Part shown: in pieces, positions 1 through 64,000 of the stretch
Position numbering within the stretch: position 1 is the stretch's first letter
Layout: the number at the start of each line of letters is the position of its first letter
Assembly: GCF_022549215.1 (NCBI RefSeq)
Contig: NZ_JAKZFC010000002.1
Span: 186,001-250,000 of the forward strand
Reading direction: 5' to 3'
Source: Solibacillus palustris
GTDB lineage: Bacteria > Bacillota > Bacilli > Bacillales_A > Planococcaceae
Length of the DNA stretch: 64,000 nucleotides
Program-made: the position numbers and the translations under genes
The notes under the pieces: model-generated
Told to the model about the DNA's origin: nothing
Database searches by the model: none
What the model saw: the letters and a program-made list of their open reading frames with translations, nothing else

Positions 1-1
1 T

Positions 2-766
2 TTAACAGATGTACAGGAAACGAAAATTCAAGTAAATGATTTGAACCTATTTTATTGTGAAAAACAAGCGTTATTTAACGTCAATTTAGATATTAAAGAA
101 AAAGAAGTAACAGCATTAATTGGACCTTCAGGCTGTGGTAAATCAACTTTTTTACGTACACTAAATCGCATGAACGACTTGATTGATGGGGTACGTGTCA
201 TCGGGAATATTCATATTGATGGAGAAAATGTTTACGAATCTAATGATGTCATTAAGTTACGAACAAAAGTGGGCATGGTGTTCCAAAAATCAAATCTTTT
301 CCCAATGAGCATTTATGATAATGTAGCTTACGGTCCACGCATGCAGGGAATAAAAAACAAAAAGACATTAGATGGTATTGTTGAAGAATCACTGCGCGGT
401 GCAGCGATTTGGGATGAAGTAAAGGATCGTTTAAAATCATCGGCGCTGGGCCTTTCTGGCGGTCAGCAACAGCGTATTTGTATCGCACGTGCTATTGCAA
501 TGAAGCCAGATGTCATTTTAATGGACGAGCCCACTTCAGCACTTGACCCAATTTCAACGTTAAAGGTAGAAGAACTAATTACACAAATGAAAAAGGATTA
601 TACAATCGTCATAGTAACGCACAACATGCAACAAGCGGCGCGTATTAGTGACAAAACGGCATTTTTCTTAAATGGTGAGGTTGTGGAATTTGATGATACA
701 AATATTATTTTCTCAACACCTAAAGATCAACGCACAGAAGACTATGTAACAGGTCGTTTCGGATAA
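2..766 (+). CDS. pstB: Phosphate ABC transporter ATP-binding protein PstB (5' end outside window)
   Basis: This is the cytoplasmic ATPase that drives the PstSCAB high-affinity phosphate importer. The reading frame is open to the window edge and codes for family-like residues before the first possible start, so the true start lies upstream; 254 residues are visible. In order it has Walker [10 protein letters not shown], the signature LSGGQQQR, Walker [13 protein letters not shown] and a switch histidine in VTHN. phoU follows after 17 bp, the usual end of a pst operon. Such operons are normally induced by phosphate starvation, but the promoter is not in view. Confidence 0.96.
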
Positions 767-783
767 TAGGGGGGAGCTAGGAC

Positions 784-1437
784 ATGATTCGTGAAAACTT
801 TGAAAAAAATATGCTTGAGCTACAAAATAAAATGGTTAAAATGGTAGATTTAACTGTTATAGCGACGGAAAAGGCGTTTAAAGCATTACAGGAGCAAGAT
901 ATGACAGTTGCACTTGATGTCATTGAGGGAGATGCCTACATTGATGAGCTTGAAAATGAAATCAATCAAATGGCAATTTGGTTAATGGCAAAAGAGCAGC
1001 CAGTTGCTAGAGATCTTCGTCGCATTGTTAGCATGATTAAAATGTCTTCAGATATCGAGCGTATCGCAGACTTTGCTGTAAACACTGCAAAAGCGACAAT
1101 AAAAATTAGTAAAACAGAGTCGGTCATTTCGAAAACAAGCTTATTCGAAATGAAAAATATTTCGATGGACATGCTGAAAAAGGCGATGAAGGCTTTCATC
1201 GAGGAAGATATTGCACTTGCAAAAGCAGTTGGTGAATTAGACGACAAGGTAGATGAGAAGAATCATCAAAACTATGCCGTTTTAACAAATTATTTATCAG
1301 AACATCCGCAAGACACGGAGCAAGTAGTACAGCTATTATTTATTAATCGTTTTGTCGAGCGTACGGCCGATCATATTACAAATATGGCCGAATCAACAGC
1401 TTACTTTATTAAAGGACAGTTATTTGACTTAAACTAG
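784..1437 (+). CDS. phoU: Phosphate-signalling protein PhoU
   Basis: PhoU is a cytoplasmic regulator that links Pst transporter activity to phosphate signalling and restrains uptake. The 217 residues have the family length and the two-fold repeat of helical bundles: one around residues 10-100 (with ERIADFAVN) and one around 115-210 (with ERTADHITN). Both repeats keep the acidic E-R-x-x-D metal-binding pattern. The ATG follows the Shine-Dalgarno GGGGGAG at 770-776. It lies between pstB and a response regulator in one transcription unit. Confidence 0.95.
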   Translation: MIRENFEKNMLELQNKMVKMVDLTVIATEKAFKALQEQDMTVALDVIEGDAYIDELENEINQMAIWLMAKEQPVARDLRRIVSMIKMSSDIERIADFAVNTAKATIKISKTESVISKTSLFEMKNISMDMLKKAMKAFIEEDIALAKAVGELDDKVDEKNHQNYAVLTNYLSEHPQDTEQVVQLLFINRFVERTADHITNMAESTAYFIKGQLFDLN

Positions 1438-1455
1438 AGAAGCGAGGAATCATTG

Positions 1456-2166
1456 ATGACGAAAAAAATATTAGTCGTTGAAGATGATGAAAATTTAGGA
1501 AACTTATTGCAGTTATATTTAATCAAAGATGGCTATGAAGTACGTATCGAAACATCCGGTAAACTTGGACTAGATGCGCTCGTACAATACGAGCCTGATG
1601 CAATAATACTCGATTGGACATTACCAGATATAGAGGGTATAGAGATATGTCGTCAAATTCGTTATCAATCTGACATCCCGATTATTATGATTAGTTCAAG
1701 AACAGATGAATTAGATGCTGTTTTAGCACTTGAGATGGGGGCTACTGAATATATTCGCAAGCCGTTTGGATTCCGCGAGCTATTGACACGTCTAAGATTA
1801 CATTTGAAACGCTATGAAAAAGAGCAACAGCAGCAAGTACGTGTATCAGAGCTGGTAATTGGTCCGTTTAAAGTGGATCTTGTCATGTTTAAAGTGTATA
1901 AGGAAGAAGTAGAAATCCCGTTAACAAAGCGTGAGTTTAAGCTACTGTTGCATTTATTAGAACAACCCGGTGATATTAAATCCCGTGAAGATATTATTGA
2001 AATGCTCGATTTTACGAAAGGCGATAAGCGTACGGTCGATGTACATATTCGTAGACTACGTGAGAAAATTGAAGAACAGCCGAGCTCACCGAAATGGATT
2101 AAGACAAAAAGCGGCATCGGCTATTATTTTAATGATAAAGCTCAGGAAGTCTCTTACAATTCGTAA
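1456..2166 (+). CDS. OmpR/PhoB-family response regulator without adjacent kinase
   Basis: A two-domain DNA-binding response regulator of 236 residues. The receiver domain (about 1-118) has the acidic pair in VEDDE, the phospho-acceptor D53 in ILDWTLPD and the conserved lysine in IRKPF. The winged-helix domain (about 130-230) ends with the typical SGIGYYF. ATG 1456 is chosen over TTG 1453 because AGCGAGGA ends 7 bp before it. It follows phoU by 18 bp, so a role in the phosphate response is likely. No sensor kinase follows: a terminator overlaps its last codons and the next gene is on the other strand. It may be PhoP-like; the exact target is unknown. Confidence 0.88.
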   Translation: MTKKILVVEDDENLGNLLQLYLIKDGYEVRIETSGKLGLDALVQYEPDAIILDWTLPDIEGIEICRQIRYQSDIPIIMISSRTDELDAVLALEMGATEYIRKPFGFRELLTRLRLHLKRYEKEQQQQVRVSELVIGPFKVDLVMFKVYKEEVEIPLTKREFKLLLHLLEQPGDIKSREDIIEMLDFTKGDKRTVDVHIRRLREKIEEQPSSPKWIKTKSGIGYYFNDKAQEVSYNS

Positions 2167-2179
2167 GAGGCTTTTGTTG
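2147..2179 (+). terminator. Rho-independent terminator of the pst-phoU operon
   Basis: An 11-bp stem (AAGTCTCTTAC with GTAAGAGGCTT, one G-U pair) closes over a 5-base loop and runs into a short T-rich tract. The left arm lies inside the last codons of the response regulator and the stop codon falls in the right arm, so the transcript ends almost exactly at the gene end. Confidence 0.75.
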
Positions 2180-2205
2180 TAAATTAAATTTTGTTATTAA
2201 CATGC

Positions 2206-2967
2206 TTATTCAAAGGGAAAATTAATATCACGTGTAATGCATGATTCGAAGTTTTTTATAAAATCTCGAAGTATTTTTGCTAATGCAATCTTTTTACTAA
2301 GCCAAACATAATGCTCGGCACCCTCAATTTCTATGTATTTTGAATTATTAATAAGCGCAGAAATTTGTTTAATTGGCCAGGAGGGGCGAATATCATTTTC
2401 TGCATAGATAAATAATGTGGGTAAATCTAGATGTGAAATATCTTTGAGTAAGTTCGGATTTTTTATAAATGTTCTCCAAGAATCAATTAGGGATCTGTGG
2501 ACAATCGTATTGACCTCATACTTAAAATTTGGTGTTAATTCACCAATTTCTATTTTGTTTCGACTGTAAGAGTCTTTCCAATCTCGGTCATTTTGTATTC
2601 CAGTCCCAGATATAGAAACATAGCCTAATATAGAGCGCGAGTATAATAGTGAATAGGCCAGTCCCACATCTGCTCCCCATGAGTGCCCAATGACTAACCA
2701 TTTTTTAAATCCATACGCTTTTCTAATCCATTCAATATCGCGAAGACAAGACGCCAAATCATACCCATTGCCATCATCGCTAGAACGACCACAGCCTCTA
2801 GGGTCAAACATAATTACTTCACAAACCTCATCAATTAGAGTAGAAAGAGGTTCTAAATAATTACAAGTTCCAGGTCCTCCACTAATTAAGATGACAGGAA
2901 TACTACCTTCCCCTCTTTTTTCGGTCCAAAGCTGTGCATGATCTATTTCAATAAGTTTTTCATTCAA
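2206..2967 (-). CDS. Alpha/beta hydrolase, proline iminopeptidase-like
   Basis: A soluble 253-residue hydrolase of the alpha/beta fold. It has the oxyanion-hole motif SGGPGT near residue 29, the strand motif MFDPRGCGRS, the nucleophile elbow GHSWGA near residue 94, a late acid in YAENDIRPSW and a catalytic histidine in EGAEHYVW. SGGPG and DPRGCGRS are typical of peptidase family S33 (proline iminopeptidases), but substrate cannot be read from the sequence. It is a single gene transcribed towards the pst operon. AGGGGTGG, read on the minus strand, precedes the ATG. Confidence 0.8.
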   Translation of the reverse strand: MNEKLIEIDHAQLWTEKRGEGSIPVILISGGPGTCNYLEPLSTLIDEVCEVIMFDPRGCGRSSDDGNGYDLASCLRDIEWIRKAYGFKKWLVIGHSWGADVGLAYSLLYSRSILGYVSISGTGIQNDRDWKDSYSRNKIEIGELTPNFKYEVNTIVHRSLIDSWRTFIKNPNLLKDISHLDLPTLFIYAENDIRPSWPIKQISALINNSKYIEIEGAEHYVWLSKKIALAKILRDFIKNFESCITRDINFPFE

Positions 2968-3158
2968 AATACCACCCCTTAATTAAAATGTTTTATATGA
3001 TAGCTTATTAATTATTATGAACAATTTGTAAAGAACTGGTATATTAGTTATAGTACATTTCATCACCAATTTCTTGATTTAATCTGACTTATTAAGCTTT
3101 TCGTATTACTTACTTAAAAGTCTACAATAAAATATTTGAAAATATCAAGGAGGCTCGA

Positions 3159-4219
3159 ATGTTTTATTTATCGAAAGAAACACAGCATCAAGCTAATGTA
3201 GCGCATATAGCATATTTTCCAGAAAGCGATATAGATTTAGATAGATTGACGTATTCAATGCAAGAGTTAAAGGCTGAAAAACAATGGATTCCGGAGCGCT
3301 TTCATGGAGCAATTGATAGCGGAACATTATATAGCATGTCAGATCAATGGCGGGATTATTTGAACTGGTGTGAACAAACGATTGCCACACATCAGGTCCA
3401 CTTCGAGAACATGTATAAAAATCGTCTATTGATTGCAACAAAATTCGATGAAGCAACTGCTGAAGTTTTTAACGATTCTTTGCATGATGGCGCAATATTA
3501 AATATCAAGCGTCAGGATGGCAATGTGACGTTACTCATTGATATGCGAGGTGGCTTTACACCAAAAGCGATGATTCGTCAACGTTTATGCAGGCACAGGA
3601 AACGGGTGAGCTTGCGCGCGACTATGTGTATGATGAACTTATCGAGATATCAAATGGCTACGGGTTTCGTGTGCTGTCCAGCTCTCCATATGACGAATGG
3701 ACGATTGATTTCTCGGATGTAAAGGCAAGCTTTGTTTATCGTCCAAAAGCTTTTACCGAGCGTGAGCAATATACAGATGTATTTAGTTATATTGAACATT
3801 TAACACCGTCGTTACACTATTTTATCGTAGAAAATCAGGAATTCATTGATTTCGATATACATAGCATAGAGCAGCGGGAGACAGGGTTTTACATGAATGA
3901 TTTATTGTTAGGTACTACGACCGAGCAAGTAATCGAGCGCATTTACTGTGATCTATATGAAAATCCATTCGCGCATTTTAGTGTAATGGTTCTACTTGAA
4001 GAACTTGAAGAGGCCGCCTTAAGCGAGGATCCCGTTTTACGCGTACGTGCATTTAATACAATGTTTGAAATAGATCGTAAAGCCGCTCCTATTGTTAACC
4101 GTGTGCTCCGTATCATACAGGTGGAAGAGCATGAGGAAATGCTTATGCAAGTAATAGCTGAGCATTTTGAAAAAATTGGGCTACTTGATGCGGAGGTAAA
4201 AGAGCGCTGGTTATCGTAA
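3159..4219 (+). pseudogene. DUF4085-like gene broken by a one-base frameshift
   Basis: Two open frames together make one protein of about 350 residues. The first (from ATG 3159, behind AAGGAGGCTCG) reads sensibly to about residue 135 (GGFTPK), then turns into basic nonsense. The second frame carries the sensible continuation, through FMQAQETGEL and the acidic C-terminal half, to the stop at 4219. Adding one A to the AAAA run at 3563-3566 joins them as TPK-SDSSTFMQAQ. It resembles DUF4085 proteins of Bacillales, whose function is unknown. A sequencing error in the homopolymer is possible, so the gene may in fact be intact. Confidence 0.75.
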
Positions 4220-4287
4220 TTTCTTTTACAAAACGAGGCATTTTGCATTATACTGAGTTAACATGTAATAAAAAGGAGGTTTGCCTA

Positions 4288-4470
4288 ATGTCTGAGCAAA
4301 CAGAAAAGAAAACTTTAAGCTTACAAGAGCTAGTAAAGCAACAATTAGAAGCGAAAAAGAACAATGCGGGTGGCGGTAAAAACAATTTAAAAGGTGACAC
4401 GTCAGCGAAAAAAATGAAGAGCCAGCAATCGAAGAAAACAAGCAATACGCGCCGTAAAATGGGTGTGTAA
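4288..4470 (+). CDS. Small basic hypothetical protein (60 aa)
   Basis: A 60-residue, strongly charged, lysine-rich protein: an N-terminal helix (TLSLQELVKQQLEAKKN), a short glycine-rich GGGKNN, then a basic tail ending SNTRRKMGV. It has no membrane segment or cysteine. A strong Shine-Dalgarno AAAAAGGAGG at 4270-4279 precedes the ATG, and a terminator follows directly, so it is a genuine single-gene unit. The basic, probably disordered tail would suit nucleic-acid or ribosome binding, but this is a guess; I do not recognise the family. Confidence 0.7.
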   Translation: MSEQTEKKTLSLQELVKQQLEAKKNNAGGGKNNLKGDTSAKKMKSQQSKKTSNTRRKMGV

Positions 4471-4475
4471 TAAGA

Positions 4476-4510
4476 AGCCTGAGCATGAAATCCATGTTCA
4501 GGTTTTTCTT
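4476..4510 (+). terminator. Terminator after the 60-aa gene
   Basis: CCTGAGCATG at 4478-4487 pairs with CATGTTCAGG at 4493-4502 (one G-U pair) and is followed by a T-rich run. Confidence 0.8.
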
Positions 4511-4536
4511 TTTGGGAATTTATTTGAAAGTTTAAA

Positions 4537-4562
4537 AAACAACTGATTCCAAACTAATCGTC
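4537..4562 (+). promoter_or_regulatory. Candidate ECF-type promoter upstream of the sigma gene
   Basis: AAACAAC at 4537-4543 and CGTC at 4559-4562, 15 bases apart, fit the AAC / CGTC pattern used by Bacillus ECF sigma factors. It lies 34 bp upstream of the ECF gene start, as expected for autoregulation. The match is short, so this is tentative. Confidence 0.4.
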
Positions 4563-4595
4563 ATTCGTTTATACAACTAAGAAGGGGGAGGTACT

Positions 4596-5072
4596 TTGCG
4601 AAGAGACATCTTTGATACGCATTATGAAGCGATTTATAAATACATACTTTACTTAACTAATGATTGCCATTTAGCGCATGACTTACTGCAAGAAACCTTT
4701 TACCGCTATTATCAAAAAAATTATGATGCTAATGAACGTCTGTATTTACTAAAAATTGCTCGGAATTTGGTATACGATCATTATCGCAGAAAAAAGTTAA
4801 TCGGCTTTTTTACATTAAAAAAGGAACCGCCAGCGAATGCCAAGTTACCAGAAGAAGTTACATTACAAAATGCCGAAAATGAGACGCTATACAATGCTTT
4901 ACAGCAAATAAAAACGAATTACCGTGAAGTGGTGATTTTACGCTATATCGAGCAGTATTCTGTCAAAGAGACAGCGCAAATATTAAATACAACGGAAGTA
5001 AAGGTTAAAAATGATACCGCGCGTGGATTAAAGGCGTTACGTGAACTGTTAGGAGGTGTGCGCAATGCTTGA
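4596..5072 (+). CDS. ECF-type RNA polymerase sigma factor
   Basis: A 158-residue group-4 sigma factor. Region 2 is near residues 10-60 (AHDLLQETFYRYYQ binds core and the -10 element). Region 4 is near 100-150, with the helix-turn-helix SVKETAQILNTTEVKVKND followed by the basic GLKALR. The start is TTG 4596, supported by AAGGGGGAGG at 4581-4590. The next gene overlaps it by 8 bp and codes for a membrane protein that is probably its anti-sigma factor, so the pair should respond to an envelope signal. The signal is not readable from the sequence. Confidence 0.9.
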   Translation: MRRDIFDTHYEAIYKYILYLTNDCHLAHDLLQETFYRYYQKNYDANERLYLLKIARNLVYDHYRRKKLIGFFTLKKEPPANAKLPEEVTLQNAENETLYNALQQIKTNYREVVILRYIEQYSVKETAQILNTTEVKVKNDTARGLKALRELLGGVRNA

Positions 5073-5952
5073 TGAAAAACAGTTAAATCACTTACAGTCC
5101 ATAAAAATTGATGAGGTTGAAAAACAAGCTGATTTCGAACGAATCCAAAGAAGAATAAACAAAAAGCCATTCCATTGGCAATTACCAGCAGTAGCGTTTT
5201 CAATAGTGCTACTCGTGTTATTGTTAGTTGCGACAATGCCGATCCCGGATAACACCGTAAACCTTTCTTCAGACGCCTATTTAACATCAATTTTAGTGAG
5301 AGATGGTGAAGGTGATCCGAAATCAAATTATTATTTAGGAGTTAGTCAGACAATGGCTGAGGATGAGCTGAAAACCATGCAAGCTTCACTCGATACTCTA
5401 CAACAAATTGAAGAACCACCAGTTAAGCCAAAAGTGTCTAAATCCTATCGATTTACCTATAGCGATGGCTCCAATCTTGTCTTCTATGAATATTTAACAG
5501 CAAATAGAATATATATTAAAGACGTTCACAAAGGCCTCTATTATGAATTTACAGAGGGCTCAGGCTTTATTTCGTTTATGAATACTCGCTACCAAACGTG
5601 GCAATATCTTTTGCTTGTGATCATTTTTGTTTTACTGTTTGGTGGCAATATGTACATTGATAAAAAAATGCGTGTTGAAGAAGATCCGAAGCGAAAGCTA
5701 CCGATGCATTCGCATTATATGCAAAGTATCATGACAATTTGTTATATTTTTGTGTTGTTCTTGTTTTTTGTGGGAGGAATGTCAAGTAATGCAAACATTC
5801 ATATCGCAGGAATCTATTTGTTAGGGTTTGTTTTCGCATTCATTAATATCATCATCGAACAAAAGTATGATAACAACGGTTGGCGCAAGCTACGGTTTGT
5901 CAATATTTCGTTAATGTTTCCTACGTATTTATACCTATTCATTCAGCTGTAG
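5065..5952 (+). CDS. Multi-pass membrane protein, probable anti-sigma factor of the ECF pair
   Basis: A 295-residue protein whose start lies inside the end of the sigma gene; GGAGGTGTGCGCA sits directly before ATG 5065. The N-terminal 40 residues are charged and cytoplasmic (sigma-binding position). A membrane segment follows at about 42-60 (VAFSIVLLVLLLVATMP), then an extracytoplasmic part of about 120 residues and four more hydrophobic segments in the C-terminal half. No zinc motif (HxxxCxxC) is present, so it is not a classic ZAS anti-sigma factor. The role is inferred from translational coupling and topology only. Confidence 0.6.
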   Translation: MLDEKQLNHLQSIKIDEVEKQADFERIQRRINKKPFHWQLPAVAFSIVLLVLLLVATMPIPDNTVNLSSDAYLTSILVRDGEGDPKSNYYLGVSQTMAEDELKTMQASLDTLQQIEEPPVKPKVSKSYRFTYSDGSNLVFYEYLTANRIYIKDVHKGLYYEFTEGSGFISFMNTRYQTWQYLLLVIIFVLLFGGNMYIDKKMRVEEDPKRKLPMHSHYMQSIMTICYIFVLFLFFVGGMSSNANIHIAGIYLLGFVFAFINIIIEQKYDNNGWRKLRFVNISLMFPTYLYLFIQL

Positions 5953-5992
5953 TTACTTCTTTACAAAGAGTTACTTTTGTTTTCGGAATACT

Positions 5993-6021
5993 TTGACAAA
6001 TAATGTAATTCACTTTACGAT
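5993..6021 (+). promoter_or_regulatory. SigA-type promoter of the kynurenine operon
   Basis: TTGACA at 5993-5998 matches the -35 consensus perfectly and TACGAT at 6016-6021 matches the -10 at four of six positions, with the optimal 17-bp spacing. It lies 30 bp before kynU. No T-box or TRAP-like leader fits into the short leader. Confidence 0.65.
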
Positions 6022-6050
6022 TAAATAAACTAATGTAAGAGGGTGATTCG

Positions 6051-7310
6051 ATGATTACAATTGAAACAGCGCAGCAATTCGATAACGAAGATTCGTTAAA
6101 TAGCTATGCAGAAGAATTTTATAAACAACCCGGTCAAATTTATTTTGATGGAAACTCACTTGGTTTATTATCAAAGCGTTCGGAATTAAGTGTACTCACA
6201 TTATTACATTCATGGAAGGAACATGGTATTGATGGTTGGACTTCTGGAGACTACCCGTGGTTTTATTTATCGGAAAATTTAGGGGATCTTTGTGCACCGC
6301 TTGTTGGTGCGAAAAAAGAAGAGGTTGTATTAACAGGTTCTACAACGACGAACTTGCACCAGCTGCTTTCAAGTTTTTTCAAACCAACTGAAACCAAAAA
6401 TAAAATTTTAGCAGACGAACTAAATTTCCCGTCGGATTTATATGCAATTCAGAGTCAGCTTACGCTACATGATTTGTCAAAAAACCATATGAAATTAGTG
6501 AAATCACAGGACGGGCAAACGTTAACTACAAAAAACATTATTGAGGCAATGACGGATGATGTTGCCGTGGCGGTATTGCCAGCGGTCCTTTATCGCAGTG
6601 GTCAAGTCCTCGATTTACAGGAGATTACGAAGGCTGCACATGAAAAAAATATAATTGTTGGCTTTGATTTATGTCATTCAATCGGTTCAATTCCACACAA
6701 GCTCCATGACATTGGTGCGGACTTTGCTTTTTGGTGTAATTATAAGCATTTAAACGGTGGGCCAGGTTCCGTTGCTGGGCTATTTGTGCATGAAAAACAT
6801 TTTGGCACTGCACCTGGCTTAGCGGGTTGGTTTGGATCGAAAAAAAATAAACAATTTGATTTAGACATTACATTAACGCAATCAAGCGACGCGGGGGCAT
6901 ATCAAATTGGCACGCCACATGTATTAAGTTTAGCGCCTATTATAGGCTCACTTGAGTTGTTTAGTGAAGTAGGGATAGATGCTATACGTGAAAAATCACT
7001 GAAGTTAACCCAATTTATGATGGATTGTCTTGAACAGGAAATTCCAAATAGCTTCACTTTCGGCAACCCACTAGATCATTCTCGTGGCGGGCATTTATTT
7101 TTAGTTCATGATGAGGCAGCACGAATCTGTAAGGCTCTAAAAGGTGAAGGAGTTATTCCTGATTTCCGTGCACCGAATGGCATTCGTTTAGCGCCGGTTG
7201 CGTTATATAATTCATTTGCAGAAGTGTGGCAAGCTGTTCAAATTTTAAAACGCATTATGCATGAGAAAGTGTATGAATCATTTGAAAATAAACGAGATGT
7301 TATTGCATAA
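6051..7310 (+). CDS. kynU: Kynureninase
   Basis: A PLP-dependent enzyme that cleaves L-kynurenine to anthranilate and L-alanine. The 419 residues have the family length. Visible motifs are [10 protein letters not shown] near the N-terminus, TGSTTTNLH (phosphate cup), the aspartate in [10 protein letters not shown] and the PLP-binding lysine K232 in [14 protein letters not shown]. The C-terminal small domain has the RGGHLF and [10 protein letters not shown] motifs. AGAGGGTGATTCG precedes the ATG. It is the first gene of an operon with kynA, an NSS transporter and kynB, together the full tryptophan-to-anthranilate route. Confidence 0.96.
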
Positions 7311-7322
7311 GGAGGAAATTTG

Positions 7323-8180
7323 ATGGACAAAAAATCGATTTCAGACTTAGAACAAAAAATCAGTGCGGAAAAAGGCATTCATACCGACTTTAAAAATGAT
7401 ATGACGTATGGCGAGTATTTAGGGTTAGATGCCATATTATCGAGTCAAAAGCGCTTATCAGAGCATCATGATGAAATGTTGTTTTTAATTATTCATCAAG
7501 TAAGCGAGCTATGGATGAAGCTTATAATCCATGAATTACAGGCTGCCATTACAACAATTCAGCAAGGGAACATGCAACCTGCGTTCAAAATGCTCGCTCG
7601 TGTATCAAAAATCCAGCATCAAATTATTCAAGCATGGGATGTTCTTGCAACGATGACACCTGCTGAATATTTACAGTTCCGTGATTCGCTCGGAAAAGCT
7701 TCAGGATTTCAAAGCTATCAATACCGCCTAATCGAATTTGCACTTGGCTATAAAAGTAAGCATATCTTAAAAATTTATGAAAAAGATCAAGCGATATTAA
7801 ACGAATTAAAACAGGCCTATGAAGCGCCAAGTATATACGATGTAGCGATTGAAGCGCTCGTAAAAGCAGGGTTGGAAATAAATCCAGCATTGATTAATCG
7901 TGATTTTTCTGTAGTATATAGTGGTGACGATTCCGTTGCGGCAGCCTGGAAAACTGTGTATGAAAATATCGATACCTATTGGGATTTATACCAATTGGCA
8001 GAAAAGTTAGTAGATATTGAAGATGCATTACAGCAATGGCGCTTCCGTCATATGAAAACGGTTGAGCGTATTATTGGTTTTAAAATAGGCACTGGTGGCT
8101 CCTCTGGTGTGAACTATTTACGCCAAGTGCTTGATCATCGTTTTTTCCCAGAGCTTTGGGATTTACGAACAACATTATAG
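7323..8180 (+). CDS. kynA: Tryptophan 2,3-dioxygenase
   Basis: A haem dioxygenase that opens the indole ring of L-tryptophan to N-formylkynurenine, the first step of the pathway. The 285 residues carry the conserved helix [17 protein letters not shown] with its histidines, the [11 protein letters not shown] segment, [16 protein letters not shown] (haem-ligand histidine) and the substrate loop [14 protein letters not shown] 7323 is preceded by AAGGAGGAAATTTG. It starts 12 bp after kynU. Confidence 0.97.
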
Positions 8181-8214
8181 TTTAGAGACAGATAGATAGA
8201 GTGGAGTGAGTTAG

Positions 8215-9561
8215 ATGGAGAAGAGTAAAGGACAATGGTCAAGTAAATTAGGGTTTGTATTAGCGTCAGCTGGTGCAGCGATTGGGCTCGGGGCGATTTG
8301 GAAAATGCCTTATGTAGCCGGTCAAAGTGGTGGCGGCGCATTCTTTTTAATTTTTGTTCTATTAACGTTATTAATAGGTTTACCGATGTTATTATCGGAA
8401 TATATCATTGGTCGTGCAGCACAAAAGGAAGCAGTAACCGCTTATAAAGTATTAGCACCCAATACGAAAGCATGGGCTTGGATCGGTAAGCTAGGTATTA
8501 TCGGTTGCTTTTTACTGCTATCATTTTACAGTGTAGTAGGTGGCTGGATTTTTGTATATAGTGGCGTGTCAGTTGTTGGCAATGTTATTGATCCGAATTT
8601 AGACCCTGGTGCATTTTTCGGACAAGTAACAGGTACACCGTGGATCGCATTAGTGGGTCTTGCATTATTTACGATTGCAAACATTATCGTTATTGCATTA
8701 GGTGTTCAAAACGGGATTGAAAAAGCGAATAAATTTATGATGCCGCTATTATTCATCATGTTCTTTATTTTAGTTGTGCGTGCTGTAACGCTAGATGGGG
8801 CGATGGAAGGGATTAAATTCTTCTTATATCCTGACTTTTCGAACATTACAGGGGAATCGATTTTATATGCGTTAGGACAGTCGTTCTTCGCATTAGCAGT
8901 CGGGTTTTCATGTCTTGTTACATATAGCTCGTATTTGAAGAAAGATGTTAGCTTACCAAATTCAGCTGGCTCAGTAGTAGGGTTAAGTATTTTTGTATCG
9001 TTTTTAGCAGGTCTAGCGATTTTCCCAGTTGTGTTCGCATTTGATATGGAAGTAACAAGTGGGCCACCATTACTATTTATGGTACTTCCAGCTGCGTTTT
9101 CACAAATGCCATTCGGAGAACTATTTTTAGCATTGTTCCTAATATTATTTTTATTTGCAACGTTAACATCTTCATTTAGTTTGTATGAGATTATTGTTGC
9201 GGCTACTGTAGAAAAATGGAATGTTTCTCGTGCCAAAATTACAATTGTGATAGGGGTTCTTGTGTTTATTGCGGCAATACCTTCTACTTTAACGTATAGT
9301 ACGTTAGGGGATGTGTCAATTTTTGGCCGTAATATTTTTGACTTTACGGACTTTGTAGTGTCGAATGTTATTTTACCAATTGGCAACTTACTCATTGCGA
9401 TTTTTATTATTCATATTATGGATAAGCAACTAGTAAAGAAGGAATTTTTACAAGGAAGTCAAATGGGTGAAGGTTTTTATAAAGTTTATCGTTTTTTAAT
9501 GACTTTCGTAGTACCAACAGTAATTTTAGTTGTACTTGGATATTTAATTATTCAATACTAG
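8215..9561 (+). CDS. Neurotransmitter:sodium symporter (NSS) family transporter, probable tryptophan/kynurenine importer
   Basis: A sodium-coupled amino acid transporter of the LeuT fold, 448 residues, with about eleven membrane segments. TM1 carries GLGAIWKMPYVAGQSGGGA, the unwound substrate- and sodium-binding stretch of the family. TM6 has the FFALAVGFSCLVTYSSY stretch of bacterial NSS proteins. It lies inside the kyn operon between kynA and kynB. From that context I infer uptake of tryptophan or an aromatic intermediate (compare TnaT of Symbiobacterium); family membership is direct, substrate is inference. Confidence 0.88.
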   Translation: MEKSKGQWSSKLGFVLASAGAAIGLGAIWKMPYVAGQSGGGAFFLIFVLLTLLIGLPMLLSEYIIGRAAQKEAVTAYKVLAPNTKAWAWIGKLGIIGCFLLLSFYSVVGGWIFVYSGVSVVGNVIDPNLDPGAFFGQVTGTPWIALVGLALFTIANIIVIALGVQNGIEKANKFMMPLLFIMFFILVVRAVTLDGAMEGIKFFLYPDFSNITGESILYALGQSFFALAVGFSCLVTYSSYLKKDVSLPNSAGSVVGLSIFVSFLAGLAIFPVVFAFDMEVTSGPPLLFMVLPAAFSQMPFGELFLALFLILFLFATLTSSFSLYEIIVAATVEKWNVSRAKITIVIGVLVFIAAIPSTLTYSTLGDVSIFGRNIFDFTDFVVSNVILPIGNLLIAIFIIHIMDKQLVKKEFLQGSQMGEGFYKVYRFLMTFVVPTVILVVLGYLIIQY

Positions 9562-9573
9562 AGGTGATGTAAT

Positions 9574-10188
9574 GTGTGGATTGATATTACACAAACAATG
9601 AAAAAGGGGATGCCAAATTGGCCAGGAGACACCCCGTTTTCATTTGAAATAGCCTATACGAAACAGCAAACCGGCTCTGTGAATATAGGGAAAATCGAAA
9701 CGTCTTTGCATACAGGCACACATGCAGATGCGCCGTTTCATTTTGACAATAATGGGCCAACCATCGATCAGTTAGACGTCAATACGTTTATCGGTGACTG
9801 CTTAGTAATTGATTGCCGACCGCATTCAATTATTAGCGCGGCCTTTTTACAAGCAATTGACTTTCAAGGTGTACAGCGCATTTTATTGAAGACGGTGGAT
9901 CGAATTTCAGATTGTTTTCCACAGCATATTCCAATTATCGATGCCGAGGTTGCCGCATTATTAAAAGAACGAGGGGTTTTCTTACTCGGAGTCGATAATC
10001 CATCGGTTGATTCGTTAACGAGTAAAGAAGTGCAAGCTCATCATGCATTATATGCACATCAAATACAGATTATTGAAGGATTAGATTTAAGTTGTATTGA
10101 GCCTGGTCTTTATGATTTTATAGCATTGCCCTTAAAAATTGAGGGTGCTGATGGTGCGCCAGTTCGTGCGGTTATTCGAAAAAAGTAA
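9574..10188 (+). CDS. kynB: Kynurenine formamidase (arylformamidase)
   Basis: A metal-dependent hydrolase of the cyclase family that converts N-formylkynurenine to kynurenine and formate. The 204 residues have the family length. Visible motifs are the N-terminal DITQTMKKGMPNWPGDTPF, the metal-binding HTGTHADAPFHF near residue 50 and the C-terminal LPLKIEGADGAPVRAV. The start is GTG 9574, supported by GAGGTGATG at 9561-9569. As the last gene of the operon it fills the step between KynA and KynU. Confidence 0.95.
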   Translation: MWIDITQTMKKGMPNWPGDTPFSFEIAYTKQQTGSVNIGKIETSLHTGTHADAPFHFDNNGPTIDQLDVNTFIGDCLVIDCRPHSIISAAFLQAIDFQGVQRILLKTVDRISDCFPQHIPIIDAEVAALLKERGVFLLGVDNPSVDSLTSKEVQAHHALYAHQIQIIEGLDLSCIEPGLYDFIALPLKIEGADGAPVRAVIRKK

Positions 10189-10212
10189 ATCAACATATCA
10201 AGTTATATAAGA

Positions 10213-10255
10213 GATAGCCTATCCAAGCAATTATGCTTTGGAGGGCTATTTTTTA
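10213..10255 (+). terminator. Terminator of the kyn operon
   Basis: ATAGCC and CCAAGCA on the left pair with TGCTTTGG and GGCTAT on the right, with small bulges, followed by TTTTTT. Confidence 0.75.
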
Positions 10256-11098
10256 CATTGGCGATTTTTAGAGTAGGAAATAATTGTATTCTATCATCTT
10301 GTATATTAAAAGATTGAGATGGAAGTATGGACGGCTAAGGAAAACATAGTCATGCGGAAAATTAAATAAAGCACCATGTAAAATGGAGCACGAAATGTGG
10401 ATACAAAATATTAAATAGTTCAAAAGCGATTTGATGAAGAGAACTAATCAGACAGGGTTTTGAAGCAAGTGGAATTTTTACAATTAAATTAGGGATAAGG
10501 GGACTAGCAACTTTGGGCAAGAAGATACTTTTGCACAACTAACTTATTGCGCTTGCTTCCGTAAAATAAAATCTTAGGCTTTTACTTTTTCAGTTAAATT
10601 TGTCGAAGTTTTACGAGGAATACTAGGATCAAGAAAATACAGTCGAATAATATTTAAGCATATTCCTAAAATCCAACAAAATCTCTCATTAGCCCCCAAA
10701 AGGTCTTATGGAGTTCATTTAATGACGGTGCTACCATTAATATTGAGCATTTGAATTTCTGTAGATTCGATGCAAGTAAATGGCAAGGGAGCGATGGTAA
10801 TTTGTCACGTTAATTTGGGTTTCCGAGTATTGACAACCAATAGTAACTGCTTTTTAAAGATCAATTACGTCCGACGTATTTGCGTCCAGATTTATTGGAA
10901 CATGTTCCAAAGCTCATCGTAAAAATCTGTGACATCCGTTGGGGAAATTACTGGATTCAGCAGAGATTTAATAATCTCAACGAATTCAGTGAATACTTGT
11001 TATTCATCCCCCACATTTAGAAGTGTAGGATTTCTACTGAAGCAAGTTTATAGTGAAGGGAGATTAGCCTAAATGGGCTGTAGAAATTTGAAGCATAT
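10256..11098. other. Decayed intergenic region without an intact gene
   Basis: About 840 bases with no open frame worth calling. Short protein-like stretches survive between stops: one on the plus strand at about 10708-10809 (with NIEHLNFCRFDASKW) and one at about 10852-11022 (with LRPDLLEHVPKLIVK, ending in a stop). I cannot assign either to a family. A short stem-like stretch (CCCCACATTTAGAAGTGTAG, about 11009-11028) could be an insertion-sequence end, but no transposase is recognisable. Together with the nuclease pseudogene that follows, this looks like genes in decay. Confidence 0.45.
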
Positions 11099-11448
11099 AT
11101 GATTACTATTCTATCTATTAGCTTAGTTGCGAGTTTAATAACACCTGCCTTTGCAACAACAGTAACTGCTATGAGTACATCAAATGCTTCAGATTTAGTT
11201 ATTTCCGAATATGTAGAGGGGAGCAGCTTCAATAAAGCGCTCGAGCTGTATAACGGAACAGGGACAGCGGGAAGCTTTCGGTGCTTTTAAAATGGCATGA
11301 ATTGGATCCTGTTGACGAGTTTGAGAGAAATTGAAATGAAGTCATCTTCAAATGGCAGGGCAATCGAAATCCATTCATCGATCATCCAGAATGGGTTGAA
11401 TTAATTTGGAGCATGTCTGACTTACCCGTTTTGCAAAAGGCTTCTTAA
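11099..11448 (+). pseudogene. Remnant of a secreted nuclease (lamin-tail domain plus endonuclease I C-terminus)
   Basis: The first 60 codons from ATG 11099 give a signal peptide (SISLVASLITPAFATT) and the start of a lamin-tail domain, DLVISEYVEGSSFNKALELYNGTGT, of extracellular nucleases. From about 11281, in another frame, come the last residues of an endonuclease I catalytic domain: LLKWHELDPVDEFERN, then NEVIFKWQGNRNPFIDHPEW. Almost the whole middle of the gene is missing, the halves are out of frame, and TGA at 11332 replaces the codon between ERN and NEV. An internal deletion followed by point decay explains this; no function is expected. Confidence 0.8.
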
Positions 11449-11787
11449 GTCGAAATACGTTAGTAAAACGCCTTATTTAGGATGCTTTCATTCTACAAAA
11501 ATATTTGTAGTAAGGAAGTTGAATAAACTCATAATTTCATATATAAATTGAACTTTAAGAATGTAGCTCTTTATTAAAATAATAAAAATACTAGAAAACG
11601 TCGCCTTCCTCAGAAACAGCGCACTTAAACAAGGGAGCTTTAGCAATCTATTTTCTTGCCGAAGTGACCAAAAATGTGCTTTACCAGCCTATTGAGTGCC
11701 TACGTTATAAGAATACGTAATAGAAAAATAGCAAGGATTCTTTCGTTCATTCTATATAGCAAAAAATCTGTATTTGGGGGAGATTTA
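11449..11787. other. Intergenic region before the large protease
   Basis: An AT-rich stretch of 339 bases in which I see no gene. The protease frame is open from ATG 11674, but those codons (basic, without a ribosome-binding site) are not convincing; GGGGGAG at 11776-11782 supports the later GTG start. A promoter for the protease must lie here, but no -35/-10 pair stands out. Confidence 0.4.
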
Positions 11788-14700
11788 GTGAAGAGTAAAT
11801 TTAATAATCGATTCTTTAGTTTGTTCTTAGTATTAACGATGGTTTTTTCGTTGTTTAGTCCGTTACAAACTGCATCAGCAAACGAGCTAAAACCATTTAA
11901 ACCAACGACACAAAGCGAAAGCACGATGCAATTAAAGGCAGCAATTGCCGACCAATTAAATGTGTTAGAAGGAGGACCAAAACTACACAAAGAGTTACAA
12001 GGTCTTTCTGGCAATCAAGGCGTTGACGTAATTATTCACTTGTCTGAGAAACCAGTCGCACTGGAAAAAGGCATACACAACTTAAGTGGAAAAGCGTTCT
12101 CTTCTTCACAGGAAAAACAAGTAAGAACGAAAGTCCAAGCACAGCAAAATTTTGTATTAAAGGAATTAGCTTTAAATAATATTAATATTCAGCAAGGATA
12201 CACATTCGATACGGTATTAAATGGTTTTTCAGCAAAAGTTAAAGCGGATGACTTAGAAAAATTACTAACAGTTCAAGGGATTACGCTAGTTGAGCCTGAC
12301 ACTATTGTTCATGCGTCTGAAGAAAAACCGTTAAAAACGAAACCTACTACACCATCGAATCCACTGAAAAATACGCAAATGGAAGCGATGATGAATACAA
12401 GTATTTCATTCCTAGGCATTGAAAAGCTTTGGAACGAAGGAATTGAAGGGCAAGGCATTAAAGTGGCTGTACTTGATACAGGGATTGATGCTAATCATCC
12501 AGAGTTTGCGGGAATTTATAAAGGTGGAAAAAACTTTATTCCAAATTCCTCTAGCTACACAAGAAACCGTGCAAATGATGATGCGTCAGAAACATCTCCA
12601 GTTGAGCGTCCAGCACATATGCCTGAAATTAATGAGAAAGGAAATTCGTTCTATACGTCACATGGTACACACGTAGCAGGAACAATCGCTGCAATCGGTG
12701 CGAACGAATATGGTATTAAAGGAATTGCACCTAAAGTAGATTTATATGCTTACCGTGTGCTTGGCGCATACGGAAGTGGTGCGACTTCTGGTATTGTGAA
12801 AGCAATTGATACAGCAGTCATCGAAAAGATGGATGTCATTAACCTTTCACTAGGTGGAGGGGCGAACACAGAAACAGATAGTGGATCATTTGCGATTAAT
12901 AACGCGATGATGGCCGGTACAATTTCTGTTATCGCTACAGGAAATGAGGGTCCTAATCGTGGCACAATGGGTACGCCAGCAACAGCTCGTTTAGGAATTG
13001 CAGTAGGTAACACATCGAACCCAGAAACAATGCATAATGGAAAAGTCAATGTTGCAGTTGGAAGTTATAATTTGACGAAACAATTGCAATTGATGGGGAC
13101 AACTTTTGGAAGAGATTTAGCGACACAACTTCAAGGTGAGTTTGAAATTGTTGCTGTTCCTGGAAACGGGGAAGCAAAAGATTATAACGGCATCGATGTG
13201 AAAGGGAAAGTGGCATTAATTTCTCGTGGTAGCATTGCCTTTGTGGATAAAATTGCACACGCAAAAGATAATGGCGCAGTGGCAACGATTATTCACAACT
13301 TTGCAGGTGGTACGAATGCACCGAATCCATCGGGCGCATTTTTAGGTGATTCGTTTGAACTTTTACCAACATTTGATTTGTCTCAAACAGATGGAGAGGC
13401 GATTCGAGCAGCATTAAAACAAGGAGCTGGAACTGTTTCGTTTGGCAACTTTGGCTCAACACGTACAACGGGCGATGAAGTAAATGATTCAAGTTCACGC
13501 GGACCATCTACACCAAACTTTGATATTAAACCAGATGTATCGGCACCTGGTACAAACATTATGTCGACAATTCCAATGTATAAAGCTGATTTTCCGGATG
13601 CAGTTTATTCAGAAGCGTATGATCGTAAAACAGGTACGTCAATGGCTACTCCGCATATCGCAGGAATTGCTGCACTTATCAAACAAGCAAATCCTTCTTG
13701 GAATGCATTTGATGTAAAAGTGGCACTTTCAAATACAGCAAAACTACTTGATAAAACGAAATATGATGTTTTCTCTCAAGGTGCTGGTCGCGTAGATGCC
13801 TATGCTGCAGCTCGCCCAGATGTACTTGCTTATGCATTAGATAAAGCAGTGCTAGATAGCAGTGGTACAATTGTTGATAACTTGAAAGGTACTGTGACAT
13901 TCGGTCCTCAGCCTCTAACTGAAAACGTATCGGTTACGAAACAAATTTTAGTAAAAGATACGAAAGGTATCGGCGGGAATTATGATGTGACAGTTGATGT
14001 TACGAAGTCATTTGGGGATGCTAAAGTGACTGTTGACAAACCGACATTTACTTTAGCTGGAGAGCAGTTGCTAAATGTGACATTAACAGCTTCAAAAGCG
14101 ACAGCTCCAAGTGGTTCAGAAATTTTAGGTTATATTCACATTAACGGTGGAGGTTCTGCAATTTCATTACCATTCGCGGCTGACTTTAGTACCGCAGCAC
14201 CTACTACAGAAATTAAAAATATGGCAATCACTGGAACAGACCTATCCTTTAATGGGGACGGTGTGAAAGATTCCGCGGTGCTTTCATTCACACTGACAGG
14301 TGATGTCACAACAAACTTTATCGAGATTTGGGATATTATGAATCCTGACGGTGGAGAATATGGCGATGGTTATATTGGGTATTTACACGCGAGTAGCTCT
14401 CTTGGAAAAGGGTCGTATACACTAAATGTGAATGGTCAATACAGACCTTGGGGTGGTACAGGTGTTGCAAAGATTCCAGATGGTCTTTATACAATTGACT
14501 TTTCAGCACAGGCTGGTTCAACAGTTATAGGAGATTACGTTGGGCCGATTGTTGTTAAAACAACAAAACCAGTAATTACAGGTTCTGTTGCTGAAAAAAT
14601 CGCAACGGGTAAAGTCGTTGATAAATATATTGAATACAATGAAGAATTATATTTATATGATTTAGATTTTGATTTAAATGAAAAACTACACGCGTCTTAT

Positions 14701-17160
14701 GTTGCGACAATTGCTGGAAAAGAAGCCGATGCGGTTCCATTTAATTTAGCACAAGATGGTACATTCGCATTCCCTGTAACAGATGAGACAGAAGCTGTGA
14801 AAGTAATTGTGAAAGATGAAGCAGGAAATGTTGGAGAAGCTTTAATTTATGAAAAACCAGAACCTGAGGCAGAAGTAAAATTGTCCGTTAGCCCAACAGA
14901 ATTAAAGTTAAAAACTGGGGAAAAGGGTCAAGTAACGGTTACAGAAACGACAACTCCTGCAAATGGAGATCCTACAAACAAAGACGTAACGGCTGAAGCA
15001 ACGTATGTTGTTACAGATGAATCTGTTGCAACAGTTGTAAATGGTGAGGTAACGGCAGTTGCAAAAGGTTCTACGACAATTACGATTGCGCATGGTAAAA
15101 ATGAAGTAAAAGTAAATGTAACGGTAGAGGATCCTGCAGTTATTGTTCCAGGTGTAACTTTGACTGCAAATAAAACTGAATTTGATTTGGAAAAAGGTAA
15201 AGAAGCGCAATTAGTTATTAAAGAAGTAACAACAGCAGCAGACGGTACAACAAAACAAAAAGACGTAACAAAAGCGGCAACGTACAAAGTAGCAGATTCT
15301 AAAGTAGCGTCTGTGAAAAATGGTTTAATTACAGCTAAAAATGCGGGCACGACAACAATTACTGTGAAATACGGTAAAAACGAGTTGACAGTAAATGTAA
15401 CAGTGTCAGAATCCGTTGTAACACTAACTGCAAACAAAACAGAAATCAATTTAGAGCTTGGAAAAGAAGCACAGTTGGCAATTAAGGAAGTAACAACAGC
15501 AGCAGATGGCACAACAAAACAAAAAGACGTAACAACAGCGGCAACGTACAAAGTAGCAGATTCTAAAGTAGTTTCTGTTAAAAATGGTTTAATCATTTCG
15601 AAAAATATCGGTAGCACAGAAATTACAGTGAAGTATGGTAAAAACGAGTTAACAGTTTATGTAACGGTTAGTGAAAAAGGCGTTACGTTAACGACGAACA
15701 AAACTGATATTACGCTGGAATCTGGCAAAGAATCACAATTAAAAATTACTGAAGAAACAACGGCACCAAATGGAACAGTTAAAAAGACAGATGTAACAAA
15801 ACAGGCAACATATGTAGTGGCAAATGAAAATGTAGCGACTGTTAAGAACGGTTTAATTACTGCAAAAGAAGCGGGTAGCACAACGATTTCAGTGAAATAC
15901 GGTAAAAATGAACTATCGGTGAATGTAACAGTAACAAAACCAACTGTGACATTGACGGCAAACAAAACACAACTTGATTTAGAGCCTCAAAAAGAAGCAC
16001 AACTGGTAATTAAAGAAGTTGTAACAGGAGCAGATGGCAAAACGAAGCAAACAGACGTAACAAATTTTGCTGAGTATAAAGTGGCAAATACGAATGTCGC
16101 TTCTGTATCAAAAACGGGTCTAGTAAGAGCGAAAAATGAAGGCAATACAACAATTACAGTGAAATATGGTGGCAATGAACTAACGGTAGATGTGAATGTG
16201 ATAGTACCGGTAGTGACATTGGAAGTAGACAAAACACATGTTGAATTGCTTGCTGGTAAGGAAGCAAACTTAAAAGTAAAAGAGATTACAACGACGGCAG
16301 ATGGCCAAACGACAGAAAAAAATGTAACGCAAAACGCTACGTATAAAGTAGCTGATAATAAAGTGGCTACTGTAAAAGAAGGAAAAATAACGGCAAAAGC
16401 AGAAGGTGAAACAGCCGTTACAGTGAAGTACGGAAAAAATGAAGTTGTTGTAATTGTCACTGTAAAAGAACCGAAAGTAGAAATTACGGTAGACCAAACA
16501 CAACTAAATTTATTAGCTGGAGATGAAGCGCAACTAACGGTTAAAGAAGTAACAACTTCAGTTGATGGAGAAGTAAAAGAAAGAGATGTAACTACGGCTG
16601 CGAAATATAAAGTTGCAGATGGGCAAGTTGTGGCTGTTTCAGAAGGTAAGGTAAGAGCAAAGGCAGCAGGTACGACAATAATCACGGTAGTATATAATAA
16701 AATGGAAGTAACTGTAGATGTGACTGTATCTCAACCAGAAGTGATACTTGTTACAAACTTAACAGACATTAATTTGAACCTAAATCAACAAGCGCAACTT
16801 TATATCTCTGAGATGACGACAATGCCTGATGGAACAGTCTTCGAAAGAGATGTAACACAAGCCGCAAATTATGTTGTTGCAGACAAAAAAATCGTAACTG
16901 TAACTAACGGTTTAGTCAGCCCGAGAAAAACGGAAGGTTCAACAACGATTACGGTGAAATACGGGAAAATGGAATTAGTTGTGAATGTGAACGTTGGGAA
17001 TTTCGTGAAAATGGATAGTCCATATATTTTTGACAATCCATTATTTAATGAAAATCTATTAAATGAGGACCCAATCTTGACGGAGGAAATCGTTATTCCG
17101 ACTATGCCTTCTTTGAATGATTCTATGCTACATTCGAGTATTACACCGATCGGAATTTAA
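11788..17160 (+). CDS. Large secreted subtilisin-like serine protease (Vpr-like) with eight Ig-like repeats
   Basis: A 1790-residue exoprotease of family S8. GTG 11788 follows GGGGGAG; the signal peptide ends at about TASANE. In order: an I9 propeptide (about 60-175); a catalytic domain with D230 (VAVLDTGIDANHPEF), H292 (SHGTHVAGT) and S618 (GTSMATPHIAG); a protease-associated insert (around GKVALISRG, about 460-560) between histidine and serine; a Fn3-like region; eight BIG2-type repeats (about 1030-1740); and a short tail. B. subtilis Vpr, about 806 residues, has the same core without the repeats. No LPXTG or SLH anchor is visible, so it is probably released or held by the repeats. Confidence 0.92.
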   Translation: MKSKFNNRFFSLFLVLTMVFSLFSPLQTASANELKPFKPTTQSESTMQLKAAIADQLNVLEGGPKLHKELQGLSGNQGVDVIIHLSEKPVALEKGIHNLSGKAFSSSQEKQVRTKVQAQQNFVLKELALNNINIQQGYTFDTVLNGFSAKVKADDLEKLLTVQGITLVEPDTIVHASEEKPLKTKPTTPSNPLKNTQMEAMMNTSISFLGIEKLWNEGIEGQGIKVAVLDTGIDANHPEFAGIYKGGKNFIPNSSSYTRNRANDDASETSPVERPAHMPEINEKGNSFYTSHGTHVAGTIAAIGANEYGIKGIAPKVDLYAYRVLGAYGSGATSGIVKAIDTAVIEKMDVINLSLGGGANTETDSGSFAINNAMMAGTISVIATGNEGPNRGTMGTPATARLGIAVGNTSNPETMHNGKVNVAVGSYNLTKQLQLMGTTFGRDLATQLQGEFEIVAVPGNGEAKDYNGIDVKGKVALISRGSIAFVDKIAHAKDNGAVATIIHNFAGGTNAPNPSGAFLGDSFELLPTFDLSQTDGEAIRAALKQGAGTVSFGNFGSTRTTGDEVNDSSSRGPSTPNFDIKPDVSAPGTNIMSTIPMYKADFPDAVYSEAYDRKTGTSMATPHIAGIAALIKQANPSWNAFDVKVALSNTAKLLDKTKYDVFSQGAGRVDAYAAARPDVLAYALDKAVLDSSGTIVDNLKGTVTFGPQPLTENVSVTKQILVKDTKGIGGNYDVTVDVTKSFGDAKVTVDKPTFTLAGEQLLNVTLTASKATAPSGSEILGYIHINGGGSAISLPFAADFSTAAPTTEIKNMAITGTDLSFNGDGVKDSAVLSFTLTGDVTTNFIEIWDIMNPDGGEYGDGYIGYLHASSSLGKGSYTLNVNGQYRPWGGTGVAKIPDGLYTIDFSAQAGSTVIGDYVGPIVVKTTKPVITGSVAEKIATGKVVDKYIEYNEELYLYDLDFDLNEKLHASYVATIAGKEADAVPFNLAQDGTFAFPVTDETEAVKVIVKDEAGNVGEALIYEKPEPEAEVKLSVSPTELKLKTGEKGQVTVTETTTPANGDPTNKDVTAEATYVVTDESVATVVNGEVTAVAKGSTTITIAHGKNEVKVNVTVEDPAVIVPGVTLTANKTEFDLEKGKEAQLVIKEVTTAADGTTKQKDVTKAATYKVADSKVASVKNGLITAKNAGTTTITVKYGKNELTVNVTVSESVVTLTANKTEINLELGKEAQLAIKEVTTAADGTTKQKDVTTAATYKVADSKVVSVKNGLIISKNIGSTEITVKYGKNELTVYVTVSEKGVTLTTNKTDITLESGKESQLKITEETTAPNGTVKKTDVTKQATYVVANENVATVKNGLITAKEAGSTTISVKYGKNELSVNVTVTKPTVTLTANKTQLDLEPQKEAQLVIKEVVTGADGKTKQTDVTNFAEYKVANTNVASVSKTGLVRAKNEGNTTITVKYGGNELTVDVNVIVPVVTLEVDKTHVELLAGKEANLKVKEITTTADGQTTEKNVTQNATYKVADNKVATVKEGKITAKAEGETAVTVKYGKNEVVVIVTVKEPKVEITVDQTQLNLLAGDEAQLTVKEVTTSVDGEVKERDVTTAAKYKVADGQVVAVSEGKVRAKAAGTTIITVVYNKMEVTVDVTVSQPEVILVTNLTDINLNLNQQAQLYISEMTTMPDGTVFERDVTQAANYVVADKKIVTVTNGLVSPRKTEGSTTITVKYGKMELVVNVNVGNFVKMDSPYIFDNPLFNENLLNEDPILTEEIVIPTMPSLNDSMLHSSITPIGI
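14875..17004 (+). repeat. Eight tandem BIG2-type repeats, 264-279 bp each, inside the protease gene
   Basis: Repeat units start at 14875, 15154, 15418, 15682, 15946, 16213, 16477 and 16741; five of the seven intervals are exactly 264 bp (88 residues), the others 267 and 279. Each begins V-x-L-x-x-x-x-T, carries a D-V-T near the middle, then a Y-x-V-A and G-x-T-x-I-T-V-x-Y pattern. Units 2 and 3 are nearly identical at the DNA level, pointing to a recent duplication; the outer units have diverged most. Confidence 0.92.
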
Positions 17161-17247
17161 TCGTTGATACCATGCACCGGGTGCACAAACAAATCAGATA
17201 ATTCACTACAATTTATGAAAATATATTGAGTGGAGTTAGAAAGATAG

Positions 17248-17285
17248 AGCCCTATGTGAGAAAAATCTTGCATGGGGCTTTTCCT
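17248..17285 (+). terminator. Terminator after the protease gene
   Basis: AGCCCTATGTGAG pairs with CTTGCATGGGGCT (two G-U pairs, one mismatch), followed by a short TTTTCC run. Confidence 0.6.
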
Positions 17286-17556
17286 TAATCCCACTAACCT
17301 TCTCTCACACCTAGATCCGTAATAACTCTAATTTAAAATAATTAATAATTTGAACTAAAATAGAAAACATACTATTAATAGTATGTTTTCTATTTTAAAT
17401 AGTATAAATACAAACGCGAAACGTATTGGCTATAAAGTATTGCATTTTAGCAATTTTTATTCACATATAGGGTGATAAATGCGTATTTATCAAGTTAATT
17501 TGTCTTAACACCAAAAGTTTGGGATCACAAAATCAATACCCTGTTTCCAATTGCAC
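17286..17556. other. Convergent intergenic region
   Basis: The space between the plus-strand protease and the minus-strand PepSY operon holds no gene. Apart from the long palindrome listed separately it is plain AT-rich DNA. A GC-rich 13-base palindrome, TGCACCGGGTGCA, lies just before it at 17173-17185. Confidence 0.5.
17356..17397. repeat. Perfect 42-bp palindrome
   Basis: The two 21-base arms (beginning TAAAATAGAAAACATAC) are exact reverse complements with no spacer, centred between 17376 and 17377. It is AT-rich and lies between two convergent genes, so it could act as a bidirectional terminator, although a loop-free perfect palindrome is unusual for that. Confidence 0.85.
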
Positions 17557-18012
17557 CTATTTTACTTCAATCGCAATCGAATCTGTTCGGTCACCATTAC
17601 TAAAGCGGGCCATTCCAGAAATGATGTACGTCCCTTTTTCAGATGGGGCAGTAAATCGTGCAGTAGTGGAAATTTCCTTGTAATCAAAGTCTTGAACCCA
17701 TTGTTGGATGGAGATACTTGTTGGTTTTTGGCTATATTGAAATTCAATTATTTCGTTTGGTGCTACTTTTACGTAAGGAAGCTGCTTACCTTCAAACATT
17801 TCGTGTGGCGCGGCTGTATCTACGCATTTTCCTTCACCTGAGGAATGCCAGCAATAGCTCCCAGCAACTGATGGGATAACTTCCGTTTGTGTAACGACCT
17901 GTACATTGGGCATTTCGACCACCTCTTGGCTCGTAATAACGTAGCGCCCGGCAATCACTAAAATAATAAGACCTATCAGTACGAATAAACGATTGATATT
18001 TTTTACATTCAT
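17557..18012 (-). CDS. Membrane-anchored hypothetical protein with SYCW...CVD cysteine pair
   Basis: A 151-residue protein with one N-terminal membrane segment (about 8-24, LFVLIGLIILVIAGRYV) and an extracytoplasmic domain of about 125 residues containing GSYCWHSSGEGKCVDTAAP, two cysteines that could form a disulfide. The C-terminal part (TARFTAPSEKGTYIISGMAR) looks like a beta-sandwich. The ATG at 18012 follows AGAGGTGAC on the minus strand; the open frame continues upstream without a ribosome-binding site. It is the last gene after the PepSY pair, 107 bp downstream, and may belong to the same unit. I recognise the cysteine motif from other Bacillales proteins but know no function. Confidence 0.72.
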   Translation of the reverse strand: MNVKNINRLFVLIGLIILVIAGRYVITSQEVVEMPNVQVVTQTEVIPSVAGSYCWHSSGEGKCVDTAAPHEMFEGKQLPYVKVAPNEIIEFQYSQKPTSISIQQWVQDFDYKEISTTARFTAPSEKGTYIISGMARFSNGDRTDSIAIEVK

Positions 18013-18119
18013 ATTGTCACCTCTAAAATGTTCTCGTATTATCATAACAAAAATGAAAGGTAAAAAATAGGACATTATCATAATACAATAACTCAGAAAC
18101 ATTGCATAAAGGTGATATT

Positions 18120-18665
18120 TTAGTCTTCTAAATCCTCTTTGTATTCAACGATGGCGCCAGTAGTAGCATCAATTTTGAAATCATATTCCATTTTGCCGTT
18201 GCGGATTTCGATTTCATAAACAAAGCCATGGTCATCATCGTCATCTAATTCAATTTCTGTTATTGTACCATTGGCTTGAGCTAATGCGATTTCTTGCGCT
18301 TGTTGCTCCGAAATTGTCGCTGTATTTGTAGGTATCTTTGTAACAGAAGAAGTTTTTTGGTTTGTACTTTGTGAAATTGTTTCTCGTTCTGTAATTTTCA
18401 CCGCACCACTCATAGCGTCCACTTCTAATTCCGCTTTTTCACTATCCTTTACAATATCGATTTCATAATGTGGTTGACCATCATCATAATCAAAGTCAAA
18501 GCTTATGATATCGCCTGTAAATTCCTTCAACGCAATTTTCTTTGCCTCGCCAGCTGTTACTTCTGGATTTACTGAAGCTGCCTCGAAGTAATCGCTTTGT
18601 GCAAGCAATACACCTCCGCCGATTGCTACTAATAATGCAGGAATGACAACTAATTTTTTCTTCAT
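18120..18665 (-). CDS. Secreted/membrane-anchored protein with two PepSY domains
   Basis: A 181-residue extracytoplasmic protein. The N-terminus (KKKLVVIPALLVAIGGGVLL) is a signal peptide or anchor. Two PepSY repeats follow: about 35-95 (TAGEAKKIALKEFTGDIISF ... YEIDIVKDSEKAELEVDAMSG) and about 120-181 (SEQQAQEIALAQANGTITEI ... YEIEIRNGKMEYDFKIDATTG). PepSY domains are thought to inhibit proteases or sense envelope conditions. It lies downstream of a two-component system and another PepSY gene; the large secreted subtilase nearby is a tempting but unproven partner. Confidence 0.88.
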   Translation of the reverse strand: MKKKLVVIPALLVAIGGGVLLAQSDYFEAASVNPEVTAGEAKKIALKEFTGDIISFDFDYDDGQPHYEIDIVKDSEKAELEVDAMSGAVKITERETISQSTNQKTSSVTKIPTNTATISEQQAQEIALAQANGTITEIELDDDDDHGFVYEIEIRNGKMEYDFKIDATTGAIVEYKEDLED

Positions 18666-18756
18666 ATTTATTCTCTCCTTTGTTTTGGTTGTAAGCTTAG
18701 TATAAGAAATGAAGATGAGAACAATATGAGAGAAAAATTAGAATTTGATGAGAAAA

Positions 18757-19275
18757 TTAATCATCATATTGAATCGATAAAATTTTTCCGGTAATGGCAT
18801 GAATTTGGATCGTTATTTCTTGATTGCCTTGCTCCATCTCTACAAAATAGTACCCGCCATCTGTTGTATTCTCAAAATCAGCCGAATCGATTTCACCAGA
18901 AATTTCATTTAGTGCAATCTCGATCACTTGTTGCTCTGTAAGGATTGTTGGGATTTGTGGTTGACTAGGCTGTTCCTCGGTTGTATTTTCGGTAGGGGGT
19001 ACATTGTTTTGTTGGATGATCGTTAGCTCAGAAAATTGACCGGTTTCATTGTTTACGGAGACTTCAAAAACTGAACCGTCCTTTTTAAATGACGTGACAA
19101 ATTCATCTGACTTTTCAACAACTGATACTATTTCTGCGTTATAGCTTTGTTCAACTTGCTTCGATATTTCGGCAATAGTCAATTGTTTGGGTGTCGTTAA
19201 TTGCTTTACGGCAAGGACGACAAACATCGTTAAAATAATCATAGTAACAATAAATAAAGCACGTTTACGATTCAT
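18757..19275 (-). CDS. Membrane-anchored PepSY domain protein
   Basis: A 172-residue protein with an N-terminal anchor (ALFIVTMIILTMFVVLAVK), a first PepSY-like half (about 30-85) and a clearer C-terminal PepSY (about 110-172, LTEQQVIEIALNEISGEIDS and QEITIQIHAITGKILSIQY), separated by a Thr/Glu/Pro-rich linker. ATG 19275 follows GGAGGT on the minus strand. The start overlaps the end of the histidine kinase gene by 11 bp, so the two are translationally coupled. This suggests it modulates or reports to that kinase. Confidence 0.85.
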   Translation of the reverse strand: MNRKRALFIVTMIILTMFVVLAVKQLTTPKQLTIAEISKQVEQSYNAEIVSVVEKSDEFVTSFKKDGSVFEVSVNNETGQFSELTIIQQNNVPPTENTTEEQPSQPQIPTILTEQQVIEIALNEISGEIDSADFENTTDGGYYFVEMEQGNQEITIQIHAITGKILSIQYDD

Positions 19276-20617
19276 ACGGATTACCTCCATGCAGCGGAAG
19301 TGTAATTTGAATAATTGTTCCTTGACCGAGTTCACTTTCTACGTGAATCGTTGCGTGTAGGCGAAGCGCTAATTCTTGTGCAATCGATAATCCAATACCA
19401 ACACCGCCTGTTTTTCGGTTCCGATCTTTATTAACGCGGTAAAAGCGGTTAAAGATATGTGGTAAATCTTGCTTTGGAATACCAATTCCGTTGTCTCGAA
19501 TTTCAATGTGTAAATACTCATCTACAGAAGCATGTAATTCAATGAAACCATCACTATATTTTCTCGCATTATCAATAAAAATAAAAAGTAATTGCTTTAG
19601 CATCGATTCATCAGTCATGACAACAACATTTGGTGCTTTCAGATGAATCTCTCGGTGATAGGCGGTTTGTACATTTGCAGCAATGGTTTGTAAAAACGAT
19701 GAAAGCTCGAAGTTACTAACTGTTATTTTTGTCGTTTCTGCTGACTTTGCAAGTGAGAGCATTTGTTCAATTAAGTGCTTCATATTAGCGCTTTCCTGAA
19801 TAATTGCATGTAGAGCTTCATCTGTAACTTCTACATTTTCGGTTCCGCGTCGTTTTAATAACTTAGCGTAGCTTTCAATGACTGTTAAAGGTGTTTTTAA
19901 TTCATGTGACGCATTGCCGATAAATTGCTGCTGCTTGTCATGCAAATCTTCAAGCTGTGCCATTAATGTATTGTACGTTGAAGTCATCTGCATGATTTCA
20001 TCCTTTGAGCGTTCGTTTACTGCTAATTGCTCGAAGCTAGATTGCTGAATATTTCGTTCCATCGTTGTTGTTAGCTTTGTAACGGGTTTGACGATTAATC
20101 GAACGAGCAATTGGCTTGCTAAAAAGATTGGTACAAGGGCGAGTAAGGTCATTAATAGTAAAATAATGAATAAGCGATTTAAATTTTCGGTAATTGTCGG
20201 TAACGGTTGAATGAATTTTGCTTCGACAATTTGCCCATCAGGCCAAATCATGGGTGTACTAATCGCGATGTATGGAATGTTACCAAATGATTTTACTGTG
20301 TATAGCTCGTTTTTTTGTGTTGCCACATCAATTTTTTCGGCTGTTGTTTGTAAACGAATTAACGTTTTATCGTTAGCATCTTGTACGATAATGGCACCAT
20401 CTGTTGGAATATGAGCACGAAATACCATATCAATACCTTCAGTTTGTTCTAGTGCACTAATTGCTGTTGTAAGCTCCAACGCGCGTGTTTGTAAGTGCTC
20501 AGCTTCTGTTGTAATTGCAAAATGTTCGTATAAAAAATAAATGCCGGTAAAACTGCTAATTAATATAACCATAGTTAAGGAAATCGAGACGATGTTGATT
20601 TTTGTTTTAAGCTTCAT
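19265..20617 (-). CDS. Membrane sensor histidine kinase
   Basis: A 450-residue sensor kinase. Two membrane segments (about 10-32 and 153-176) enclose an extracytoplasmic sensor of about 120 residues, followed by a HAMP linker (RLIVKPVTKLTTTMERNIQQ). The dimerisation domain has the phospho-acceptor histidine in NASHELKTPLTVIESYAK, and the ATPase domain has an N box (FIFIDNARKYS), DNGIGIP, FNRFYRV and GVGIGLSI. All kinase motifs are intact. It overlaps the response regulator gene upstream by 11 bp and the PepSY gene downstream by 11 bp, so the three form one tight operon. Confidence 0.94.
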   Translation of the reverse strand: MKLKTKINIVSISLTMVILISSFTGIYFLYEHFAITTEAEHLQTRALELTTAISALEQTEGIDMVFRAHIPTDGAIIVQDANDKTLIRLQTTAEKIDVATQKNELYTVKSFGNIPYIAISTPMIWPDGQIVEAKFIQPLPTITENLNRLFIILLLMTLLALVPIFLASQLLVRLIVKPVTKLTTTMERNIQQSSFEQLAVNERSKDEIMQMTSTYNTLMAQLEDLHDKQQQFIGNASHELKTPLTVIESYAKLLKRRGTENVEVTDEALHAIIQESANMKHLIEQMLSLAKSAETTKITVSNFELSSFLQTIAANVQTAYHREIHLKAPNVVVMTDESMLKQLLFIFIDNARKYSDGFIELHASVDEYLHIEIRDNGIGIPKQDLPHIFNRFYRVNKDRNRKTGGVGIGLSIAQELALRLHATIHVESELGQGTIIQITLPLHGGNPYES

Positions 20618-21305
20618 GCGCCGCTTCCTTTAATACATAGCCAACACCGCGCACTGTATAAAGAAGTGACGGAAGCTGAAATGGTTGGTCAAGCTTTTGG
20701 CGCAAATAACGAATATAGACATCGACGACATTCGTATCGCCAAAATAATCATAGCTCCATACCGCATTTAAAATTTGTTCACGTGATTGCACAAGCCTTG
20801 GATGCTTCATAAAATGTGCAAGTAAATCAAATTCTCTAACAGTCAGCTCAACTAAATGACCAGCACGCCATACTTCACGTGTTTGTTCATTTAATGTAAT
20901 ATCCTCAAATTCTAAAGCTTGCTCCTGTTTAGGTGCTGCTTTAGTAGTAAAACGCAGCGCTACACGAATTCGAGCAAGCAGTTCTTCAAATTCAAAGGGC
21001 TTAGTCACATAATCATTAGCTCCGTAATCGAGCCCATTGACTTTATCTTGGATTTCACTTTTTGCCGTTAATAAAATGATAGGGATTGTTTCATTATGTT
21101 TACGAATTCGCTTCAAAACGTCTAAACCATTCATTCCCGGAAGCATCACATCGAGTAAAATCAAATCAACAGGTTGATCATGAAATGCGAGTAGACCGTC
21201 TGTTCCGGTGTGCGTCACGATTGTTTCATAGCCTTCAAATGACAACTCAAGTTGGAGTACACGCGCGATTTGTTGTTCATCTTCAACGATTAATATAGTC
21301 GTCAT
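20607..21305 (-). CDS. OmpR-family response regulator
   Basis: A 232-residue regulator, partner of the overlapping kinase. The receiver has acidic residues in IVEDEQQ, the phospho-acceptor D52 in LLDVMLPGMNG and the lysine in VTKPFEFEEL. The winged-helix DNA-binding domain (about 130-228) includes LTVREFDLLAHFMKHPR, VDVYIRYLRQKLD and the final VRGVGYVLK. It is the first gene of the minus-strand operon and is divergent from an ECF sigma gene. Target genes probably include its own operon. Confidence 0.94.
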   Translation of the reverse strand: MTTILIVEDEQQIARVLQLELSFEGYETIVTHTGTDGLLAFHDQPVDLILLDVMLPGMNGLDVLKRIRKHNETIPIILLTAKSEIQDKVNGLDYGANDYVTKPFEFEELLARIRVALRFTTKAAPKQEQALEFEDITLNEQTREVWRAGHLVELTVREFDLLAHFMKHPRLVQSREQILNAVWSYDYFGDTNVVDVYIRYLRQKLDQPFQLPSLLYTVRGVGYVLKEAAHEA

Positions 21306-21381
21306 GACATTTACCTGCCTTTCTTTTAATCTAATGGTAGTGGATGTTTAGAAAAAATACAAAGAAAGTATGACAGGTTTT

Positions 21382-21411
21382 GAACCGGAAATGTTGCTAA
21401 GTTTCGTCTAA
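21382..21411 (+). promoter_or_regulatory. Candidate ECF-type promoter of the second sigma gene
   Basis: TGAACC at 21382-21387 and a perfect CGTCTA at 21406-21411 resemble the TGAAAC / CGTCTA consensus of Bacillus ECF factors. The 18-base spacing is two longer than usual, so the -35 assignment is uncertain. It lies 24 bp before the sigma gene. Confidence 0.4.
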
Positions 21412-21435
21412 GTGGTGAGAAAGGGGGGCAAGAGC

Positions 21436-21948
21436 ATGTTAACAAATGAAGAAATGCATCACTATATGGATACACATAGCCCTTACTTGCTGCAGCTGAG
21501 CTTTATGTATGTAAAGGATTGGAGCAGTTCAGAGGATATTGTACAAGAAGTATTTATTCAATTTTTTAAGACATTTGATCAATATGAACAGCGTGCAAGT
21601 GTAAAAACGTATTTAACGAAAATGACCATTCATAAATGTTATGACTATTTACGAAGTTTCGCGTCACGAAAAAAGACTCTGATGAAGGTAATCGCACAAA
21701 AACAGCCGGTTAGTTATGAATTCCAAAATCTAGCAGAGCAAAGTAAATTGATGCAATATGTTTTAGACTTACCGATGAAGTACCGAGAAATGATCATCCT
21801 TTACTATTACGAAGAATTAACGACATCTGAAATCGCTATGTTACTTAGTTTATCGGACAATACGGTGAAAACAAGATTAAGGCGAGCGCGTGTAAGGTTA
21901 AAGATACATATTACAAATGAGGATTGGAGGGAATTATTACATGAATAA
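21436..21948 (+). CDS. ECF-type RNA polymerase sigma factor (second pair)
   Basis: A 170-residue group-4 sigma factor. Region 2 (about 15-75) contains SSEDIVQEVFIQFFKTF and KTYLTKMTIHKCYDYLRS. Region 4 (about 110-160) contains LPMKYREMIILYYYEELT and the helix-turn-helix TTSEIAMLLSLSDNTVKTRL. AAGGGGGGCAAGAGC precedes ATG 21436. The next gene overlaps by 8 bp and codes for a one-span membrane protein, the normal arrangement for a sigma/anti-sigma pair. Confidence 0.93.
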   Translation: MLTNEEMHHYMDTHSPYLLQLSFMYVKDWSSSEDIVQEVFIQFFKTFDQYEQRASVKTYLTKMTIHKCYDYLRSFASRKKTLMKVIAQKQPVSYEFQNLAEQSKLMQYVLDLPMKYREMIILYYYEELTTSEIAMLLSLSDNTVKTRLRRARVRLKIHITNEDWRELLHE

Positions 21949-23476
21949 CTTTCAAAAGGAACGTACTAAGTTAATGCCGAAAAAGGGATTAAGTGAAGCA
22001 AGCAAACGCGCGGTCATTCAAGCAGTCCATACACCGAATCGAAAATCAAAAAAATGGGTTCCTGCAGTGACTGTTGCAGGAGTGGTCGCGGCAAGTTCGT
22101 TTTTGCTGTTGATTGAACAAAAACAAGAACAACCAGTCACTTCCGAAATAGAGCAATCGTTGACGAGCGAATCATTTGCCGAAAGCTTTATTCAAGATAA
22201 TCATTTACAAAATACAGAAGTACTGTATGAGCAGCACGATGTTCGTTCTAAAAATGATGAGTTTATCATTGTGAAAGAAATTGTTGATGGCGAATCATTA
22301 TATCAATTTGCATTTGGTCATTATAATGAAAAGGAACAGCGTTGGTGGACGGACGAACGTATGACTTTGTTTGAAGATTTTCCGGTTACAGTAACAAATT
22401 TTGCAATCGACAGTGGTCAATTAAAAATAGGACTAATTGAAAATGAACAGGTTGAGGCTATTTGTATAGGAGATAAACAGGCAACAATCGTTGAAGATTC
22501 AGCTGGACAGCGCATATGGTTTCATTTTGAGGATTCCATTTTTAAACCTGTTTATGAAGTAATTGACGGTAAAAAATCACGTATGGCAAGTTCGATAAAT
22601 GCACGGGTCGATTCGATAGTTCCTATTCTTGAGCCAGTCGAAGAACATTTACAAACGGTTCAATATGAGGACAATACGATGCATCGTGGTCATGACGAAT
22701 ATACAAAGTTTCCACTTGTCATTGATCCATATTATTATGTACAGGAAAGCTATAAGATGGGGGACGTCATTGCATATAAACAAGATGGGAAGCTACAAAT
22801 TAGTCGTATTTTAGCGACGGACGAGGGCAGCATTAGTTTAGTGGATGATACTCTTATTAAAGGGGAATATATACAACCATTGGACGGTCCATTTTACATG
22901 TGGCCAACATATGACGGAGATAACGGCATTTATAAAGGCCAATCAAAAATATATGATAAACCAAATCGTGATGAGCTTCTTGTTATTCCAGACAACTGGG
23001 CGAGTGACGGCTATCAAGGCATCATCGAAAAGAGCCAAATAGTGGGTGCGGTGCTTGGCTATGATTTAACACAGTTAACGAATACATTAACAGTCGAGGA
23101 GCTACAATTATTTGCTCAATTACAGCGCTCCAAGGAAAATGTAGAAGCATTGTTAAAGGATAGCTCAGTGAATACTATTGTCCGCTTGTATTTATATGCA
23201 AATTATGTAGAGGATTATCAATTGATGTACGCATTAATGGACATTACAGAAGAAGTGCCGCCGTATGAACAATGGAAAAAACAGGTTGTAAAGACGAATA
23301 AACAGCATTTATTAAAAGATATCTATGAAATGGGTTACGCACAATTAACAAAAGACGAATCAAAGCTAAGATTTACCGATCCGATGTCTGAAAACATTAT
23401 TAACCAATACAAAGTTTCTAAAACTGATAAGGGATGGAGAGTTGGTTATACAACTGTGTCAGGAAATCTTGATTAG
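21941..23476 (+). CDS. Single-span membrane protein, probable anti-sigma factor with large outer domain
   Basis: A 511-residue protein. A short basic cytoplasmic segment (about 1-45) leads into one membrane span (about 45-64, WVPAVTVAGVVAASSFLLLI) and a large extracytoplasmic domain of about 440 residues. The middle (about 265-370, with VIDPYYYVQESYKMGDVIAY and QISRILATDEGSISLVDD) looks like a signal-peptidase-like beta fold. GGAGGGAATTATTAC precedes ATG 21941, inside the end of the sigma gene. The anti-sigma role is inferred from coupling and topology; the outer domain is where a signal would be sensed. Confidence 0.65.
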   Translation: MNNFQKERTKLMPKKGLSEASKRAVIQAVHTPNRKSKKWVPAVTVAGVVAASSFLLLIEQKQEQPVTSEIEQSLTSESFAESFIQDNHLQNTEVLYEQHDVRSKNDEFIIVKEIVDGESLYQFAFGHYNEKEQRWWTDERMTLFEDFPVTVTNFAIDSGQLKIGLIENEQVEAICIGDKQATIVEDSAGQRIWFHFEDSIFKPVYEVIDGKKSRMASSINARVDSIVPILEPVEEHLQTVQYEDNTMHRGHDEYTKFPLVIDPYYYVQESYKMGDVIAYKQDGKLQISRILATDEGSISLVDDTLIKGEYIQPLDGPFYMWPTYDGDNGIYKGQSKIYDKPNRDELLVIPDNWASDGYQGIIEKSQIVGAVLGYDLTQLTNTLTVEELQLFAQLQRSKENVEALLKDSSVNTIVRLYLYANYVEDYQLMYALMDITEEVPPYEQWKKQVVKTNKQHLLKDIYEMGYAQLTKDESKLRFTDPMSENIINQYKVSKTDKGWRVGYTTVSGNLD

Positions 23477-23502
23477 CAATAATTATTAAAAATGAAATCA
23501 AA

Positions 23503-23545
23503 AATGGGAGTGCAAGAAAATTAATTTCTAGCACTCCCATTGTAA
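23503..23545 (+). terminator. Terminator between convergent operons
   Basis: AATGGGAGTGC at 23503-23513 is the exact complement of GCACTCCCATT at 23531-23541, giving an 11-bp stem. It probably serves the sigma operon; the opposite side lacks a long T run. Confidence 0.75.
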
Positions 23546-23596
23546 TTTGAGGAAAGCACTTTCTAATAAGCCTAGACTTCTTGTAGTGCAAAATCG

Positions 23597-25396
23597 TTAA
23601 ACATTCAACATTTGACCAAATATCCCTTGCTCCTCAATGAGTTGGTTACGCGAACCTTGTTCTACAATTTGCCCTTGGTTTAGTACGATGACGTAATCCA
23701 CCTGTGAAATGGTATTGAGGCGGTGGGCAATAATAAAACTTGTCCGACCTTGCATTAATTTTTCAAGCGCGGCTTGGATATGCAGTTCGGTTACAGTATC
23801 AATGCTACTTGTAGCTTCATCTAATAATAAAATTTTCGGATTAGCAACAAAGGCACGTGCAATAGATATTAACTGCTTTTGCCCTTGTGAAATTTGACTG
23901 CCATCACCCGAAATCAAGGTATCATAGCCGTTTGGTAACCTATCAATAAAGCTATGCGCATTTGCCTTTTTTGCCGCTTCGATAATTTCCTCGTCGGTTG
24001 CATCAAGCTTACCATAACGGATATTGTCTTTAATCGACATTTCAAATAAAAACGGATCCTGTAATACAAAGGCCATTTGTTTTCGTAAATTGGCTTTCGA
24101 AATTTCCTCGATCGGCACACCATCAAATAAAATTCGTCCGGCAGTTTTTTCATATAGCCCTGTTAACAGCTGCATAATGGTTGTTTTACCAGCACCCGTT
24201 TGGCCAATTAACGCAACAGATTGCCCGGATTCTACATTAAATGAAACGTTTAAAAGGGTAGGATTTACAGCATCTTGATCGTATTGGAATGATACATTAT
24301 CAAAACGAACATCACCTGATAAGGTTACGTTATTTCCTTCGATTTGGTCAGGCTTTTCATCTAAAATTAAAAACACACGCTCAGCCCCAGCAAGTGCTGA
24401 TAATACGGTATTAAATTGGTTGGCTAAATCGTTTAATGGACGTGTAAACTGACGCGCATATTCCGTAAAAATAACAATCGTTCCAATGGATATATGTCCG
24501 TAATACGCGAAAATACCACCAATGCAGGCAACAATAGCAAAGCTTAAACTATTTAATGTGTTCATTACTTTTGGGATGAAGCCAGAATAGGTCAAACTCC
24601 AAAATCCAACTGTTCGAATACGGTTATTTTTTTCATCAAACTGTCTTAGCATTTCTTGTTCTTGTGAAAACGCCTTTACGACATGTTGCCCAGTAATCGA
24701 CTCTTCAATCAAACCATTCATTTCCCCAATGGCGGCCTGTTGTTGTTTAAAGAGTAAGCTCGTACGCTTTGTAATCCAGCGCATACCATAAAACATTAGT
24801 GGAATTATAAGCATCGTCACAAGGGTTAGCAGTGGGCTCAACCAAAGCATTACGGCAACAGTACCTGTTAGTGTTAATATACTAGAAATGACTTGAATAA
24901 ATGCACTGTTTAATGTTGAGCTAATTGTTTCGATATCATTTGTTGCACGGCTCATTAGTTCACCGTGCTTGCGTTTATCGAAAAAGCGTAGTGGCAGCTT
25001 AAAGAAATGCTCATATAACTGCGTACGAATACGATATACGGTTTGCTGTGCAATGCTAACCATCCAATAGTTTTGGAAGTAACTTGCAAGTCCATAAAGT
25101 AGGTAAGTTAGCGCTAAGCCATAAAGCCATTGATCGAGTGTGCTAAGGGAGCCACCTTCAATAAAACGGTCGATTAATCGGCCAATAATAAATGGACCAA
25201 TAAGTGCCAGTACAGAACTTACCACCACTAAAAATAAAACAACCATTAATTGCGCTTTTTGTTCGGCGACGAAATCTAAAATACGCTTAATCGTGTACGT
25301 CCAGTTTTCCGCACGAGCACCTTTTTTCTTTTTGCCGCTTGTTTGCTTAATTTGTTCTTTCGTAATAATCGGTTCATAGTTAAAAAATTTCCTCAT
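23597..25396 (-). CDS. Heterodimeric ABC exporter subunit (YfiC-like, catalytic Walker B)
   Basis: A 599-residue half-transporter: six membrane segments (about 50-340) fused to an ATPase domain (about 360-599). The ATPase has Walker A GQTGAGKTT, Walker B ILLLDEATSSID with the catalytic glutamate, and a switch histidine in IIAHRLNT, but its signature is the degenerate ISQGQKQ. The neighbouring 571-residue subunit has the reverse pattern, so the two make one intact and one degenerate ATP site, as in heterodimeric exporters of the YfiBC/BmrCD type. It overlaps the upstream subunit by 4 bp. Likely cargo is drugs or lipids; not readable. Confidence 0.9.
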   Translation of the reverse strand: MRKFFNYEPIITKEQIKQTSGKKKKGARAENWTYTIKRILDFVAEQKAQLMVVLFLVVVSSVLALIGPFIIGRLIDRFIEGGSLSTLDQWLYGLALTYLLYGLASYFQNYWMVSIAQQTVYRIRTQLYEHFFKLPLRFFDKRKHGELMSRATNDIETISSTLNSAFIQVISSILTLTGTVAVMLWLSPLLTLVTMLIIPLMFYGMRWITKRTSLLFKQQQAAIGEMNGLIEESITGQHVVKAFSQEQEMLRQFDEKNNRIRTVGFWSLTYSGFIPKVMNTLNSLSFAIVACIGGIFAYYGHISIGTIVIFTEYARQFTRPLNDLANQFNTVLSALAGAERVFLILDEKPDQIEGNNVTLSGDVRFDNVSFQYDQDAVNPTLLNVSFNVESGQSVALIGQTGAGKTTIMQLLTGLYEKTAGRILFDGVPIEEISKANLRKQMAFVLQDPFLFEMSIKDNIRYGKLDATDEEIIEAAKKANAHSFIDRLPNGYDTLISGDGSQISQGQKQLISIARAFVANPKILLLDEATSSIDTVTELHIQAALEKLMQGRTSFIIAHRLNTISQVDYVIVLNQGQIVEQGSRNQLIEEQGIFGQMLNV

Positions 25397-27108
25397 GCAA
25401 GCACCTCCTGTTGAGAAGCCACAATTTTCTTGTATAATTTGTTTGTTTGTAAAAGCTCCTCATGAGTACCGAATCCACTTAGTTTACCTTCTTCAATTAG
25501 TAAAATACGGTCTGCTGTTTGGGCTGTATGAATTTTTTGTGTAACAACCAGCATTGTTAGTGGTTCTTCATCAAGTGCTTGCCAAAGTTTTTTCTCGGTA
25601 TTTACATCAAGCGCAGAAGTACTATCATCTAAAATTAAAAGTGATGATGGCTTTAGTAAAGCACGTGCAATCGCTAAACGCTGCTTTTGGCCACCAGATA
25701 AGTTAATACCGCGTTGACCAATCATTGTCTCATATTGATGTTCAAATGATTCAATAGCATTGTGAATTTGTGCTTTTTTTGTAGCGGCAATAATTTCTTC
25801 GTATGAAGCATCCTGACGCCCCCAACGTAAATTTTCTAAAATTGATCCCGAAAATAATAACGATTGCTGTGGTACATAGGCAATAGAATGGCGTAGTTGC
25901 TGTAATGGAATATCCTGAATATTTTTCTCGTTAATATAAATGGCTCCCGAGGTTGCTTCATAAAAATTTTCAACAAGTTGTAAGATTGTTGATTTTCCTG
26001 AGCCGGTTGCCCCCATAATGGCAATTTTTTCACCGCTTTGAATTGTAAATGATAAATTGTGTAATGTTTCGTCAGTTGATTTTGGATAGTGGAACGACAC
26101 ATCGTCGAACCGAATTTTAAAGCTTTGTAATAGGGGGGGGCTGGATACTTGAATCTCTTCTGTACCATCCGTAATAGTTAACACTTCCTCGATTCGTTCA
26201 GCTGAAGCCTTTGCACGGGCATAAGCAATAATGATAAATGAAAACATTGAAAACGCTGAAGTCATGCGGAATGCATAGTTAATGATTGCAGCTAAATCCC
26301 CAGCTAAAATATCATTTGCTCGAATTGCATCCGCACCGACCCAAATGACCACTAGTAAGCTAATATTCATTACAAATTGTAAAATTGGTAGCGCAATTTC
26401 CATAACGCGTGTCGCTTTTATTGTATCGAATTTTAAGTCTTCTGCGACACTTTGGAACCGGCTAGCCTCAAAGTTCCCACGCATATACGCTTTGATTAAA
26501 CGTACCGCCTGTAATCCTTCTTGAAGCTGACGATTTACGCCATCTAGACGATTTTGTACCTGTGCAAATAACTTAATTCCAATAGAAATCATCCATACTA
26601 AAAAGATGACTAAGAAAGGAAAACTGATACATAAAATAAATGCGAGTTTTGCGTTAATGACAAATGCAATAATGATTGATCCAATGGCCATAAGTGGCGC
26701 TTTCATGGCGATTCGAAGCATCATAAAGACGATGTTCATAGTTTGCGTAACGTCGCTTGTTAAACGTGTAATCAAACTAGACGATGGATAGGATAAGTAA
26801 GTCGCCATCGTAAGTGATTGAATTTTACTATACAGTGCTTTTCGTAAATCAAATCCGAAACTATGTGCAACATGTGCTGAAAAGAAGGAATTGAGGACAC
26901 CACTCAATAGTGAGAACAGTGCAAGCACAAAAAGGCTACCACCCCAAAATGCAACACTGTTGAAGTTATCCTCTAGCAGACCTTTATTAATAATGTTGGC
27001 CATAAAGAGCGGTTGAATTAAATCGCTCGCAAGCTCTAGTAACATTAAGAAAAATGCAATCAGCGCGGGCCATTTATAACGCCTCGCAAATTGTAAAACA
27101 GTTTTCAT
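25393..27108 (-). CDS. Heterodimeric ABC exporter subunit (YfiB-like, degenerate Walker B)
   Basis: A 571-residue half-transporter, the first gene of the pair. Six membrane segments fill about 15-300 and the ATPase domain about 330-571, with Walker A GATGSGKST and the canonical signature LSGGQKQR. Walker B is LLILDDSTSALD with aspartate in place of the catalytic glutamate, and the switch histidine is replaced (VVTQKIHT). Combined with its partner this leaves one working composite ATP site. The minus-strand ATG at 27108 is preceded by AAGGAGTATTAAC. Confidence 0.9.
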   Translation of the reverse strand: MKTVLQFARRYKWPALIAFFLMLLELASDLIQPLFMANIINKGLLEDNFNSVAFWGGSLFVLALFSLLSGVLNSFFSAHVAHSFGFDLRKALYSKIQSLTMATYLSYPSSSLITRLTSDVTQTMNIVFMMLRIAMKAPLMAIGSIIIAFVINAKLAFILCISFPFLVIFLVWMISIGIKLFAQVQNRLDGVNRQLQEGLQAVRLIKAYMRGNFEASRFQSVAEDLKFDTIKATRVMEIALPILQFVMNISLLVVIWVGADAIRANDILAGDLAAIINYAFRMTSAFSMFSFIIIAYARAKASAERIEEVLTITDGTEEIQVSSPPLLQSFKIRFDDVSFHYPKSTDETLHNLSFTIQSGEKIAIMGATGSGKSTILQLVENFYEATSGAIYINEKNIQDIPLQQLRHSIAYVPQQSLLFSGSILENLRWGRQDASYEEIIAATKKAQIHNAIESFEHQYETMIGQRGINLSGGQKQRLAIARALLKPSSLLILDDSTSALDVNTEKKLWQALDEEPLTMLVVTQKIHTAQTADRILLIEEGKLSGFGTHEELLQTNKLYKKIVASQQEVLA

Positions 27109-27215
27109 GTTAATACTCCTTGCCTTGAAATAAACTGAATTTTATTTTTATTATGCCAAATTATTTTTGTGAACTCAATGTAAATAGTTCGGGTTGCTAA
27201 ATAATTTTATAGAAT

Positions 27216-27251
27216 CAAAAAAGAGAATATACAAACTTGTACATTCTCTTT
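27216..27251 (-). terminator. Terminator of yqhQ
   Basis: On the minus strand AAAGAGAATGTACAA pairs with TTGTATATTCTCTTT, followed by a T run (AAAAAA on the plus strand at 27217-27222). It lies directly after the yqhQ stop. Confidence 0.8.
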
Positions 27252-27257
27252 GGCATA

Positions 27258-28196
27258 TTAATCATGCGCTAAAGTTTTAGCGACTTCTGGATTTTTTTCT
27301 ACTTCGTGTAGCTTGTTGAATGACGCGATTGCCACTTCAACCATTTCATCTTTTGGCTCTTTTGTAGTTAGTAATTGTAGCCAAAGCCCAGGATAACCTA
27401 AGAAGCGAAGCCCCGGAACATCACGCACCGCATTCGTTGCTTGTAACACTTCAAATGAAATCCCAATTACTACAGGAATTAATAAAATGCGACTCATTAA
27501 ACGTACCCAAAGAGGATCTACTGGAACGAAGAAATATGTAAACATCCCAACAATAACAGTAAATAAAATAAAACTTGAACCACAACGATAATGTAAACGT
27601 GATTGCTTTTGTACGTTTTCGACCGTTAATTCTAAACCAGCTTCATGACAGTTGATGACTTTATGCTCAGCACCATGATATTGGAATACACGCTTAATCA
27701 GTGGTGTCATAGTAATAAGTTGTAAATATGCTAATAATAGAATTAATTTAAAACCGGTTTCGATAAAAATTTGTATCGTTTTTCCAGGGAACCATGGCTT
27801 AAAAAATTCAGCCAAAAACATAGGCACTAACGTGAAGACGAACTTCCCAAATAAAAATGATATTACACCAATTGCAGCAACGCCTAGTATCATCATTAAT
27901 TTTGATGGCTCTTCACCACTATTTTCTTCTTCCTCACCAGGGTTTACATCATAACGATCTGAAGCAAACTGCAAATGGCGTGAACCAAATCCTGCCGATT
28001 CGATCAAAGCCACAACCCCACGAACAATAGGAATTTTCTTCAGCTTTTGATAAATCGGCTTTTTCTCTTTTTTAACATGGAAGTAATCAATTGAATTGTC
28101 ATTTCGACGAATTGCAGTAACCATATGATCTTGTCCTGTGAACATAACACCTTCTAAGAGTGCTTGTCCACCATATACTGGCGCGTTATTACTCAT
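27258..28196 (-). CDS. yqhQ: DUF1385 membrane protein YqhQ
   Basis: A conserved membrane protein of 312 residues and unknown molecular function. The N-terminus NNAPVYGGQALLEGVMFTG and the middle RVFQYHGAEHKVINCHEAG are hallmarks of DUF1385, as is the C-terminal GLWLQLLTTKEP. Four or five hydrophobic segments lie between about 105 and 240. In B. subtilis it is also divergent from yqhR next to aroQ and efp. ATG 28196 is chosen because MSNNAPVYGGQ matches the usual N-terminus; GTG 28211 in the same frame is the alternative. Confidence 0.92.
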   Translation of the reverse strand: MSNNAPVYGGQALLEGVMFTGQDHMVTAIRRNDNSIDYFHVKKEKKPIYQKLKKIPIVRGVVALIESAGFGSRHLQFASDRYDVNPGEEEENSGEEPSKLMMILGVAAIGVISFLFGKFVFTLVPMFLAEFFKPWFPGKTIQIFIETGFKLILLLAYLQLITMTPLIKRVFQYHGAEHKVINCHEAGLELTVENVQKQSRLHYRCGSSFILFTVIVGMFTYFFVPVDPLWVRLMSRILLIPVVIGISFEVLQATNAVRDVPGLRFLGYPGLWLQLLTTKEPKDEMVEVAIASFNKLHEVEKNPEVAKTLAHD

Positions 28197-28356
28197 TTTT
28201 ACGTACACCACTCTCTTTCTCTATTTTGCACAGCAGAGTACTAACGTCCGTCATGCAAGTTTCATTTTCATATTGTACTAAATTTTGTAGAAAAGCACTA
28301 CGTATCGGCATAGGAATTTTTGAATTGTGCATACTAGTCCGTATGGAAGGGGAGTT

Positions 28357-28755
28357 ATGATGCAAAGATTAATGACTGCTGTTGTTGCAGCATTGGTATT
28401 TACGGTAAGTTTAAAAGGATTACATTTATTTCATTTGATTAAGTGGAATCCAATACACTTTTTACAAAAAGTCGAAAAGTTTGAATGGACGACATTTGCT
28501 TGTTGGATGGTACTATTTTTTATCCTGTTTGCAGTTGCGTATGTTTTATTAATTATATTTCAACTACCTATATTTGTTTCTCCTTTAGTTGTTTCGCTCG
28601 TTTTTGGACTCGTAATGGCATTAGTTGTTGAGTGGCAAGTTCGAAATCTTCCTATTGAATGGACATCGATTAAAAAGTTATCTGTACCATTTATTGTACT
28701 GTTACTTATTTCGATGCGCTTTTTATCGGAAACCGCCTTTACGATACGTAAATAA
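28357..28755 (+). CDS. yqhR: YqhR family membrane protein
   Basis: A 132-residue integral membrane protein with four hydrophobic segments (about 5-25, 45-70, 75-92 and 105-125) and a KGLHLFHLIKWNPIHFL stretch between the first two. Position (between yqhQ and aroQ), size and topology match YqhR, a B. subtilis membrane protein of unknown function. AAGGGGAGTT precedes ATG 28357. Confidence 0.8.
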   Translation: MMQRLMTAVVAALVFTVSLKGLHLFHLIKWNPIHFLQKVEKFEWTTFACWMVLFFILFAVAYVLLIIFQLPIFVSPLVVSLVFGLVMALVVEWQVRNLPIEWTSIKKLSVPFIVLLLISMRFLSETAFTIRK

Positions 28756-28836
28756 CTATTTCGTAATTCGAAAGTATTGAAGTCTGAAAACTCTGTGATA
28801 AAATAAAGGGCAGTACGTAAAAAAGGAGCGCTAAAA

Positions 28837-29262
28837 ATGAAATATCTCGTTTTAAATGGTCCTAATTTAAATCGTTTAGGCAAGCGTGAACCAGAAATTT
28901 ATGGTTCAGAAACGCTAGATGATGTAAAACATAAATGTGAAGTACTTGTTGCACAGTTTGAGGCTACAGTAGATTTTCGTCAATCCAATCATGAAGGACA
29001 GTTAATCGACTGGATTCATGAAGCTGCAGATACTGAAGTTGCTGGCGTTGTAATTAATCCTGGCGCATATACACATACAAGTATTGCGCTACGAGATGCC
29101 ATTGCTTCAGTGGATGTACCTGTTATTGAAGTACATATTTCAAATATTCATGCACGTGAAGCTTTTCGTCATGAATCTAAGCTAGCGGCAGAATGTGTTG
29201 GGCAGATATGCGGTCTAGGAACATTCGGCTATGAGTTAGCATTACGCAAGTTTTTACAATAG
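28837..29262 (+). CDS. aroQ: Type II 3-dehydroquinate dehydratase
   Basis: A small (141-residue) dodecamer-forming enzyme that dehydrates 3-dehydroquinate to 3-dehydroshikimate in chorismate biosynthesis. The N-terminal [17 protein letters not shown] contains the flexible loop and catalytic tyrosine. [16 protein letters not shown] supplies the asparagine and tyrosine lining the active site. [17 protein letters not shown] holds the catalytic histidine. AAAAAGGAGCGC precedes the ATG, and pepP follows after 21 bp. Confidence 0.97.
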
Positions 29263-29283
29263 TAGAAAAGGGGAGTACTAATT

Positions 29284-30342
29284 ATGAAACTAGCAAAATT
29301 ACGTCAAGCATTAATCGACAACCAAGTCGATGCAATTTTAATTACAAATGAATACAACCGTCGTTACATGACAGGCTTCACTGGAACGGCTGGGGTAGCT
29401 ATCGTTTCACAAAATGATGCAGTTTTTATTACAGATTTTCGTTACACAGAACAAGCTGCAGCACAAATAAAAGATTTCCGTATTGAGCAACATAAAGGGA
29501 CAATCTTTGAAGAAGTAGCAAACCAAGCAGCGATAATGGGTGTGAAAACATTAGCTTTTGAAAAAGACGCAATGCATTACGGCACGTACGAAGTGTATAA
29601 ATCTTCTGTAAAAGCTGATTTTGTTCCACTTTCAGGTGTTATTGAAAAAATTCGCTTGATTAAGAGTCAGGAAGAGATTAATATTATTAAGGTTGCATGT
29701 GAAATTGCAGACAATGCATTTACACATATTTTAAATTTCATCAAGCCAGGCATTACTGAACTTGATGTATCAAATGAATTAGAATTTTTCATGCGTAAAC
29801 AAGGTGCTACAAGCTCATCTTTTGATATTATCGTTGCGAGTGGTCTACGTTCTGCGTTACCACATGGAGTAGCAACTGATAAAATCATTGAAACAGGTGA
29901 TTTTGTAACGCTTGATTTTGGTGCTTACTATAATGGTTACATTTCGGATATTACACGTACAGTAGCTGTAGGACAACCTTCTGAGCAGCTAGTGGAAATG
30001 TACAACGCTGTGTTAGAGTCACAACTTTTAGCGCTTGAAAAAGTAGGACCTGGTATGACAGGTGCACAAGCAGACGCTGTGTCTCGTGATTATTTGAAAT
30101 CTAAAGGCTTAGGTGAAGCATTCGGTCACTCATTAGGCCATGGCATTGGTTTAGAAGTGCATGAAGGTCCTGGACTGAATTTCCGTTCAGAAGTTGTGTT
30201 AGAGCCAAATATGGTTGTAACAATCGAGCCAGGTGTATACATTCCGGGCGTTGGCGGTGTTCGAATTGAGGACGATATTTTAATCACAGAAACGGGAAAT
30301 GAAATTCTAAATCATTCTGATAAAAAATTAATCATTTTATAA
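29284..30342 (+). CDS. pepP: Xaa-Pro aminopeptidase (M24 family, YqhT-like)
   Basis: A cytoplasmic metallopeptidase of 352 residues that removes N-terminal residues before proline. The creatinase-like N-terminal domain (about 1-125) leads into a pita-bread catalytic domain (about 130-350) with all five metal ligands visible: aspartates in TLDFGAYYNGYISDITRT, a histidine in GHSLGHGIGLEVHEGP and glutamates in TIEPGVYIPG and RIEDDI. It is encoded just before efp, whose product helps ribosomes through polyproline; this pairing is conserved in Bacillales. Confidence 0.95.
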   Translation: MKLAKLRQALIDNQVDAILITNEYNRRYMTGFTGTAGVAIVSQNDAVFITDFRYTEQAAAQIKDFRIEQHKGTIFEEVANQAAIMGVKTLAFEKDAMHYGTYEVYKSSVKADFVPLSGVIEKIRLIKSQEEINIIKVACEIADNAFTHILNFIKPGITELDVSNELEFFMRKQGATSSSFDIIVASGLRSALPHGVATDKIIETGDFVTLDFGAYYNGYISDITRTVAVGQPSEQLVEMYNAVLESQLLALEKVGPGMTGAQADAVSRDYLKSKGLGEAFGHSLGHGIGLEVHEGPGLNFRSEVVLEPNMVVTIEPGVYIPGVGGVRIEDDILITETGNEILNHSDKKLIIL

Positions 30343-30359
30343 TTTGGAGGAAATAACTC

Positions 30360-30917
30360 ATGATCTCAGTAAACGACTTCCGTACAGGTTTAACGATTAT
30401 CGTAGACGGTAACTTATTCCGCGTACTAGAATTCCAACACGTAAAACCAGGAAAAGGTGCAGCATTCGTTCGTTCAAAATTACGTAACCTACGTAATGGT
30501 AACGTAACAGAAAAAACGTTCCGTGCAGGTGAAAAAGTAGAAAAAGCGATGATTGATAACCGCAAAATGCAATACTTATATGCACAAGGTGACGAGCATG
30601 TGTTCATGGACATGGAATCTTATGACCAAACAACTTTAGCGGAAGCTCAAATTCAAGATGAGTTATTATACTTATTAGAAAACATGGAGCTACACATCCA
30701 ATCTTACCAAGGTGAATTAATTGGTATCGAGTTACCAAACACAGTAACTTTAGAAGTTGCTGAAACGGAGCCAGGTATTAAAGGTGATACAGCTTCAGGT
30801 GGTACAAAACCGGCGAAAATGGAAACAGGCTTAATCGTAAACGTACCATTCTTCGTAAACCAAGGCGACAAATTAATCATCAACACAACTGAAGGCTCTT
30901 ACGTATCACGTGCGTAA
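30360..30917 (+). CDS. efp: Translation elongation factor P
   Basis: EF-P (185 residues) binds between the P and E sites and rescues ribosomes stalled at polyproline. Three beta-barrel domains are present. The tip loop [17 protein letters not shown] carries the conserved lysine that is modified in B. subtilis. GGAGGAAATAACTC precedes the ATG 17 bp after pepP. Codon use is even and highly regular (many GTA/CGT/AAC), consistent with high expression. A strong terminator follows, ending the aroQ-pepP-efp unit. Confidence 0.98.
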
Positions 30918-30925
30918 TTGATTAA

Positions 30926-30966
30926 AGATAGAAATGCTGTGTCATTCGGCATTTCTATCTTTTTTT
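30926..30966 (+). terminator. Terminator after efp
   Basis: AGATAGAAATGC at 30926-30937 is the exact complement of GCATTTCTATCT at 30949-30960, followed by TTTTTTT. Confidence 0.9.
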
Positions 30967-31079
30967 ATTCTCTTTGAAAACGGCTTATTAGGACATATGG
31001 GAAAAATATAGAAAACGTTTACAAATTTCACCCAAAGAAAGTAGAGATTAAGTATAATTAAGAAAAGGAGTGAACAGCT

Positions 31080-32081
31080 ATGATTACAAAATTTCAATTA
31101 GTAAAACCAATTATCCAAGCACCGATGGCAGGAATTACTACACCTGCATTTGTTGCAGCGTGTAGCGAAGCGGGTACGTTAGGTTCAATCGGGGCAGGCT
31201 ATTTAAATGGCGTAGAAACACTAGATTTTATTCGGGCAGTAAAGGAGCTTACAGACAAGCCTTTTAGTGTCAATTTATTTATACAAGAAGAGCCACGAAT
31301 TGATATTAATATTTTACAAGAGGCACGCGGGGCATTGCAGCCTATCTATGAAGAATTAGGGATTCCAGATACACAGCGTGTTGTATCAACAGAAGTGCTT
31401 GAAGGGCAAGTGCAAGCTATATTAGATGAAGGAGTAAGAATCGTATCATTTACGTTTGGTTTGCCTTCTGCAGAAGTAATTACTCGTTTGAAAAATAACG
31501 AAGTGTACTTAATTGGTACAGCAACAACGGTAGAAGAAGCTGAAGCTGTACAACAAGCTGGGTTAGATGCAGTTGTTGTACAAGGTTGTGAAGCTGGGGG
31601 ACATCGTGGCTCATTCACAGAATCAATTGAGTTAATCTCAACAGTCGAGCTCGTAGCAGGTGCAAAGGAAAAACTAACGATCCCTGTTATTGCCGCGGGT
31701 GGTATTATGACGAAAGAGCATGTCGAGCAAATGTTTAGCAGAGGTGCAGATTATGTTCAAATTGGAACAGCATTATTAACTGCACATGAATGTGATGCGA
31801 GTGACACTCATAAGAATGCGATTATTAATTCTGAACAACAGTCAACTACTTTAACAAAAGCATTTACAGGTAAATATGCACGCGGCTTAAAAAACAAATT
31901 TACAGAACAGCTGCAAAATGCTGTTGTAGCGCCATATCCAATACAGCATTATTTAACATTACAAATCCGCAAAGAAAGCGCCATTCAAAATAAACCTGAA
32001 TATTTATCACTTTGGATGGGCGAAAACAGTTATTTAGCAAAGAAAGCATCGGTACAGGAAATTATTGATAGTTTATTTTAA
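31080..32081 (+). CDS. Nitronate monooxygenase-like flavoprotein (possible FabK relative)
   Basis: A 333-residue TIM-barrel flavoprotein. IIQAPMAGITTPAFVAACSE at the N-terminus, the histidine motif QGCEAGGHRGSF near residue 175, and the FMN phosphate-binding IPVIAAGGIMTKEHVEQMFSRGADYVQIGTA are typical of nitronate monooxygenases. Enoyl-ACP reductase FabK has the same fold and cannot be fully excluded. It has its own terminator at each side, so it is an independent unit. It occupies the place where spoIIIAA and spoIIIAB stand in B. subtilis, between efp and spoIIIAC. Confidence 0.85.
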   Translation: MITKFQLVKPIIQAPMAGITTPAFVAACSEAGTLGSIGAGYLNGVETLDFIRAVKELTDKPFSVNLFIQEEPRIDINILQEARGALQPIYEELGIPDTQRVVSTEVLEGQVQAILDEGVRIVSFTFGLPSAEVITRLKNNEVYLIGTATTVEEAEAVQQAGLDAVVVQGCEAGGHRGSFTESIELISTVELVAGAKEKLTIPVIAAGGIMTKEHVEQMFSRGADYVQIGTALLTAHECDASDTHKNAIINSEQQSTTLTKAFTGKYARGLKNKFTEQLQNAVVAPYPIQHYLTLQIRKESAIQNKPEYLSLWMGENSYLAKKASVQEIIDSLF

Positions 32082-32092
32082 TAGAATTCTTT

Positions 32093-32133
32093 AAGCTGAA
32101 TGGAAAGTTAATTACTTTTCATTCAGCTTTTTT
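32093..32133 (+). terminator. Terminator after the nitronate monooxygenase gene
   Basis: AAGCTGAATGGAAAG at 32093-32107 pairs with CTTTTCATTCAGCTT at 32115-32129, with T runs following. It separates this gene from spoIIIAC, so the sporulation operon needs its own promoter in the next 50 bases. Confidence 0.85.
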
Positions 32134-32186
32134 GGTCTTAATTTTTTTGGTGTTGCATATAGTTTGTCGTAAAGGAGGAGGGCTTA

Positions 32187-32396
32187 GTGGAACTACAAGA
32201 TGTGCTACGCGTTGCAGGTGTGGGAATTGTGATAGCACTTCTTCATATATTTTTTGAACAGCTTGGGAAAAAGGAATTTTCGTATTTTTTATTTTTCGTT
32301 GCGTATTTGTATATGACAATTGAATTGCTACGTTTTTTGAAACTATTTTTTCAAGAAATCGCCGTGTTTTTTCAGTGGTTAATGGCTATTAGCTAA
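32187..32396 (+). CDS. spoIIIAC: Stage III sporulation protein AC
   Basis: A 69-residue membrane protein with two hydrophobic helices (about 8-25 and 32-65); B. subtilis SpoIIIAC is 68 residues. It begins DVLRVAGVGIVIALLHIFFEQLGKKEF, very like the family. The start is GTG 32187 behind AAAGGAGGAGGGC. It is part of the mother-cell channel complex that, with forespore SpoIIQ, connects the two cells during engulfment. It is the first gene of the operon here: spoIIIAA and spoIIIAB are absent. Its stop overlaps the spoIIIAD start (TAATG). Confidence 0.9.
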   Translation: MELQDVLRVAGVGIVIALLHIFFEQLGKKEFSYFLFFVAYLYMTIELLRFLKLFFQEIAVFFQWLMAIS

Positions 32397-32773
32397 TGAT
32401 TATTCTATTTACTAGTGTTGTATTATTATTGTTGCTTATTCTTATTAAACAATCATTTGAAAAGCTCCATAGTATCATCGTTATTATTATCTTTTTTTTT
32501 ATCATGCAATTTATATTCCGTACTCAAGTTTATCCACTTTGGCAGCAGCTTGCCACATTATTTCATAGCGTTCCCTATAGTAAAGGGTTACTCTATACGG
32601 CGCTGCTATTTTTAAGTAAAGATTTATTTTGTGCCTTATTGAAACAGCTAGAGTATGAGGCTTATGAATCGTTAGTTACACTTTCGGTCCGCTTAACTGT
32701 TATTGTTTATTGGGTTAATGAGTTTGCACCACCATTTCAAACCTTTGTTCAGTTATTAGAGAGGCTATCGTAA
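32396..32773 (+). CDS. spoIIIAD: Stage III sporulation protein AD
   Basis: A 125-residue, four-span membrane protein of the SpoIIIA channel complex, slightly shorter than B. subtilis SpoIIIAD (133). Hydrophobic stretches lie at about 1-18, 22-45, 62-80 and 98-112, the last two separated by LKQLEYEAYESLVTLSVRLT. Position and overlapping TAATG junctions with AC and AE support the call more than sequence identity, which I judge to be modest. Confidence 0.82.
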   Translation: MIILFTSVVLLLLLILIKQSFEKLHSIIVIIIFFFIMQFIFRTQVYPLWQQLATLFHSVPYSKGLLYTALLFLSKDLFCALLKQLEYEAYESLVTLSVRLTVIVYWVNEFAPPFQTFVQLLERLS

Positions 32774-33684
32774 TGGAAGATTTCCTAGGGCTATTAGCTA
32801 CGCCACTTCAATCTATTTTTTCTATTATACTGTTAAGTTTGCTTTATGTAGGAGCTTATTTATTATTTGTTGCACTATTACCAAATGAAATGGCCATTAT
32901 TGAGCAACTTTTTATTTTATTGTTTATTGTAAGCTTTGCACAGCAAGTGATTGATGCATTTGTTGTTCTATATGAATTGATTTCGATTTTGCAAAGTTTT
33001 TTTGTCGCGGTAATCCCAATTCTTTCGGTGATGCTGTTAACGATGCAATCCATTTTTACATTACTCGCCTGGAATCCAATTGTAATTGTTGTAATTCAAT
33101 TTTTATTATTTGTCTCAACAAAGTTGCTCATACCTTCATTGATTATTGCGTTATTACTTGATATATCCACTAAAATTTTCCCTGCAATCTCTTTTGCAAG
33201 AGCGTCAGATTTGCTACGAAGCTCGGTATTAAGTTTTATCATTGCGGCGATAGTAGCGTTAACATCGATATTGACGTTTTCAGGAGCTGCACTCATTCAA
33301 ATAAATGATGCCGTCAAATCCCCAATTAAAAAATTGATCGAACAAAATATCCCACTAATAGGTAATTTAATCGTTGAAGGTTTGTCCTTTTTTCAAAAGT
33401 CTCAATCAATCGTTTCATCCTTTATAGGTGTTTCGTTTTTGGCTGTTGTTTTTAGTGCGGCATTTGCGCCAGCAATTATGTTATTAGGACATGCACTTAC
33501 ATTTAAGGTAATTGGTGCAATCATTGAACCTTTTACGAATACAAGATTGAGTGCATTATTTGATGATGTAGGTAAAACGTTATTTGTTGCATGTGCAGTG
33601 AGTGGTTTATTAGGCTTTGCGATTGTTTTCATTGTACTGCTCTGCATATTTTTTGTACAAACGTCTATTGGAGGGAGTACATGA
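32773..33684 (+). CDS. spoIIIAE: Stage III sporulation protein AE, lacking the N-terminal extracellular domain
   Basis: A 303-residue polytopic membrane protein aligned by eye with SpoIIIAE of B. subtilis (about 399 residues) from the first internal membrane segment onward; the family's signal peptide and first outer domain (about 85 residues) are missing. Retained stretches include VIPILSVMLLTM, IEQNIPLIGNLIVEG and the C-terminal FKVIGAIIEPFTNTRLSALFDDVGKTL. It starts in the stop codon of AD (TAATG), so no longer N-terminus is possible in this arrangement. The stop overlaps the start of the next small gene by 4 bp. Confidence 0.85.
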   Translation: MEDFLGLLATPLQSIFSIILLSLLYVGAYLLFVALLPNEMAIIEQLFILLFIVSFAQQVIDAFVVLYELISILQSFFVAVIPILSVMLLTMQSIFTLLAWNPIVIVVIQFLLFVSTKLLIPSLIIALLLDISTKIFPAISFARASDLLRSSVLSFIIAAIVALTSILTFSGAALIQINDAVKSPIKKLIEQNIPLIGNLIVEGLSFFQKSQSIVSSFIGVSFLAVVFSAAFAPAIMLLGHALTFKVIGAIIEPFTNTRLSALFDDVGKTLFVACAVSGLLGFAIVFIVLLCIFFVQTSIGGST

Positions 33685-33815
33685 TTGAATTATTTTTATT
33701 TGTGTTGTTAGGAAGTAGCCTATTATTTTTTGTTGAGGAAAAGGAATGGCAAACATATGTCAAGTTGGCATTATATATAATTTTTACTACATCGATTGCG
33801 TCACTGTTAGCATAA
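33681..33815 (+). CDS. spoIIIAF: 44-residue membrane peptide in the spoIIIAF position
   Basis: Only 44 residues, with two hydrophobic stretches (about 2-16 and 26-43) joined by the charged turn VEEKEWQTYVK. SpoIIIAF is normally about 200 residues: two N-terminal membrane segments then a soluble ring-forming domain. This peptide could correspond to just the two segments, with the soluble domain gone. GGAGGGAGTAC precedes the ATG, and the ATGA overlap with spoIIIAE shows coupled translation. Identity as AF is from position and topology only. Confidence 0.55.
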   Translation: MIELFLFVLLGSSLLFFVEEKEWQTYVKLALYIIFTTSIASLLA

Positions 33816-33869
33816 GTGGAAGTATACCTTCATACATTATGATGAATTCGATGAGGCAAGGGGGCGCAG

Positions 33870-34256
33870 TTGCTTACAAATGTGGATAAATCACGAGCAA
33901 AACGTCCTTTATTTATAGTTTTCGTATTGATTGTTGTTCTGTCGATTTTCATGGTGATGAGCTTGAGTGGTCAATCTGAACAAACGGATATACCTGAGCA
34001 ACAATTGGCAAAAATATTAAGTGAAATGGAGGATGTTGGACAAGTATTTGTATATTTTCATTATGAACAACAAAAAGAGAAACAGTTTTTAGCTGTTACA
34101 CAACAACAAAACATTACTGGTGTCATTATCGTGGCACAAGGTGCACAAGATGTACATGTTCAGCGGTTATTAAAGCAAACAGTAGGCAATGTACTACAAA
34201 TACCAACGCATCGTATACAAGTGGTCGCGATGCAACCCAAGGAGGAAGCAAAGTGA
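33870..34256 (+). CDS. spoIIIAG: Stage III sporulation protein AG, shortened
   Basis: A 128-residue protein with one N-terminal membrane span (about 13-32, RPLFIVFVLIVVLSIFMVM) and a soluble domain ending GVIIVAQGAQDVHVQRLLKQTV and IPTHRIQVV, which matches the ring-forming end of SpoIIIAG. B. subtilis AG is about 229 residues; the long insert between the beta strands that builds the tall channel barrel is largely missing. The start is TTG 33870 behind AAGGGGGCG. The stop overlaps the GTG start of AH (GTGA). Confidence 0.85.
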   Translation: MLTNVDKSRAKRPLFIVFVLIVVLSIFMVMSLSGQSEQTDIPEQQLAKILSEMEDVGQVFVYFHYEQQKEKQFLAVTQQQNITGVIIVAQGAQDVHVQRLLKQTVGNVLQIPTHRIQVVAMQPKEEAK

Positions 34257-34789
34257 AAGTAAAAAAACGAACAGTGTGGTTCTTTACATTAGCGAGTTTA
34301 GTGGCTGTAATTTCCGTGTTTTATATTTTTGAAGATCGCAATACACCGAATTTATTAAAGGTTTTTACAAATGATACTATTAGTGAAACAGAAATTTTAG
34401 GCGTGAGTCAAGATGGCTCACAAATGGTTACATCAGAAAGTGAGATGTTCCAGCAAATGCGTTTAGAAGCAAGCAATAAACGCAGTCAACTTCGTGAGCA
34501 ATTAACTCAAAAAGTTGCTTCAGCGGAACTTACAGCCGAAGAAAAAAACACAGCATTTAATGAGATGGAGCAGCTAATTAAGTTAGAATCGTCAGAAGCA
34601 ATGCTTGAGATGGTTGTAAAATCTTTAGGCTATGATGATGCACTTGTACGAGTTGAAGATCAGGATGTTAAAGTAACGGTGATGTCAGATGAGGTATCCA
34701 AACAACAGATAAATGAAATTGTCTATACGGTTCTCACTGAAATGGATGAAGATGTAAAAGTAACTGTTAACTACGAGCCTTTCAATTGA
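34253..34789 (+). CDS. spoIIIAH: Stage III sporulation protein AH
   Basis: A 178-residue mother-cell membrane protein whose outer ring domain binds forespore SpoIIQ. The N-terminus KKRTVWFFTLASLVAVISVF matches the family closely. The YscJ/FliF-like domain fills about 60-178 (MFQQMRLEASNKRSQLREQL ... SLGYDDALVRVEDQDVKVTV). B. subtilis AH is 218 residues; the difference is a shorter low-complexity linker. With this ring kept, docking to SpoIIQ should still be possible. It is the last gene of the operon, followed by 194 bp to accB. Confidence 0.92.
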   Translation: MKVKKRTVWFFTLASLVAVISVFYIFEDRNTPNLLKVFTNDTISETEILGVSQDGSQMVTSESEMFQQMRLEASNKRSQLREQLTQKVASAELTAEEKNTAFNEMEQLIKLESSEAMLEMVVKSLGYDDALVRVEDQDVKVTVMSDEVSKQQINEIVYTVLTEMDEDVKVTVNYEPFN

Positions 34790-34983
34790 AAACCTTGAAT
34801 AAAGATGCAAAAAGTATGTATGTGTTATATAGCAGTATGATAAAAAAATCATTGTTTTATCATTGAAATGTTGTGTTTTATACCGATTTTTCTAAAAAGT
34901 AAAATTAACTGTTTTAAAATAGTCGGAAAAATTATAAAATAGGGTTTGTATCCATGATTACTTTTTAAAAGGGAGAGTTAAGA

Positions 34984-35463
34984 ATGTTCAAAGTTCAAGA
35001 AATTCGTGAAATTATCAAATTAGTGGACGCGTCTTCAATTGACGAGTTCGTGTACGAAGCAGATGGGGCAAAAGTTAAACTAAAAAAGAAAAATGGTGTT
35101 ACTGAAGTTGTAGCTCCTAAAAAAGAAGCAGCACCAGCAGCTGTTGTTCCTGCACCAGCACCAGTAGTAGAAGCACCAAAAGTAGAAGTAGCACCAGCTG
35201 CACCAGTAGCAGATACAGCTGAACTTCATAAAATTACTTCTCCAATGGTTGGTACATTCTATCAATCTCCAAACCCTGATTCTCCGGCATACGTAAAAGT
35301 AGGCGATAAAGTGGGCGATGAGTCAATCGTTTGTATCGTAGAAGCGATGAAATTATTCAACGAAATCGAAGCTGAAATTAAAGGTGAAATCGTAGAAATT
35401 TTAGTAAAAGACGGCCAATTAGTAGAATATGGTCAACCTTTATTCTTAGTTAAAGCTGAATAA
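34984..35463 (+). CDS. accB: Biotin carboxyl carrier protein of acetyl-CoA carboxylase
   Basis: A 159-residue carrier whose biotin is carboxylated by AccC to supply malonyl-CoA for fatty acids. The N-terminal 40 residues are a helical dimerisation region, about 43-80 are an Ala/Pro/Val linker ([15 protein letters not shown]), and about 84-159 form the biotinyl domain with the biotin-accepting lysine in [20 protein letters not shown] precedes the ATG. accC follows after 18 bp. Confidence 0.98.
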
Positions 35464-35481
35464 TAAGGAGCGAATATACCA

Positions 35482-36846
35482 ATGAAAAAAGTATTGATCG
35501 CAAACCGTGGCGAAATTGCAGTACGTATTATTCGTGCATGTAAAGAGCTAGGTATTCAAACGGTTGCAGTATACTCAGAAGCTGATGCAGATGCGTTACA
35601 CGTAAAATTAGCTGACGAAGCATATTGCATTGGTCCAAAGTTATCTAAAGATTCTTATTTAAGCTTCCCAGCAGTTTTAGGTGTAGCTCAAAAAACAGGT
35701 GCTGATGGTATCCATCCAGGTTACGGTTTCTTAGCTGAAAACGCAGCATTTGCAGAGGCATGTGAAAATGCGGGAATTAAATTCATCGGTCCTTCATCGG
35801 ATGCGATTAAAATTATGGGTATTAAAGACGTTGCACGTGACACAATGGAAGCAGCTAATGTTCCTTTAGTTCCTGGTACTGGTATTGTTCCAAATATCGA
35901 AACAGGTAAAGAATGGGCTGCGAAAATCGGTTACCCTGTAATCATCAAAGCAACAGCTGGTGGTGGCGGTAAAGGTATCCGTGTAGCACGTACAGAAGAA
36001 GATCTTGTAAAAGGTATCGAAATTACTCAAAAAGAAGCAGCTGCGGCATTCGGCAACCCAGGTGTGTACTTAGAAAAATTTATCGAGTACTTCCGTCACT
36101 GTGAAATTCAAGTTTTAGCAGATGGTCATGGCAATGTTGTTCACTTAGGTGAGCGTGACTGTACCGTACAACGCCGTATGCAAAAACTTGTTGAAGAAGC
36201 ACCATCTCCAGCTTTATCAGAAGAGCGTCGTGCTCAAATGGGTGAAGCGGCAGTTAAAGCTGCAAAAGCTTGTAACTATGAAGGTGCTGGTACAATTGAG
36301 TTCATCTATGATTACCAAGAAGATAAATTCTACTTCATGGAAATGAACACACGTATCCAAGTAGAACACCCTGTTACAGAAATGATTACTGGTGTTGACT
36401 TAGTTCAACAACAATTAAAAATCGCTTCTGGCGCAGAATTACCATTCAAACAAGAAGATATTAAAATCAACGGTTGGGCAATTGAGTGCCGTATCAATGC
36501 TGAAAATGCATACAAAAACTTCATGCCTTCAGCTGGTACGGTAGAAACTTATGTTGTTCCTGGTGGTTACGGTGTACGTGTTGACTCTGCGGTATATGCA
36601 GGCTACACAATTCCACCGTACTACGATTCTATGGTAGCAAAATTAATCGTTCACGCGGATACTCGTGAAGAAGCAATCGCAAAAATGAACCGTGCTTTAT
36701 CTGAGTTCGAAGTAGCTGGCCCTGGAATTAACACAACAATTCCTTTCCACCAAGCACTTATGAACAACGAAGTGTTCCAATCTGCGAAATTCAATACGAA
36801 ATTCCTTGAAGAGAACGATATTTTAAACGCTAAATCAAAGGCTTAA
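35482..36846 (+). CDS. accC: Biotin carboxylase subunit of acetyl-CoA carboxylase
   Basis: This ATP-grasp enzyme (454 residues) carboxylates the biotin on AccB with bicarbonate. The N-terminal motif [19 protein letters not shown], the glycine-rich ATP loop [12 protein letters not shown], the catalytic [20 protein letters not shown] and the metal-binding [16 protein letters not shown] are all present. Length is normal. A terminator follows, so accB-accC form the unit; accA/accD are elsewhere, as usual in Bacillales. Confidence 0.98.
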
Positions 36847-36870
36847 TCGTAATTTATGCATAAATTATTT

Positions 36871-36904
36871 CCCTCTAACACATGGTGTTAGAGGGATTTT
36901 TTCT
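36871..36904 (+). terminator. Terminator after accC
   Basis: CCCTCTAACAC at 36871-36881 is the exact complement of GTGTTAGAGGG at 36885-36895, with a 3-base loop and followed by ATTTTTTCT. Confidence 0.9.
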
Positions 36905-36978
36905 ATTTGCTAAAAAGTCTGACTAAGCGAAATAGTATAACATTTATTATTTGTGGTAAATATATTGCATTTCATCTC

Positions 36979-37022
36979 AAAAACGAATACTATAGTTGAG
37001 TTCTTAAATAATGTTCGTGTTT
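36979..37022 (+). promoter_or_regulatory. Candidate pair of PurR boxes before the purine permease
   Basis: AAAAACGAATACT (36979-36991) and, on the other strand, AAACACGAACATT (37010-37022) resemble the PurR box AWWWCCGAACWWT with three and two mismatches. They are inverted and 18 bp apart, near the spacing seen in B. subtilis, where purine permease genes are in the PurR regulon. No purine riboswitch is present. A possible -10, TATAGT, lies at 36991-36996 between them. Confidence 0.35.
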
Positions 37023-37040
37023 TTGAAAGAAGGAATGAAT

Positions 37041-38342
37041 ATGTTTCAATTAAAAGAAAATGGTACGACGGTGAAGCGTGAAATATTCGCAGGGTTAACA
37101 ACGTTTTTAACGATGGCTTATGTCATTATCGTTAATCCGATTATATTATCAGATGCAGGCGTGCCGATTGATCAAGTATTTATGGCGACAATTATTGCTG
37201 CTGTGATTGGTACAGGATGGATGGCGTTGTGTGCGAATTATCCAATCGCAGTTGCACCGGGAATGGGGTTAAATGCGTATTTTACTTATACCGTTGTTTT
37301 AGCTTCAAATGGAGAAATTACGTATTTAACGGCCTTTTCAGCAGTATTTGTGGCAGGTTTAATCTTTATTTTGATTAGTTTAACGCCGTTCCGTGAAAAA
37401 TTAATTACGGCGATTCCAGAAAACTTAAAATTAGCCATTACAGCGGGTATTGGTTTATTTATCGCATTTATTGGTTTGCGTATGTCAGGTATTGTTGTTG
37501 CGAATGATTCGAACTTAGTGGCTCTAGGTAACATTGCAGAACCTGCTACACTACTTACGATTATTGGTTTATTTGTTACCGTTGCATTAATGGCACGAAA
37601 AGTAAATGGTGCAATCTTTATCGGGATGATTGTCACAGCGGTTATTGCTATACTGACAGGTCAACTAACGATTGAGAAAGTCGTGGCAATGCCGCATTTA
37701 CCTGAGGGAATAATAGTATTCAATCCAATCAATGCGATTCGTGAAGTTATTGAATACGGACTATATGGCGTTGTGTTTTCGTTTATTTTAGTTACTTTAT
37801 TTGATACAACGGGGACGATGATTGGAGTTGCAAAGCAAGCAGGTTTGATGAAAGATGATAAATTACCACGTGCACGTAAAGCGCTATTATCAGATTCTTT
37901 AGCAACAACTTTTGGTGCGATGTTTGGTACGAGCCCATCGACAGCTTATTTGGAATCGGGTTCTGGGGTTGCCGTTGGTGGTCGTACAGGATTAACTTCA
38001 TTGACGGTGGCAGTGTTATTCATTATTGCCTCATTTTTTGGTCCACTGGTTGGTTCATTATCAGGTGTCGCTGCAATCACTTCTCCCGCGCTAATTATTG
38101 TAGGGAGCTTAATGATTGGTGTTGTGAAAAACATGAAATGGGATGATATTGAAGATGCATTCCCAGCATTTTTAGTTATTTTAACGATGCCATTGACTTC
38201 AAGTATTTCTACAGGGATTGCACTTGGCTTCATTAGCTATCCGCTTGTCATGATTTTTAAAGGACGTGCACGTGATGTACATCCACTAGTTTATATTTTT
38301 GCCGTATTATTTGTGTTACAACTTGTTTATATGCCGCACTAA
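37041..38342 (+). CDS. NCS2-family purine permease (PbuG/PbuO-like)
   Basis: A 433-residue membrane transporter of the AzgA-like NCS2 group, importing hypoxanthine/guanine or adenine with protons. The motifs EIFAGLTTFLTMAYVIIVNP, VAPGMGLNAYFTYTVV, VTLFDTTGTMIGVAKQAGL and FGTSPSTAYLESGSGVAVGG are diagnostic of the group; about 12 membrane segments are expected. ATG 37041 is chosen because AAGAAGGA ends 7 bp before it. It is a single-gene unit between accC and an MscS gene, a place where B. subtilis has no permease. Exact base preference cannot be read. Confidence 0.9.
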   Translation: MFQLKENGTTVKREIFAGLTTFLTMAYVIIVNPIILSDAGVPIDQVFMATIIAAVIGTGWMALCANYPIAVAPGMGLNAYFTYTVVLASNGEITYLTAFSAVFVAGLIFILISLTPFREKLITAIPENLKLAITAGIGLFIAFIGLRMSGIVVANDSNLVALGNIAEPATLLTIIGLFVTVALMARKVNGAIFIGMIVTAVIAILTGQLTIEKVVAMPHLPEGIIVFNPINAIREVIEYGLYGVVFSFILVTLFDTTGTMIGVAKQAGLMKDDKLPRARKALLSDSLATTFGAMFGTSPSTAYLESGSGVAVGGRTGLTSLTVAVLFIIASFFGPLVGSLSGVAAITSPALIIVGSLMIGVVKNMKWDDIEDAFPAFLVILTMPLTSSISTGIALGFISYPLVMIFKGRARDVHPLVYIFAVLFVLQLVYMPH

Positions 38343-38349
38343 TGTATTT

Positions 38350-38381
38350 ACCACCCAAAAGCAAATTTTGGGTGGTTTTTC
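38350..38381 (+). terminator. Terminator after the purine permease
   Basis: ACCACCCAAAA at 38350-38360 pairs exactly with TTTTGGGTGGT at 38366-38376, followed by TTTTT. Confidence 0.9.
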
Positions 38382-38600
38382 TGTTTTTTCTCGTTAAAGC
38401 GCGTTGAATGCTCAGCAGGCTCCCTCAGAACTAGATTTGTACCATCGATTAAAAAGATTTAGGTAAAATGACCAAATGCTTCAATTGCTTCGATGTTGTT
38501 GAAAATATTTTGGGGATAGCGAAAATAGATGCTTTTCCTAGTCAAAACAATTTCTTACATGGTATGATTTTTTTCGCAATAAAAAAAGTAGGTGAAGATT

Positions 38601-39671
38601 TTGTGGGACTCAATTAAATGGTTAATTCCAAACGTTAAACCACCAACATGGGCAGATGGCGTAACAGCTTTATTAATTGTAATTGTTGGGGTATTGTTCA
38701 TTCAATTTATTTTTCGTCCAATAATATTTAAATTCGCTCGTATGTTAGAAGAGCGCGGGCATCCGGTTATGAGTGATATCGCGAAAAATATTTTCCCTTC
38801 CATGCGTAATGCGCTCATTTTTATGGTACTTGTACTTGCCTGCTCGCTTTTAGTGGAAGTGAATTTGTTTGATCATGTGAAATTAAGTAGGTTTATTGAT
38901 TCTGTCTATATATATTTTGCATTTAAAGCGCTTTATGACGTGTTAGGCTTTTATTTGAAAAACCCGGAACGCTTTGAAACGGGAAAAGATCAAGATTTAT
39001 TGACTCCATTTTTCTTGCGGATGAGTAAAGTAATCGTAATGGTCCTTGCGATGTTTACGATTGCATCACTTTGGAACTTTAATTTAAATGGTTTCTTAAC
39101 GGCGATTGGTTTAACGGGTGTTGCTCTCGCTTTTGGTATCCGGGACATATTAGCGCATATTTTTAGTGGTATGAGTGTAGTGCTAGATAAACCATTTCAA
39201 ATTGGTGATTGGGTTATGACCGGTGATGAAAAAATTGACGGTACGATTGAAGATATAAATTTGCGAAGCACTCTTATTCAAACAGCGGATAAAGGGCTTG
39301 TTTATGTGCCGAATTCCTATTTAGTGAATCGTCCGATATATAATTTATCAAAGCGTACACAGCGTAAAGTGGAGCATTATTTATTTTTATCGACCGAGAA
39401 TAACGAAGCGGAAATTGTACAATTTGTGGAAACACTACGCGAACAAATTGCCTTACATCCTAAAACTTTAAAAACAGTTATCCATGTTGCGGTGGATGAA
39501 ATTCGACCGAGTGCTTACCGCGTATTAATTCGTTATTTTGTTGCGACAAATGATACTCAGCTGATGCTGCAAGTGCGCCAAGATATTTTACTTGTAGCAA
39601 AGCATTACTGTGAAAAATATGAAATTGTTCAAGTTGATCCTGTTCAGGCGCAATTTGTGTGGAACGATTGA
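38601..39671 (+). CDS. MscS-family mechanosensitive ion channel
   Basis: A 356-residue inner-membrane channel that opens under membrane tension to release solutes on osmotic downshift. Four hydrophobic segments precede the pore-lining helix and beta-domain motif TGVALAFGIRDILAHIFSGM, followed by DKPFQIGDWVMTGDEKIDGT and the upper-beta-domain motif LIQTADKGLVYVPNS. TTG 38601 is preferred over GTG 38592 because AGGTGAAG sits just before it. It forms its own unit between the permease and the asp23-like gene. Confidence 0.88.
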   Translation: MWDSIKWLIPNVKPPTWADGVTALLIVIVGVLFIQFIFRPIIFKFARMLEERGHPVMSDIAKNIFPSMRNALIFMVLVLACSLLVEVNLFDHVKLSRFIDSVYIYFAFKALYDVLGFYLKNPERFETGKDQDLLTPFFLRMSKVIVMVLAMFTIASLWNFNLNGFLTAIGLTGVALAFGIRDILAHIFSGMSVVLDKPFQIGDWVMTGDEKIDGTIEDINLRSTLIQTADKGLVYVPNSYLVNRPIYNLSKRTQRKVEHYLFLSTENNEAEIVQFVETLREQIALHPKTLKTVIHVAVDEIRPSAYRVLIRYFVATNDTQLMLQVRQDILLVAKHYCEKYEIVQVDPVQAQFVWND

Positions 39672-39797
39672 AAACTTAGATGTTTTTTCGGAAAAAGTGC
39701 GCTTTGAACCAACACTATGTAAGTAATTGTAGTATACTGAGCTTAGGTAACAGTAAGCCTTAAATGATTAGTTTACATAAGAGAGGATGTTTTGAAC

Positions 39798-40199
39798 ATG
39801 GCAGAAAAACAACCAGTAGCATTTGTGCAGCCAACACCAGTTGGTAAAGAAGAATTAGGTAAAATCGAAGTTGCACCAGAAGTCATCGAAGTCATCGCTG
39901 GTATCGCAGCAACTGAGGTTGAGGGCGTTGCAGCAACGCGCGGCAATTTTACGACAGGTGTGGTAGAGCGCTTCGGAAAAAAGGTACACTCTAAAGGCAT
40001 TAAATCTGCGATGTCTGAAGAAGGCAATATTGTCATTGATGTTTTTTGTACTGTAAAATACGGCTATGCCATTCCAAAAGTAGCAAAAGAAGTACAATCA
40101 ACAATTCGCCAAGCCATTTTAAACATGACAGCAATTGAAACTAGTGAAGTTAATATTCATGTGACAGGAATCCAATTCGAAACAGCAACAGCTGAATAA
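39798..40199 (+). CDS. yqhY: Asp23/Gls24 family protein (YqhY-like)
   Basis: A 133-residue Asp23-domain protein (VIEVIAGIAATEVEGVAATR near the N-terminus, GNIVIDVFCTVKYGYAIPKV in the middle, VNIHVTGIQF at the end). YqhY in B. subtilis is encoded with accB-accC and its loss disturbs acetyl-CoA carboxylase activity. Here it is separated from accC by two unrelated genes. The start is ATG 39798; TTG 39792 is closer to AGAGAGGA and is a real alternative. Confidence 0.9.
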   Translation: MAEKQPVAFVQPTPVGKEELGKIEVAPEVIEVIAGIAATEVEGVAATRGNFTTGVVERFGKKVHSKGIKSAMSEEGNIVIDVFCTVKYGYAIPKVAKEVQSTIRQAILNMTAIETSEVNIHVTGIQFETATAE

Positions 40200-40214
40200 T
40201 TTAATATACTTGAG

Positions 40215-40262
40215 AAGGGCACTGTATAAAAAGTTTTTTACTTTTTGTACAGCCCTTTTTTC
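40215..40262 (+). terminator. Terminator after the Asp23-family gene
   Basis: AAGGGC and GTATAAAAAGT pair with ACTTTTTGTAC and GCCCTT around a T-rich loop, followed by TTTTTT. Confidence 0.85.
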
Positions 40263-40367
40263 ATGGTGGATATGAAAGTCTAAGGTTTTTATAAAAAGGT
40301 GTGTTTGAAATCTGTATAGAATATGGATATAGCAGGAATAGTTTGGTTTGGTGAGGAGGAAAAATAA

Positions 40368-42011
40368 GTGGTAAATTTTTCAGCGGCATCGCGCGTCCAA
40401 AGACATTCAGTTTTAAAAGAACAGACATTTGACTTATTTATTATTGGTGGCGGAATTACTGGTGCAGGTATTGCATTAGACGCTGCATCTCGTGGTTTAA
40501 AGGTTGCCTTAGCAGAAATGCAAGATTTTGCAGAAGGAACGAGTAGCCGTTCTACTAAGCTAGTCCATGGTGGCTTACGCTATTTGAAACAATTTGAAAT
40601 GAAAGAAGTAGCAGAGTTAGGGCGTGAGCGTGCGATTGTTTATGAAAATGGACCACATGTAACATCGCCTATGTGGATGCTATTACCCTTTCATAAAGGT
40701 GGTACATTTGGTTCGTTTTCAACGTCATTAGGATTAAAAATCTATGATATTTTAGCCGGAGTAAAAAAGGGTGAGCGCCGCTATATGCTATCGGCTGACG
40801 AAATAACAGCTAGGGAGCCACTATTAAAAAAGGAAAATTTACTTGGTGGCGGCATGTATGTAGAATATCGTACAGATGATGCACGTTTAACGATTGAAGT
40901 ATTGAAGGCTGCTGTTGCTAATGGTGCAGTAGCTCTCAATTATTTAAAGGTAATAGGCTTTCAAGGGAGCAACTTATCATTTTCGAGAGTTGAAGTGCAG
41001 GATCAATTGACGGGTGAATCGTATATTGTCAAAGCAAAAAAAGTGGTAAACGCTGCTGGGCCGTGGGTAGATGATGTCCGTAAATTAGAACATACTATTG
41101 GCGAAAAACATTTAATCTTATCAAAAGGTGTGCATCTTGTGTTTGACGAAACGGATTTTCCTCTACGGCAAGCGATTTACTTCGACACCAAAAGTGATGG
41201 ACGTATGATCTTTGCAATCCCGCGTGATGGGAAAACCTATGTCGGTACAACTGATACGTTTTATGATGGCGACCCATTGAAATTAACGGTAACAATAGAA
41301 GAGCGAAACTACATGATTGAAGCTATTAAATATATGTTTCCCAATTTGAATTTGACGTTAGATAAAATTGAATCTGCATGGGCTGGTGTGCGTCCGCTTA
41401 TTCATGAAAAAGGGAAAGGTCCCTCTGAAATTTCGCGTAAAGATGAAATTTGGCAAACTGAAAGTGGACTAATTACGATTGCTGGCGGTAAATTGACCGG
41501 TTACCGAAAAATGGCTGAAAAAATAGTGGATTTAGTCGTCAATCAGCTAAATCAAGAGTTCAATAAAAAATTTGGCAAATCAATTACAAAACACTTGCCC
41601 ATATCAGGTGGGGATATGAGTGGTTCGAGATTTTTTGAGAGTTTTGTACAAAAACGAGTAATCATGGGGAAACAGCTTGGATTATCAGAAGAACAAAGTC
41701 GTTATTTAGCTAAATTTTATGGCACGAATGTCGACAAGGTGTTTGACTATGTAGCACAGGCTACAGGTGATTTACCAGCGATTGTTTATGGTCAATTATA
41801 CTATGCGATGAATGATGAATCAGCGAGTGTCGCAACAGATTTTTTCATCCGCAGAACAAGTGCGTTATTTTTCAATATTCATTTTGTGGAACAATTTAAA
41901 GATTCGGTTATTGATGAAATGGCTCAATATTTAAAATGGTCTGATCAGGAAAAGCTTCAACAAATCGAGTGGTTAGAGAAAGCGCTAAATGATGTGAAAA
42001 TAGTAAAGTAA
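40368..42011 (+). CDS. glpD: Aerobic glycerol-3-phosphate dehydrogenase
   Basis: A membrane-associated FAD enzyme that oxidises glycerol 3-phosphate to dihydroxyacetone phosphate and feeds electrons to quinone. The 547 residues have the family length. The FAD-binding fold is [20 protein letters not shown], followed by [40 protein letters not shown] and [18 protein letters not shown] are later family motifs. GTG 40368 follows GAGGAGGAAAAATAA. glpK follows after 78 bp; no glpP or glpF is in the window. Confidence 0.97.
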
Positions 42012-42026
42012 TTTAACGAGATATAA

Positions 42027-43580
<1,554 letters not shown>

Positions 43581-43660
43581 CAACAGTTCAATGTGAATTA
43601 ATTGTTTGATATACTTTTATGCTATAATTTATGCAATATAGTTGAGGAGTTTTTGACATT

Positions 43661-43927
43661 ATGAGTAAAGATTTTATTCGCATTGCGAACGATCAAGACA
43701 TGCAATTAATTATTGCCTACTTTGAACAGGCATTAGCACATTATGAAGCTGTAGGAGAATTAATGGCTATGCAGGACATTAAATACTTTTTACACAATGT
43801 ACGCCAATTCAATTTTGTAGTGCTAAAAGAAAAAGTAACAGAAATTACATACCTTTTCGAGTTCCCTGAAACAACTGACGGCAAGCGCGAAACAGGTACA
43901 ATTGTCATCCCACTTCAAAATAATTAG
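43661..43927 (+). CDS. Hypothetical protein (88 aa)
   Basis: An 88-residue soluble protein: an N-terminal helical part (NDQDMQLIIAYFEQALAHYE, then a hydrophobic GELMAMQDIKYFLHN), then a beta-rich C-terminus (FNFVVLKEKVTEITYLFEFP). No cysteine, signal peptide or known motif. TTGAGGAGTTTTTGACATT precedes the ATG and a terminator follows, so it is an independent unit between glpK and nusB. I do not recognise it; it may be restricted to relatives of this organism. Confidence 0.75.
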   Translation: MSKDFIRIANDQDMQLIIAYFEQALAHYEAVGELMAMQDIKYFLHNVRQFNFVVLKEKVTEITYLFEFPETTDGKRETGTIVIPLQNN

Positions 43928-43997
43928 CTTTGAGCTACCGTAACTAATTATTACTGCACTGAAGGAAAAGCGACAATCATAGCAAAAACATTGTAAG

Positions 43998-44032
43998 AAA
44001 ACGATCTCTTAATTTGAGAGGTCGTTTTTTTA
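43998..44032 (+). terminator. Terminator after the 88-aa gene
   Basis: AAACGATCTCTT pairs with GAGAGGTCGTTT (one G-U pair), followed by a run of T. Confidence 0.85.
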
Positions 44033-44232
44033 CATGAAGGCATTTGAAAACCTAAAATTTAAAAGTGCGACAATTTCAAACTTACAGCATTTTTATCGTA
44101 AATGAACGCTTTTAATAATAGATCTAATAAATCTTATCAGAACGGTAAAATTTTTCATTCAAACTGTGCTATGACTACGAAAATATGCTATGATAAGAAC
44201 CAATGCTACTTATGAAGGAGAGCTTTAAAGTG

Positions 44233-44619
44233 ATGAAACGAACTGAAGCGCGCCAAAAAGCGTTCCAAGCTTTATTTCAGTTAGACAGCACAGAACTTAC
44301 TATTGAAGAAGCAATTGGCCACGTTCTAGAGGAAGAACAAGAGTCAAATGCTTTTTTAAACAAATTAGTTCGTGGAACAACTGAAAACCAAGCGGAAATT
44401 GATGCAGCGCTAGAACAAAAATTAGAAAAATGGACGCTTAACCGTCTACCTAAAATTGAGAGAACGGTATTACGTTTAGCCGTGTACGAAATCCTACATG
44501 AACTAGACACACCAAACAAAGTTGTCATGAATGAAGCAATCGAACTATGCAAAACGTATGGTGATGAGAAATCAAGCAAATTCGTTAATGGTGTACTTTC
44601 GAAATTTACTGAGCAATAA
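44233..44619 (+). CDS. nusB: Transcription antitermination factor NusB
   Basis: A small helical RNA-binding protein (128 residues) that with S10 (NusE) binds boxA and prevents termination in rRNA operons. The N-terminal RTEARQKAFQALFQLD and the C-terminal LDTPNKVVMNEAIELCKTYG and KFVNGVLSK are family hallmarks. ATG 44233 follows AAGGAGAGCTTTAAAGTG. It opens the conserved nusB-folD-xseAB-ispA-dxs-tlyA-ahrC-recN series. Confidence 0.95.
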   Translation: MKRTEARQKAFQALFQLDSTELTIEEAIGHVLEEEQESNAFLNKLVRGTTENQAEIDAALEQKLEKWTLNRLPKIERTVLRLAVYEILHELDTPNKVVMNEAIELCKTYGDEKSSKFVNGVLSKFTEQ

Positions 44620-44759
44620 AATCAATGTATTCAAGTCTATAAAGATTCACAATATATAAAGGTTTAGTTGGAACGGTTGTCACCAAACGTATACGTATCC
44701 TGTCTTTTCTATGGATGACAGCCCTCCACATTGTCGTGATCACTGGAAGGAGTAACAAC

Positions 44760-45623
44760 ATGTCAAGTGCAATAATTAATGGTAAAGAAATTGGTCAAGA
44801 AATTCGAGGAGCAGTGGCAACTCGTGTGGAAGCATTAAAAGCTAAAGGTGTAACACCAGGCTTAGCGGTTATATTAGTAGGGGACAACCCAGCATCAAAA
44901 ACATATGTAGCTAACAAGCAAAAATCTTGCGAGCAAATTGGTATGTTTTCAGAATTAATTAAACTACCAGAAGATATTTCAGAACAAGCTTTACTAGAAC
45001 AAATTAGTGAATTAAACACGCGTAGTGATATTCACGGTATCCTTGTACAACTTCCATTACCGAAACATATCGATGAAGATCAAGTCATCCAAGCAATTTC
45101 TCCAGAAAAAGATGTAGATGGCTTCTCACCGATTAGTGTTGGGAAAATGATGTTAGGTCAAGATACATACTTGCCATGTACGCCTTATGGGGTCATGAAA
45201 CTTTTAGAACACTCAGGAATTGAAATTGCAGGTAAGCATGCTGTTATTGTTGGACGTAGCCACATCGTTGGTAAGCCAATGGGGCAGTTATTGTTACAAA
45301 AAGACGCAACTGTTACTTATACACACTCAAAAACACCAGATTTACCATCATTCACAAAACAAGCAGATATTCTGATCGCAGCGGTTGGCCGACCAAACTT
45401 TATCACGAAAGAGCATATTAAAGAAGGTGCTGTCGTGATTGATGTTGGTATTAATCGCAACGAACAAAATAAATTAGTGGGCGATGTGAATTTTACTGAG
45501 GTATGTGAGATTGCTTCACATATTACACCAGTGCCAGGCGGTGTTGGCCCAATGACTATTACAATGTTATTAGAAAATACTGTACAAGCAGCTGAAAAAG
45601 AGTTAGAACGTCAAGCGAAATAA
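44760..45623 (+). CDS. folD: Bifunctional methylenetetrahydrofolate dehydrogenase/cyclohydrolase
   Basis: FolD (287 residues) interconverts 5,10-methylene- and 10-formyl-tetrahydrofolate using NADP. The catalytic YVANKQKSCEQIGM with its lysine, GILVQLPLPKHID, PEKDVDGFSPISVG and the dinucleotide-binding VIVGRSHIVGKPMGQLL are visible, as is the C-terminal ITPVPGGVGPMTITMLL. ATG 44760 is chosen because GGAAGGAGTAACAAC lies directly before it; the open frame begins 45 bp earlier without such a site. Confidence 0.97.
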   Translation: MSSAIINGKEIGQEIRGAVATRVEALKAKGVTPGLAVILVGDNPASKTYVANKQKSCEQIGMFSELIKLPEDISEQALLEQISELNTRSDIHGILVQLPLPKHIDEDQVIQAISPEKDVDGFSPISVGKMMLGQDTYLPCTPYGVMKLLEHSGIEIAGKHAVIVGRSHIVGKPMGQLLLQKDATVTYTHSKTPDLPSFTKQADILIAAVGRPNFITKEHIKEGAVVIDVGINRNEQNKLVGDVNFTEVCEIASHITPVPGGVGPMTITMLLENTVQAAEKELERQAK

Positions 45624-45632
45624 TCTAACTTC

Positions 45633-45673
45633 AAAAATCACGATTTTGACGTAGATCAAAATCGTGATTTTTA
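45633..45673 (+). terminator. Terminator after folD
   Basis: AAAAATCACGATTTTGA and TCAAAATCGTGATTTTT are exact 17-base complements around a 6-base loop. Confidence 0.9.
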
Positions 45674-45713
45674 GCTTATACGCAATTAACTTCACGTAAC
45701 GATAAGGAGTGAT

Positions 45714-47072
45714 ATGCAAATGTCTTCGTATTTATCTGTGAAAGCCTTAACGAAATATTTAAAACGAAAATTTGATGCCGATCCACATTTACGTGATGTC
45801 TATGTAACTGGTGAATTATCAAATGTCAAAATCCATAGCTCAGGTCATATTTATTTTACTTTAAAAGACGAAAGCTCACGCATTACTTCAACAATGTTCC
45901 GTAATCAAGCGGCGAAATTATCATTCAAGCCTGAAGAAGGTATGAAAGTATTTATCCGTGGTGATGTCAACATATATGAAGCAAGTGGAGTTTATCAATT
46001 ATATGCTCAAACGATGGAGCCTGACGGAATTGGTGGGCTATTTGTAGCATTTAACCAATTAAAAGAGCGCTTACAAAAAGAAGGCTTATTTAATCCAAAT
46101 TTTAAACAGCCGATTCCAGAATACCCCAAAACCATTGGCATATTAACTGCTACGACTGGAGCTGCTATTCGTGATATTTGTACAACAATCACGCGCCGCT
46201 ATCCACAAGTAGAAATAGTAATTTACCCAACACTCGTACAAGGTGCGGGTGCAGCATCCAATATTACTGAGAATATATATTTGGCGAACAAGCACGGACT
46301 TTGTGATGTTTTAATTGTTGGGCGTGGGGGTGGTTCGATTGAAGATTTGTGGGCTTTCAATGAAGAAATCGTCGCACGGGCAATTTTTGAAAGTCGAATT
46401 CCAATCATAAGTGCGGTTGGACATGAAACGGATACAACGATTGCCGATTTTGTTGCCGATTTACGTGCACCGACTCCAACTGCCGCAGCAGAGCTAGCTG
46501 TTCCAAGTCAGCAAGAGTTATTCCAACGAATTTTACAAAAGCAATCGTTTATGCATCAAGTAATGACATCACGTTTAAATTTTGAGCGTAGTCGCTTATC
46601 AAAATTACAAAATTCTTATCCACTTGCAACACCTGAGCGATTATATCGTCCTTTTATAGAAAGACTTGCGCAAGTTGATGCAAACCTACAAAATGCAACA
46701 AAGCTCTATTTATTAAATCAGCAGGCAAAATTACAAACTGTTGATAGTAAAATGAAGCTATATTCGCCGCAACATCAACTACAAGCTGCAAAACAGCAAT
46801 TACAACATACGAATGACCAACTACACCGTACAATGAAACAGCAATTAGCCCAAAACGAGTTGACGTTTCAAAATCAGGTACGCATGTTAGAGGCGTTAAA
46901 TCCGCTTTCATTGATGAGCAAGGGGTTTAGTGTGGCATATAAAGATGAAAACGTAGTAAAATCAGTACATGAGCTTAAAAGTGGAGATGTTGTGAAAATG
47001 ACATTCCAAGATGGTTTTGCGGAAGCGAAAATTGTCAAAACGCATGTGCAAAAGGAAGGGGAAGCGAAATGA
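45714..47072 (+). CDS. xseA: Exodeoxyribonuclease VII large subunit
   Basis: The catalytic subunit (452 residues) of the single-strand-specific exonuclease VII. An OB-fold lies at about 5-105 (YVTGELSNVKIHSSGHIYFT), then the catalytic domain with TATTGAAIRDICTTITRRYP, VGRGGGSIEDLWAFNEE and ISAVGHETDTTIADFVADLR, then a long glutamine-rich coiled coil (about 270-400). AAGGAGTGAT precedes ATG 45714; the ATG two codons on is also possible. The stop overlaps the xseB start (ATGA). Confidence 0.96.
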   Translation: MQMSSYLSVKALTKYLKRKFDADPHLRDVYVTGELSNVKIHSSGHIYFTLKDESSRITSTMFRNQAAKLSFKPEEGMKVFIRGDVNIYEASGVYQLYAQTMEPDGIGGLFVAFNQLKERLQKEGLFNPNFKQPIPEYPKTIGILTATTGAAIRDICTTITRRYPQVEIVIYPTLVQGAGAASNITENIYLANKHGLCDVLIVGRGGGSIEDLWAFNEEIVARAIFESRIPIISAVGHETDTTIADFVADLRAPTPTAAAELAVPSQQELFQRILQKQSFMHQVMTSRLNFERSRLSKLQNSYPLATPERLYRPFIERLAQVDANLQNATKLYLLNQQAKLQTVDSKMKLYSPQHQLQAAKQQLQHTNDQLHRTMKQQLAQNELTFQNQVRMLEALNPLSLMSKGFSVAYKDENVVKSVHELKSGDVVKMTFQDGFAEAKIVKTHVQKEGEAK

Positions 47073-47296
47073 CAAAACCAACATTTGCTACAGCAATGAC
47101 AGAATTAGAAGATGTTGTGAAAAAATTAGAACAAGGTGACGTTCCGTTAGAAGAAGCCATTGATCTTTATAAAAAAGGCATGGAACTTTCTAAGCTTTGC
47201 CATGATACGTTACAAAACGCTGAACAGCAATTAATTTCACTAGTTGGAGAAGATGGAGAAAAGAAACCTTTCCAACAAGGGAACGGAGAAGAATAG
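47069..47296 (+). CDS. xseB: Exodeoxyribonuclease VII small subunit
   Basis: A 75-residue helical hairpin that binds the coiled coil of XseA. The family signature is visible: FATAMTELEDVVKKLEQGDV followed by PLEEAIDLYKKGMELSKLC. It starts within the xseA stop and ends 3 bp before ispA. Confidence 0.95.
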   Translation: MTKPTFATAMTELEDVVKKLEQGDVPLEEAIDLYKKGMELSKLCHDTLQNAEQQLISLVGEDGEKKPFQQGNGEE

Positions 47297-47299
47297 GGA

Positions 47300-48184
47300 A
47301 TGGAAGCGACTTTAAAACAATTTATTGATGTAAATATACCTAATATCGAAGAGACAATGTATCAATTAGTCGAAAAAATTGAAGCACCTGCGCATTTAAA
47401 AGAGTCTATGCTCTATTCATTAAAAGCTGGCGGTAAGCGAATTCGTCCACTTTTTGTAGCAGCCGTTTGTGAAGCGTACAACAAACCATTAGATTCAAGC
47501 TATGTCGTTGGTTCGGCAGTTGAAATGATTCATACGTATTCACTTATTCACGATGACCTTCCTTGCATGGATGATGATGAATTACGCCGAGGAAAACCGA
47601 CGAATCATGTTGTTTATGGTGAAGCACTTGCAACATTAGCAGGAGATGCGTTAAACACATTGGCTTTTGGTATTCTTGCACGTTTAGAAAATGTATCGGC
47701 CGAACAAAAGTTAGAACTTGTGCATTTACTTAGTGTTGCAGCGGGTGCAGAAGGTATGGTTGGCGGTCAAATTTTAGACATGGATGGCGAAAAACGCTTG
47801 TTAAATTTACAAGAGCTAGAAACAGTTCATGTCAACAAAACAGGAGCTATCCTGCGTTTTAGTATTGAATCAGGCGCTATATTAGCTGGCGCTTCTACAA
47901 AAGACCGTGAAGCACTTGTGGAGTATGCGCATCATATCGGCTTGGCATTCCAAATACAAGATGATATTTTAGATATTGAAGGCACATCAGAGCAGCTAGG
48001 TAAAACAGCAGGGAAAGATGTCGCAGCAGAAAAAAGTACATACCCTGCACTTTTAACATTAAACGGTGCGAAACAAAAATTAACCGAACATTACGATTTT
48101 GCTATTGAAGCATTACAAAAAGTAAGTATTGATACATCATTATTACATCAATTTGCACAATATATTGTGAGACGTACAAACTAA
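47300..48184 (+). CDS. ispA: Farnesyl diphosphate synthase (geranyltranstransferase)
   Basis: A polyprenyl synthase (294 residues) that condenses isopentenyl diphosphate with allylic primers to farnesyl diphosphate, a precursor of undecaprenyl phosphate and quinones. The first aspartate-rich motif is in LIHDDLPCMDDDELRRGKPT and the second in FQIQDDILDIEGTSEQLGK; KAGGKRIRP lies near residue 44. It sits between xseB and dxs, as in B. subtilis (yqiD), linking it to the MEP pathway encoded next door. Confidence 0.96.
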   Translation: MEATLKQFIDVNIPNIEETMYQLVEKIEAPAHLKESMLYSLKAGGKRIRPLFVAAVCEAYNKPLDSSYVVGSAVEMIHTYSLIHDDLPCMDDDELRRGKPTNHVVYGEALATLAGDALNTLAFGILARLENVSAEQKLELVHLLSVAAGAEGMVGGQILDMDGEKRLLNLQELETVHVNKTGAILRFSIESGAILAGASTKDREALVEYAHHIGLAFQIQDDILDIEGTSEQLGKTAGKDVAAEKSTYPALLTLNGAKQKLTEHYDFAIEALQKVSIDTSLLHQFAQYIVRRTN

Positions 48185-48344
48185 AGTGTGTTAAACTTTT
48201 GTCTTGTGTTAGACATTGCTATAATAATTAAAACTGTATCACATATGGAAGTATAGGAATGGGTTCATACAGAGAATAATTGTGTAAACACATAAAAAGA
48301 AAAATCACAACGGTGAATAAACTGATGAAAAGGTGTGTGTAGAG

Positions 48345-50240
48345 ATGGATTTAACTAAAATTTCTAGTCCATCCTTTTTAAAAGACTTGAATAAAAAGCA
48401 ACTTGAGGCACTAGCTAGAGACATCCGTGCCTTTTTAATCGAGAAATGCTCGAAAACAGGTGGTCATATTGGGCCGAATCTAGGTGTTGTCGAGCTAACG
48501 ATTGCTTTGCATAAAGCTTTTAACAGTCCAAAGGATAAATTTTTGTGGGATGTTGGACATCAAGCATATGTCCATAAAATTTTAACTGGTCGTGCAGATC
48601 AATTTGATACGTTACGCCAATTTAAAGGTCTATGTGGTTTCCCTAAGTTAATTGAAAGTGAACATGATATGTGGGAAACAGGTCATAGTTCAACGTCACT
48701 TTCTGCTGCAATGGGTATGGCAGTTGCGCGTGATATTAAAGGTGATAATAATTTTGTTGTACCGATTATCGGTGACGGTGCGTTAACTGGTGGTATGGCA
48801 TTAGAAGCGTTAAACCATATTGGTCACGAAAAAACAAACATGATCGTTATTTTAAACGATAATGAAATGTCAATCGCACCAAATGTAGGAGCGTTACATG
48901 ATGTATTAGGCCGTTTACGCACAGCGAAGGAATACTCTCGTGCAAAAGAGGATTTAGAATCATTAATGCATAAAATTCCTGTTGTTGGCGATAAACTGGC
49001 AGCAACGGCTGAACGTGTTAAGGATAGTTTGAAATATTTAGTCGTTTCTGGCGTGTTTTTTGAAGAAATGGGCTTTAAATATTTAGGACCAATCGATGGG
49101 CATGATTTAGAAGCGTTAGAAAAAACATTAGAATATGCGAAAAAAGTTGAAGGTCCAGTATTAGTGCATGTACTTACGAAAAAAGGTAAGGGCTATAAAC
49201 CAGCAGAAGATGACACGGTTGGGACATGGCACGGTACAGGTCCATATAAAATGGAAACAGGTGCATTTGTTAAGTCGGCTACAAAAGGGCCAGCATGGAG
49301 TAGCTTAGTAGCAGAATCTGTGCGAAAATGTATGGCAGAAGATGACCGCATTGCAACAATTACGCCAGCGATGCCAGTTGGTTCAAAATTGGAAGGTATC
49401 CAAAAGGATTTCCCAAATCGTTTCTTTGATGTAGGAATTGCAGAGCAGCACGCTACAACAATGGCAGCAGGTCTTGCAACCCAAAACATGAAGCCATTTT
49501 TAGCAATCTATTCAACATTCCTACAACGTGCATATGACCAAGTGCTACATGATATTGCACGACCAAAACTAAATGTCTTCATCGGAATTGACCGAGCAGG
49601 CTTAGTTGGTGCAGATGGAGAAACACATCAAGGTGTATTTGATATTTCATTCCTTCGTCATATTCCAAATATGGTATTAATGATGCCAAAAGATGAAAAC
49701 GAAGGACAGCACATGGTAAAAACTGCGCTAGAATATAATGATGGTCCAATCGCACTTCGCTACCCACGTGGTAACGGATTAGGTGTTGAAATGGATGCCG
49801 AAATGAAAGCTTTACCAATTGGTTCTTGGGAAGTGTTACGCGAAGGCAACGATGCTGTCATTTTAACGTTTGGTACGACAATTGGCATGGCACTTGAAGC
49901 TGCTGACAAATTAGCAGAACAAGGACTTTCTGTACGAGTTGTCAATGCTCGTTTCATTAAGCCAATGGATGAAGCAATGTTGCATGATCTGATGAAAGCA
50001 CAAATGCCGATTTTAACTATAGAAGAATCCATGCTTCAAGGCGGCTTTGGTAGTGCGGTATTAGAGTTTGCATTTGAAAATGGATACCGTAATATCAACT
50101 TAGATCGTATCGGTATTCCGGATGAATTTATCGAGCATGGTGAAGTTGACCTATTACTTGCAGAAATTCATGTAACAGCGGATGAGGCGGTAAAACGCAT
50201 TACAAAGCTTGTACCGAAAAAACAGTCAGGTAGGGTTTAA
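48345..50240 (+). CDS. dxs: 1-deoxy-D-xylulose-5-phosphate synthase
   Basis: A thiamine-diphosphate enzyme (631 residues) that joins pyruvate and glyceraldehyde 3-phosphate in the first step of the MEP isoprenoid pathway. The N-terminal [20 protein letters not shown], the ThDP motif [15 protein letters not shown] with the later NDN, and the transketolase pyrimidine domain ([19 protein letters not shown]) are present. ATG 48345 is favoured over GTG 48333; AAAGGTGTG lies upstream. The tlyA-like gene begins 7 bp after the stop. Confidence 0.96.
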
Positions 50241-50247
50241 TAGATTT

Positions 50248-51066
50248 ATGACAAAACAACCGAAAGAACGTGTGGACGTATTACTTGTAGAGCGTGGACT
50301 TTGTGAAACACGTGAAAAAGCAAAGCGCTCAATAATGGCGGGGCTTGTATTTTCCAACGAAATTCGCATTGACAAAGCGGGCGAAAAAATTGCGATGGAT
50401 GCGCCATTACAAGTAAAAGGTTCAGATTTAAAATATGTATCTCGTGGTGGCTTAAAGTTAGAAAAGGCACTACAAATTTTTAACATGTCTGTAGATGGTA
50501 AGCTAATGCTTGATATTGGCTCGTCAACAGGTGGATTTACAGATTGTGCATTACAAAACGGTGCTCGTCATTGCTACGCTTTAGATGTAGGTTCGAATCA
50601 ATTAGCGTGGAAAATACGTTCAGACGAGCGAGTAACGGTAATGGAAAAAACAAATTTCCGTTATACAAAACCAGAAGATTTAGTAGAAGGATTACCAAAT
50701 TTCGCAACGATTGATGTGTCATTCATTTCACTATCATTAATTTTACCTGTTTTAAAGACGGTATTAATACCAGGTGGAGATGTGATGGCGCTTGTAAAGC
50801 CTCAATTTGAAGCAGGTCGAGAAAATGTCGGAAAAAAAGGGATCGTACGTGAGCCTAAAGTACATTTAGCTGTGTTAGAAGAAACGGCAAAAATGGCAAG
50901 TGAAGTGGGATTTGTTGTGAAAGATGCATCATTTTCTCCAATAACAGGTGGCGAAGGAAATATCGAATTCTTATTCCATTTATATAACCCGCATGATGGA
51001 GAAGATGTTGTTGCCTTTAATAATTTTGATGAAATTGTAAAGGATGCACATGCACAATTAAAATAA
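50248..51066 (+). CDS. tlyA: TlyA-family rRNA (cytidine-2'-O)-methyltransferase (YqxC-like)
   Basis: A 272-residue protein with an S4 RNA-binding domain (about 6-65, RVDVLLVERGLCETREKAKR and KYVSRGGLKLEKAL) followed by an FtsJ-like methyltransferase fold with the SAM-binding LDIGSSTGGFTDCALQNGAR and the catalytic VKPQFEAGRE. Relatives methylate rRNA or act as haemolysins in some species. The start ATG 50248 has only a weak ribosome-binding site and probably depends on coupling to dxs. Confidence 0.93.
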   Translation: MTKQPKERVDVLLVERGLCETREKAKRSIMAGLVFSNEIRIDKAGEKIAMDAPLQVKGSDLKYVSRGGLKLEKALQIFNMSVDGKLMLDIGSSTGGFTDCALQNGARHCYALDVGSNQLAWKIRSDERVTVMEKTNFRYTKPEDLVEGLPNFATIDVSFISLSLILPVLKTVLIPGGDVMALVKPQFEAGRENVGKKGIVREPKVHLAVLEETAKMASEVGFVVKDASFSPITGGEGNIEFLFHLYNPHDGEDVVAFNNFDEIVKDAHAQLK

Positions 51067-51068
51067 CT

Positions 51069-51109
51069 AAAACGCTAAATGAAGTAATTTCTTCGTTTGG
51101 CGTTTTTTC
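51069..51109 (+). terminator. Terminator after tlyA
   Basis: AAAACGCTAAATGAAG pairs with CTTCGTTTGGCGTTTT (two G-U pairs), followed by more T. Confidence 0.85.
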
Positions 51110-51313
51110 TCATGTCAAAAAATTATTCAATTTAGTAGTCTATTCACTGCGTATCATCATGTAATAATGCTCATAATAAATTGAAAGAAGTTTCGATAAT
51201 AGTTGATAACAACGTATTTTTGAACGTATGTACGGTTTTTTCTTGTATTTCTTTTATGCAAGTGGTAGTGTAAATATACATAGATTATTAAAAACTTTAA
51301 TGAGGTGACTTTT

Positions 51314-51763
51314 GTGAATAAAGGACAACGCCATATTCGTATTCGCGATATTATTACAAATAATGAGATTGAAACACAGGATGAGTTAGTAGATCAACTG
51401 AAAAACGCAGGCTATAATGTGACACAAGCAACTGTTTCACGCGATATTAAAGAATTACATTTAGTAAAGGTACCACTACAAGATGGTCGTTATAAATATA
51501 GCTTACCTGCAGATCAACGCTTTAATCCCATTCAAAAATTACATCGATTACTTGCGGATGCATTTGTGTCAATCGATGGGGCATCACACTTTTTAGTGAT
51601 GAAAACATTGCCAGGTAATGCTAACGCAATTGGCTCATTATTAGACCACTTAGATTGGACAGAAGTGCTAGGGACGATTTGCGGAGACGATACAATATTA
51701 ATTTTATGTCGTACGGAAAACGACCGAGAAGAAATTAAAAATCGCTTATTAGATATGCTATAA
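51314..51763 (+). CDS. argR: Arginine repressor ArgR/AhrC
   Basis: A 149-residue hexameric transcription factor that represses arginine biosynthesis and activates catabolism when arginine is bound. The N-terminal winged helix ([37 protein letters not shown]) and the C-terminal arginine-binding domain ([32 protein letters not shown]) are complete and very close to B. subtilis AhrC. GTG 51314 is chosen because GAGGTGAC lies just before it and the protein then begins MNKGQRH as in the family. Confidence 0.96.
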
Positions 51764-51779
51764 ACCGAGGTGGAAACGT

Positions 51780-53471
51780 TTGTTAAAAGAACTTAGCATT
51801 CGAAATTTTGCTATTATTGATGATTTGACTGTTAGCTTTTCAGAAGGCTTGACTGTTTTAACTGGTGAAACAGGTGCAGGTAAATCGATTATTATTGATG
51901 CTGTCCATATTTTAGCCGGTGGTCGTGGCTCTACTGAGTTTATTCGCCACGGTGAAAAAAAAGCAGAATTAGGTGGCCATTTTGAAATTAGCAGTGAGAA
52001 GCATCCCATTTATTTGAAACTAGAGGAGCATGGCATCGAAGCCGAAGAGGGTTCGATTATTTTACGTCGGGACTTAAATGAATCTGGAAAAAGTATTTGT
52101 CGAGTAAATGGTAAGCTTGTGCCATTATCTGTATTACGCGAAATTGGTGGAAGCTTAATTGATATTCATGGTCAGCATGAAAACCAAGAATTAATGGATG
52201 AAAAATTTCATATTCATTTATTAGATCATTTTGCTTATCATGATTTAAAGGCTATTAAAACAAACTATGATGAGGCGTATGAAACGTATCGTCAATTAAA
52301 GCGAGAAGTGGCAGAATTAAGCATTAATGAGCAACGCGCTGCACAACGTATTGATTTATATCAATTCCAAATTCAAGAACTTGAGCAAGCTGCATTACGT
52401 GTTGATGAAGAAGATGCGCTTTCTGAAGAACGCACTCGTCTAATGAATTTCCATAAAATCTTTGAGCGTGCCAATATGGCTTATGAATCAATTTCAGGTG
52501 AGGGCAATGGATTAGATTTTATCGGAAATGCTATGAATGCATTAGAAGACATTGTGCGCCTTGATTCGATTTTTAAAGAATCTTCGGAGGCTGTAACTTC
52601 AAGCTTTTATGCGCTTCAAGATGCAGCATATCAAGTTAAAAATGCGTTAGACGACTTAGAGTATGATGCCGAGCGTCTAAATGAAGTCGAACAACGTTTG
52701 GCACTCTATCAGAATATGAAACGTAAATATGGTACAACAGTAGAAGAAATTCTCTTTTACTACGAAAAAATAGAAGAAGAGTTAAGTCAATTGTTAAATC
52801 GAGATGAAGCAATGCAAAAAAATGAGCAGTTATTGGCGCAGATGGAAATCGATTTAAATGAATTTGCTGAACAATTAACAACAGTTCGTAAACAAAGTGC
52901 ACTGAAATTAAGTGAAGCAATTATGAATGAGTTGCGGATGTTACATATGGAAAAAGCCCAATTTATCGTTAACTTTGAACAACTTGATCATTTTGATGCA
53001 AACGGTAAAGATTATGTAGCTTTTTATATTTCGACAAACGTCGGAGAGCCGCCAAAGTCTTTACCAAAAGTGGCGTCGGGTGGAGAGTTGTCACGTATGA
53101 TGCTTGCGTTAAAAACGATTTTTTCTTCTTCGAATGGCATTACATCAATCATATTCGACGAGGTAGATACTGGTGTAAGTGGTCGCGTAGCACAGGCAAT
53201 CGCAGAAAAAATTGCAGCAATCTCAGTCAATTCCCAAGTTCTATGTATTTCCCATTTACCTCAAGTAGCAGCGATGGCAGATCATCAATATTACATAAAA
53301 AAACAGGTAGAGCATGATCGTACATTTACAACGATTACTGAAATGGAACAACATGAACGTATAGAAGAAATTAGTCGTATGATGAGCGGTGCGGAAATAA
53401 CGGATTTAACGTTACAGCACGCTTCTGAATTATTACAATTGGCAAATGAGCGTAAAGAAGCAATGAAATAA
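51780..53471 (+). CDS. recN: DNA repair protein RecN
   Basis: An SMC-like ATPase (563 residues) that gathers DNA ends in double-strand-break repair. The N-terminal Walker A GETGAGKSIIIDAVHILAGG, a central coiled coil (about 150-400) with IDIHGQHENQELMD before it, and the C-terminal signature and Walker B ASGGELSRMMLALK and IIFDEVDTGVSGRVAQAIAE are all visible. The start TTG 51780 follows GAGGTGGAAACG. It is 16 bp after argR, the conserved arrangement. Confidence 0.96.
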   Translation: MLKELSIRNFAIIDDLTVSFSEGLTVLTGETGAGKSIIIDAVHILAGGRGSTEFIRHGEKKAELGGHFEISSEKHPIYLKLEEHGIEAEEGSIILRRDLNESGKSICRVNGKLVPLSVLREIGGSLIDIHGQHENQELMDEKFHIHLLDHFAYHDLKAIKTNYDEAYETYRQLKREVAELSINEQRAAQRIDLYQFQIQELEQAALRVDEEDALSEERTRLMNFHKIFERANMAYESISGEGNGLDFIGNAMNALEDIVRLDSIFKESSEAVTSSFYALQDAAYQVKNALDDLEYDAERLNEVEQRLALYQNMKRKYGTTVEEILFYYEKIEEELSQLLNRDEAMQKNEQLLAQMEIDLNEFAEQLTTVRKQSALKLSEAIMNELRMLHMEKAQFIVNFEQLDHFDANGKDYVAFYISTNVGEPPKSLPKVASGGELSRMMLALKTIFSSSNGITSIIFDEVDTGVSGRVAQAIAEKIAAISVNSQVLCISHLPQVAAMADHQYYIKKQVEHDRTFTTITEMEQHERIEEISRMMSGAEITDLTLQHASELLQLANERKEAMK

Positions 53472-53474
53472 TAC

Positions 53475-53509
53475 AACGAGAAGTCTGTTAAATTAGGCTT
53501 CTCGTTTTA
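53475..53509 (+). terminator. Terminator after recN
   Basis: AACGAGAAGTCT pairs with AGGCTTCTCGTT (one G-U pair), followed by a short T run. It separates recN from spoIVB. Confidence 0.8.
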
Positions 53510-53592
53510 AATTTCAATTACTATTCAACAAAAATTTACCGTTCATAACTCTGTAAAAGCTCCACATAGTAAATGTATCGAGGAGGTGAGTT

Positions 53593-54516
53593 ATGAAGGC
53601 GAAATGGTCCATTGTTGTGATGCTTTTATTAATCTTTATTCCATTACAAGTAAGTGCAAAACAGCTGATTCCAATGGGGCATTCCATTGGAGTACAGCTA
53701 GAAATGCCTTATGTCTATGTGTCGCATGACGTGTTGCTTGAATCTGGTGAATGGTTAAAGCAAGGAGAACGAATAACAGAAATAAATGGAAAAACGATAG
53801 CGAACCTTGAACAATTATTAGATAATGAACAAGCGCAAATAACAGTTGAAAATGCACAAAATTCACGGAAATTGGAAGTATCAAAGCAACAATTACAGCG
53901 CTTGCGACCATTTGTGAAAAATGCGACGGATGGTGTTGGTACATTAACTTATATCGACCCAAGTACTTTAGAATATGGCGCATTAGGTCACCAAATAATT
54001 GATTCTGTTTTAAAGCAACCGCCAACATTCAACAACGGAGCTATTTTTGAGGCATCCATCTCACAAGTGAAAAAAAGCGTTCCCGGTCAACCAGGTTATA
54101 AGGTGTCCGTTGTTGATAAAGCGACAACACCATTAGGAACGGTTATTAGTAATGAATTATACGGAATTTTTGGGCGTTGGGAACAGCCTTTACAAGAAAG
54201 TTTGCATCAGCCGCTTGAAATTATGCATAAAGGTCAATTAAAGCAAGGAACTGCCCATTTATTGACGGCAATTGATGGAGAAAAAATTGAAGCATTCGAC
54301 ATTGAAATTGATGAAATTTCAGACACAACGTTTACGTTTCAAGTTTCAGACGAGCGATTAATACGCGAAACTGGAGGGATTATTCAAGGCATGAGTGGAA
54401 GTCCCATTATACAAAATAATCAATTTGTTGGTGCGATAACACATATGTTTGTCGAAGAACCGACTAAAGGCGCGGGAATCCTTGTTATCGAAATGCTGAA
54501 AAAAAGCCCCAATTAA
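53593..54516 (+). CDS. spoIVB: SpoIVB signalling peptidase (S55)
   Basis: A forespore-made serine peptidase (307 residues) that cuts SpoIVFA and so triggers pro-SigK processing in the mother cell. The N-terminus (WSIVVMLLLIFIPLQVSA) is a membrane or signal segment, a PDZ-like domain fills about 30-105, and the peptidase domain follows with H133 (YGALGHQI), D253 and S268 (GGIIQGMSGSPIIQN). B. subtilis SpoIVB has about 425 residues; the shortening is mainly before the peptidase domain. Triad and context are intact, so it should be active. GAGGAGGTGAGTT precedes the ATG. Confidence 0.94.
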   Translation: MKAKWSIVVMLLLIFIPLQVSAKQLIPMGHSIGVQLEMPYVYVSHDVLLESGEWLKQGERITEINGKTIANLEQLLDNEQAQITVENAQNSRKLEVSKQQLQRLRPFVKNATDGVGTLTYIDPSTLEYGALGHQIIDSVLKQPPTFNNGAIFEASISQVKKSVPGQPGYKVSVVDKATTPLGTVISNELYGIFGRWEQPLQESLHQPLEIMHKGQLKQGTAHLLTAIDGEKIEAFDIEIDEISDTTFTFQVSDERLIRETGGIIQGMSGSPIIQNNQFVGAITHMFVEEPTKGAGILVIEMLKKSPN

Positions 54517-54525
54517 TAACTATTT

Positions 54526-54560
54526 GACTATACTTTGATACAAAGTATAGTCTTTTTCTA
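54526..54560 (+). terminator. Terminator after spoIVB
   Basis: GACTATACTTTG at 54526-54537 and CAAAGTATAGTC at 54541-54552 are exact complements with a 3-base loop, followed by TTTTTC. Confidence 0.9.
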
Positions 54561-54591
54561 TTTTTTTAAATAAAATAGTACATAATGATAA

Positions 54592-54598
54592 TTCGACA
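54592..54598 (-). promoter_or_regulatory. Perfect Spo0A box upstream of spo0A
   Basis: TTCGACA, the reverse complement of the Spo0A-binding core TGTCGAA, 249 bp before the spo0A start. A second box in the other orientation follows 92 bp downstream. Spo0A autoregulation through such boxes is known in B. subtilis. Confidence 0.5.
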
Positions 54599-54690
54599 AA
54601 TGTAATTCTATTAATTTCCATGTCGATTTGAAGAGAATTCGTATTACTAGATACTCATTTTTATAGATAGAAAAGGGTTTTTTTTGATTA

Positions 54691-54697
54691 TGTCGAA
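54691..54697 (+). promoter_or_regulatory. Second perfect Spo0A box upstream of spo0A
   Basis: TGTCGAA at 54691-54697 matches the Spo0A-box core exactly and lies about 57 bp upstream of the candidate SigH promoter, a position suited to activation or repression of spo0A by its own product. Confidence 0.55.
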
Positions 54698-54753
54698 AAC
54701 TCATTTAATGTCAAAACATAACAAAAATAACTAAAAAATGCATACAAATGTTT

Positions 54754-54780
54754 AGGCACTGGGTGGAAACAATGGCGAAT
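54754..54780 (+). promoter_or_regulatory. Candidate SigH promoter of spo0A
   Basis: AGGCACT at 54754-54760 and GCGAAT at 54775-54780 resemble the SigH pattern AGGAWWT / RnnGAAT with suitable spacing. In B. subtilis spo0A is transcribed from a SigH promoter during entry into sporulation. The -35 has two mismatches. Confidence 0.4.
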
Positions 54781-54847
54781 CACTGCTTCTATCGATGTAA
54801 AATGTAAGAATAAATGCGAAAATGATAATATTAAAGGGGGATTTTGT

Positions 54848-55636
54848 TTGACGAAGGTGAAGATTGCGATTGCTGATGATAATCGTGAATTAGTGAAAAT
54901 GATGGAGATGTATTTTGCAAATCATGCACAGATTGAAGTTGTTGCAACTGCCGCCAATGGAAAAATGTGTATTAAAATGTTAGAAGAGCATACGGTTGAT
55001 GTTTTACTATTAGATATTATTATGCCGCATTTAGATGGTTTAGCTGTTCTGGAAGCAATGTATAATGATGATCGTCATGAGCGCACACAAGTTATTATGC
55101 TGACAGCTTTTGGTCAAGAAGATGTGATGAAACAAGCTGTAAACTTTGGTGCCTCTTATTTTATGCTGAAGCCATTTGAATTTGAGCAACTTGTACAAAA
55201 GATTTTACATTGTGCGAATAAAAAATTAGAGGTAGAAAAACGCCCGCTTGATATAGTTTCGACTGGAACAAAAATCGATCAACGTCAACTTGATTCAACA
55301 ATTACTTCAATTATTAAGGAAATTGGAGTTCCAGCACATATTAAAGGCTATGCTTACTTACGCGAAGCAATTCAAATGGTGTATTACGATATTGAATTAT
55401 TAAGCTCTGTAACAAAAATTTTATACCCAGAAATCGCTAAAAAATTCAACACTACATCCTCACGTGTCGAACGTGCGATTCGTCATGCCATTGAGGTTGC
55501 ATGGAATCGAGGCAGCTATGAGAACATTTCAGAATTGTTTGGCTATACCGTGCACCATATGAAGTCTAAACCAACTAATTCAGAATTCATCGCCATGATT
55601 GCCGATAAGATTCGAATTGAAATGGTTGCAAGTTAA
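54848..55636 (+). CDS. spo0A: Stage 0 sporulation master regulator Spo0A
   Basis: The phosphorelay response regulator that commits the cell to sporulation (262 residues). The receiver domain (about 1-125) has D10/D11, the phospho-acceptor D56 in [12 protein letters not shown] and the lysine in FMLKPFEFE. The effector domain (about 145-262) contains the recognition helix [16 protein letters not shown] and ends [15 protein letters not shown]. The start is TTG 54848 behind AAAGGGGGATTTTG. The gene is intact, but its last 177 bp recur, mutated, at 57906-58082, and no clear terminator follows; both fit an insertion at its 3' end that replaced the last codons. Confidence 0.97.
55460..55497 (+). repeat. 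38-bp direct repeat, left copy (attL-like), within spo0A
   Basis: This stretch, from TCACGTGTCG to TTGAGGT in the recognition-helix codons of spo0A, is repeated without a mismatch at 57906-57943. Beyond it the copies diverge (about 15 mismatches in the next 139 bp by hand count). A perfect core followed by diverged 3' ends is what site-specific integration into a gene's 3' part would leave. Confidence 0.8.
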
Positions 55637-55791
55637 GCGCGGTACAATGCGGTTTGTAAGAATCTTAAGATATGAATTCACTGTATCTATACCAACTAAC
55701 TACTGAATTCATACAACTAATGTTAATTAATTTAAGTAAACTATGAAACACGTTCATTTACGGGGGAATCTCGTTCATGGAGGTGTTTTTT

Positions 55792-56397
55792 TTGAATGAA
55801 TTTGATATAGAGATTGATCGATTTATGTTGGATTGTACTGCGAAAGGATTATCAGTTAAAACATTAAAATCTTATGAACAGACCATAAGGTTATTTGCTA
55901 AATGGATGTTTGTTGAATTTGAAATTGATTCACCTAGACTGGTAAAAGCAGAACATTTAAGAAGCTATATACGTAGTTTGGGAGAACGAGGGAAATATGA
56001 ATGGACTGTCAATGACAATGCCAATAACAATCCAAAAGCTAGAGACGATTATGGAAAGAAAATATCCAATACAACAATAGCCAACTATACACGCAATTTA
56101 AAGGTGTTTTTTGCGTATTTGTATCAAGAACAAGTTATTCGTATCAATCCAATGAAAAACGTCAAGAACGTGAAGCCAGAACGCAAAATGAAGGTAATGT
56201 TAGAAGATAATGAATTGAAACAGTTTTTCCGTGCTTTTGATGTGACGAAATTTGACCAATATCGTGATTGGATGATAGCACAGTTAATATTTGACACAGG
56301 TTCACAAATAGGTGAACTGTTAGACATCCATCTGACGTTCGGAATTTACGCGCAAAATTTTTTTATTTTAGTGGAGACTTTGCATATGGGGAACTAA
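55792..56397 (+). pseudogene. Truncated tyrosine recombinase (phage integrase family)
   Basis: The N-terminal SAM-like core-binding domain is complete (about 5-115: TAKGLSVKTLKSYEQTIRLF, TTIANYTRNLKVFFAYLYQE) and the catalytic domain begins, but it stops after QLIFDTGSQIGELLDI. The expected catalytic arginine of the TGxRIGE motif is glutamine, and the later H-x-x-R and tyrosine parts are absent: about half the enzyme is gone. After LLDI the sequence is unrelated, so a deletion joined it to other DNA. TTG 55792 follows GGAGGTG. It cannot catalyse recombination. It lies 155 bp after the spo0A stop. Confidence 0.82.
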
Positions 56398-56477
56398 TTT
56401 GTATGTTAACTTGTAATTATGTTAAAAATAGGGTTATATATTGTGATATACACAATTAATCGAAGGGGGAATGTAGA

Positions 56478-56855
56478 ATGGGGTTATTCGATGGGTTAAT
56501 AGGAAATGCAACCGAAGTAAATTTGAATAAGTTAGAGGAAGAGTTAAAAGATTTGCTGATTCCTAACGAAACAATAAAGAACGCGTATAAAGTTATAAGG
56601 GATACATTTATCTTTACTGATAAAAGACTAATATTAATTGATAAACAAGGGGTAACTGGAAAGAAAACTGAGTATCATTCTATACCATATAAAAGTATTC
56701 TTCACTTTTCCGTTGAAACTGCTGGAACATTTGATTTAGATGCAGAATTAAAAATTTGGGTGTCAGGTAGTGCGTTACCTATACAGAAAAACTTTAATAA
56801 ATCGACTAATATTTATAAAGTCCAAAGCGTATTAGCGGAATATGTTTTAGGGTAG
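56478..56855 (+). CDS. PH domain-containing protein (bacterial PH / YvbH-like)
   Basis: A 125-residue soluble protein with the single bacterial pleckstrin-homology fold: NETIKNAYKVIRDTFIFTDK, then RLILIDKQGVTGKKTEYHSI, PYKSILHFSVETAGTFDLDA and ELKIWVSG, matching the DUF1696/bPH family found widely in Bacillales. No membrane segment is visible. AAGGGGGAATGTAG precedes the ATG. It is intact cargo of the island, with its own terminator. Its function is unknown. Confidence 0.82.
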   Translation: MGLFDGLIGNATEVNLNKLEEELKDLLIPNETIKNAYKVIRDTFIFTDKRLILIDKQGVTGKKTEYHSIPYKSILHFSVETAGTFDLDAELKIWVSGSALPIQKNFNKSTNIYKVQSVLAEYVLG

Positions 56856-56865
56856 CGACTAAATT

Positions 56866-56904
56866 GAACGATCAACATTTTATTGTGTTGATCGTTCTTT
56901 TTTT
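56866..56904 (+). terminator. Terminator after the PH-domain gene
   Basis: GAACGATCAACA at 56866-56877 and TGTTGATCGTTC at 56886-56897 are exact complements, followed by TTTTTTT. Confidence 0.9.
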
Positions 56905-57287
56905 CGATGTCAGACACAATTCTAACGGATCGAGATTCGCCTAGGCGGATTGTTGTGCAGGTGAAATCTATCTAGTCCAAATGTTCATGAAAAAGACGTA
57001 CAAAACAGGCAAGAACAAGTTCAGCAAACATTGTGTCAAGTCATCGATTTACTTTAGAGGTCGAATAAGATTTGAAAATTATTTAAGATTATGAAATTTT
57101 GTACTTAAACTAACGGAGGCTTTGATCCGAGAAGGATTAATGCCCTTTTTGTTGAAGTTATTGTACTATTGGGGCAGCTTTGTTGAAGAGTGTTTTATTA
57201 CTATTGTTCAACAATCTGGCTAGATTGAGGAGCAACTCTTTAAAAGAAAATTAGCTTTCCATACATTGGAAAAAGGGAGGGGATAAT
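56905..57287. other. Degenerate stretch inside the island
   Basis: No intact gene in about 380 bases. At about 56969-57055 a short frame, HEKDVQNRQEQVQQTLCQVI, ends in a stop and reads like the C-terminal helix of a lost regulator. A -35/-10 for the following gene is not obvious. Confidence 0.4.
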
Positions 57288-57773
57288 TTGAGCTACAAAA
57301 TTATAACGTTACCATCCTATCGGGCAGTAGGATTGAAATGGGAGGGAACTTTCTCTGAAATTGCACCAAATTTAAAAAACGTAATTCAACAAGTTAAAGA
57401 CCGTGCTGATGAATTAGAGAATAAGATGAATCCCAATGTTCAATTGGGTTTATCGTATCATGTAATTGAGAATGGATTCGCACATTACGCGGTGTATGAA
57501 GTGAGTGAGGAGCAGGAAATTCCTGAAGGGATGATTGAAATTAGGGTTCCAAAATGGACTTATGTGATGACGACACATAACAAAGGAGAAGATATACAAA
57601 AGACCTATACGGACTTACATCAATGGTTATTTGATAGTGATTATACTGCATTTATTGGAGCTGGTGTAGATTACTATGATCCTTATATGCCGATTAAACA
57701 CGAATATTATCCAACTAATCAGGATCCGAATGATCCGCATTTTGATATTTATATACCGATTGTAAAAAAATAA
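57288..57773 (+). CDS. GyrI-like / AraC effector-binding domain protein
   Basis: A 161-residue single-domain protein of the GyrI-like superfamily (SOUL/AraC effector-binding fold). The N-terminal ITLPSYRAVGLKWEGTFSEI, the central YHVIENGFAHYAVYEVSE and the conserved WTYVMTTHNKG followed by YTDLHQWLFDSDY are typical. Such domains bind small hydrophobic or drug-like ligands. There is no DNA-binding part. The start TTG 57288 follows AAAGGGAGGGGATAA. It is the last intact gene of the island, 132 bp before the spo0A remnant. Confidence 0.85.
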   Translation: MSYKIITLPSYRAVGLKWEGTFSEIAPNLKNVIQQVKDRADELENKMNPNVQLGLSYHVIENGFAHYAVYEVSEEQEIPEGMIEIRVPKWTYVMTTHNKGEDIQKTYTDLHQWLFDSDYTAFIGAGVDYYDPYMPIKHEYYPTNQDPNDPHFDIYIPIVKK

Positions 57774-57905
57774 TGTTAATGTAATTGACGTATTTCACAG
57801 GGGCGGACGTTCTAACTTGGCTACTATCAATCAAAAATAGTCAGGTTTTTTTAGCGAACCTTATAATACAAACGAGGGCGCTTCTGGAACAAAGCAGGAA
57901 CGCTT

Positions 57906-57943
57906 TCACGTGTCGAACGTGCGATTCGTCATGCCATTGAGGT
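57906..57943 (+). repeat. 38-bp direct repeat, right copy (attR-like)
   Basis: Exact match to 55460-55497. The base before it and everything upstream is unrelated to spo0A, so the homology starts abruptly here. Confidence 0.8.
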
Positions 57944-58082
57944 CACATGGAATCGAAGCAGCTAAGAGAACATTTCAGAGTTGTTTGGCTATACCGTGCA
58001 CCATATGAAGTCAAATCCGACCAATTCAGAATTCATCGCCATGATTGCCGATAAAATTCGTATAGAAATGGATACGAGTTAA
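57906..58082 (+). pseudogene. Displaced 3' end of spo0A (177 bp)
   Basis: The stretch matches the last 177 bp of spo0A at a constant offset of 2446 bp, with no gaps and about 15 mismatches by hand count (about 91 percent identity). Translation gives [19 protein letters not shown], a TAA in place of the tyrosine codon, then [14 protein letters not shown] and the normal end. The first 38 bp are identical. Nothing of the receiver domain or the start of the effector domain is present. It is most simply the original chromosomal 3' end, pushed aside by the island. Confidence 0.9.
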
Positions 58083-58654
58083 CAACTTTTTTTGGAAATG
58101 ATGTTTAAAAATGTATTGAATGTGTATAATGACTTTAGTAAGATGATTTTTACTATTAGTCTTTACCTCCTTTCTTAGAATGATGTGATTACTCCATATT
58201 ATTCTTTTAAGTGCCTCATTTTCTCGAGGCACTTTTTTTATTGGGATTTTTTCGATGTTCCTTTGAAATTCATCAATTCGTAACATATTACATATATATC
58301 ATTTAATAAATATAGTTTATGGTTAAAATGATAGAAAAAGTGAGAATGATGAGTGCAATGAAGAAGTAGTGTTAGTCGTTTACGTATGCTCGCTTATATT
58401 GCTGATGAAGAAAACTTTTACTTCAATCATGAGAAAAGACGAAAGTTACTTAATCGACATATCAGATATATATCATCATTTATGGGACTATGAAATGATA
58501 TTGTATATATGATTGTTAGGCACTTAGTACTTAATCATCTGTTACTTTTGTGGTATTTTTGTAATAGTGACAAAAATCAAGCTAGTTTCTCTGATATTTA
58601 GCTAAACAAAGTCCTAATATTTGTATATACTATACTTTATGGGAGGGGATATGC
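58083..58654. other. Intergenic region after the spo0A remnant
   Basis: About 570 bases without a convincing gene, very AT-rich. It contains one strong terminator (58209-58240), probably the original terminator of spo0A. The rest, up to the DUF342 gene, shows no recognisable element. Confidence 0.5.
58209..58240 (+). terminator. Terminator, probably originally that of spo0A
   Basis: AAGTGCCTC and GAGGCACTT are exact complements around TCATTTTCTC-like loop bases, followed by TTTTTT. It lies 127 bp beyond the end of the spo0A remnant, with no other gene to serve on this strand. Confidence 0.85.
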
Positions 58655-60226
58655 GTGGCTATATTTGAGAATCAGTTTTTTGAAATCTTAGAAAAAGATG
58701 AGAAGGTTTATATAAAGACTAAAGAACCAGGCTTTATGTTAAAAGATTTTGATATGATTGTGCGCCTTAATCCTCGCATTAAACTAACGAATTTTGCAGT
58801 ACTGAAACAAGTATTAAATGAAATCACGCCGAATCCAGTAGAGATTGGGTCATGGCTACCATCAGTTACATTAGAAGTTTCACGCGATAAAATGTCTGCT
58901 TCGTTATTTGTATATGAAACCTTGGACTATATTCGTTCTAATTCGCAAACTTTCCAACAAAAAGTATTAAGGTTATTAAAAGAAAATAATGTTATTCATG
59001 GAATTCAAGACATTAAATTTGAAACAATAGTTAGTGGTAAAGCAATTTTAATTGCGCAAGGAACAGCACCCGTTAAAGGTGAAGACGCTAAGGTGACATA
59101 CTTAGAAGTTCCTGAACGTAAACCGGTAATTCGCGAAGATGGTAAAGCAGACTATTATGATATGAACTTCATCTATGAAATTGAAGAAGGAGCATTGTTA
59201 GGGGAAAAAATCCATGCTAAACCGGGTATCCCAGGTAACAATGTTCATGGAGAGCTTGTAGCAGCACAACATGGCCGAGATGCATCGCTTAAATATGATC
59301 GTAAATCTGCATATGAAGTCGAAGAAGATGGAAAAACAGTATTACGATCGAAAATAAATGGTGTACTAGAGGAACATAGAGGTATGGTTAGTGTAAATCA
59401 CCATTTACCAATAAATGGTGATGTCGGTGTTGAAACTGGTAATATTGATTTTAATGGTTCGATTTCAATTCGTGGTACAGTACAAGCTGGATTTTCAGTA
59501 ATTGCAAAAGGAGATATTTCGATTGAAGCCCCTGAAGGTGTTTCAGGAGCTAAATTAATTAAATCAATCGATGGGGATGTATTCATTCGTGGAGGTATTT
59601 TTGGCTTAGGTGACACACGAGTTGAAGCAGGTGGGAATATTTTCGTAAAACATGTGAACGATGCAAACTTAATTGCCGATGGAGATGTAAATATCGGATT
59701 TTATGCATTAGGTTCTAATATTCAAGCGCATTCGATACTAGTGGATGATCGAAAAGGCAAAATCATTGGTGGCAGAGCTATTGCAAAAAGTATAATTGTA
59801 TCGGCAATTACAGGCAATCGTTTAGAGCGTAAGACAGAATTAATAATAAATAGTGTCAATAAAGCAGATGGTCTTGAATTAATTCAATCAAAGGCTGCAC
59901 TATTAAAATCAATGCAAGAAGATATTTTACAGCTTGAATCACAAATCAATCGTATTCTACCGATTGTAAATAATTTAACGAAGCCTCAAATTGCTGCATT
60001 TGAACAAACAAAGCAAAAACTTTCGTCTAATAAAGAATCGGCAGCGAGTATAGACCGTGAAATTAAACAATTGATGAACGATTTACGTAGTGTAGGTAAA
60101 GAAGAAATAACTGTGACTAAGGAAGCGTATCCGGGAACATTCATTCAAATTGGCAAAAAATCGGCAGTGTTATCACGCAATACAAAAGGTCGATTCTTAC
60201 TTGAATCTGGAGAGTTAAATGTATAA
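58655..60226 (+). CDS. FapA family protein (DUF342)
   Basis: A 523-residue cytoplasmic protein. The N-terminal helical region is followed by the DUF342 right-handed beta-helix (about 190-400: GALLGEKIHAKPGIPGNNVH, DGKTVLRSKINGVLEEHRGM, INGDVGVETGNIDFNGSISI, GDVFIRGGIFGLGD) and a coiled coil (about 405-475, LKSMQEDILQLESQINRILP). Such proteins are called flagellar assembly protein A from their context in some species, but no flagellar gene is near here. GTG 58655 follows GGGAGGGG. The last base of its stop is the first base of the next start codon (TAATG). Confidence 0.88.
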   Translation: MAIFENQFFEILEKDEKVYIKTKEPGFMLKDFDMIVRLNPRIKLTNFAVLKQVLNEITPNPVEIGSWLPSVTLEVSRDKMSASLFVYETLDYIRSNSQTFQQKVLRLLKENNVIHGIQDIKFETIVSGKAILIAQGTAPVKGEDAKVTYLEVPERKPVIREDGKADYYDMNFIYEIEEGALLGEKIHAKPGIPGNNVHGELVAAQHGRDASLKYDRKSAYEVEEDGKTVLRSKINGVLEEHRGMVSVNHHLPINGDVGVETGNIDFNGSISIRGTVQAGFSVIAKGDISIEAPEGVSGAKLIKSIDGDVFIRGGIFGLGDTRVEAGGNIFVKHVNDANLIADGDVNIGFYALGSNIQAHSILVDDRKGKIIGGRAIAKSIIVSAITGNRLERKTELIINSVNKADGLELIQSKAALLKSMQEDILQLESQINRILPIVNNLTKPQIAAFEQTKQKLSSNKESAASIDREIKQLMNDLRSVGKEEITVTKEAYPGTFIQIGKKSAVLSRNTKGRFLLESGELNV

Positions 60227-60942
60227 TGAAAACGATTCCAGTTTTTGCACATCGTGGTGCATCTCATGATTGTTTAGAGAATACTTTTGCAGCTTTTAAG
60301 AAAGCGCAAAGCTTGGGCGCAGATGGAATTGAATTAGATCTCCAAATTTCAAAGGATGGTATTTTGGTAGTATTTCATGATTTGGATTTAAAGAGACTAG
60401 CAGGAAAAAAGCGAAAAGTATCTGATAGTTCCTTCGAAGAATTAAGAAGCTATAAATTAGGAAAGCGCTTTATTCGATTCTTTTCGAATCATCGTATTGA
60501 AGCGTTTCAAGATATTTTGGATTGGGCCAATGAACAGCAAATTCCTTTGAATATTGAGTTGAAACAGTCATTGCTAATGAATGAAGCTGCACTCCGTCAA
60601 TTTTTAGTACCGCTTCAAGTACCTAAGAACAGTCATTTCTCATCATTTCATGAAAGATTATTAATAATCGTTAAAGAAGCACGACCAGAAATGGAGACGG
60701 CTTATATTGTTACGAAAAAATTCGATTGGTCTTTGAAGAGTGAACATCGATTCTTTGATACCATTCATGCACATAAAAAATTTTATAAACACGAATATTT
60801 GCAATATTGTAAAGATGCAGCAATTGGAATACGCTTCTATGGAATTGTTGGAAATGAATCATTTTTGAAAAATCCACACCCAGCAGTAAGAGGTTGGATA
60901 ACTGATTTTCCTGATAAAGTTCAAAGAGCACAATTAAAATAG
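60226..60942 (+). CDS. Glycerophosphodiester phosphodiesterase (YqiK-like)
   Basis: A 238-residue cytoplasmic TIM-barrel enzyme that hydrolyses glycerophosphodiesters to glycerol 3-phosphate and an alcohol. The catalytic and metal motifs FAHRGASHDCLENTFAAFKK, GADGIELDLQISKDGILVVF and the HD pair are complete; IPLNIELKQS follows. There is no signal peptide. B. subtilis yqiK lies in the same place downstream of spo0A. Its product can feed GlpD, encoded 20 kb away. It starts in the stop of the DUF342 gene. Confidence 0.93.
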   Translation: MKTIPVFAHRGASHDCLENTFAAFKKAQSLGADGIELDLQISKDGILVVFHDLDLKRLAGKKRKVSDSSFEELRSYKLGKRFIRFFSNHRIEAFQDILDWANEQQIPLNIELKQSLLMNEAALRQFLVPLQVPKNSHFSSFHERLLIIVKEARPEMETAYIVTKKFDWSLKSEHRFFDTIHAHKKFYKHEYLQYCKDAAIGIRFYGIVGNESFLKNPHPAVRGWITDFPDKVQRAQLK

Positions 60943-60943
60943 C

Positions 60944-60983
60944 AAAAAGACGCTTATGAGAATTCCATAGGCGTCTTTTTTTG
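60944..60983. terminator. Bidirectional terminator between the phosphodiesterase and DUF2627 genes
   Basis: AAAAAGACGCTTATG pairs with CCATAGGCGTCTTTTT; the A run on one side and T run on the other suit both strands. Confidence 0.85.
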
Positions 60984-61012
60984 TATCTAATTTTGATGGA
61001 GCTGGTTGAAAT

Positions 61013-61249
61013 TTATTTATTTTGCCAACGATCGGCAACTTTTCCGCGCTTACGATCTCGATGAAGTAAAAATCCAGCAAAAAATAAAAATGAAACGGCA
61101 AAGAAAATAACTCCAACAACAAATTGAACCCAAATCCAAGGGAATGGTGAAATTAATATTCCGAAAAGTGTATCTCGCATAAACTTAATACCTGCAGCCA
61201 TGAGTATGGCAGGTATTACAAGCACAATAAAAGCAGCCATTCTTGCCAT
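61013..61249 (-). CDS. yqzF: DUF2627 family membrane protein (YqzF-like)
   Basis: A 78-residue protein with two membrane segments (about 4-22 and 38-64) and a basic tail (HRDRKRGKVADR). Size, topology and the conserved FMRDTLFGILISPFPWIWVQ fit DUF2627; B. subtilis yqzF is in the same place between yqiK and the bkd operon. AGGGGATAC precedes the ATG on the minus strand. Function is unknown. Confidence 0.85.
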   Translation of the reverse strand: MARMAAFIVLVIPAILMAAGIKFMRDTLFGILISPFPWIWVQFVVGVIFFAVSFLFFAGFLLHRDRKRGKVADRWQNK

Positions 61250-61440
61250 GTATGTATCCCCTCCACTAAGTAAAACAACATTGATTTTACAATATCAATA
61301 ATTACTGTCAATTGTATACATAAAAAAGTCGTAATTGAATAAGACAATTTGACGAAACGGCGACAATTTATTTTATTAGAATAATTAATAATTAGAAAAT
61401 AAGATAATTGTAAGTTCTCAATCATTGGAATAACCGATTG

Positions 61441-61455
61441 ATTTTTCAGAATTTT
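61441..61455 (+). promoter_or_regulatory. Candidate CodY box
   Basis: ATTTTTCAGAATTTT matches the CodY motif AATTTTCWGAAAATT at 12 of 15 positions, 168 bp before bcd. CodY senses branched-chain amino acids, so it would suit this operon. Confidence 0.35.
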
Positions 61456-61588
61456 CCAACTTGATTAAAATTGACGAATAATAGTTGCAACATTATGAAT
61501 TTGAAAGTATTGTAAATTAAAAGACAAAAGTTATTCACATTTTAGTTTTTGTCGAACCTTAAGCAGAAAAAAATACAGAACACGAGAA

Positions 61589-61602
61589 AGTAAGCGCTTT
61601 CT
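61589..61602 (+). promoter_or_regulatory. Candidate cre (CcpA) site before bcd
   Basis: AGTAAGCGCTTTCT matches the cre consensus TGNAARCGNWWWCA at 12 of 14 positions and sits inside a GAAAG...CTTTC inverted repeat 22 bp before bcd. At this place CcpA would block transcription when glucose is present. Confidence 0.5.
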
Positions 61603-61623
61603 TGAAAAAAGGAGTAGTGTGTT

Positions 61624-62718
61624 ATGGAAATATTTAATTACATGAAAAAGTATGATTATGAACAACTAGTTTTTTGCCAAGATGAAGCTTCGGGTTTAAA
61701 GGCTATTATTGCAATTCATGACACAACATTAGGTCCAGCACTAGGTGGTTCACGCATGTGGACATATGCTTCTGAGGAAGATGCTATTGAAGATGCACTT
61801 CGATTAGCTCGTGGGATGACATATAAAAATGCGGCTGCAGGTTTAAATTTAGGTGGCGGGAAAACCGTAATTATTGGTGACCCATTTAAAGATAAAAATG
61901 AAGAAATGTTTCGCGCATTAGGTCGTTTCATACAAGGACTAAACGGGCGTTACATTACAGCAGAAGATGTAGGTACTAGCGTTTCGGATATGGATTTAAT
62001 TCATGAGGAAACCAATTATGTAACAGGGATTTCACCAGCATTTGGGAGCTCGGGTAATCCTTCACCAGTAACTGCATATGGTGTTTTCTTAGGGATGAAA
62101 GCAGCAGCAAAAGAAGCGTTTGGTGATGACAATTTAGGTGGTCGTAAAGTTGCAGTACAAGGTCTTGGTAACGTTGCATATACATTATGTGAGTACTTAC
62201 ACAAAGAAGGTGCTCACTTGGTAGTGACAGACATCAATCAAGCCGCAATAGATCGAGTAGTTAACGATTTTGGTGCCAAAGCTGTATTACCAGATGAAAT
62301 TTATGAGCAAGATGTCGATATTTTTGCGCCATGTGCATTGGGTGCAATTATTAACGATACAACGATTCCTAAATTAAAGGCTAAAGTCATCGCTGGTTCG
62401 GCAAATAACCAATTAGCAGAATCGAAGCATGGAAAAGTTTTACATGAATTGGGTATAATATATGCACCGGACTATGTAATTAACGCGGGCGGAGTAATAA
62501 ACGTGGCGGATGAATTATATGGCTACAATCGTGATCGAGCAATGAAACGTGTCGAAACGATTTATACGAGCTTAGAAAAGATTTTTGCCATTTCTAAAGA
62601 ACAAGATATTCCAACGTACTTAGCAGCAAATCATTTGGCAGAAGAAAGAATTGCACGTGTTGCCAAAACACGTAGCACATTCTTGAAAAATGAAAAAAAT
62701 ATTTTAAATGGCCGCTAA
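61624..62718 (+). CDS. bcd: Branched-chain amino acid (leucine) dehydrogenase
   Basis: An NAD-dependent dehydrogenase (364 residues) that reversibly deaminates leucine, valine and isoleucine to their 2-keto acids. The catalytic lysine is in LGGSRMW...[11 protein letters not shown], with [11 protein letters not shown] and the glycine-rich NAD motif [32 protein letters not shown] and [20 protein letters not shown] are family hallmarks. AAAGGAGTAGTG precedes the ATG. It is followed by lpdV; ptb and buk, which flank bcd in B. subtilis, are missing. Confidence 0.96.
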
Positions 62719-62751
62719 CTAAACGAAATTATTTTACAAGGGGTGTTGCAC

Positions 62752-64000
62752 ATGGCGAAGGAGTATGATGTTGTCATTTTAGGTGGAGGTACAGGTGGCT
62801 ATGTAGCAGCAATCCGTGCCTCACAGCTAGGTTTAAAAACGGCCATTGTTGAAAAAAATAAACTAGGTGGTACGTGTTTACATGCAGGTTGTATTCCAAC
62901 AAAAGCTTTGCTACGTAGTGCCGAAGTATACGTGCAATCAAAAAAAGCACTTGATTTTGGTATAGAAGTACAAGGTGTAGCACTACAGTTTAATCGCATT
63001 CAGGAACGTAAAGAACTTGTTGTGAATCAACTTTATAAAGGTGTGCAGCATCTTATGAAAAAGGGCAAAATTGATGTTTATGAGGGTTATGGTCGAATTT
63101 TAGGACCTTCCATATTTTCACCAATGCCAGGCACGATTTCTGTAGAAATGACGGATGGCTCTGAAAACGAAATGCTTATACCGAATAATGTAATTATTGC
63201 TACCGGTTCAAGACCTCGCCATTTAGTTGGTTTAAAAGTTGATGGAGAAAAAGTGTTAACGTCAGATGAGTTTTTAACACTAAAACAATTGCCGAAATCC
63301 GTAGTCATTATTGGCGGTGGTGTTATCGGTGTTGAATGGGCTTCGATGCTCATAGATTTTGATGTTGACGTGACCGTTTTAGAAGTAGGAAATCGCTTAA
63401 TTCCAACAGAGGATGAAGCCATCTCCGAAGAAATGTATAAGCAATTAACTAAGCGTGGCGTGAACATCCATTTTAATGTGCAGTTAGACCCATCAGCAAT
63501 ACAAGTAAATGAGCAAGTATCGATTCCGCTTGAAGACACTACAATTGAGGCTCAAGCATTATTATTATCTGTTGGGCGTGTTGCGAATACCGAAAATATT
63601 GGAATTGAAAATACCGAAATTCAGGTAGATAATGGCTCGATTGTTGTGAATGACAATTTCCAAACAAAAGAGAGTCATATATACGCAATTGGTGATTGTA
63701 TTGGTGGCATGCAATTAGCGCATGTTGCTTCCCATGAAGGGATTCGAGCTGTTGAGCATATTGCAGGGGAGCAGTCAATGCCAATTGATTACGCAAATAT
63801 TGCGCGTGGCGTTTACAGTTCTCCTGAAGTAGCAAGCGTAGGCTTAACAGAAGCACAAGCACGTCAAAAAGGCTTTAAAGTGAAAACTGCTACATTCCCA
63901 TTTAAAGCAATCGGTAAAGCGATTGTTTACGGCGAATCAGAAGGTTTTGTAAAAATCATAGCTGATGATTTATCAAATGATCTAGTTGGTGCCCACTTAA
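62752..64000 (+). CDS. lpdV: Dihydrolipoamide dehydrogenase of the branched-chain keto acid complex (3' end outside window)
   Basis: The E3 flavoprotein that reoxidises lipoamide in the branched-chain 2-oxo acid dehydrogenase complex. 416 residues are visible and the frame runs off the window. The FAD motif VVILGGGTGGYVAAIRASQL, the redox disulfide GGTCLHAGCIPTKA, the NAD motif VVIIGGGVIGVEWASM and the later IYAIGDCIGGMQLAHVASHE are present. Assignment to the branched-chain complex rather than the pyruvate complex rests on its place directly after bcd. Confidence 0.93.
   Translation, partial: MAKEYDVVILGGGTGGYVAAIRASQLGLKTAIVEKNKLGGTCLHAGCIPTKALLRSAEVYVQSKKALDFGIEVQGVALQFNRIQERKELVVNQLYKGVQHLMKKGKIDVYEGYGRILGPSIFSPMPGTISVEMTDGSENEMLIPNNVIIATGSRPRHLVGLKVDGEKVLTSDEFLTLKQLPKSVVIIGGGVIGVEWASMLIDFDVDVTVLEVGNRLIPTEDEAISEEMYKQLTKRGVNIHFNVQLDPSAIQVNEQVSIPLEDTTIEAQALLLSVGRVANTENIGIENTEIQVDNGSIVVNDNFQTKESHIYAIGDCIGGMQLAHVASHEGIRAVEHIAGEQSMPIDYANIARGVYSSPEVASVGLTEAQARQKGFKVKTATFPFKAIGKAIVYGESEGFVKIIADDLSNDLVGAHL

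Follow-up and report, generated by a model that had tools for sequence, protein, structure and literature searches.

Three views of the SpoIIIA-SpoIIQ complex of mother cell and forespore compete: it may be a secretion machine that is powered, a pore that is passive and resembles a gap junction, or a tether. Two of its components, SpoIIIAA and SpoIIIAB, are a secretion-type ATPase and its GspF-like membrane partner.

B. subtilis SpoIIIAA needs its ATPase motifs, and deletion of spoIIIAA, spoIIIAB or spoIIIAG lowers sporulation in that species to 0.001-0.003% (PMC2703783, PMC12720343). The SpoIIIAA of C. difficile tolerates loss of Walker B far better than loss of Walker A (PMC4605598). Reports from 2012 (PMC3533761) and 2021 (PMC7924749) described AA, AB and "AF" as missing from Lysinibacillus and Planococcaceae including Solibacillus, with Solibacillus silvestris among the strains listed. 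The gene absence itself is therefore already known; what is new here is that the parts left behind have been trimmed in concert.

Results

A reduced spoIIIA operon that begins at spoIIIAC

We analysed a 64,000-nucleotide stretch of a Solibacillus genome (the window). Open reading frames and HMMs give the order efp, a nitronate monooxygenase (NMO) gene and spoIIIAC-AD-AE-AF-AG-AH (Table 1), with AC, AD, AE, AG and AH lying in order at their syntenic place between efp and accB. Starts and stops overlap at AC/AD and AD/AE (TAATG in both), at AE/AF (ATGA) and at AG/AH (GTGA). A preliminary description of this DNA had the operon begin at spoIIIAC without spoIIIAA and spoIIIAB, and the frames and HMMs agree. 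It had opened the span at 31080, which is the start of the NMO gene and not of the operon proper, and its list of kept genes (AC, AD, AE, AG and AH) holds but overlooked spoIIIAF.

Also as described, the NMO gene stands between efp and AC with its own terminators. By tblastn it occupies this position only in genera g1, g14, g15, g18 and g19, and the efp-AC distance is 100-300 bp in several NMO-free genera. Having its own terminators and being undetected at this site in most other genera, it was rejected as a functional partner of the complex.

Table 1. Features of the reduced spoIIIA locus and of two sporulation genes in the same window (positions in the window).
Feature	Position	Strand	Length	Evidence	Remark
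efp	30360..30917	+		ORF call, synteny	upstream flank; precedes the spoIIIA region in most other Bacilli
terminator-like hairpin	30924..30962	+			3' of efp
NMO family gene	31080..32081	+		PF03060, 292 bits	intervening, outside the complex
terminator-like hairpin	32093..32129	+			3' of the NMO gene
sigma-E-like -10, CATATAGT	32156..32163	+			31 nt 5' of the AC start
spoIIIAC	32187..32396	+	69 aa		opens the reduced operon
spoIIIAD	32396..32773	+	125 aa		
spoIIIAE	32773..33684	+	303 aa		
spoIIIAF	33681..33815	+	44 aa		
internal sigma-E-like -10, CATACATT	33831..33838	+			before AG
spoIIIAG	33870..34256	+	128 aa		
spoIIIAH	34253..34789	+	178 aa		
accB	34984..35463	+		ORF call, synteny	downstream flank, as in other Bacilli
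spoIVB	53593..54516	+		TIGR02860, E 1.2e-69	intact frame, N-terminally shorter than the model
spo0A	54848..55636	+		TIGR02875, 358 bits (cut-off 200)	intact

Neither spoIIIAA nor spoIIIAB is present at the locus, and neither was detected elsewhere in this 99.98%-complete genome. The best match to the SpoIIIAA model (TIGR02858) in the genome is Rho, at 24 bits. The SpoIIIAB model (PF09548) found nothing in this genome and rose above its cut-off in 0/200 genomes of the family, three of which hold weaker matches in ORFs of 340, 464 and 2955 aa. Outside the family, all 161 sampled AE-bearing genomes also carry AA. It is barely conceivable that the two genes are present but were missed through assembly gaps or extreme divergence. 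The assembly does comprise 42 contigs, and AE and AD have strongly diverged, but the diverged AE proteins of the family still score 67-129 bits, far from the Rho match. SpoIIIAA was found in none of 253 genomes of the order, many of them single-contig, and by synteny no ORF remains at the AA-AB place in the family loci, which contradicts this reading for the ancestral place. The reduced operon is family-wide, shared by Solibacillus, Lysinibacillus, Ureibacillus and their relatives, and is not peculiar to one organism.

The remaining components are trimmed

The change is larger than the absence of two genes: AF, AG and AE are shortened and SpoIIM has been lost throughout the family. Among the membrane proteins, SpoIIIAC is recognized by TIGR02848 (E 5e-8) and aligns with outgroup AC (hhalign 97.4%). 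SpoIIIAD is very divergent and owes its identity to position and length. Its hhalign comparison with outgroup AD failed (1%), 6 of 15 family homologues match PF06686 SpoIIIAC/AD (best 1.1e-8), and an AD-sized ORF occurs in 41/41 loci examined. SpoIIIAE, recognized by PF09546 (71 bits) and also very divergent, is shorter at its N-terminus than the proteins of other Bacilli by about 95 residues (outgroup lengths 389-409 aa). A conducting role for AE is only proposed; its model is of low confidence (pLDDT 71) and gave no usable PDB match. SpoIIIAF consists solely of the N-terminal two-helix membrane hairpin, which aligns with residues 9-51 of full-length AF (hhalign 92.7%, E 4e-7; controls <1%), and the soluble ring-building domain is gone. 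This 44-aa form is conserved in the family, with a canonical start in 39/41 loci and dN/dS of 0.00-0.29.

SpoIIIAG is reduced to its ring-building-motif core (TIGR02830, E 1e-11), and residues 39-124 of the model superpose on 95-227 of 5wc3 (Z 8.8, 75 aligned). Alignment with outgroup AG by hhalign leaves two gaps of ~34 aa; a linker and the insertion inside the ring-building domain are absent. SpoIIIAH, the SpoIIQ partner, is well conserved (PF12685, 79 bits; 2.4e-17 to 3uz0 and 1.1e-16 to 3tuf) and is the best conserved member of the set (hhalign 100%). SpoIIQ, its forespore partner, is retained, and a SpoIID-SpoIIQ-SpoIIID arrangement was found.

Upstream of AC, CATANANT is present in 34/41 family loci (0.94 expected), at 29-35 nt in all 34, and the -10 motif before AG in 29/39 (2.05 expected). 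Both elements are sigma-E-like, and the reduced complex is predicted to be produced by the mother cell at the stage of engulfment.

The operon is under selection in a genus described as endospore-forming

Low dN/dS and co-occurrence with SpoIVA support the claim that selection maintains the operon and that it is not in decay. All six genes from AC to AH have dN/dS of ~0-0.4, mostly <0.2, and their frames are intact in 16 Solibacillus loci; the AC, AD and AE core is under strong purifying selection (AE 0.01-0.09). SpoIIIAE is found in 150/200 family genomes and SpoIVA in 152/200, the two additional genomes having weak SpoIVA matches below the cut-off, so that AE occurs exactly where SpoIVA is intact. 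The genome also holds SpoIVA, SpoIVB and Spo0A, together with genes for sporulation sigma factors, a sigma-G-like one among them. Published descriptions of the genus call it endospore-forming (PMC5578834, PMC6971209). A vestigial operon in a lineage losing sporulation is therefore very improbable: both AE and SpoIVA have been lost in several genera of the family, and AD and AE are very divergent, but selection on the remaining frames and the match with SpoIVA rule out decay.

Discussion

Since the genome lacks SpoIIIAA and SpoIIIAB and the operon is under selection, the complex would have to work without its dedicated ATPase. We consider it probable that the family inherited an ancestral simplification to a motorless mother cell-forespore complex. 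The AA-AB module, the AF soluble domain and the AG insertion are lost. Strong selection has kept the membrane core (AC, AD, AE and the hairpin of AF) together with AH, SpoIIQ and an AG cut to a minimal ring-building domain. Functioning without ATP hydrolysis by SpoIIIAA, such a complex could be a passive conduit of AC/AD/AE, AG/AH and SpoIIQ in which metabolites follow their gradients, could hold the mother-cell and forespore membranes together as a tether, or could do both. A related proposal, that the whole family sporulates with a naturally motorless channel made of AC, AD, AE, a transmembrane-only AF, a minimal ring-building-motif AG, AH and SpoIIQ, seems to us evenly balanced. The relative tolerance of C. 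difficile SpoIIIAA for loss of Walker B counts in favour of a motorless complex. Counting against it is the need of B. subtilis for the ATPase motifs of AA and for AA, AB and AG, which leaves it experimentally unprecedented.

The essential motor function of SpoIIIAA in B. subtilis also speaks for another arrangement, in which an ATPase outside the type II/IV class replaced SpoIIIAA in trans and the complex is still powered. An unrelated motor would escape family searches and may be encoded outside the neighbourhood. We nevertheless find this quite unlikely. Across 41 loci, the operon and the efp-accB region contain no conserved extra gene save the NMO gene of some genera, which removes the neighbourhood as a source of a replacement. 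The sole clear T2SSE (type II/IV-type) ATPase found, ComGA, was rejected as an obvious replacement, being part of a normal comG operon with no link to sporulation. Moreover, AB, the AG insertion and the AF soluble domain were lost as well, which suggests that a module was lost rather than a motor swapped. It is also unlikely that transport was lost altogether and the complex became a zipper of the two membranes, in which AH and SpoIIQ do the work and which serves engulfment and keeps the forespore intact. The strong conservation of AH and retention of SpoIIQ fit this, engulfment may lean more on the AH-SpoIIQ backup since SpoIIM is lost, and the channel model is disputed in B. subtilis itself (PMC12720343). 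However, AC, AD and AE would be needless for a pure AH-SpoIIQ tether, and these genes too are under strong purifying selection.

By losing precisely the ATPase together with its membrane partner and the domains that adjoin them, and keeping the rest under selection, this lineage has performed a natural deletion experiment. It shows which parts are separable and offers a minimal form of the complex to structural work and to transplant experiments in B. subtilis. If the motorless reading is true, ATP-driven export by SpoIIIAA would not be intrinsic to the complex, and a conducting core would be defined. In practice, sporulation predictors that demand all eight spoIIIA genes misclassify the whole family.

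Relation to known systems

The spore formers of PMC3533761 and PMC7924749 belong to the same family and show the same losses as our Solibacillus. In those reports AF is absent from all species and AD from some, whereas here AF persists in transmembrane-only form and AD is universal (41/41 loci); these points, with the trimmed AG and AE, refine the earlier accounts. Among ring-building-motif proteins (PrgK, MxiJ, EscJ, FliF and SpoIIIAG), the reduced AG shares the helix-strand-strand-helix-strand core. It differs from SpoIIIAG in the connection between strands 1 and 2, where the model has a short, low-confidence loop in place of the insertion. The locus resembles the SpoIIIAA-AH/SpoIIQ system of B. 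subtilis in its place between efp and accB, its order from AC to AH, its sigma-E-like promoter boxes, the position of SpoIIQ beside SpoIID and SpoIIID, and an AH domain alignable to 3uz0 and 3tuf. It differs in lacking AA, AB and SpoIIM, and in the size of AF (44 versus ~206 aa), AE (303 versus ~400 aa) and AG (128 versus ~193-250 aa, insertion absent).

Absence of SpoIIIAA and SpoIIIAB throughout the family

The preliminary description of the locus held that a selected, non-decaying spoIIIA operon lacks spoIIIAA and spoIIIAB, and a search of the organism's own genome (4.0 Mb, 99.98% complete), 200 genomes of the family (Caryophanaceae/Planococcaceae) and, for SpoIIIAA, 253 of the order bears out this absence, with neither found above cut-off. 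The SpoIIIAA model (TIGR02858) matched only Rho in the own genome (24 bits), none of the 200 family genomes (E 1e-15) and none of the 253 order genomes (E 1e-30); the SpoIIIAB model (PF09548) gave 0/200 family genomes over cut-off. In several genera only 100-300 bases separate efp from AC, so there is no room for a hidden gene. Weak PF09548 matches in three family genomes (L032, L033 and L034; E 1e-5 to 4e-4, below cut-off) sit in open frames of 340-2955 aa and are probably due to chance.

We scored a class-wide sample of 250 genomes for AE (found in 176) and AA (found in 162). AA was present in all 161 AE-bearing genomes outside the family and missing from all 15 inside it; the simplest account is therefore an ancestral loss in the family, and within this sample the loss is unique to it. 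One genome, G292, assembled in 280 contigs, carried AA only.

The layout first proposed for the locus was right overall, but it overlooked a short AF gene and listed 31080 as the start, where the operon itself begins at 32187. Adjacent frames overlap by TAATG, TAATG, ATGA (AE/AF) and GTGA (AG/AH).

Coordinates of the features discussed (window positions unless another DNA stretch, L056, L063 or L118, is named)
Feature	Position	Remark
efp	30360-30917	upstream flank of the locus; terminator-like hairpin next
Nitronate monooxygenase (NMO)	31080-32081	after efp, between two terminator-like hairpins
AC, AD, AE, AF, AG, AH	ending 34789	in this order after the second hairpin, then accB
SpoIVB	53593-54516	307 aa
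Tyrosine-recombinase-like ORF	55777-56397	206 aa, just 3' of spo0A; apparently truncated, its C-terminal part seemingly out of frame or lost, as judged by sequence alone
SpoIIQ	L118:3949-4608	219 aa
AF frame, genus g5	L056, about 7145-7310	operon oriented on + strand
AF frame, genus g5	L063, about 7251-7420	operon oriented on + strand

The remaining genes are trimmed and constrained

In 12 outgroup operons, with start codons assigned mechanically, AA spans about 306-348 residues, AB 170-183, AE about 389-409, AF about 206-262 and AG about 193-250. By contrast, AE, AF and AG of Solibacillus have 303, 44 and 128 residues; AH is near normal. An AF frame follows AE in 41/41 family loci and has 44-55 residues with a canonical start in 39. 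In the other two, both from genus g5, the frame is kept with no ATG, GTG or TTG at the expected position, so translation may begin at a non-standard codon, or the arrangement may differ. A short-AF profile (n=20) aligned to positions 9-51 of full-length AF, the first membrane hairpin (hhalign, 92.7% probability, E 4e-7), versus below 1% for control profiles of AB, AC, AD, AE, AG and AH. With this conservation and alignment, the short AF cannot be dismissed as noise.

AG aligned to outgroup AG at 98.9% probability (hhalign) with two gaps of ~34 residues each, which fall in the linker behind the membrane helix and within the ring-building domain. In its predicted structure AG is stripped to the helix-strand-strand-helix-strand motif, and residues 66-81 form a loop of low confidence. 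This model matches the ring domains of PrgK and FliF and the SpoIIIAG structure 5wc3 (Z 9.2 to 8.8), its residues 39-124 spreading across SpoIIIAG 95-227 (75 aligned); a common arrangement alone could give matches of this size, and the sequence homology to SpoIIIAG is independent of them. AD, scored as absent in some species in two earlier papers (PMC7924749; PMC3533761), is a 117-127-residue ORF at all 41 loci, with a PF06686 match in 6 of the 15 homologues scanned.

Pairwise dN/dS within Solibacillus (Nei-Gojobori) was low for AC (0.00-0.17), AD (0.00-0.27), AE (0.01-0.09), the 44-aa AF (0.00-0.29), AG (0.09-0.37) and AH (0.01-0.16), on par with the controls accB, efp and NMO, in agreement with the constraint initially proposed. 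The motif CATANANT, which resembles a sigma-E -10 box, lies 5' of AC in 34/41 loci (0.94 expected), 29-35 bases from the start in every case, and 5' of AG in 29/39 (2.05 expected), counts that come from related and hence non-independent loci. Guillot and Moran reportedly described an internal sigma-E promoter in B. subtilis in 2007.

The operon is kept with the sporulation genes

Among the same 200 genomes, all 150 that carry AE have a SpoIVA match, while SpoIVA without AE occurs only in G038 and G053, both with weak, sub-cut-off matches and one with an internal stop. The operon is therefore retained where sporulation genes are retained and lost alongside them. The own genome carries Spo0A, SpoIVB, SpoIID, SpoIIQ, SpoIIID, SpoIVA and sigma-G-like genes, and round endospores are described for the genus (PMC5578834, PMC6971209). 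None of the 200 family genomes carries SpoIIM, which means that the machinery for engulfment has changed too. SpoIVB matches its model only from position 86 (235 bits, cut-off 305), its N-terminus thus being shorter than usual. SpoIIQ scores 175.6 bits against an equivalog cut-off of 250, with its partner AH conserved; this divergence is possibly a co-adaptation to the reduced complex.

How the reduced complex may work

In B. subtilis, deleting AA, AB, AE or AG singly leaves almost no sporulation, sigma-G activity requires the ATPase motifs of SpoIIIAA, and AB resembles membrane proteins of the GspF/TadB-TadC kind from type II/IV systems (PMC2703783, PMC12720343). In C. difficile, a Walker B mutation in SpoIIIAA has only an about threefold cost (PMC4605598). 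The losses, the selection and the co-occurrence with SpoIVA are observed here; on the simplest reading, AA and AB, a type II-like module, were dropped as a unit, together with the AF soluble domain and the AG insertion, leaving a membrane core and minimal rings that would act as a passive conduit or tether. It seems unlikely that an unrelated ATPase powers the complex in trans; the one clear T2SSE-family match in the own genome is ComGA, within the comG operon. A purely mechanical role for the reduced complex also seems less likely.

The gene absences, including the headline loss of AA and AB, are already published. In Galperin et al. (2012), the genes listed as lacking in Lysinibacillus sphaericus C3-41 are AA, AB, AD and AF, and the authors distrusted the genome (PMC3533761). 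A 2021 survey lists spore-forming Planococcaceae, Solibacillus silvestris included, without AA, AB and AF, and states that how the mechanism works is still to be clarified (PMC7924749). Beyond what a term search found in these two papers, the genomes searched here add a membrane-helix-only AF under selection, AG and AE trimmed in step, an AD that is always present, and an AE that tracks SpoIVA, with no AA in any searched genome of the order.
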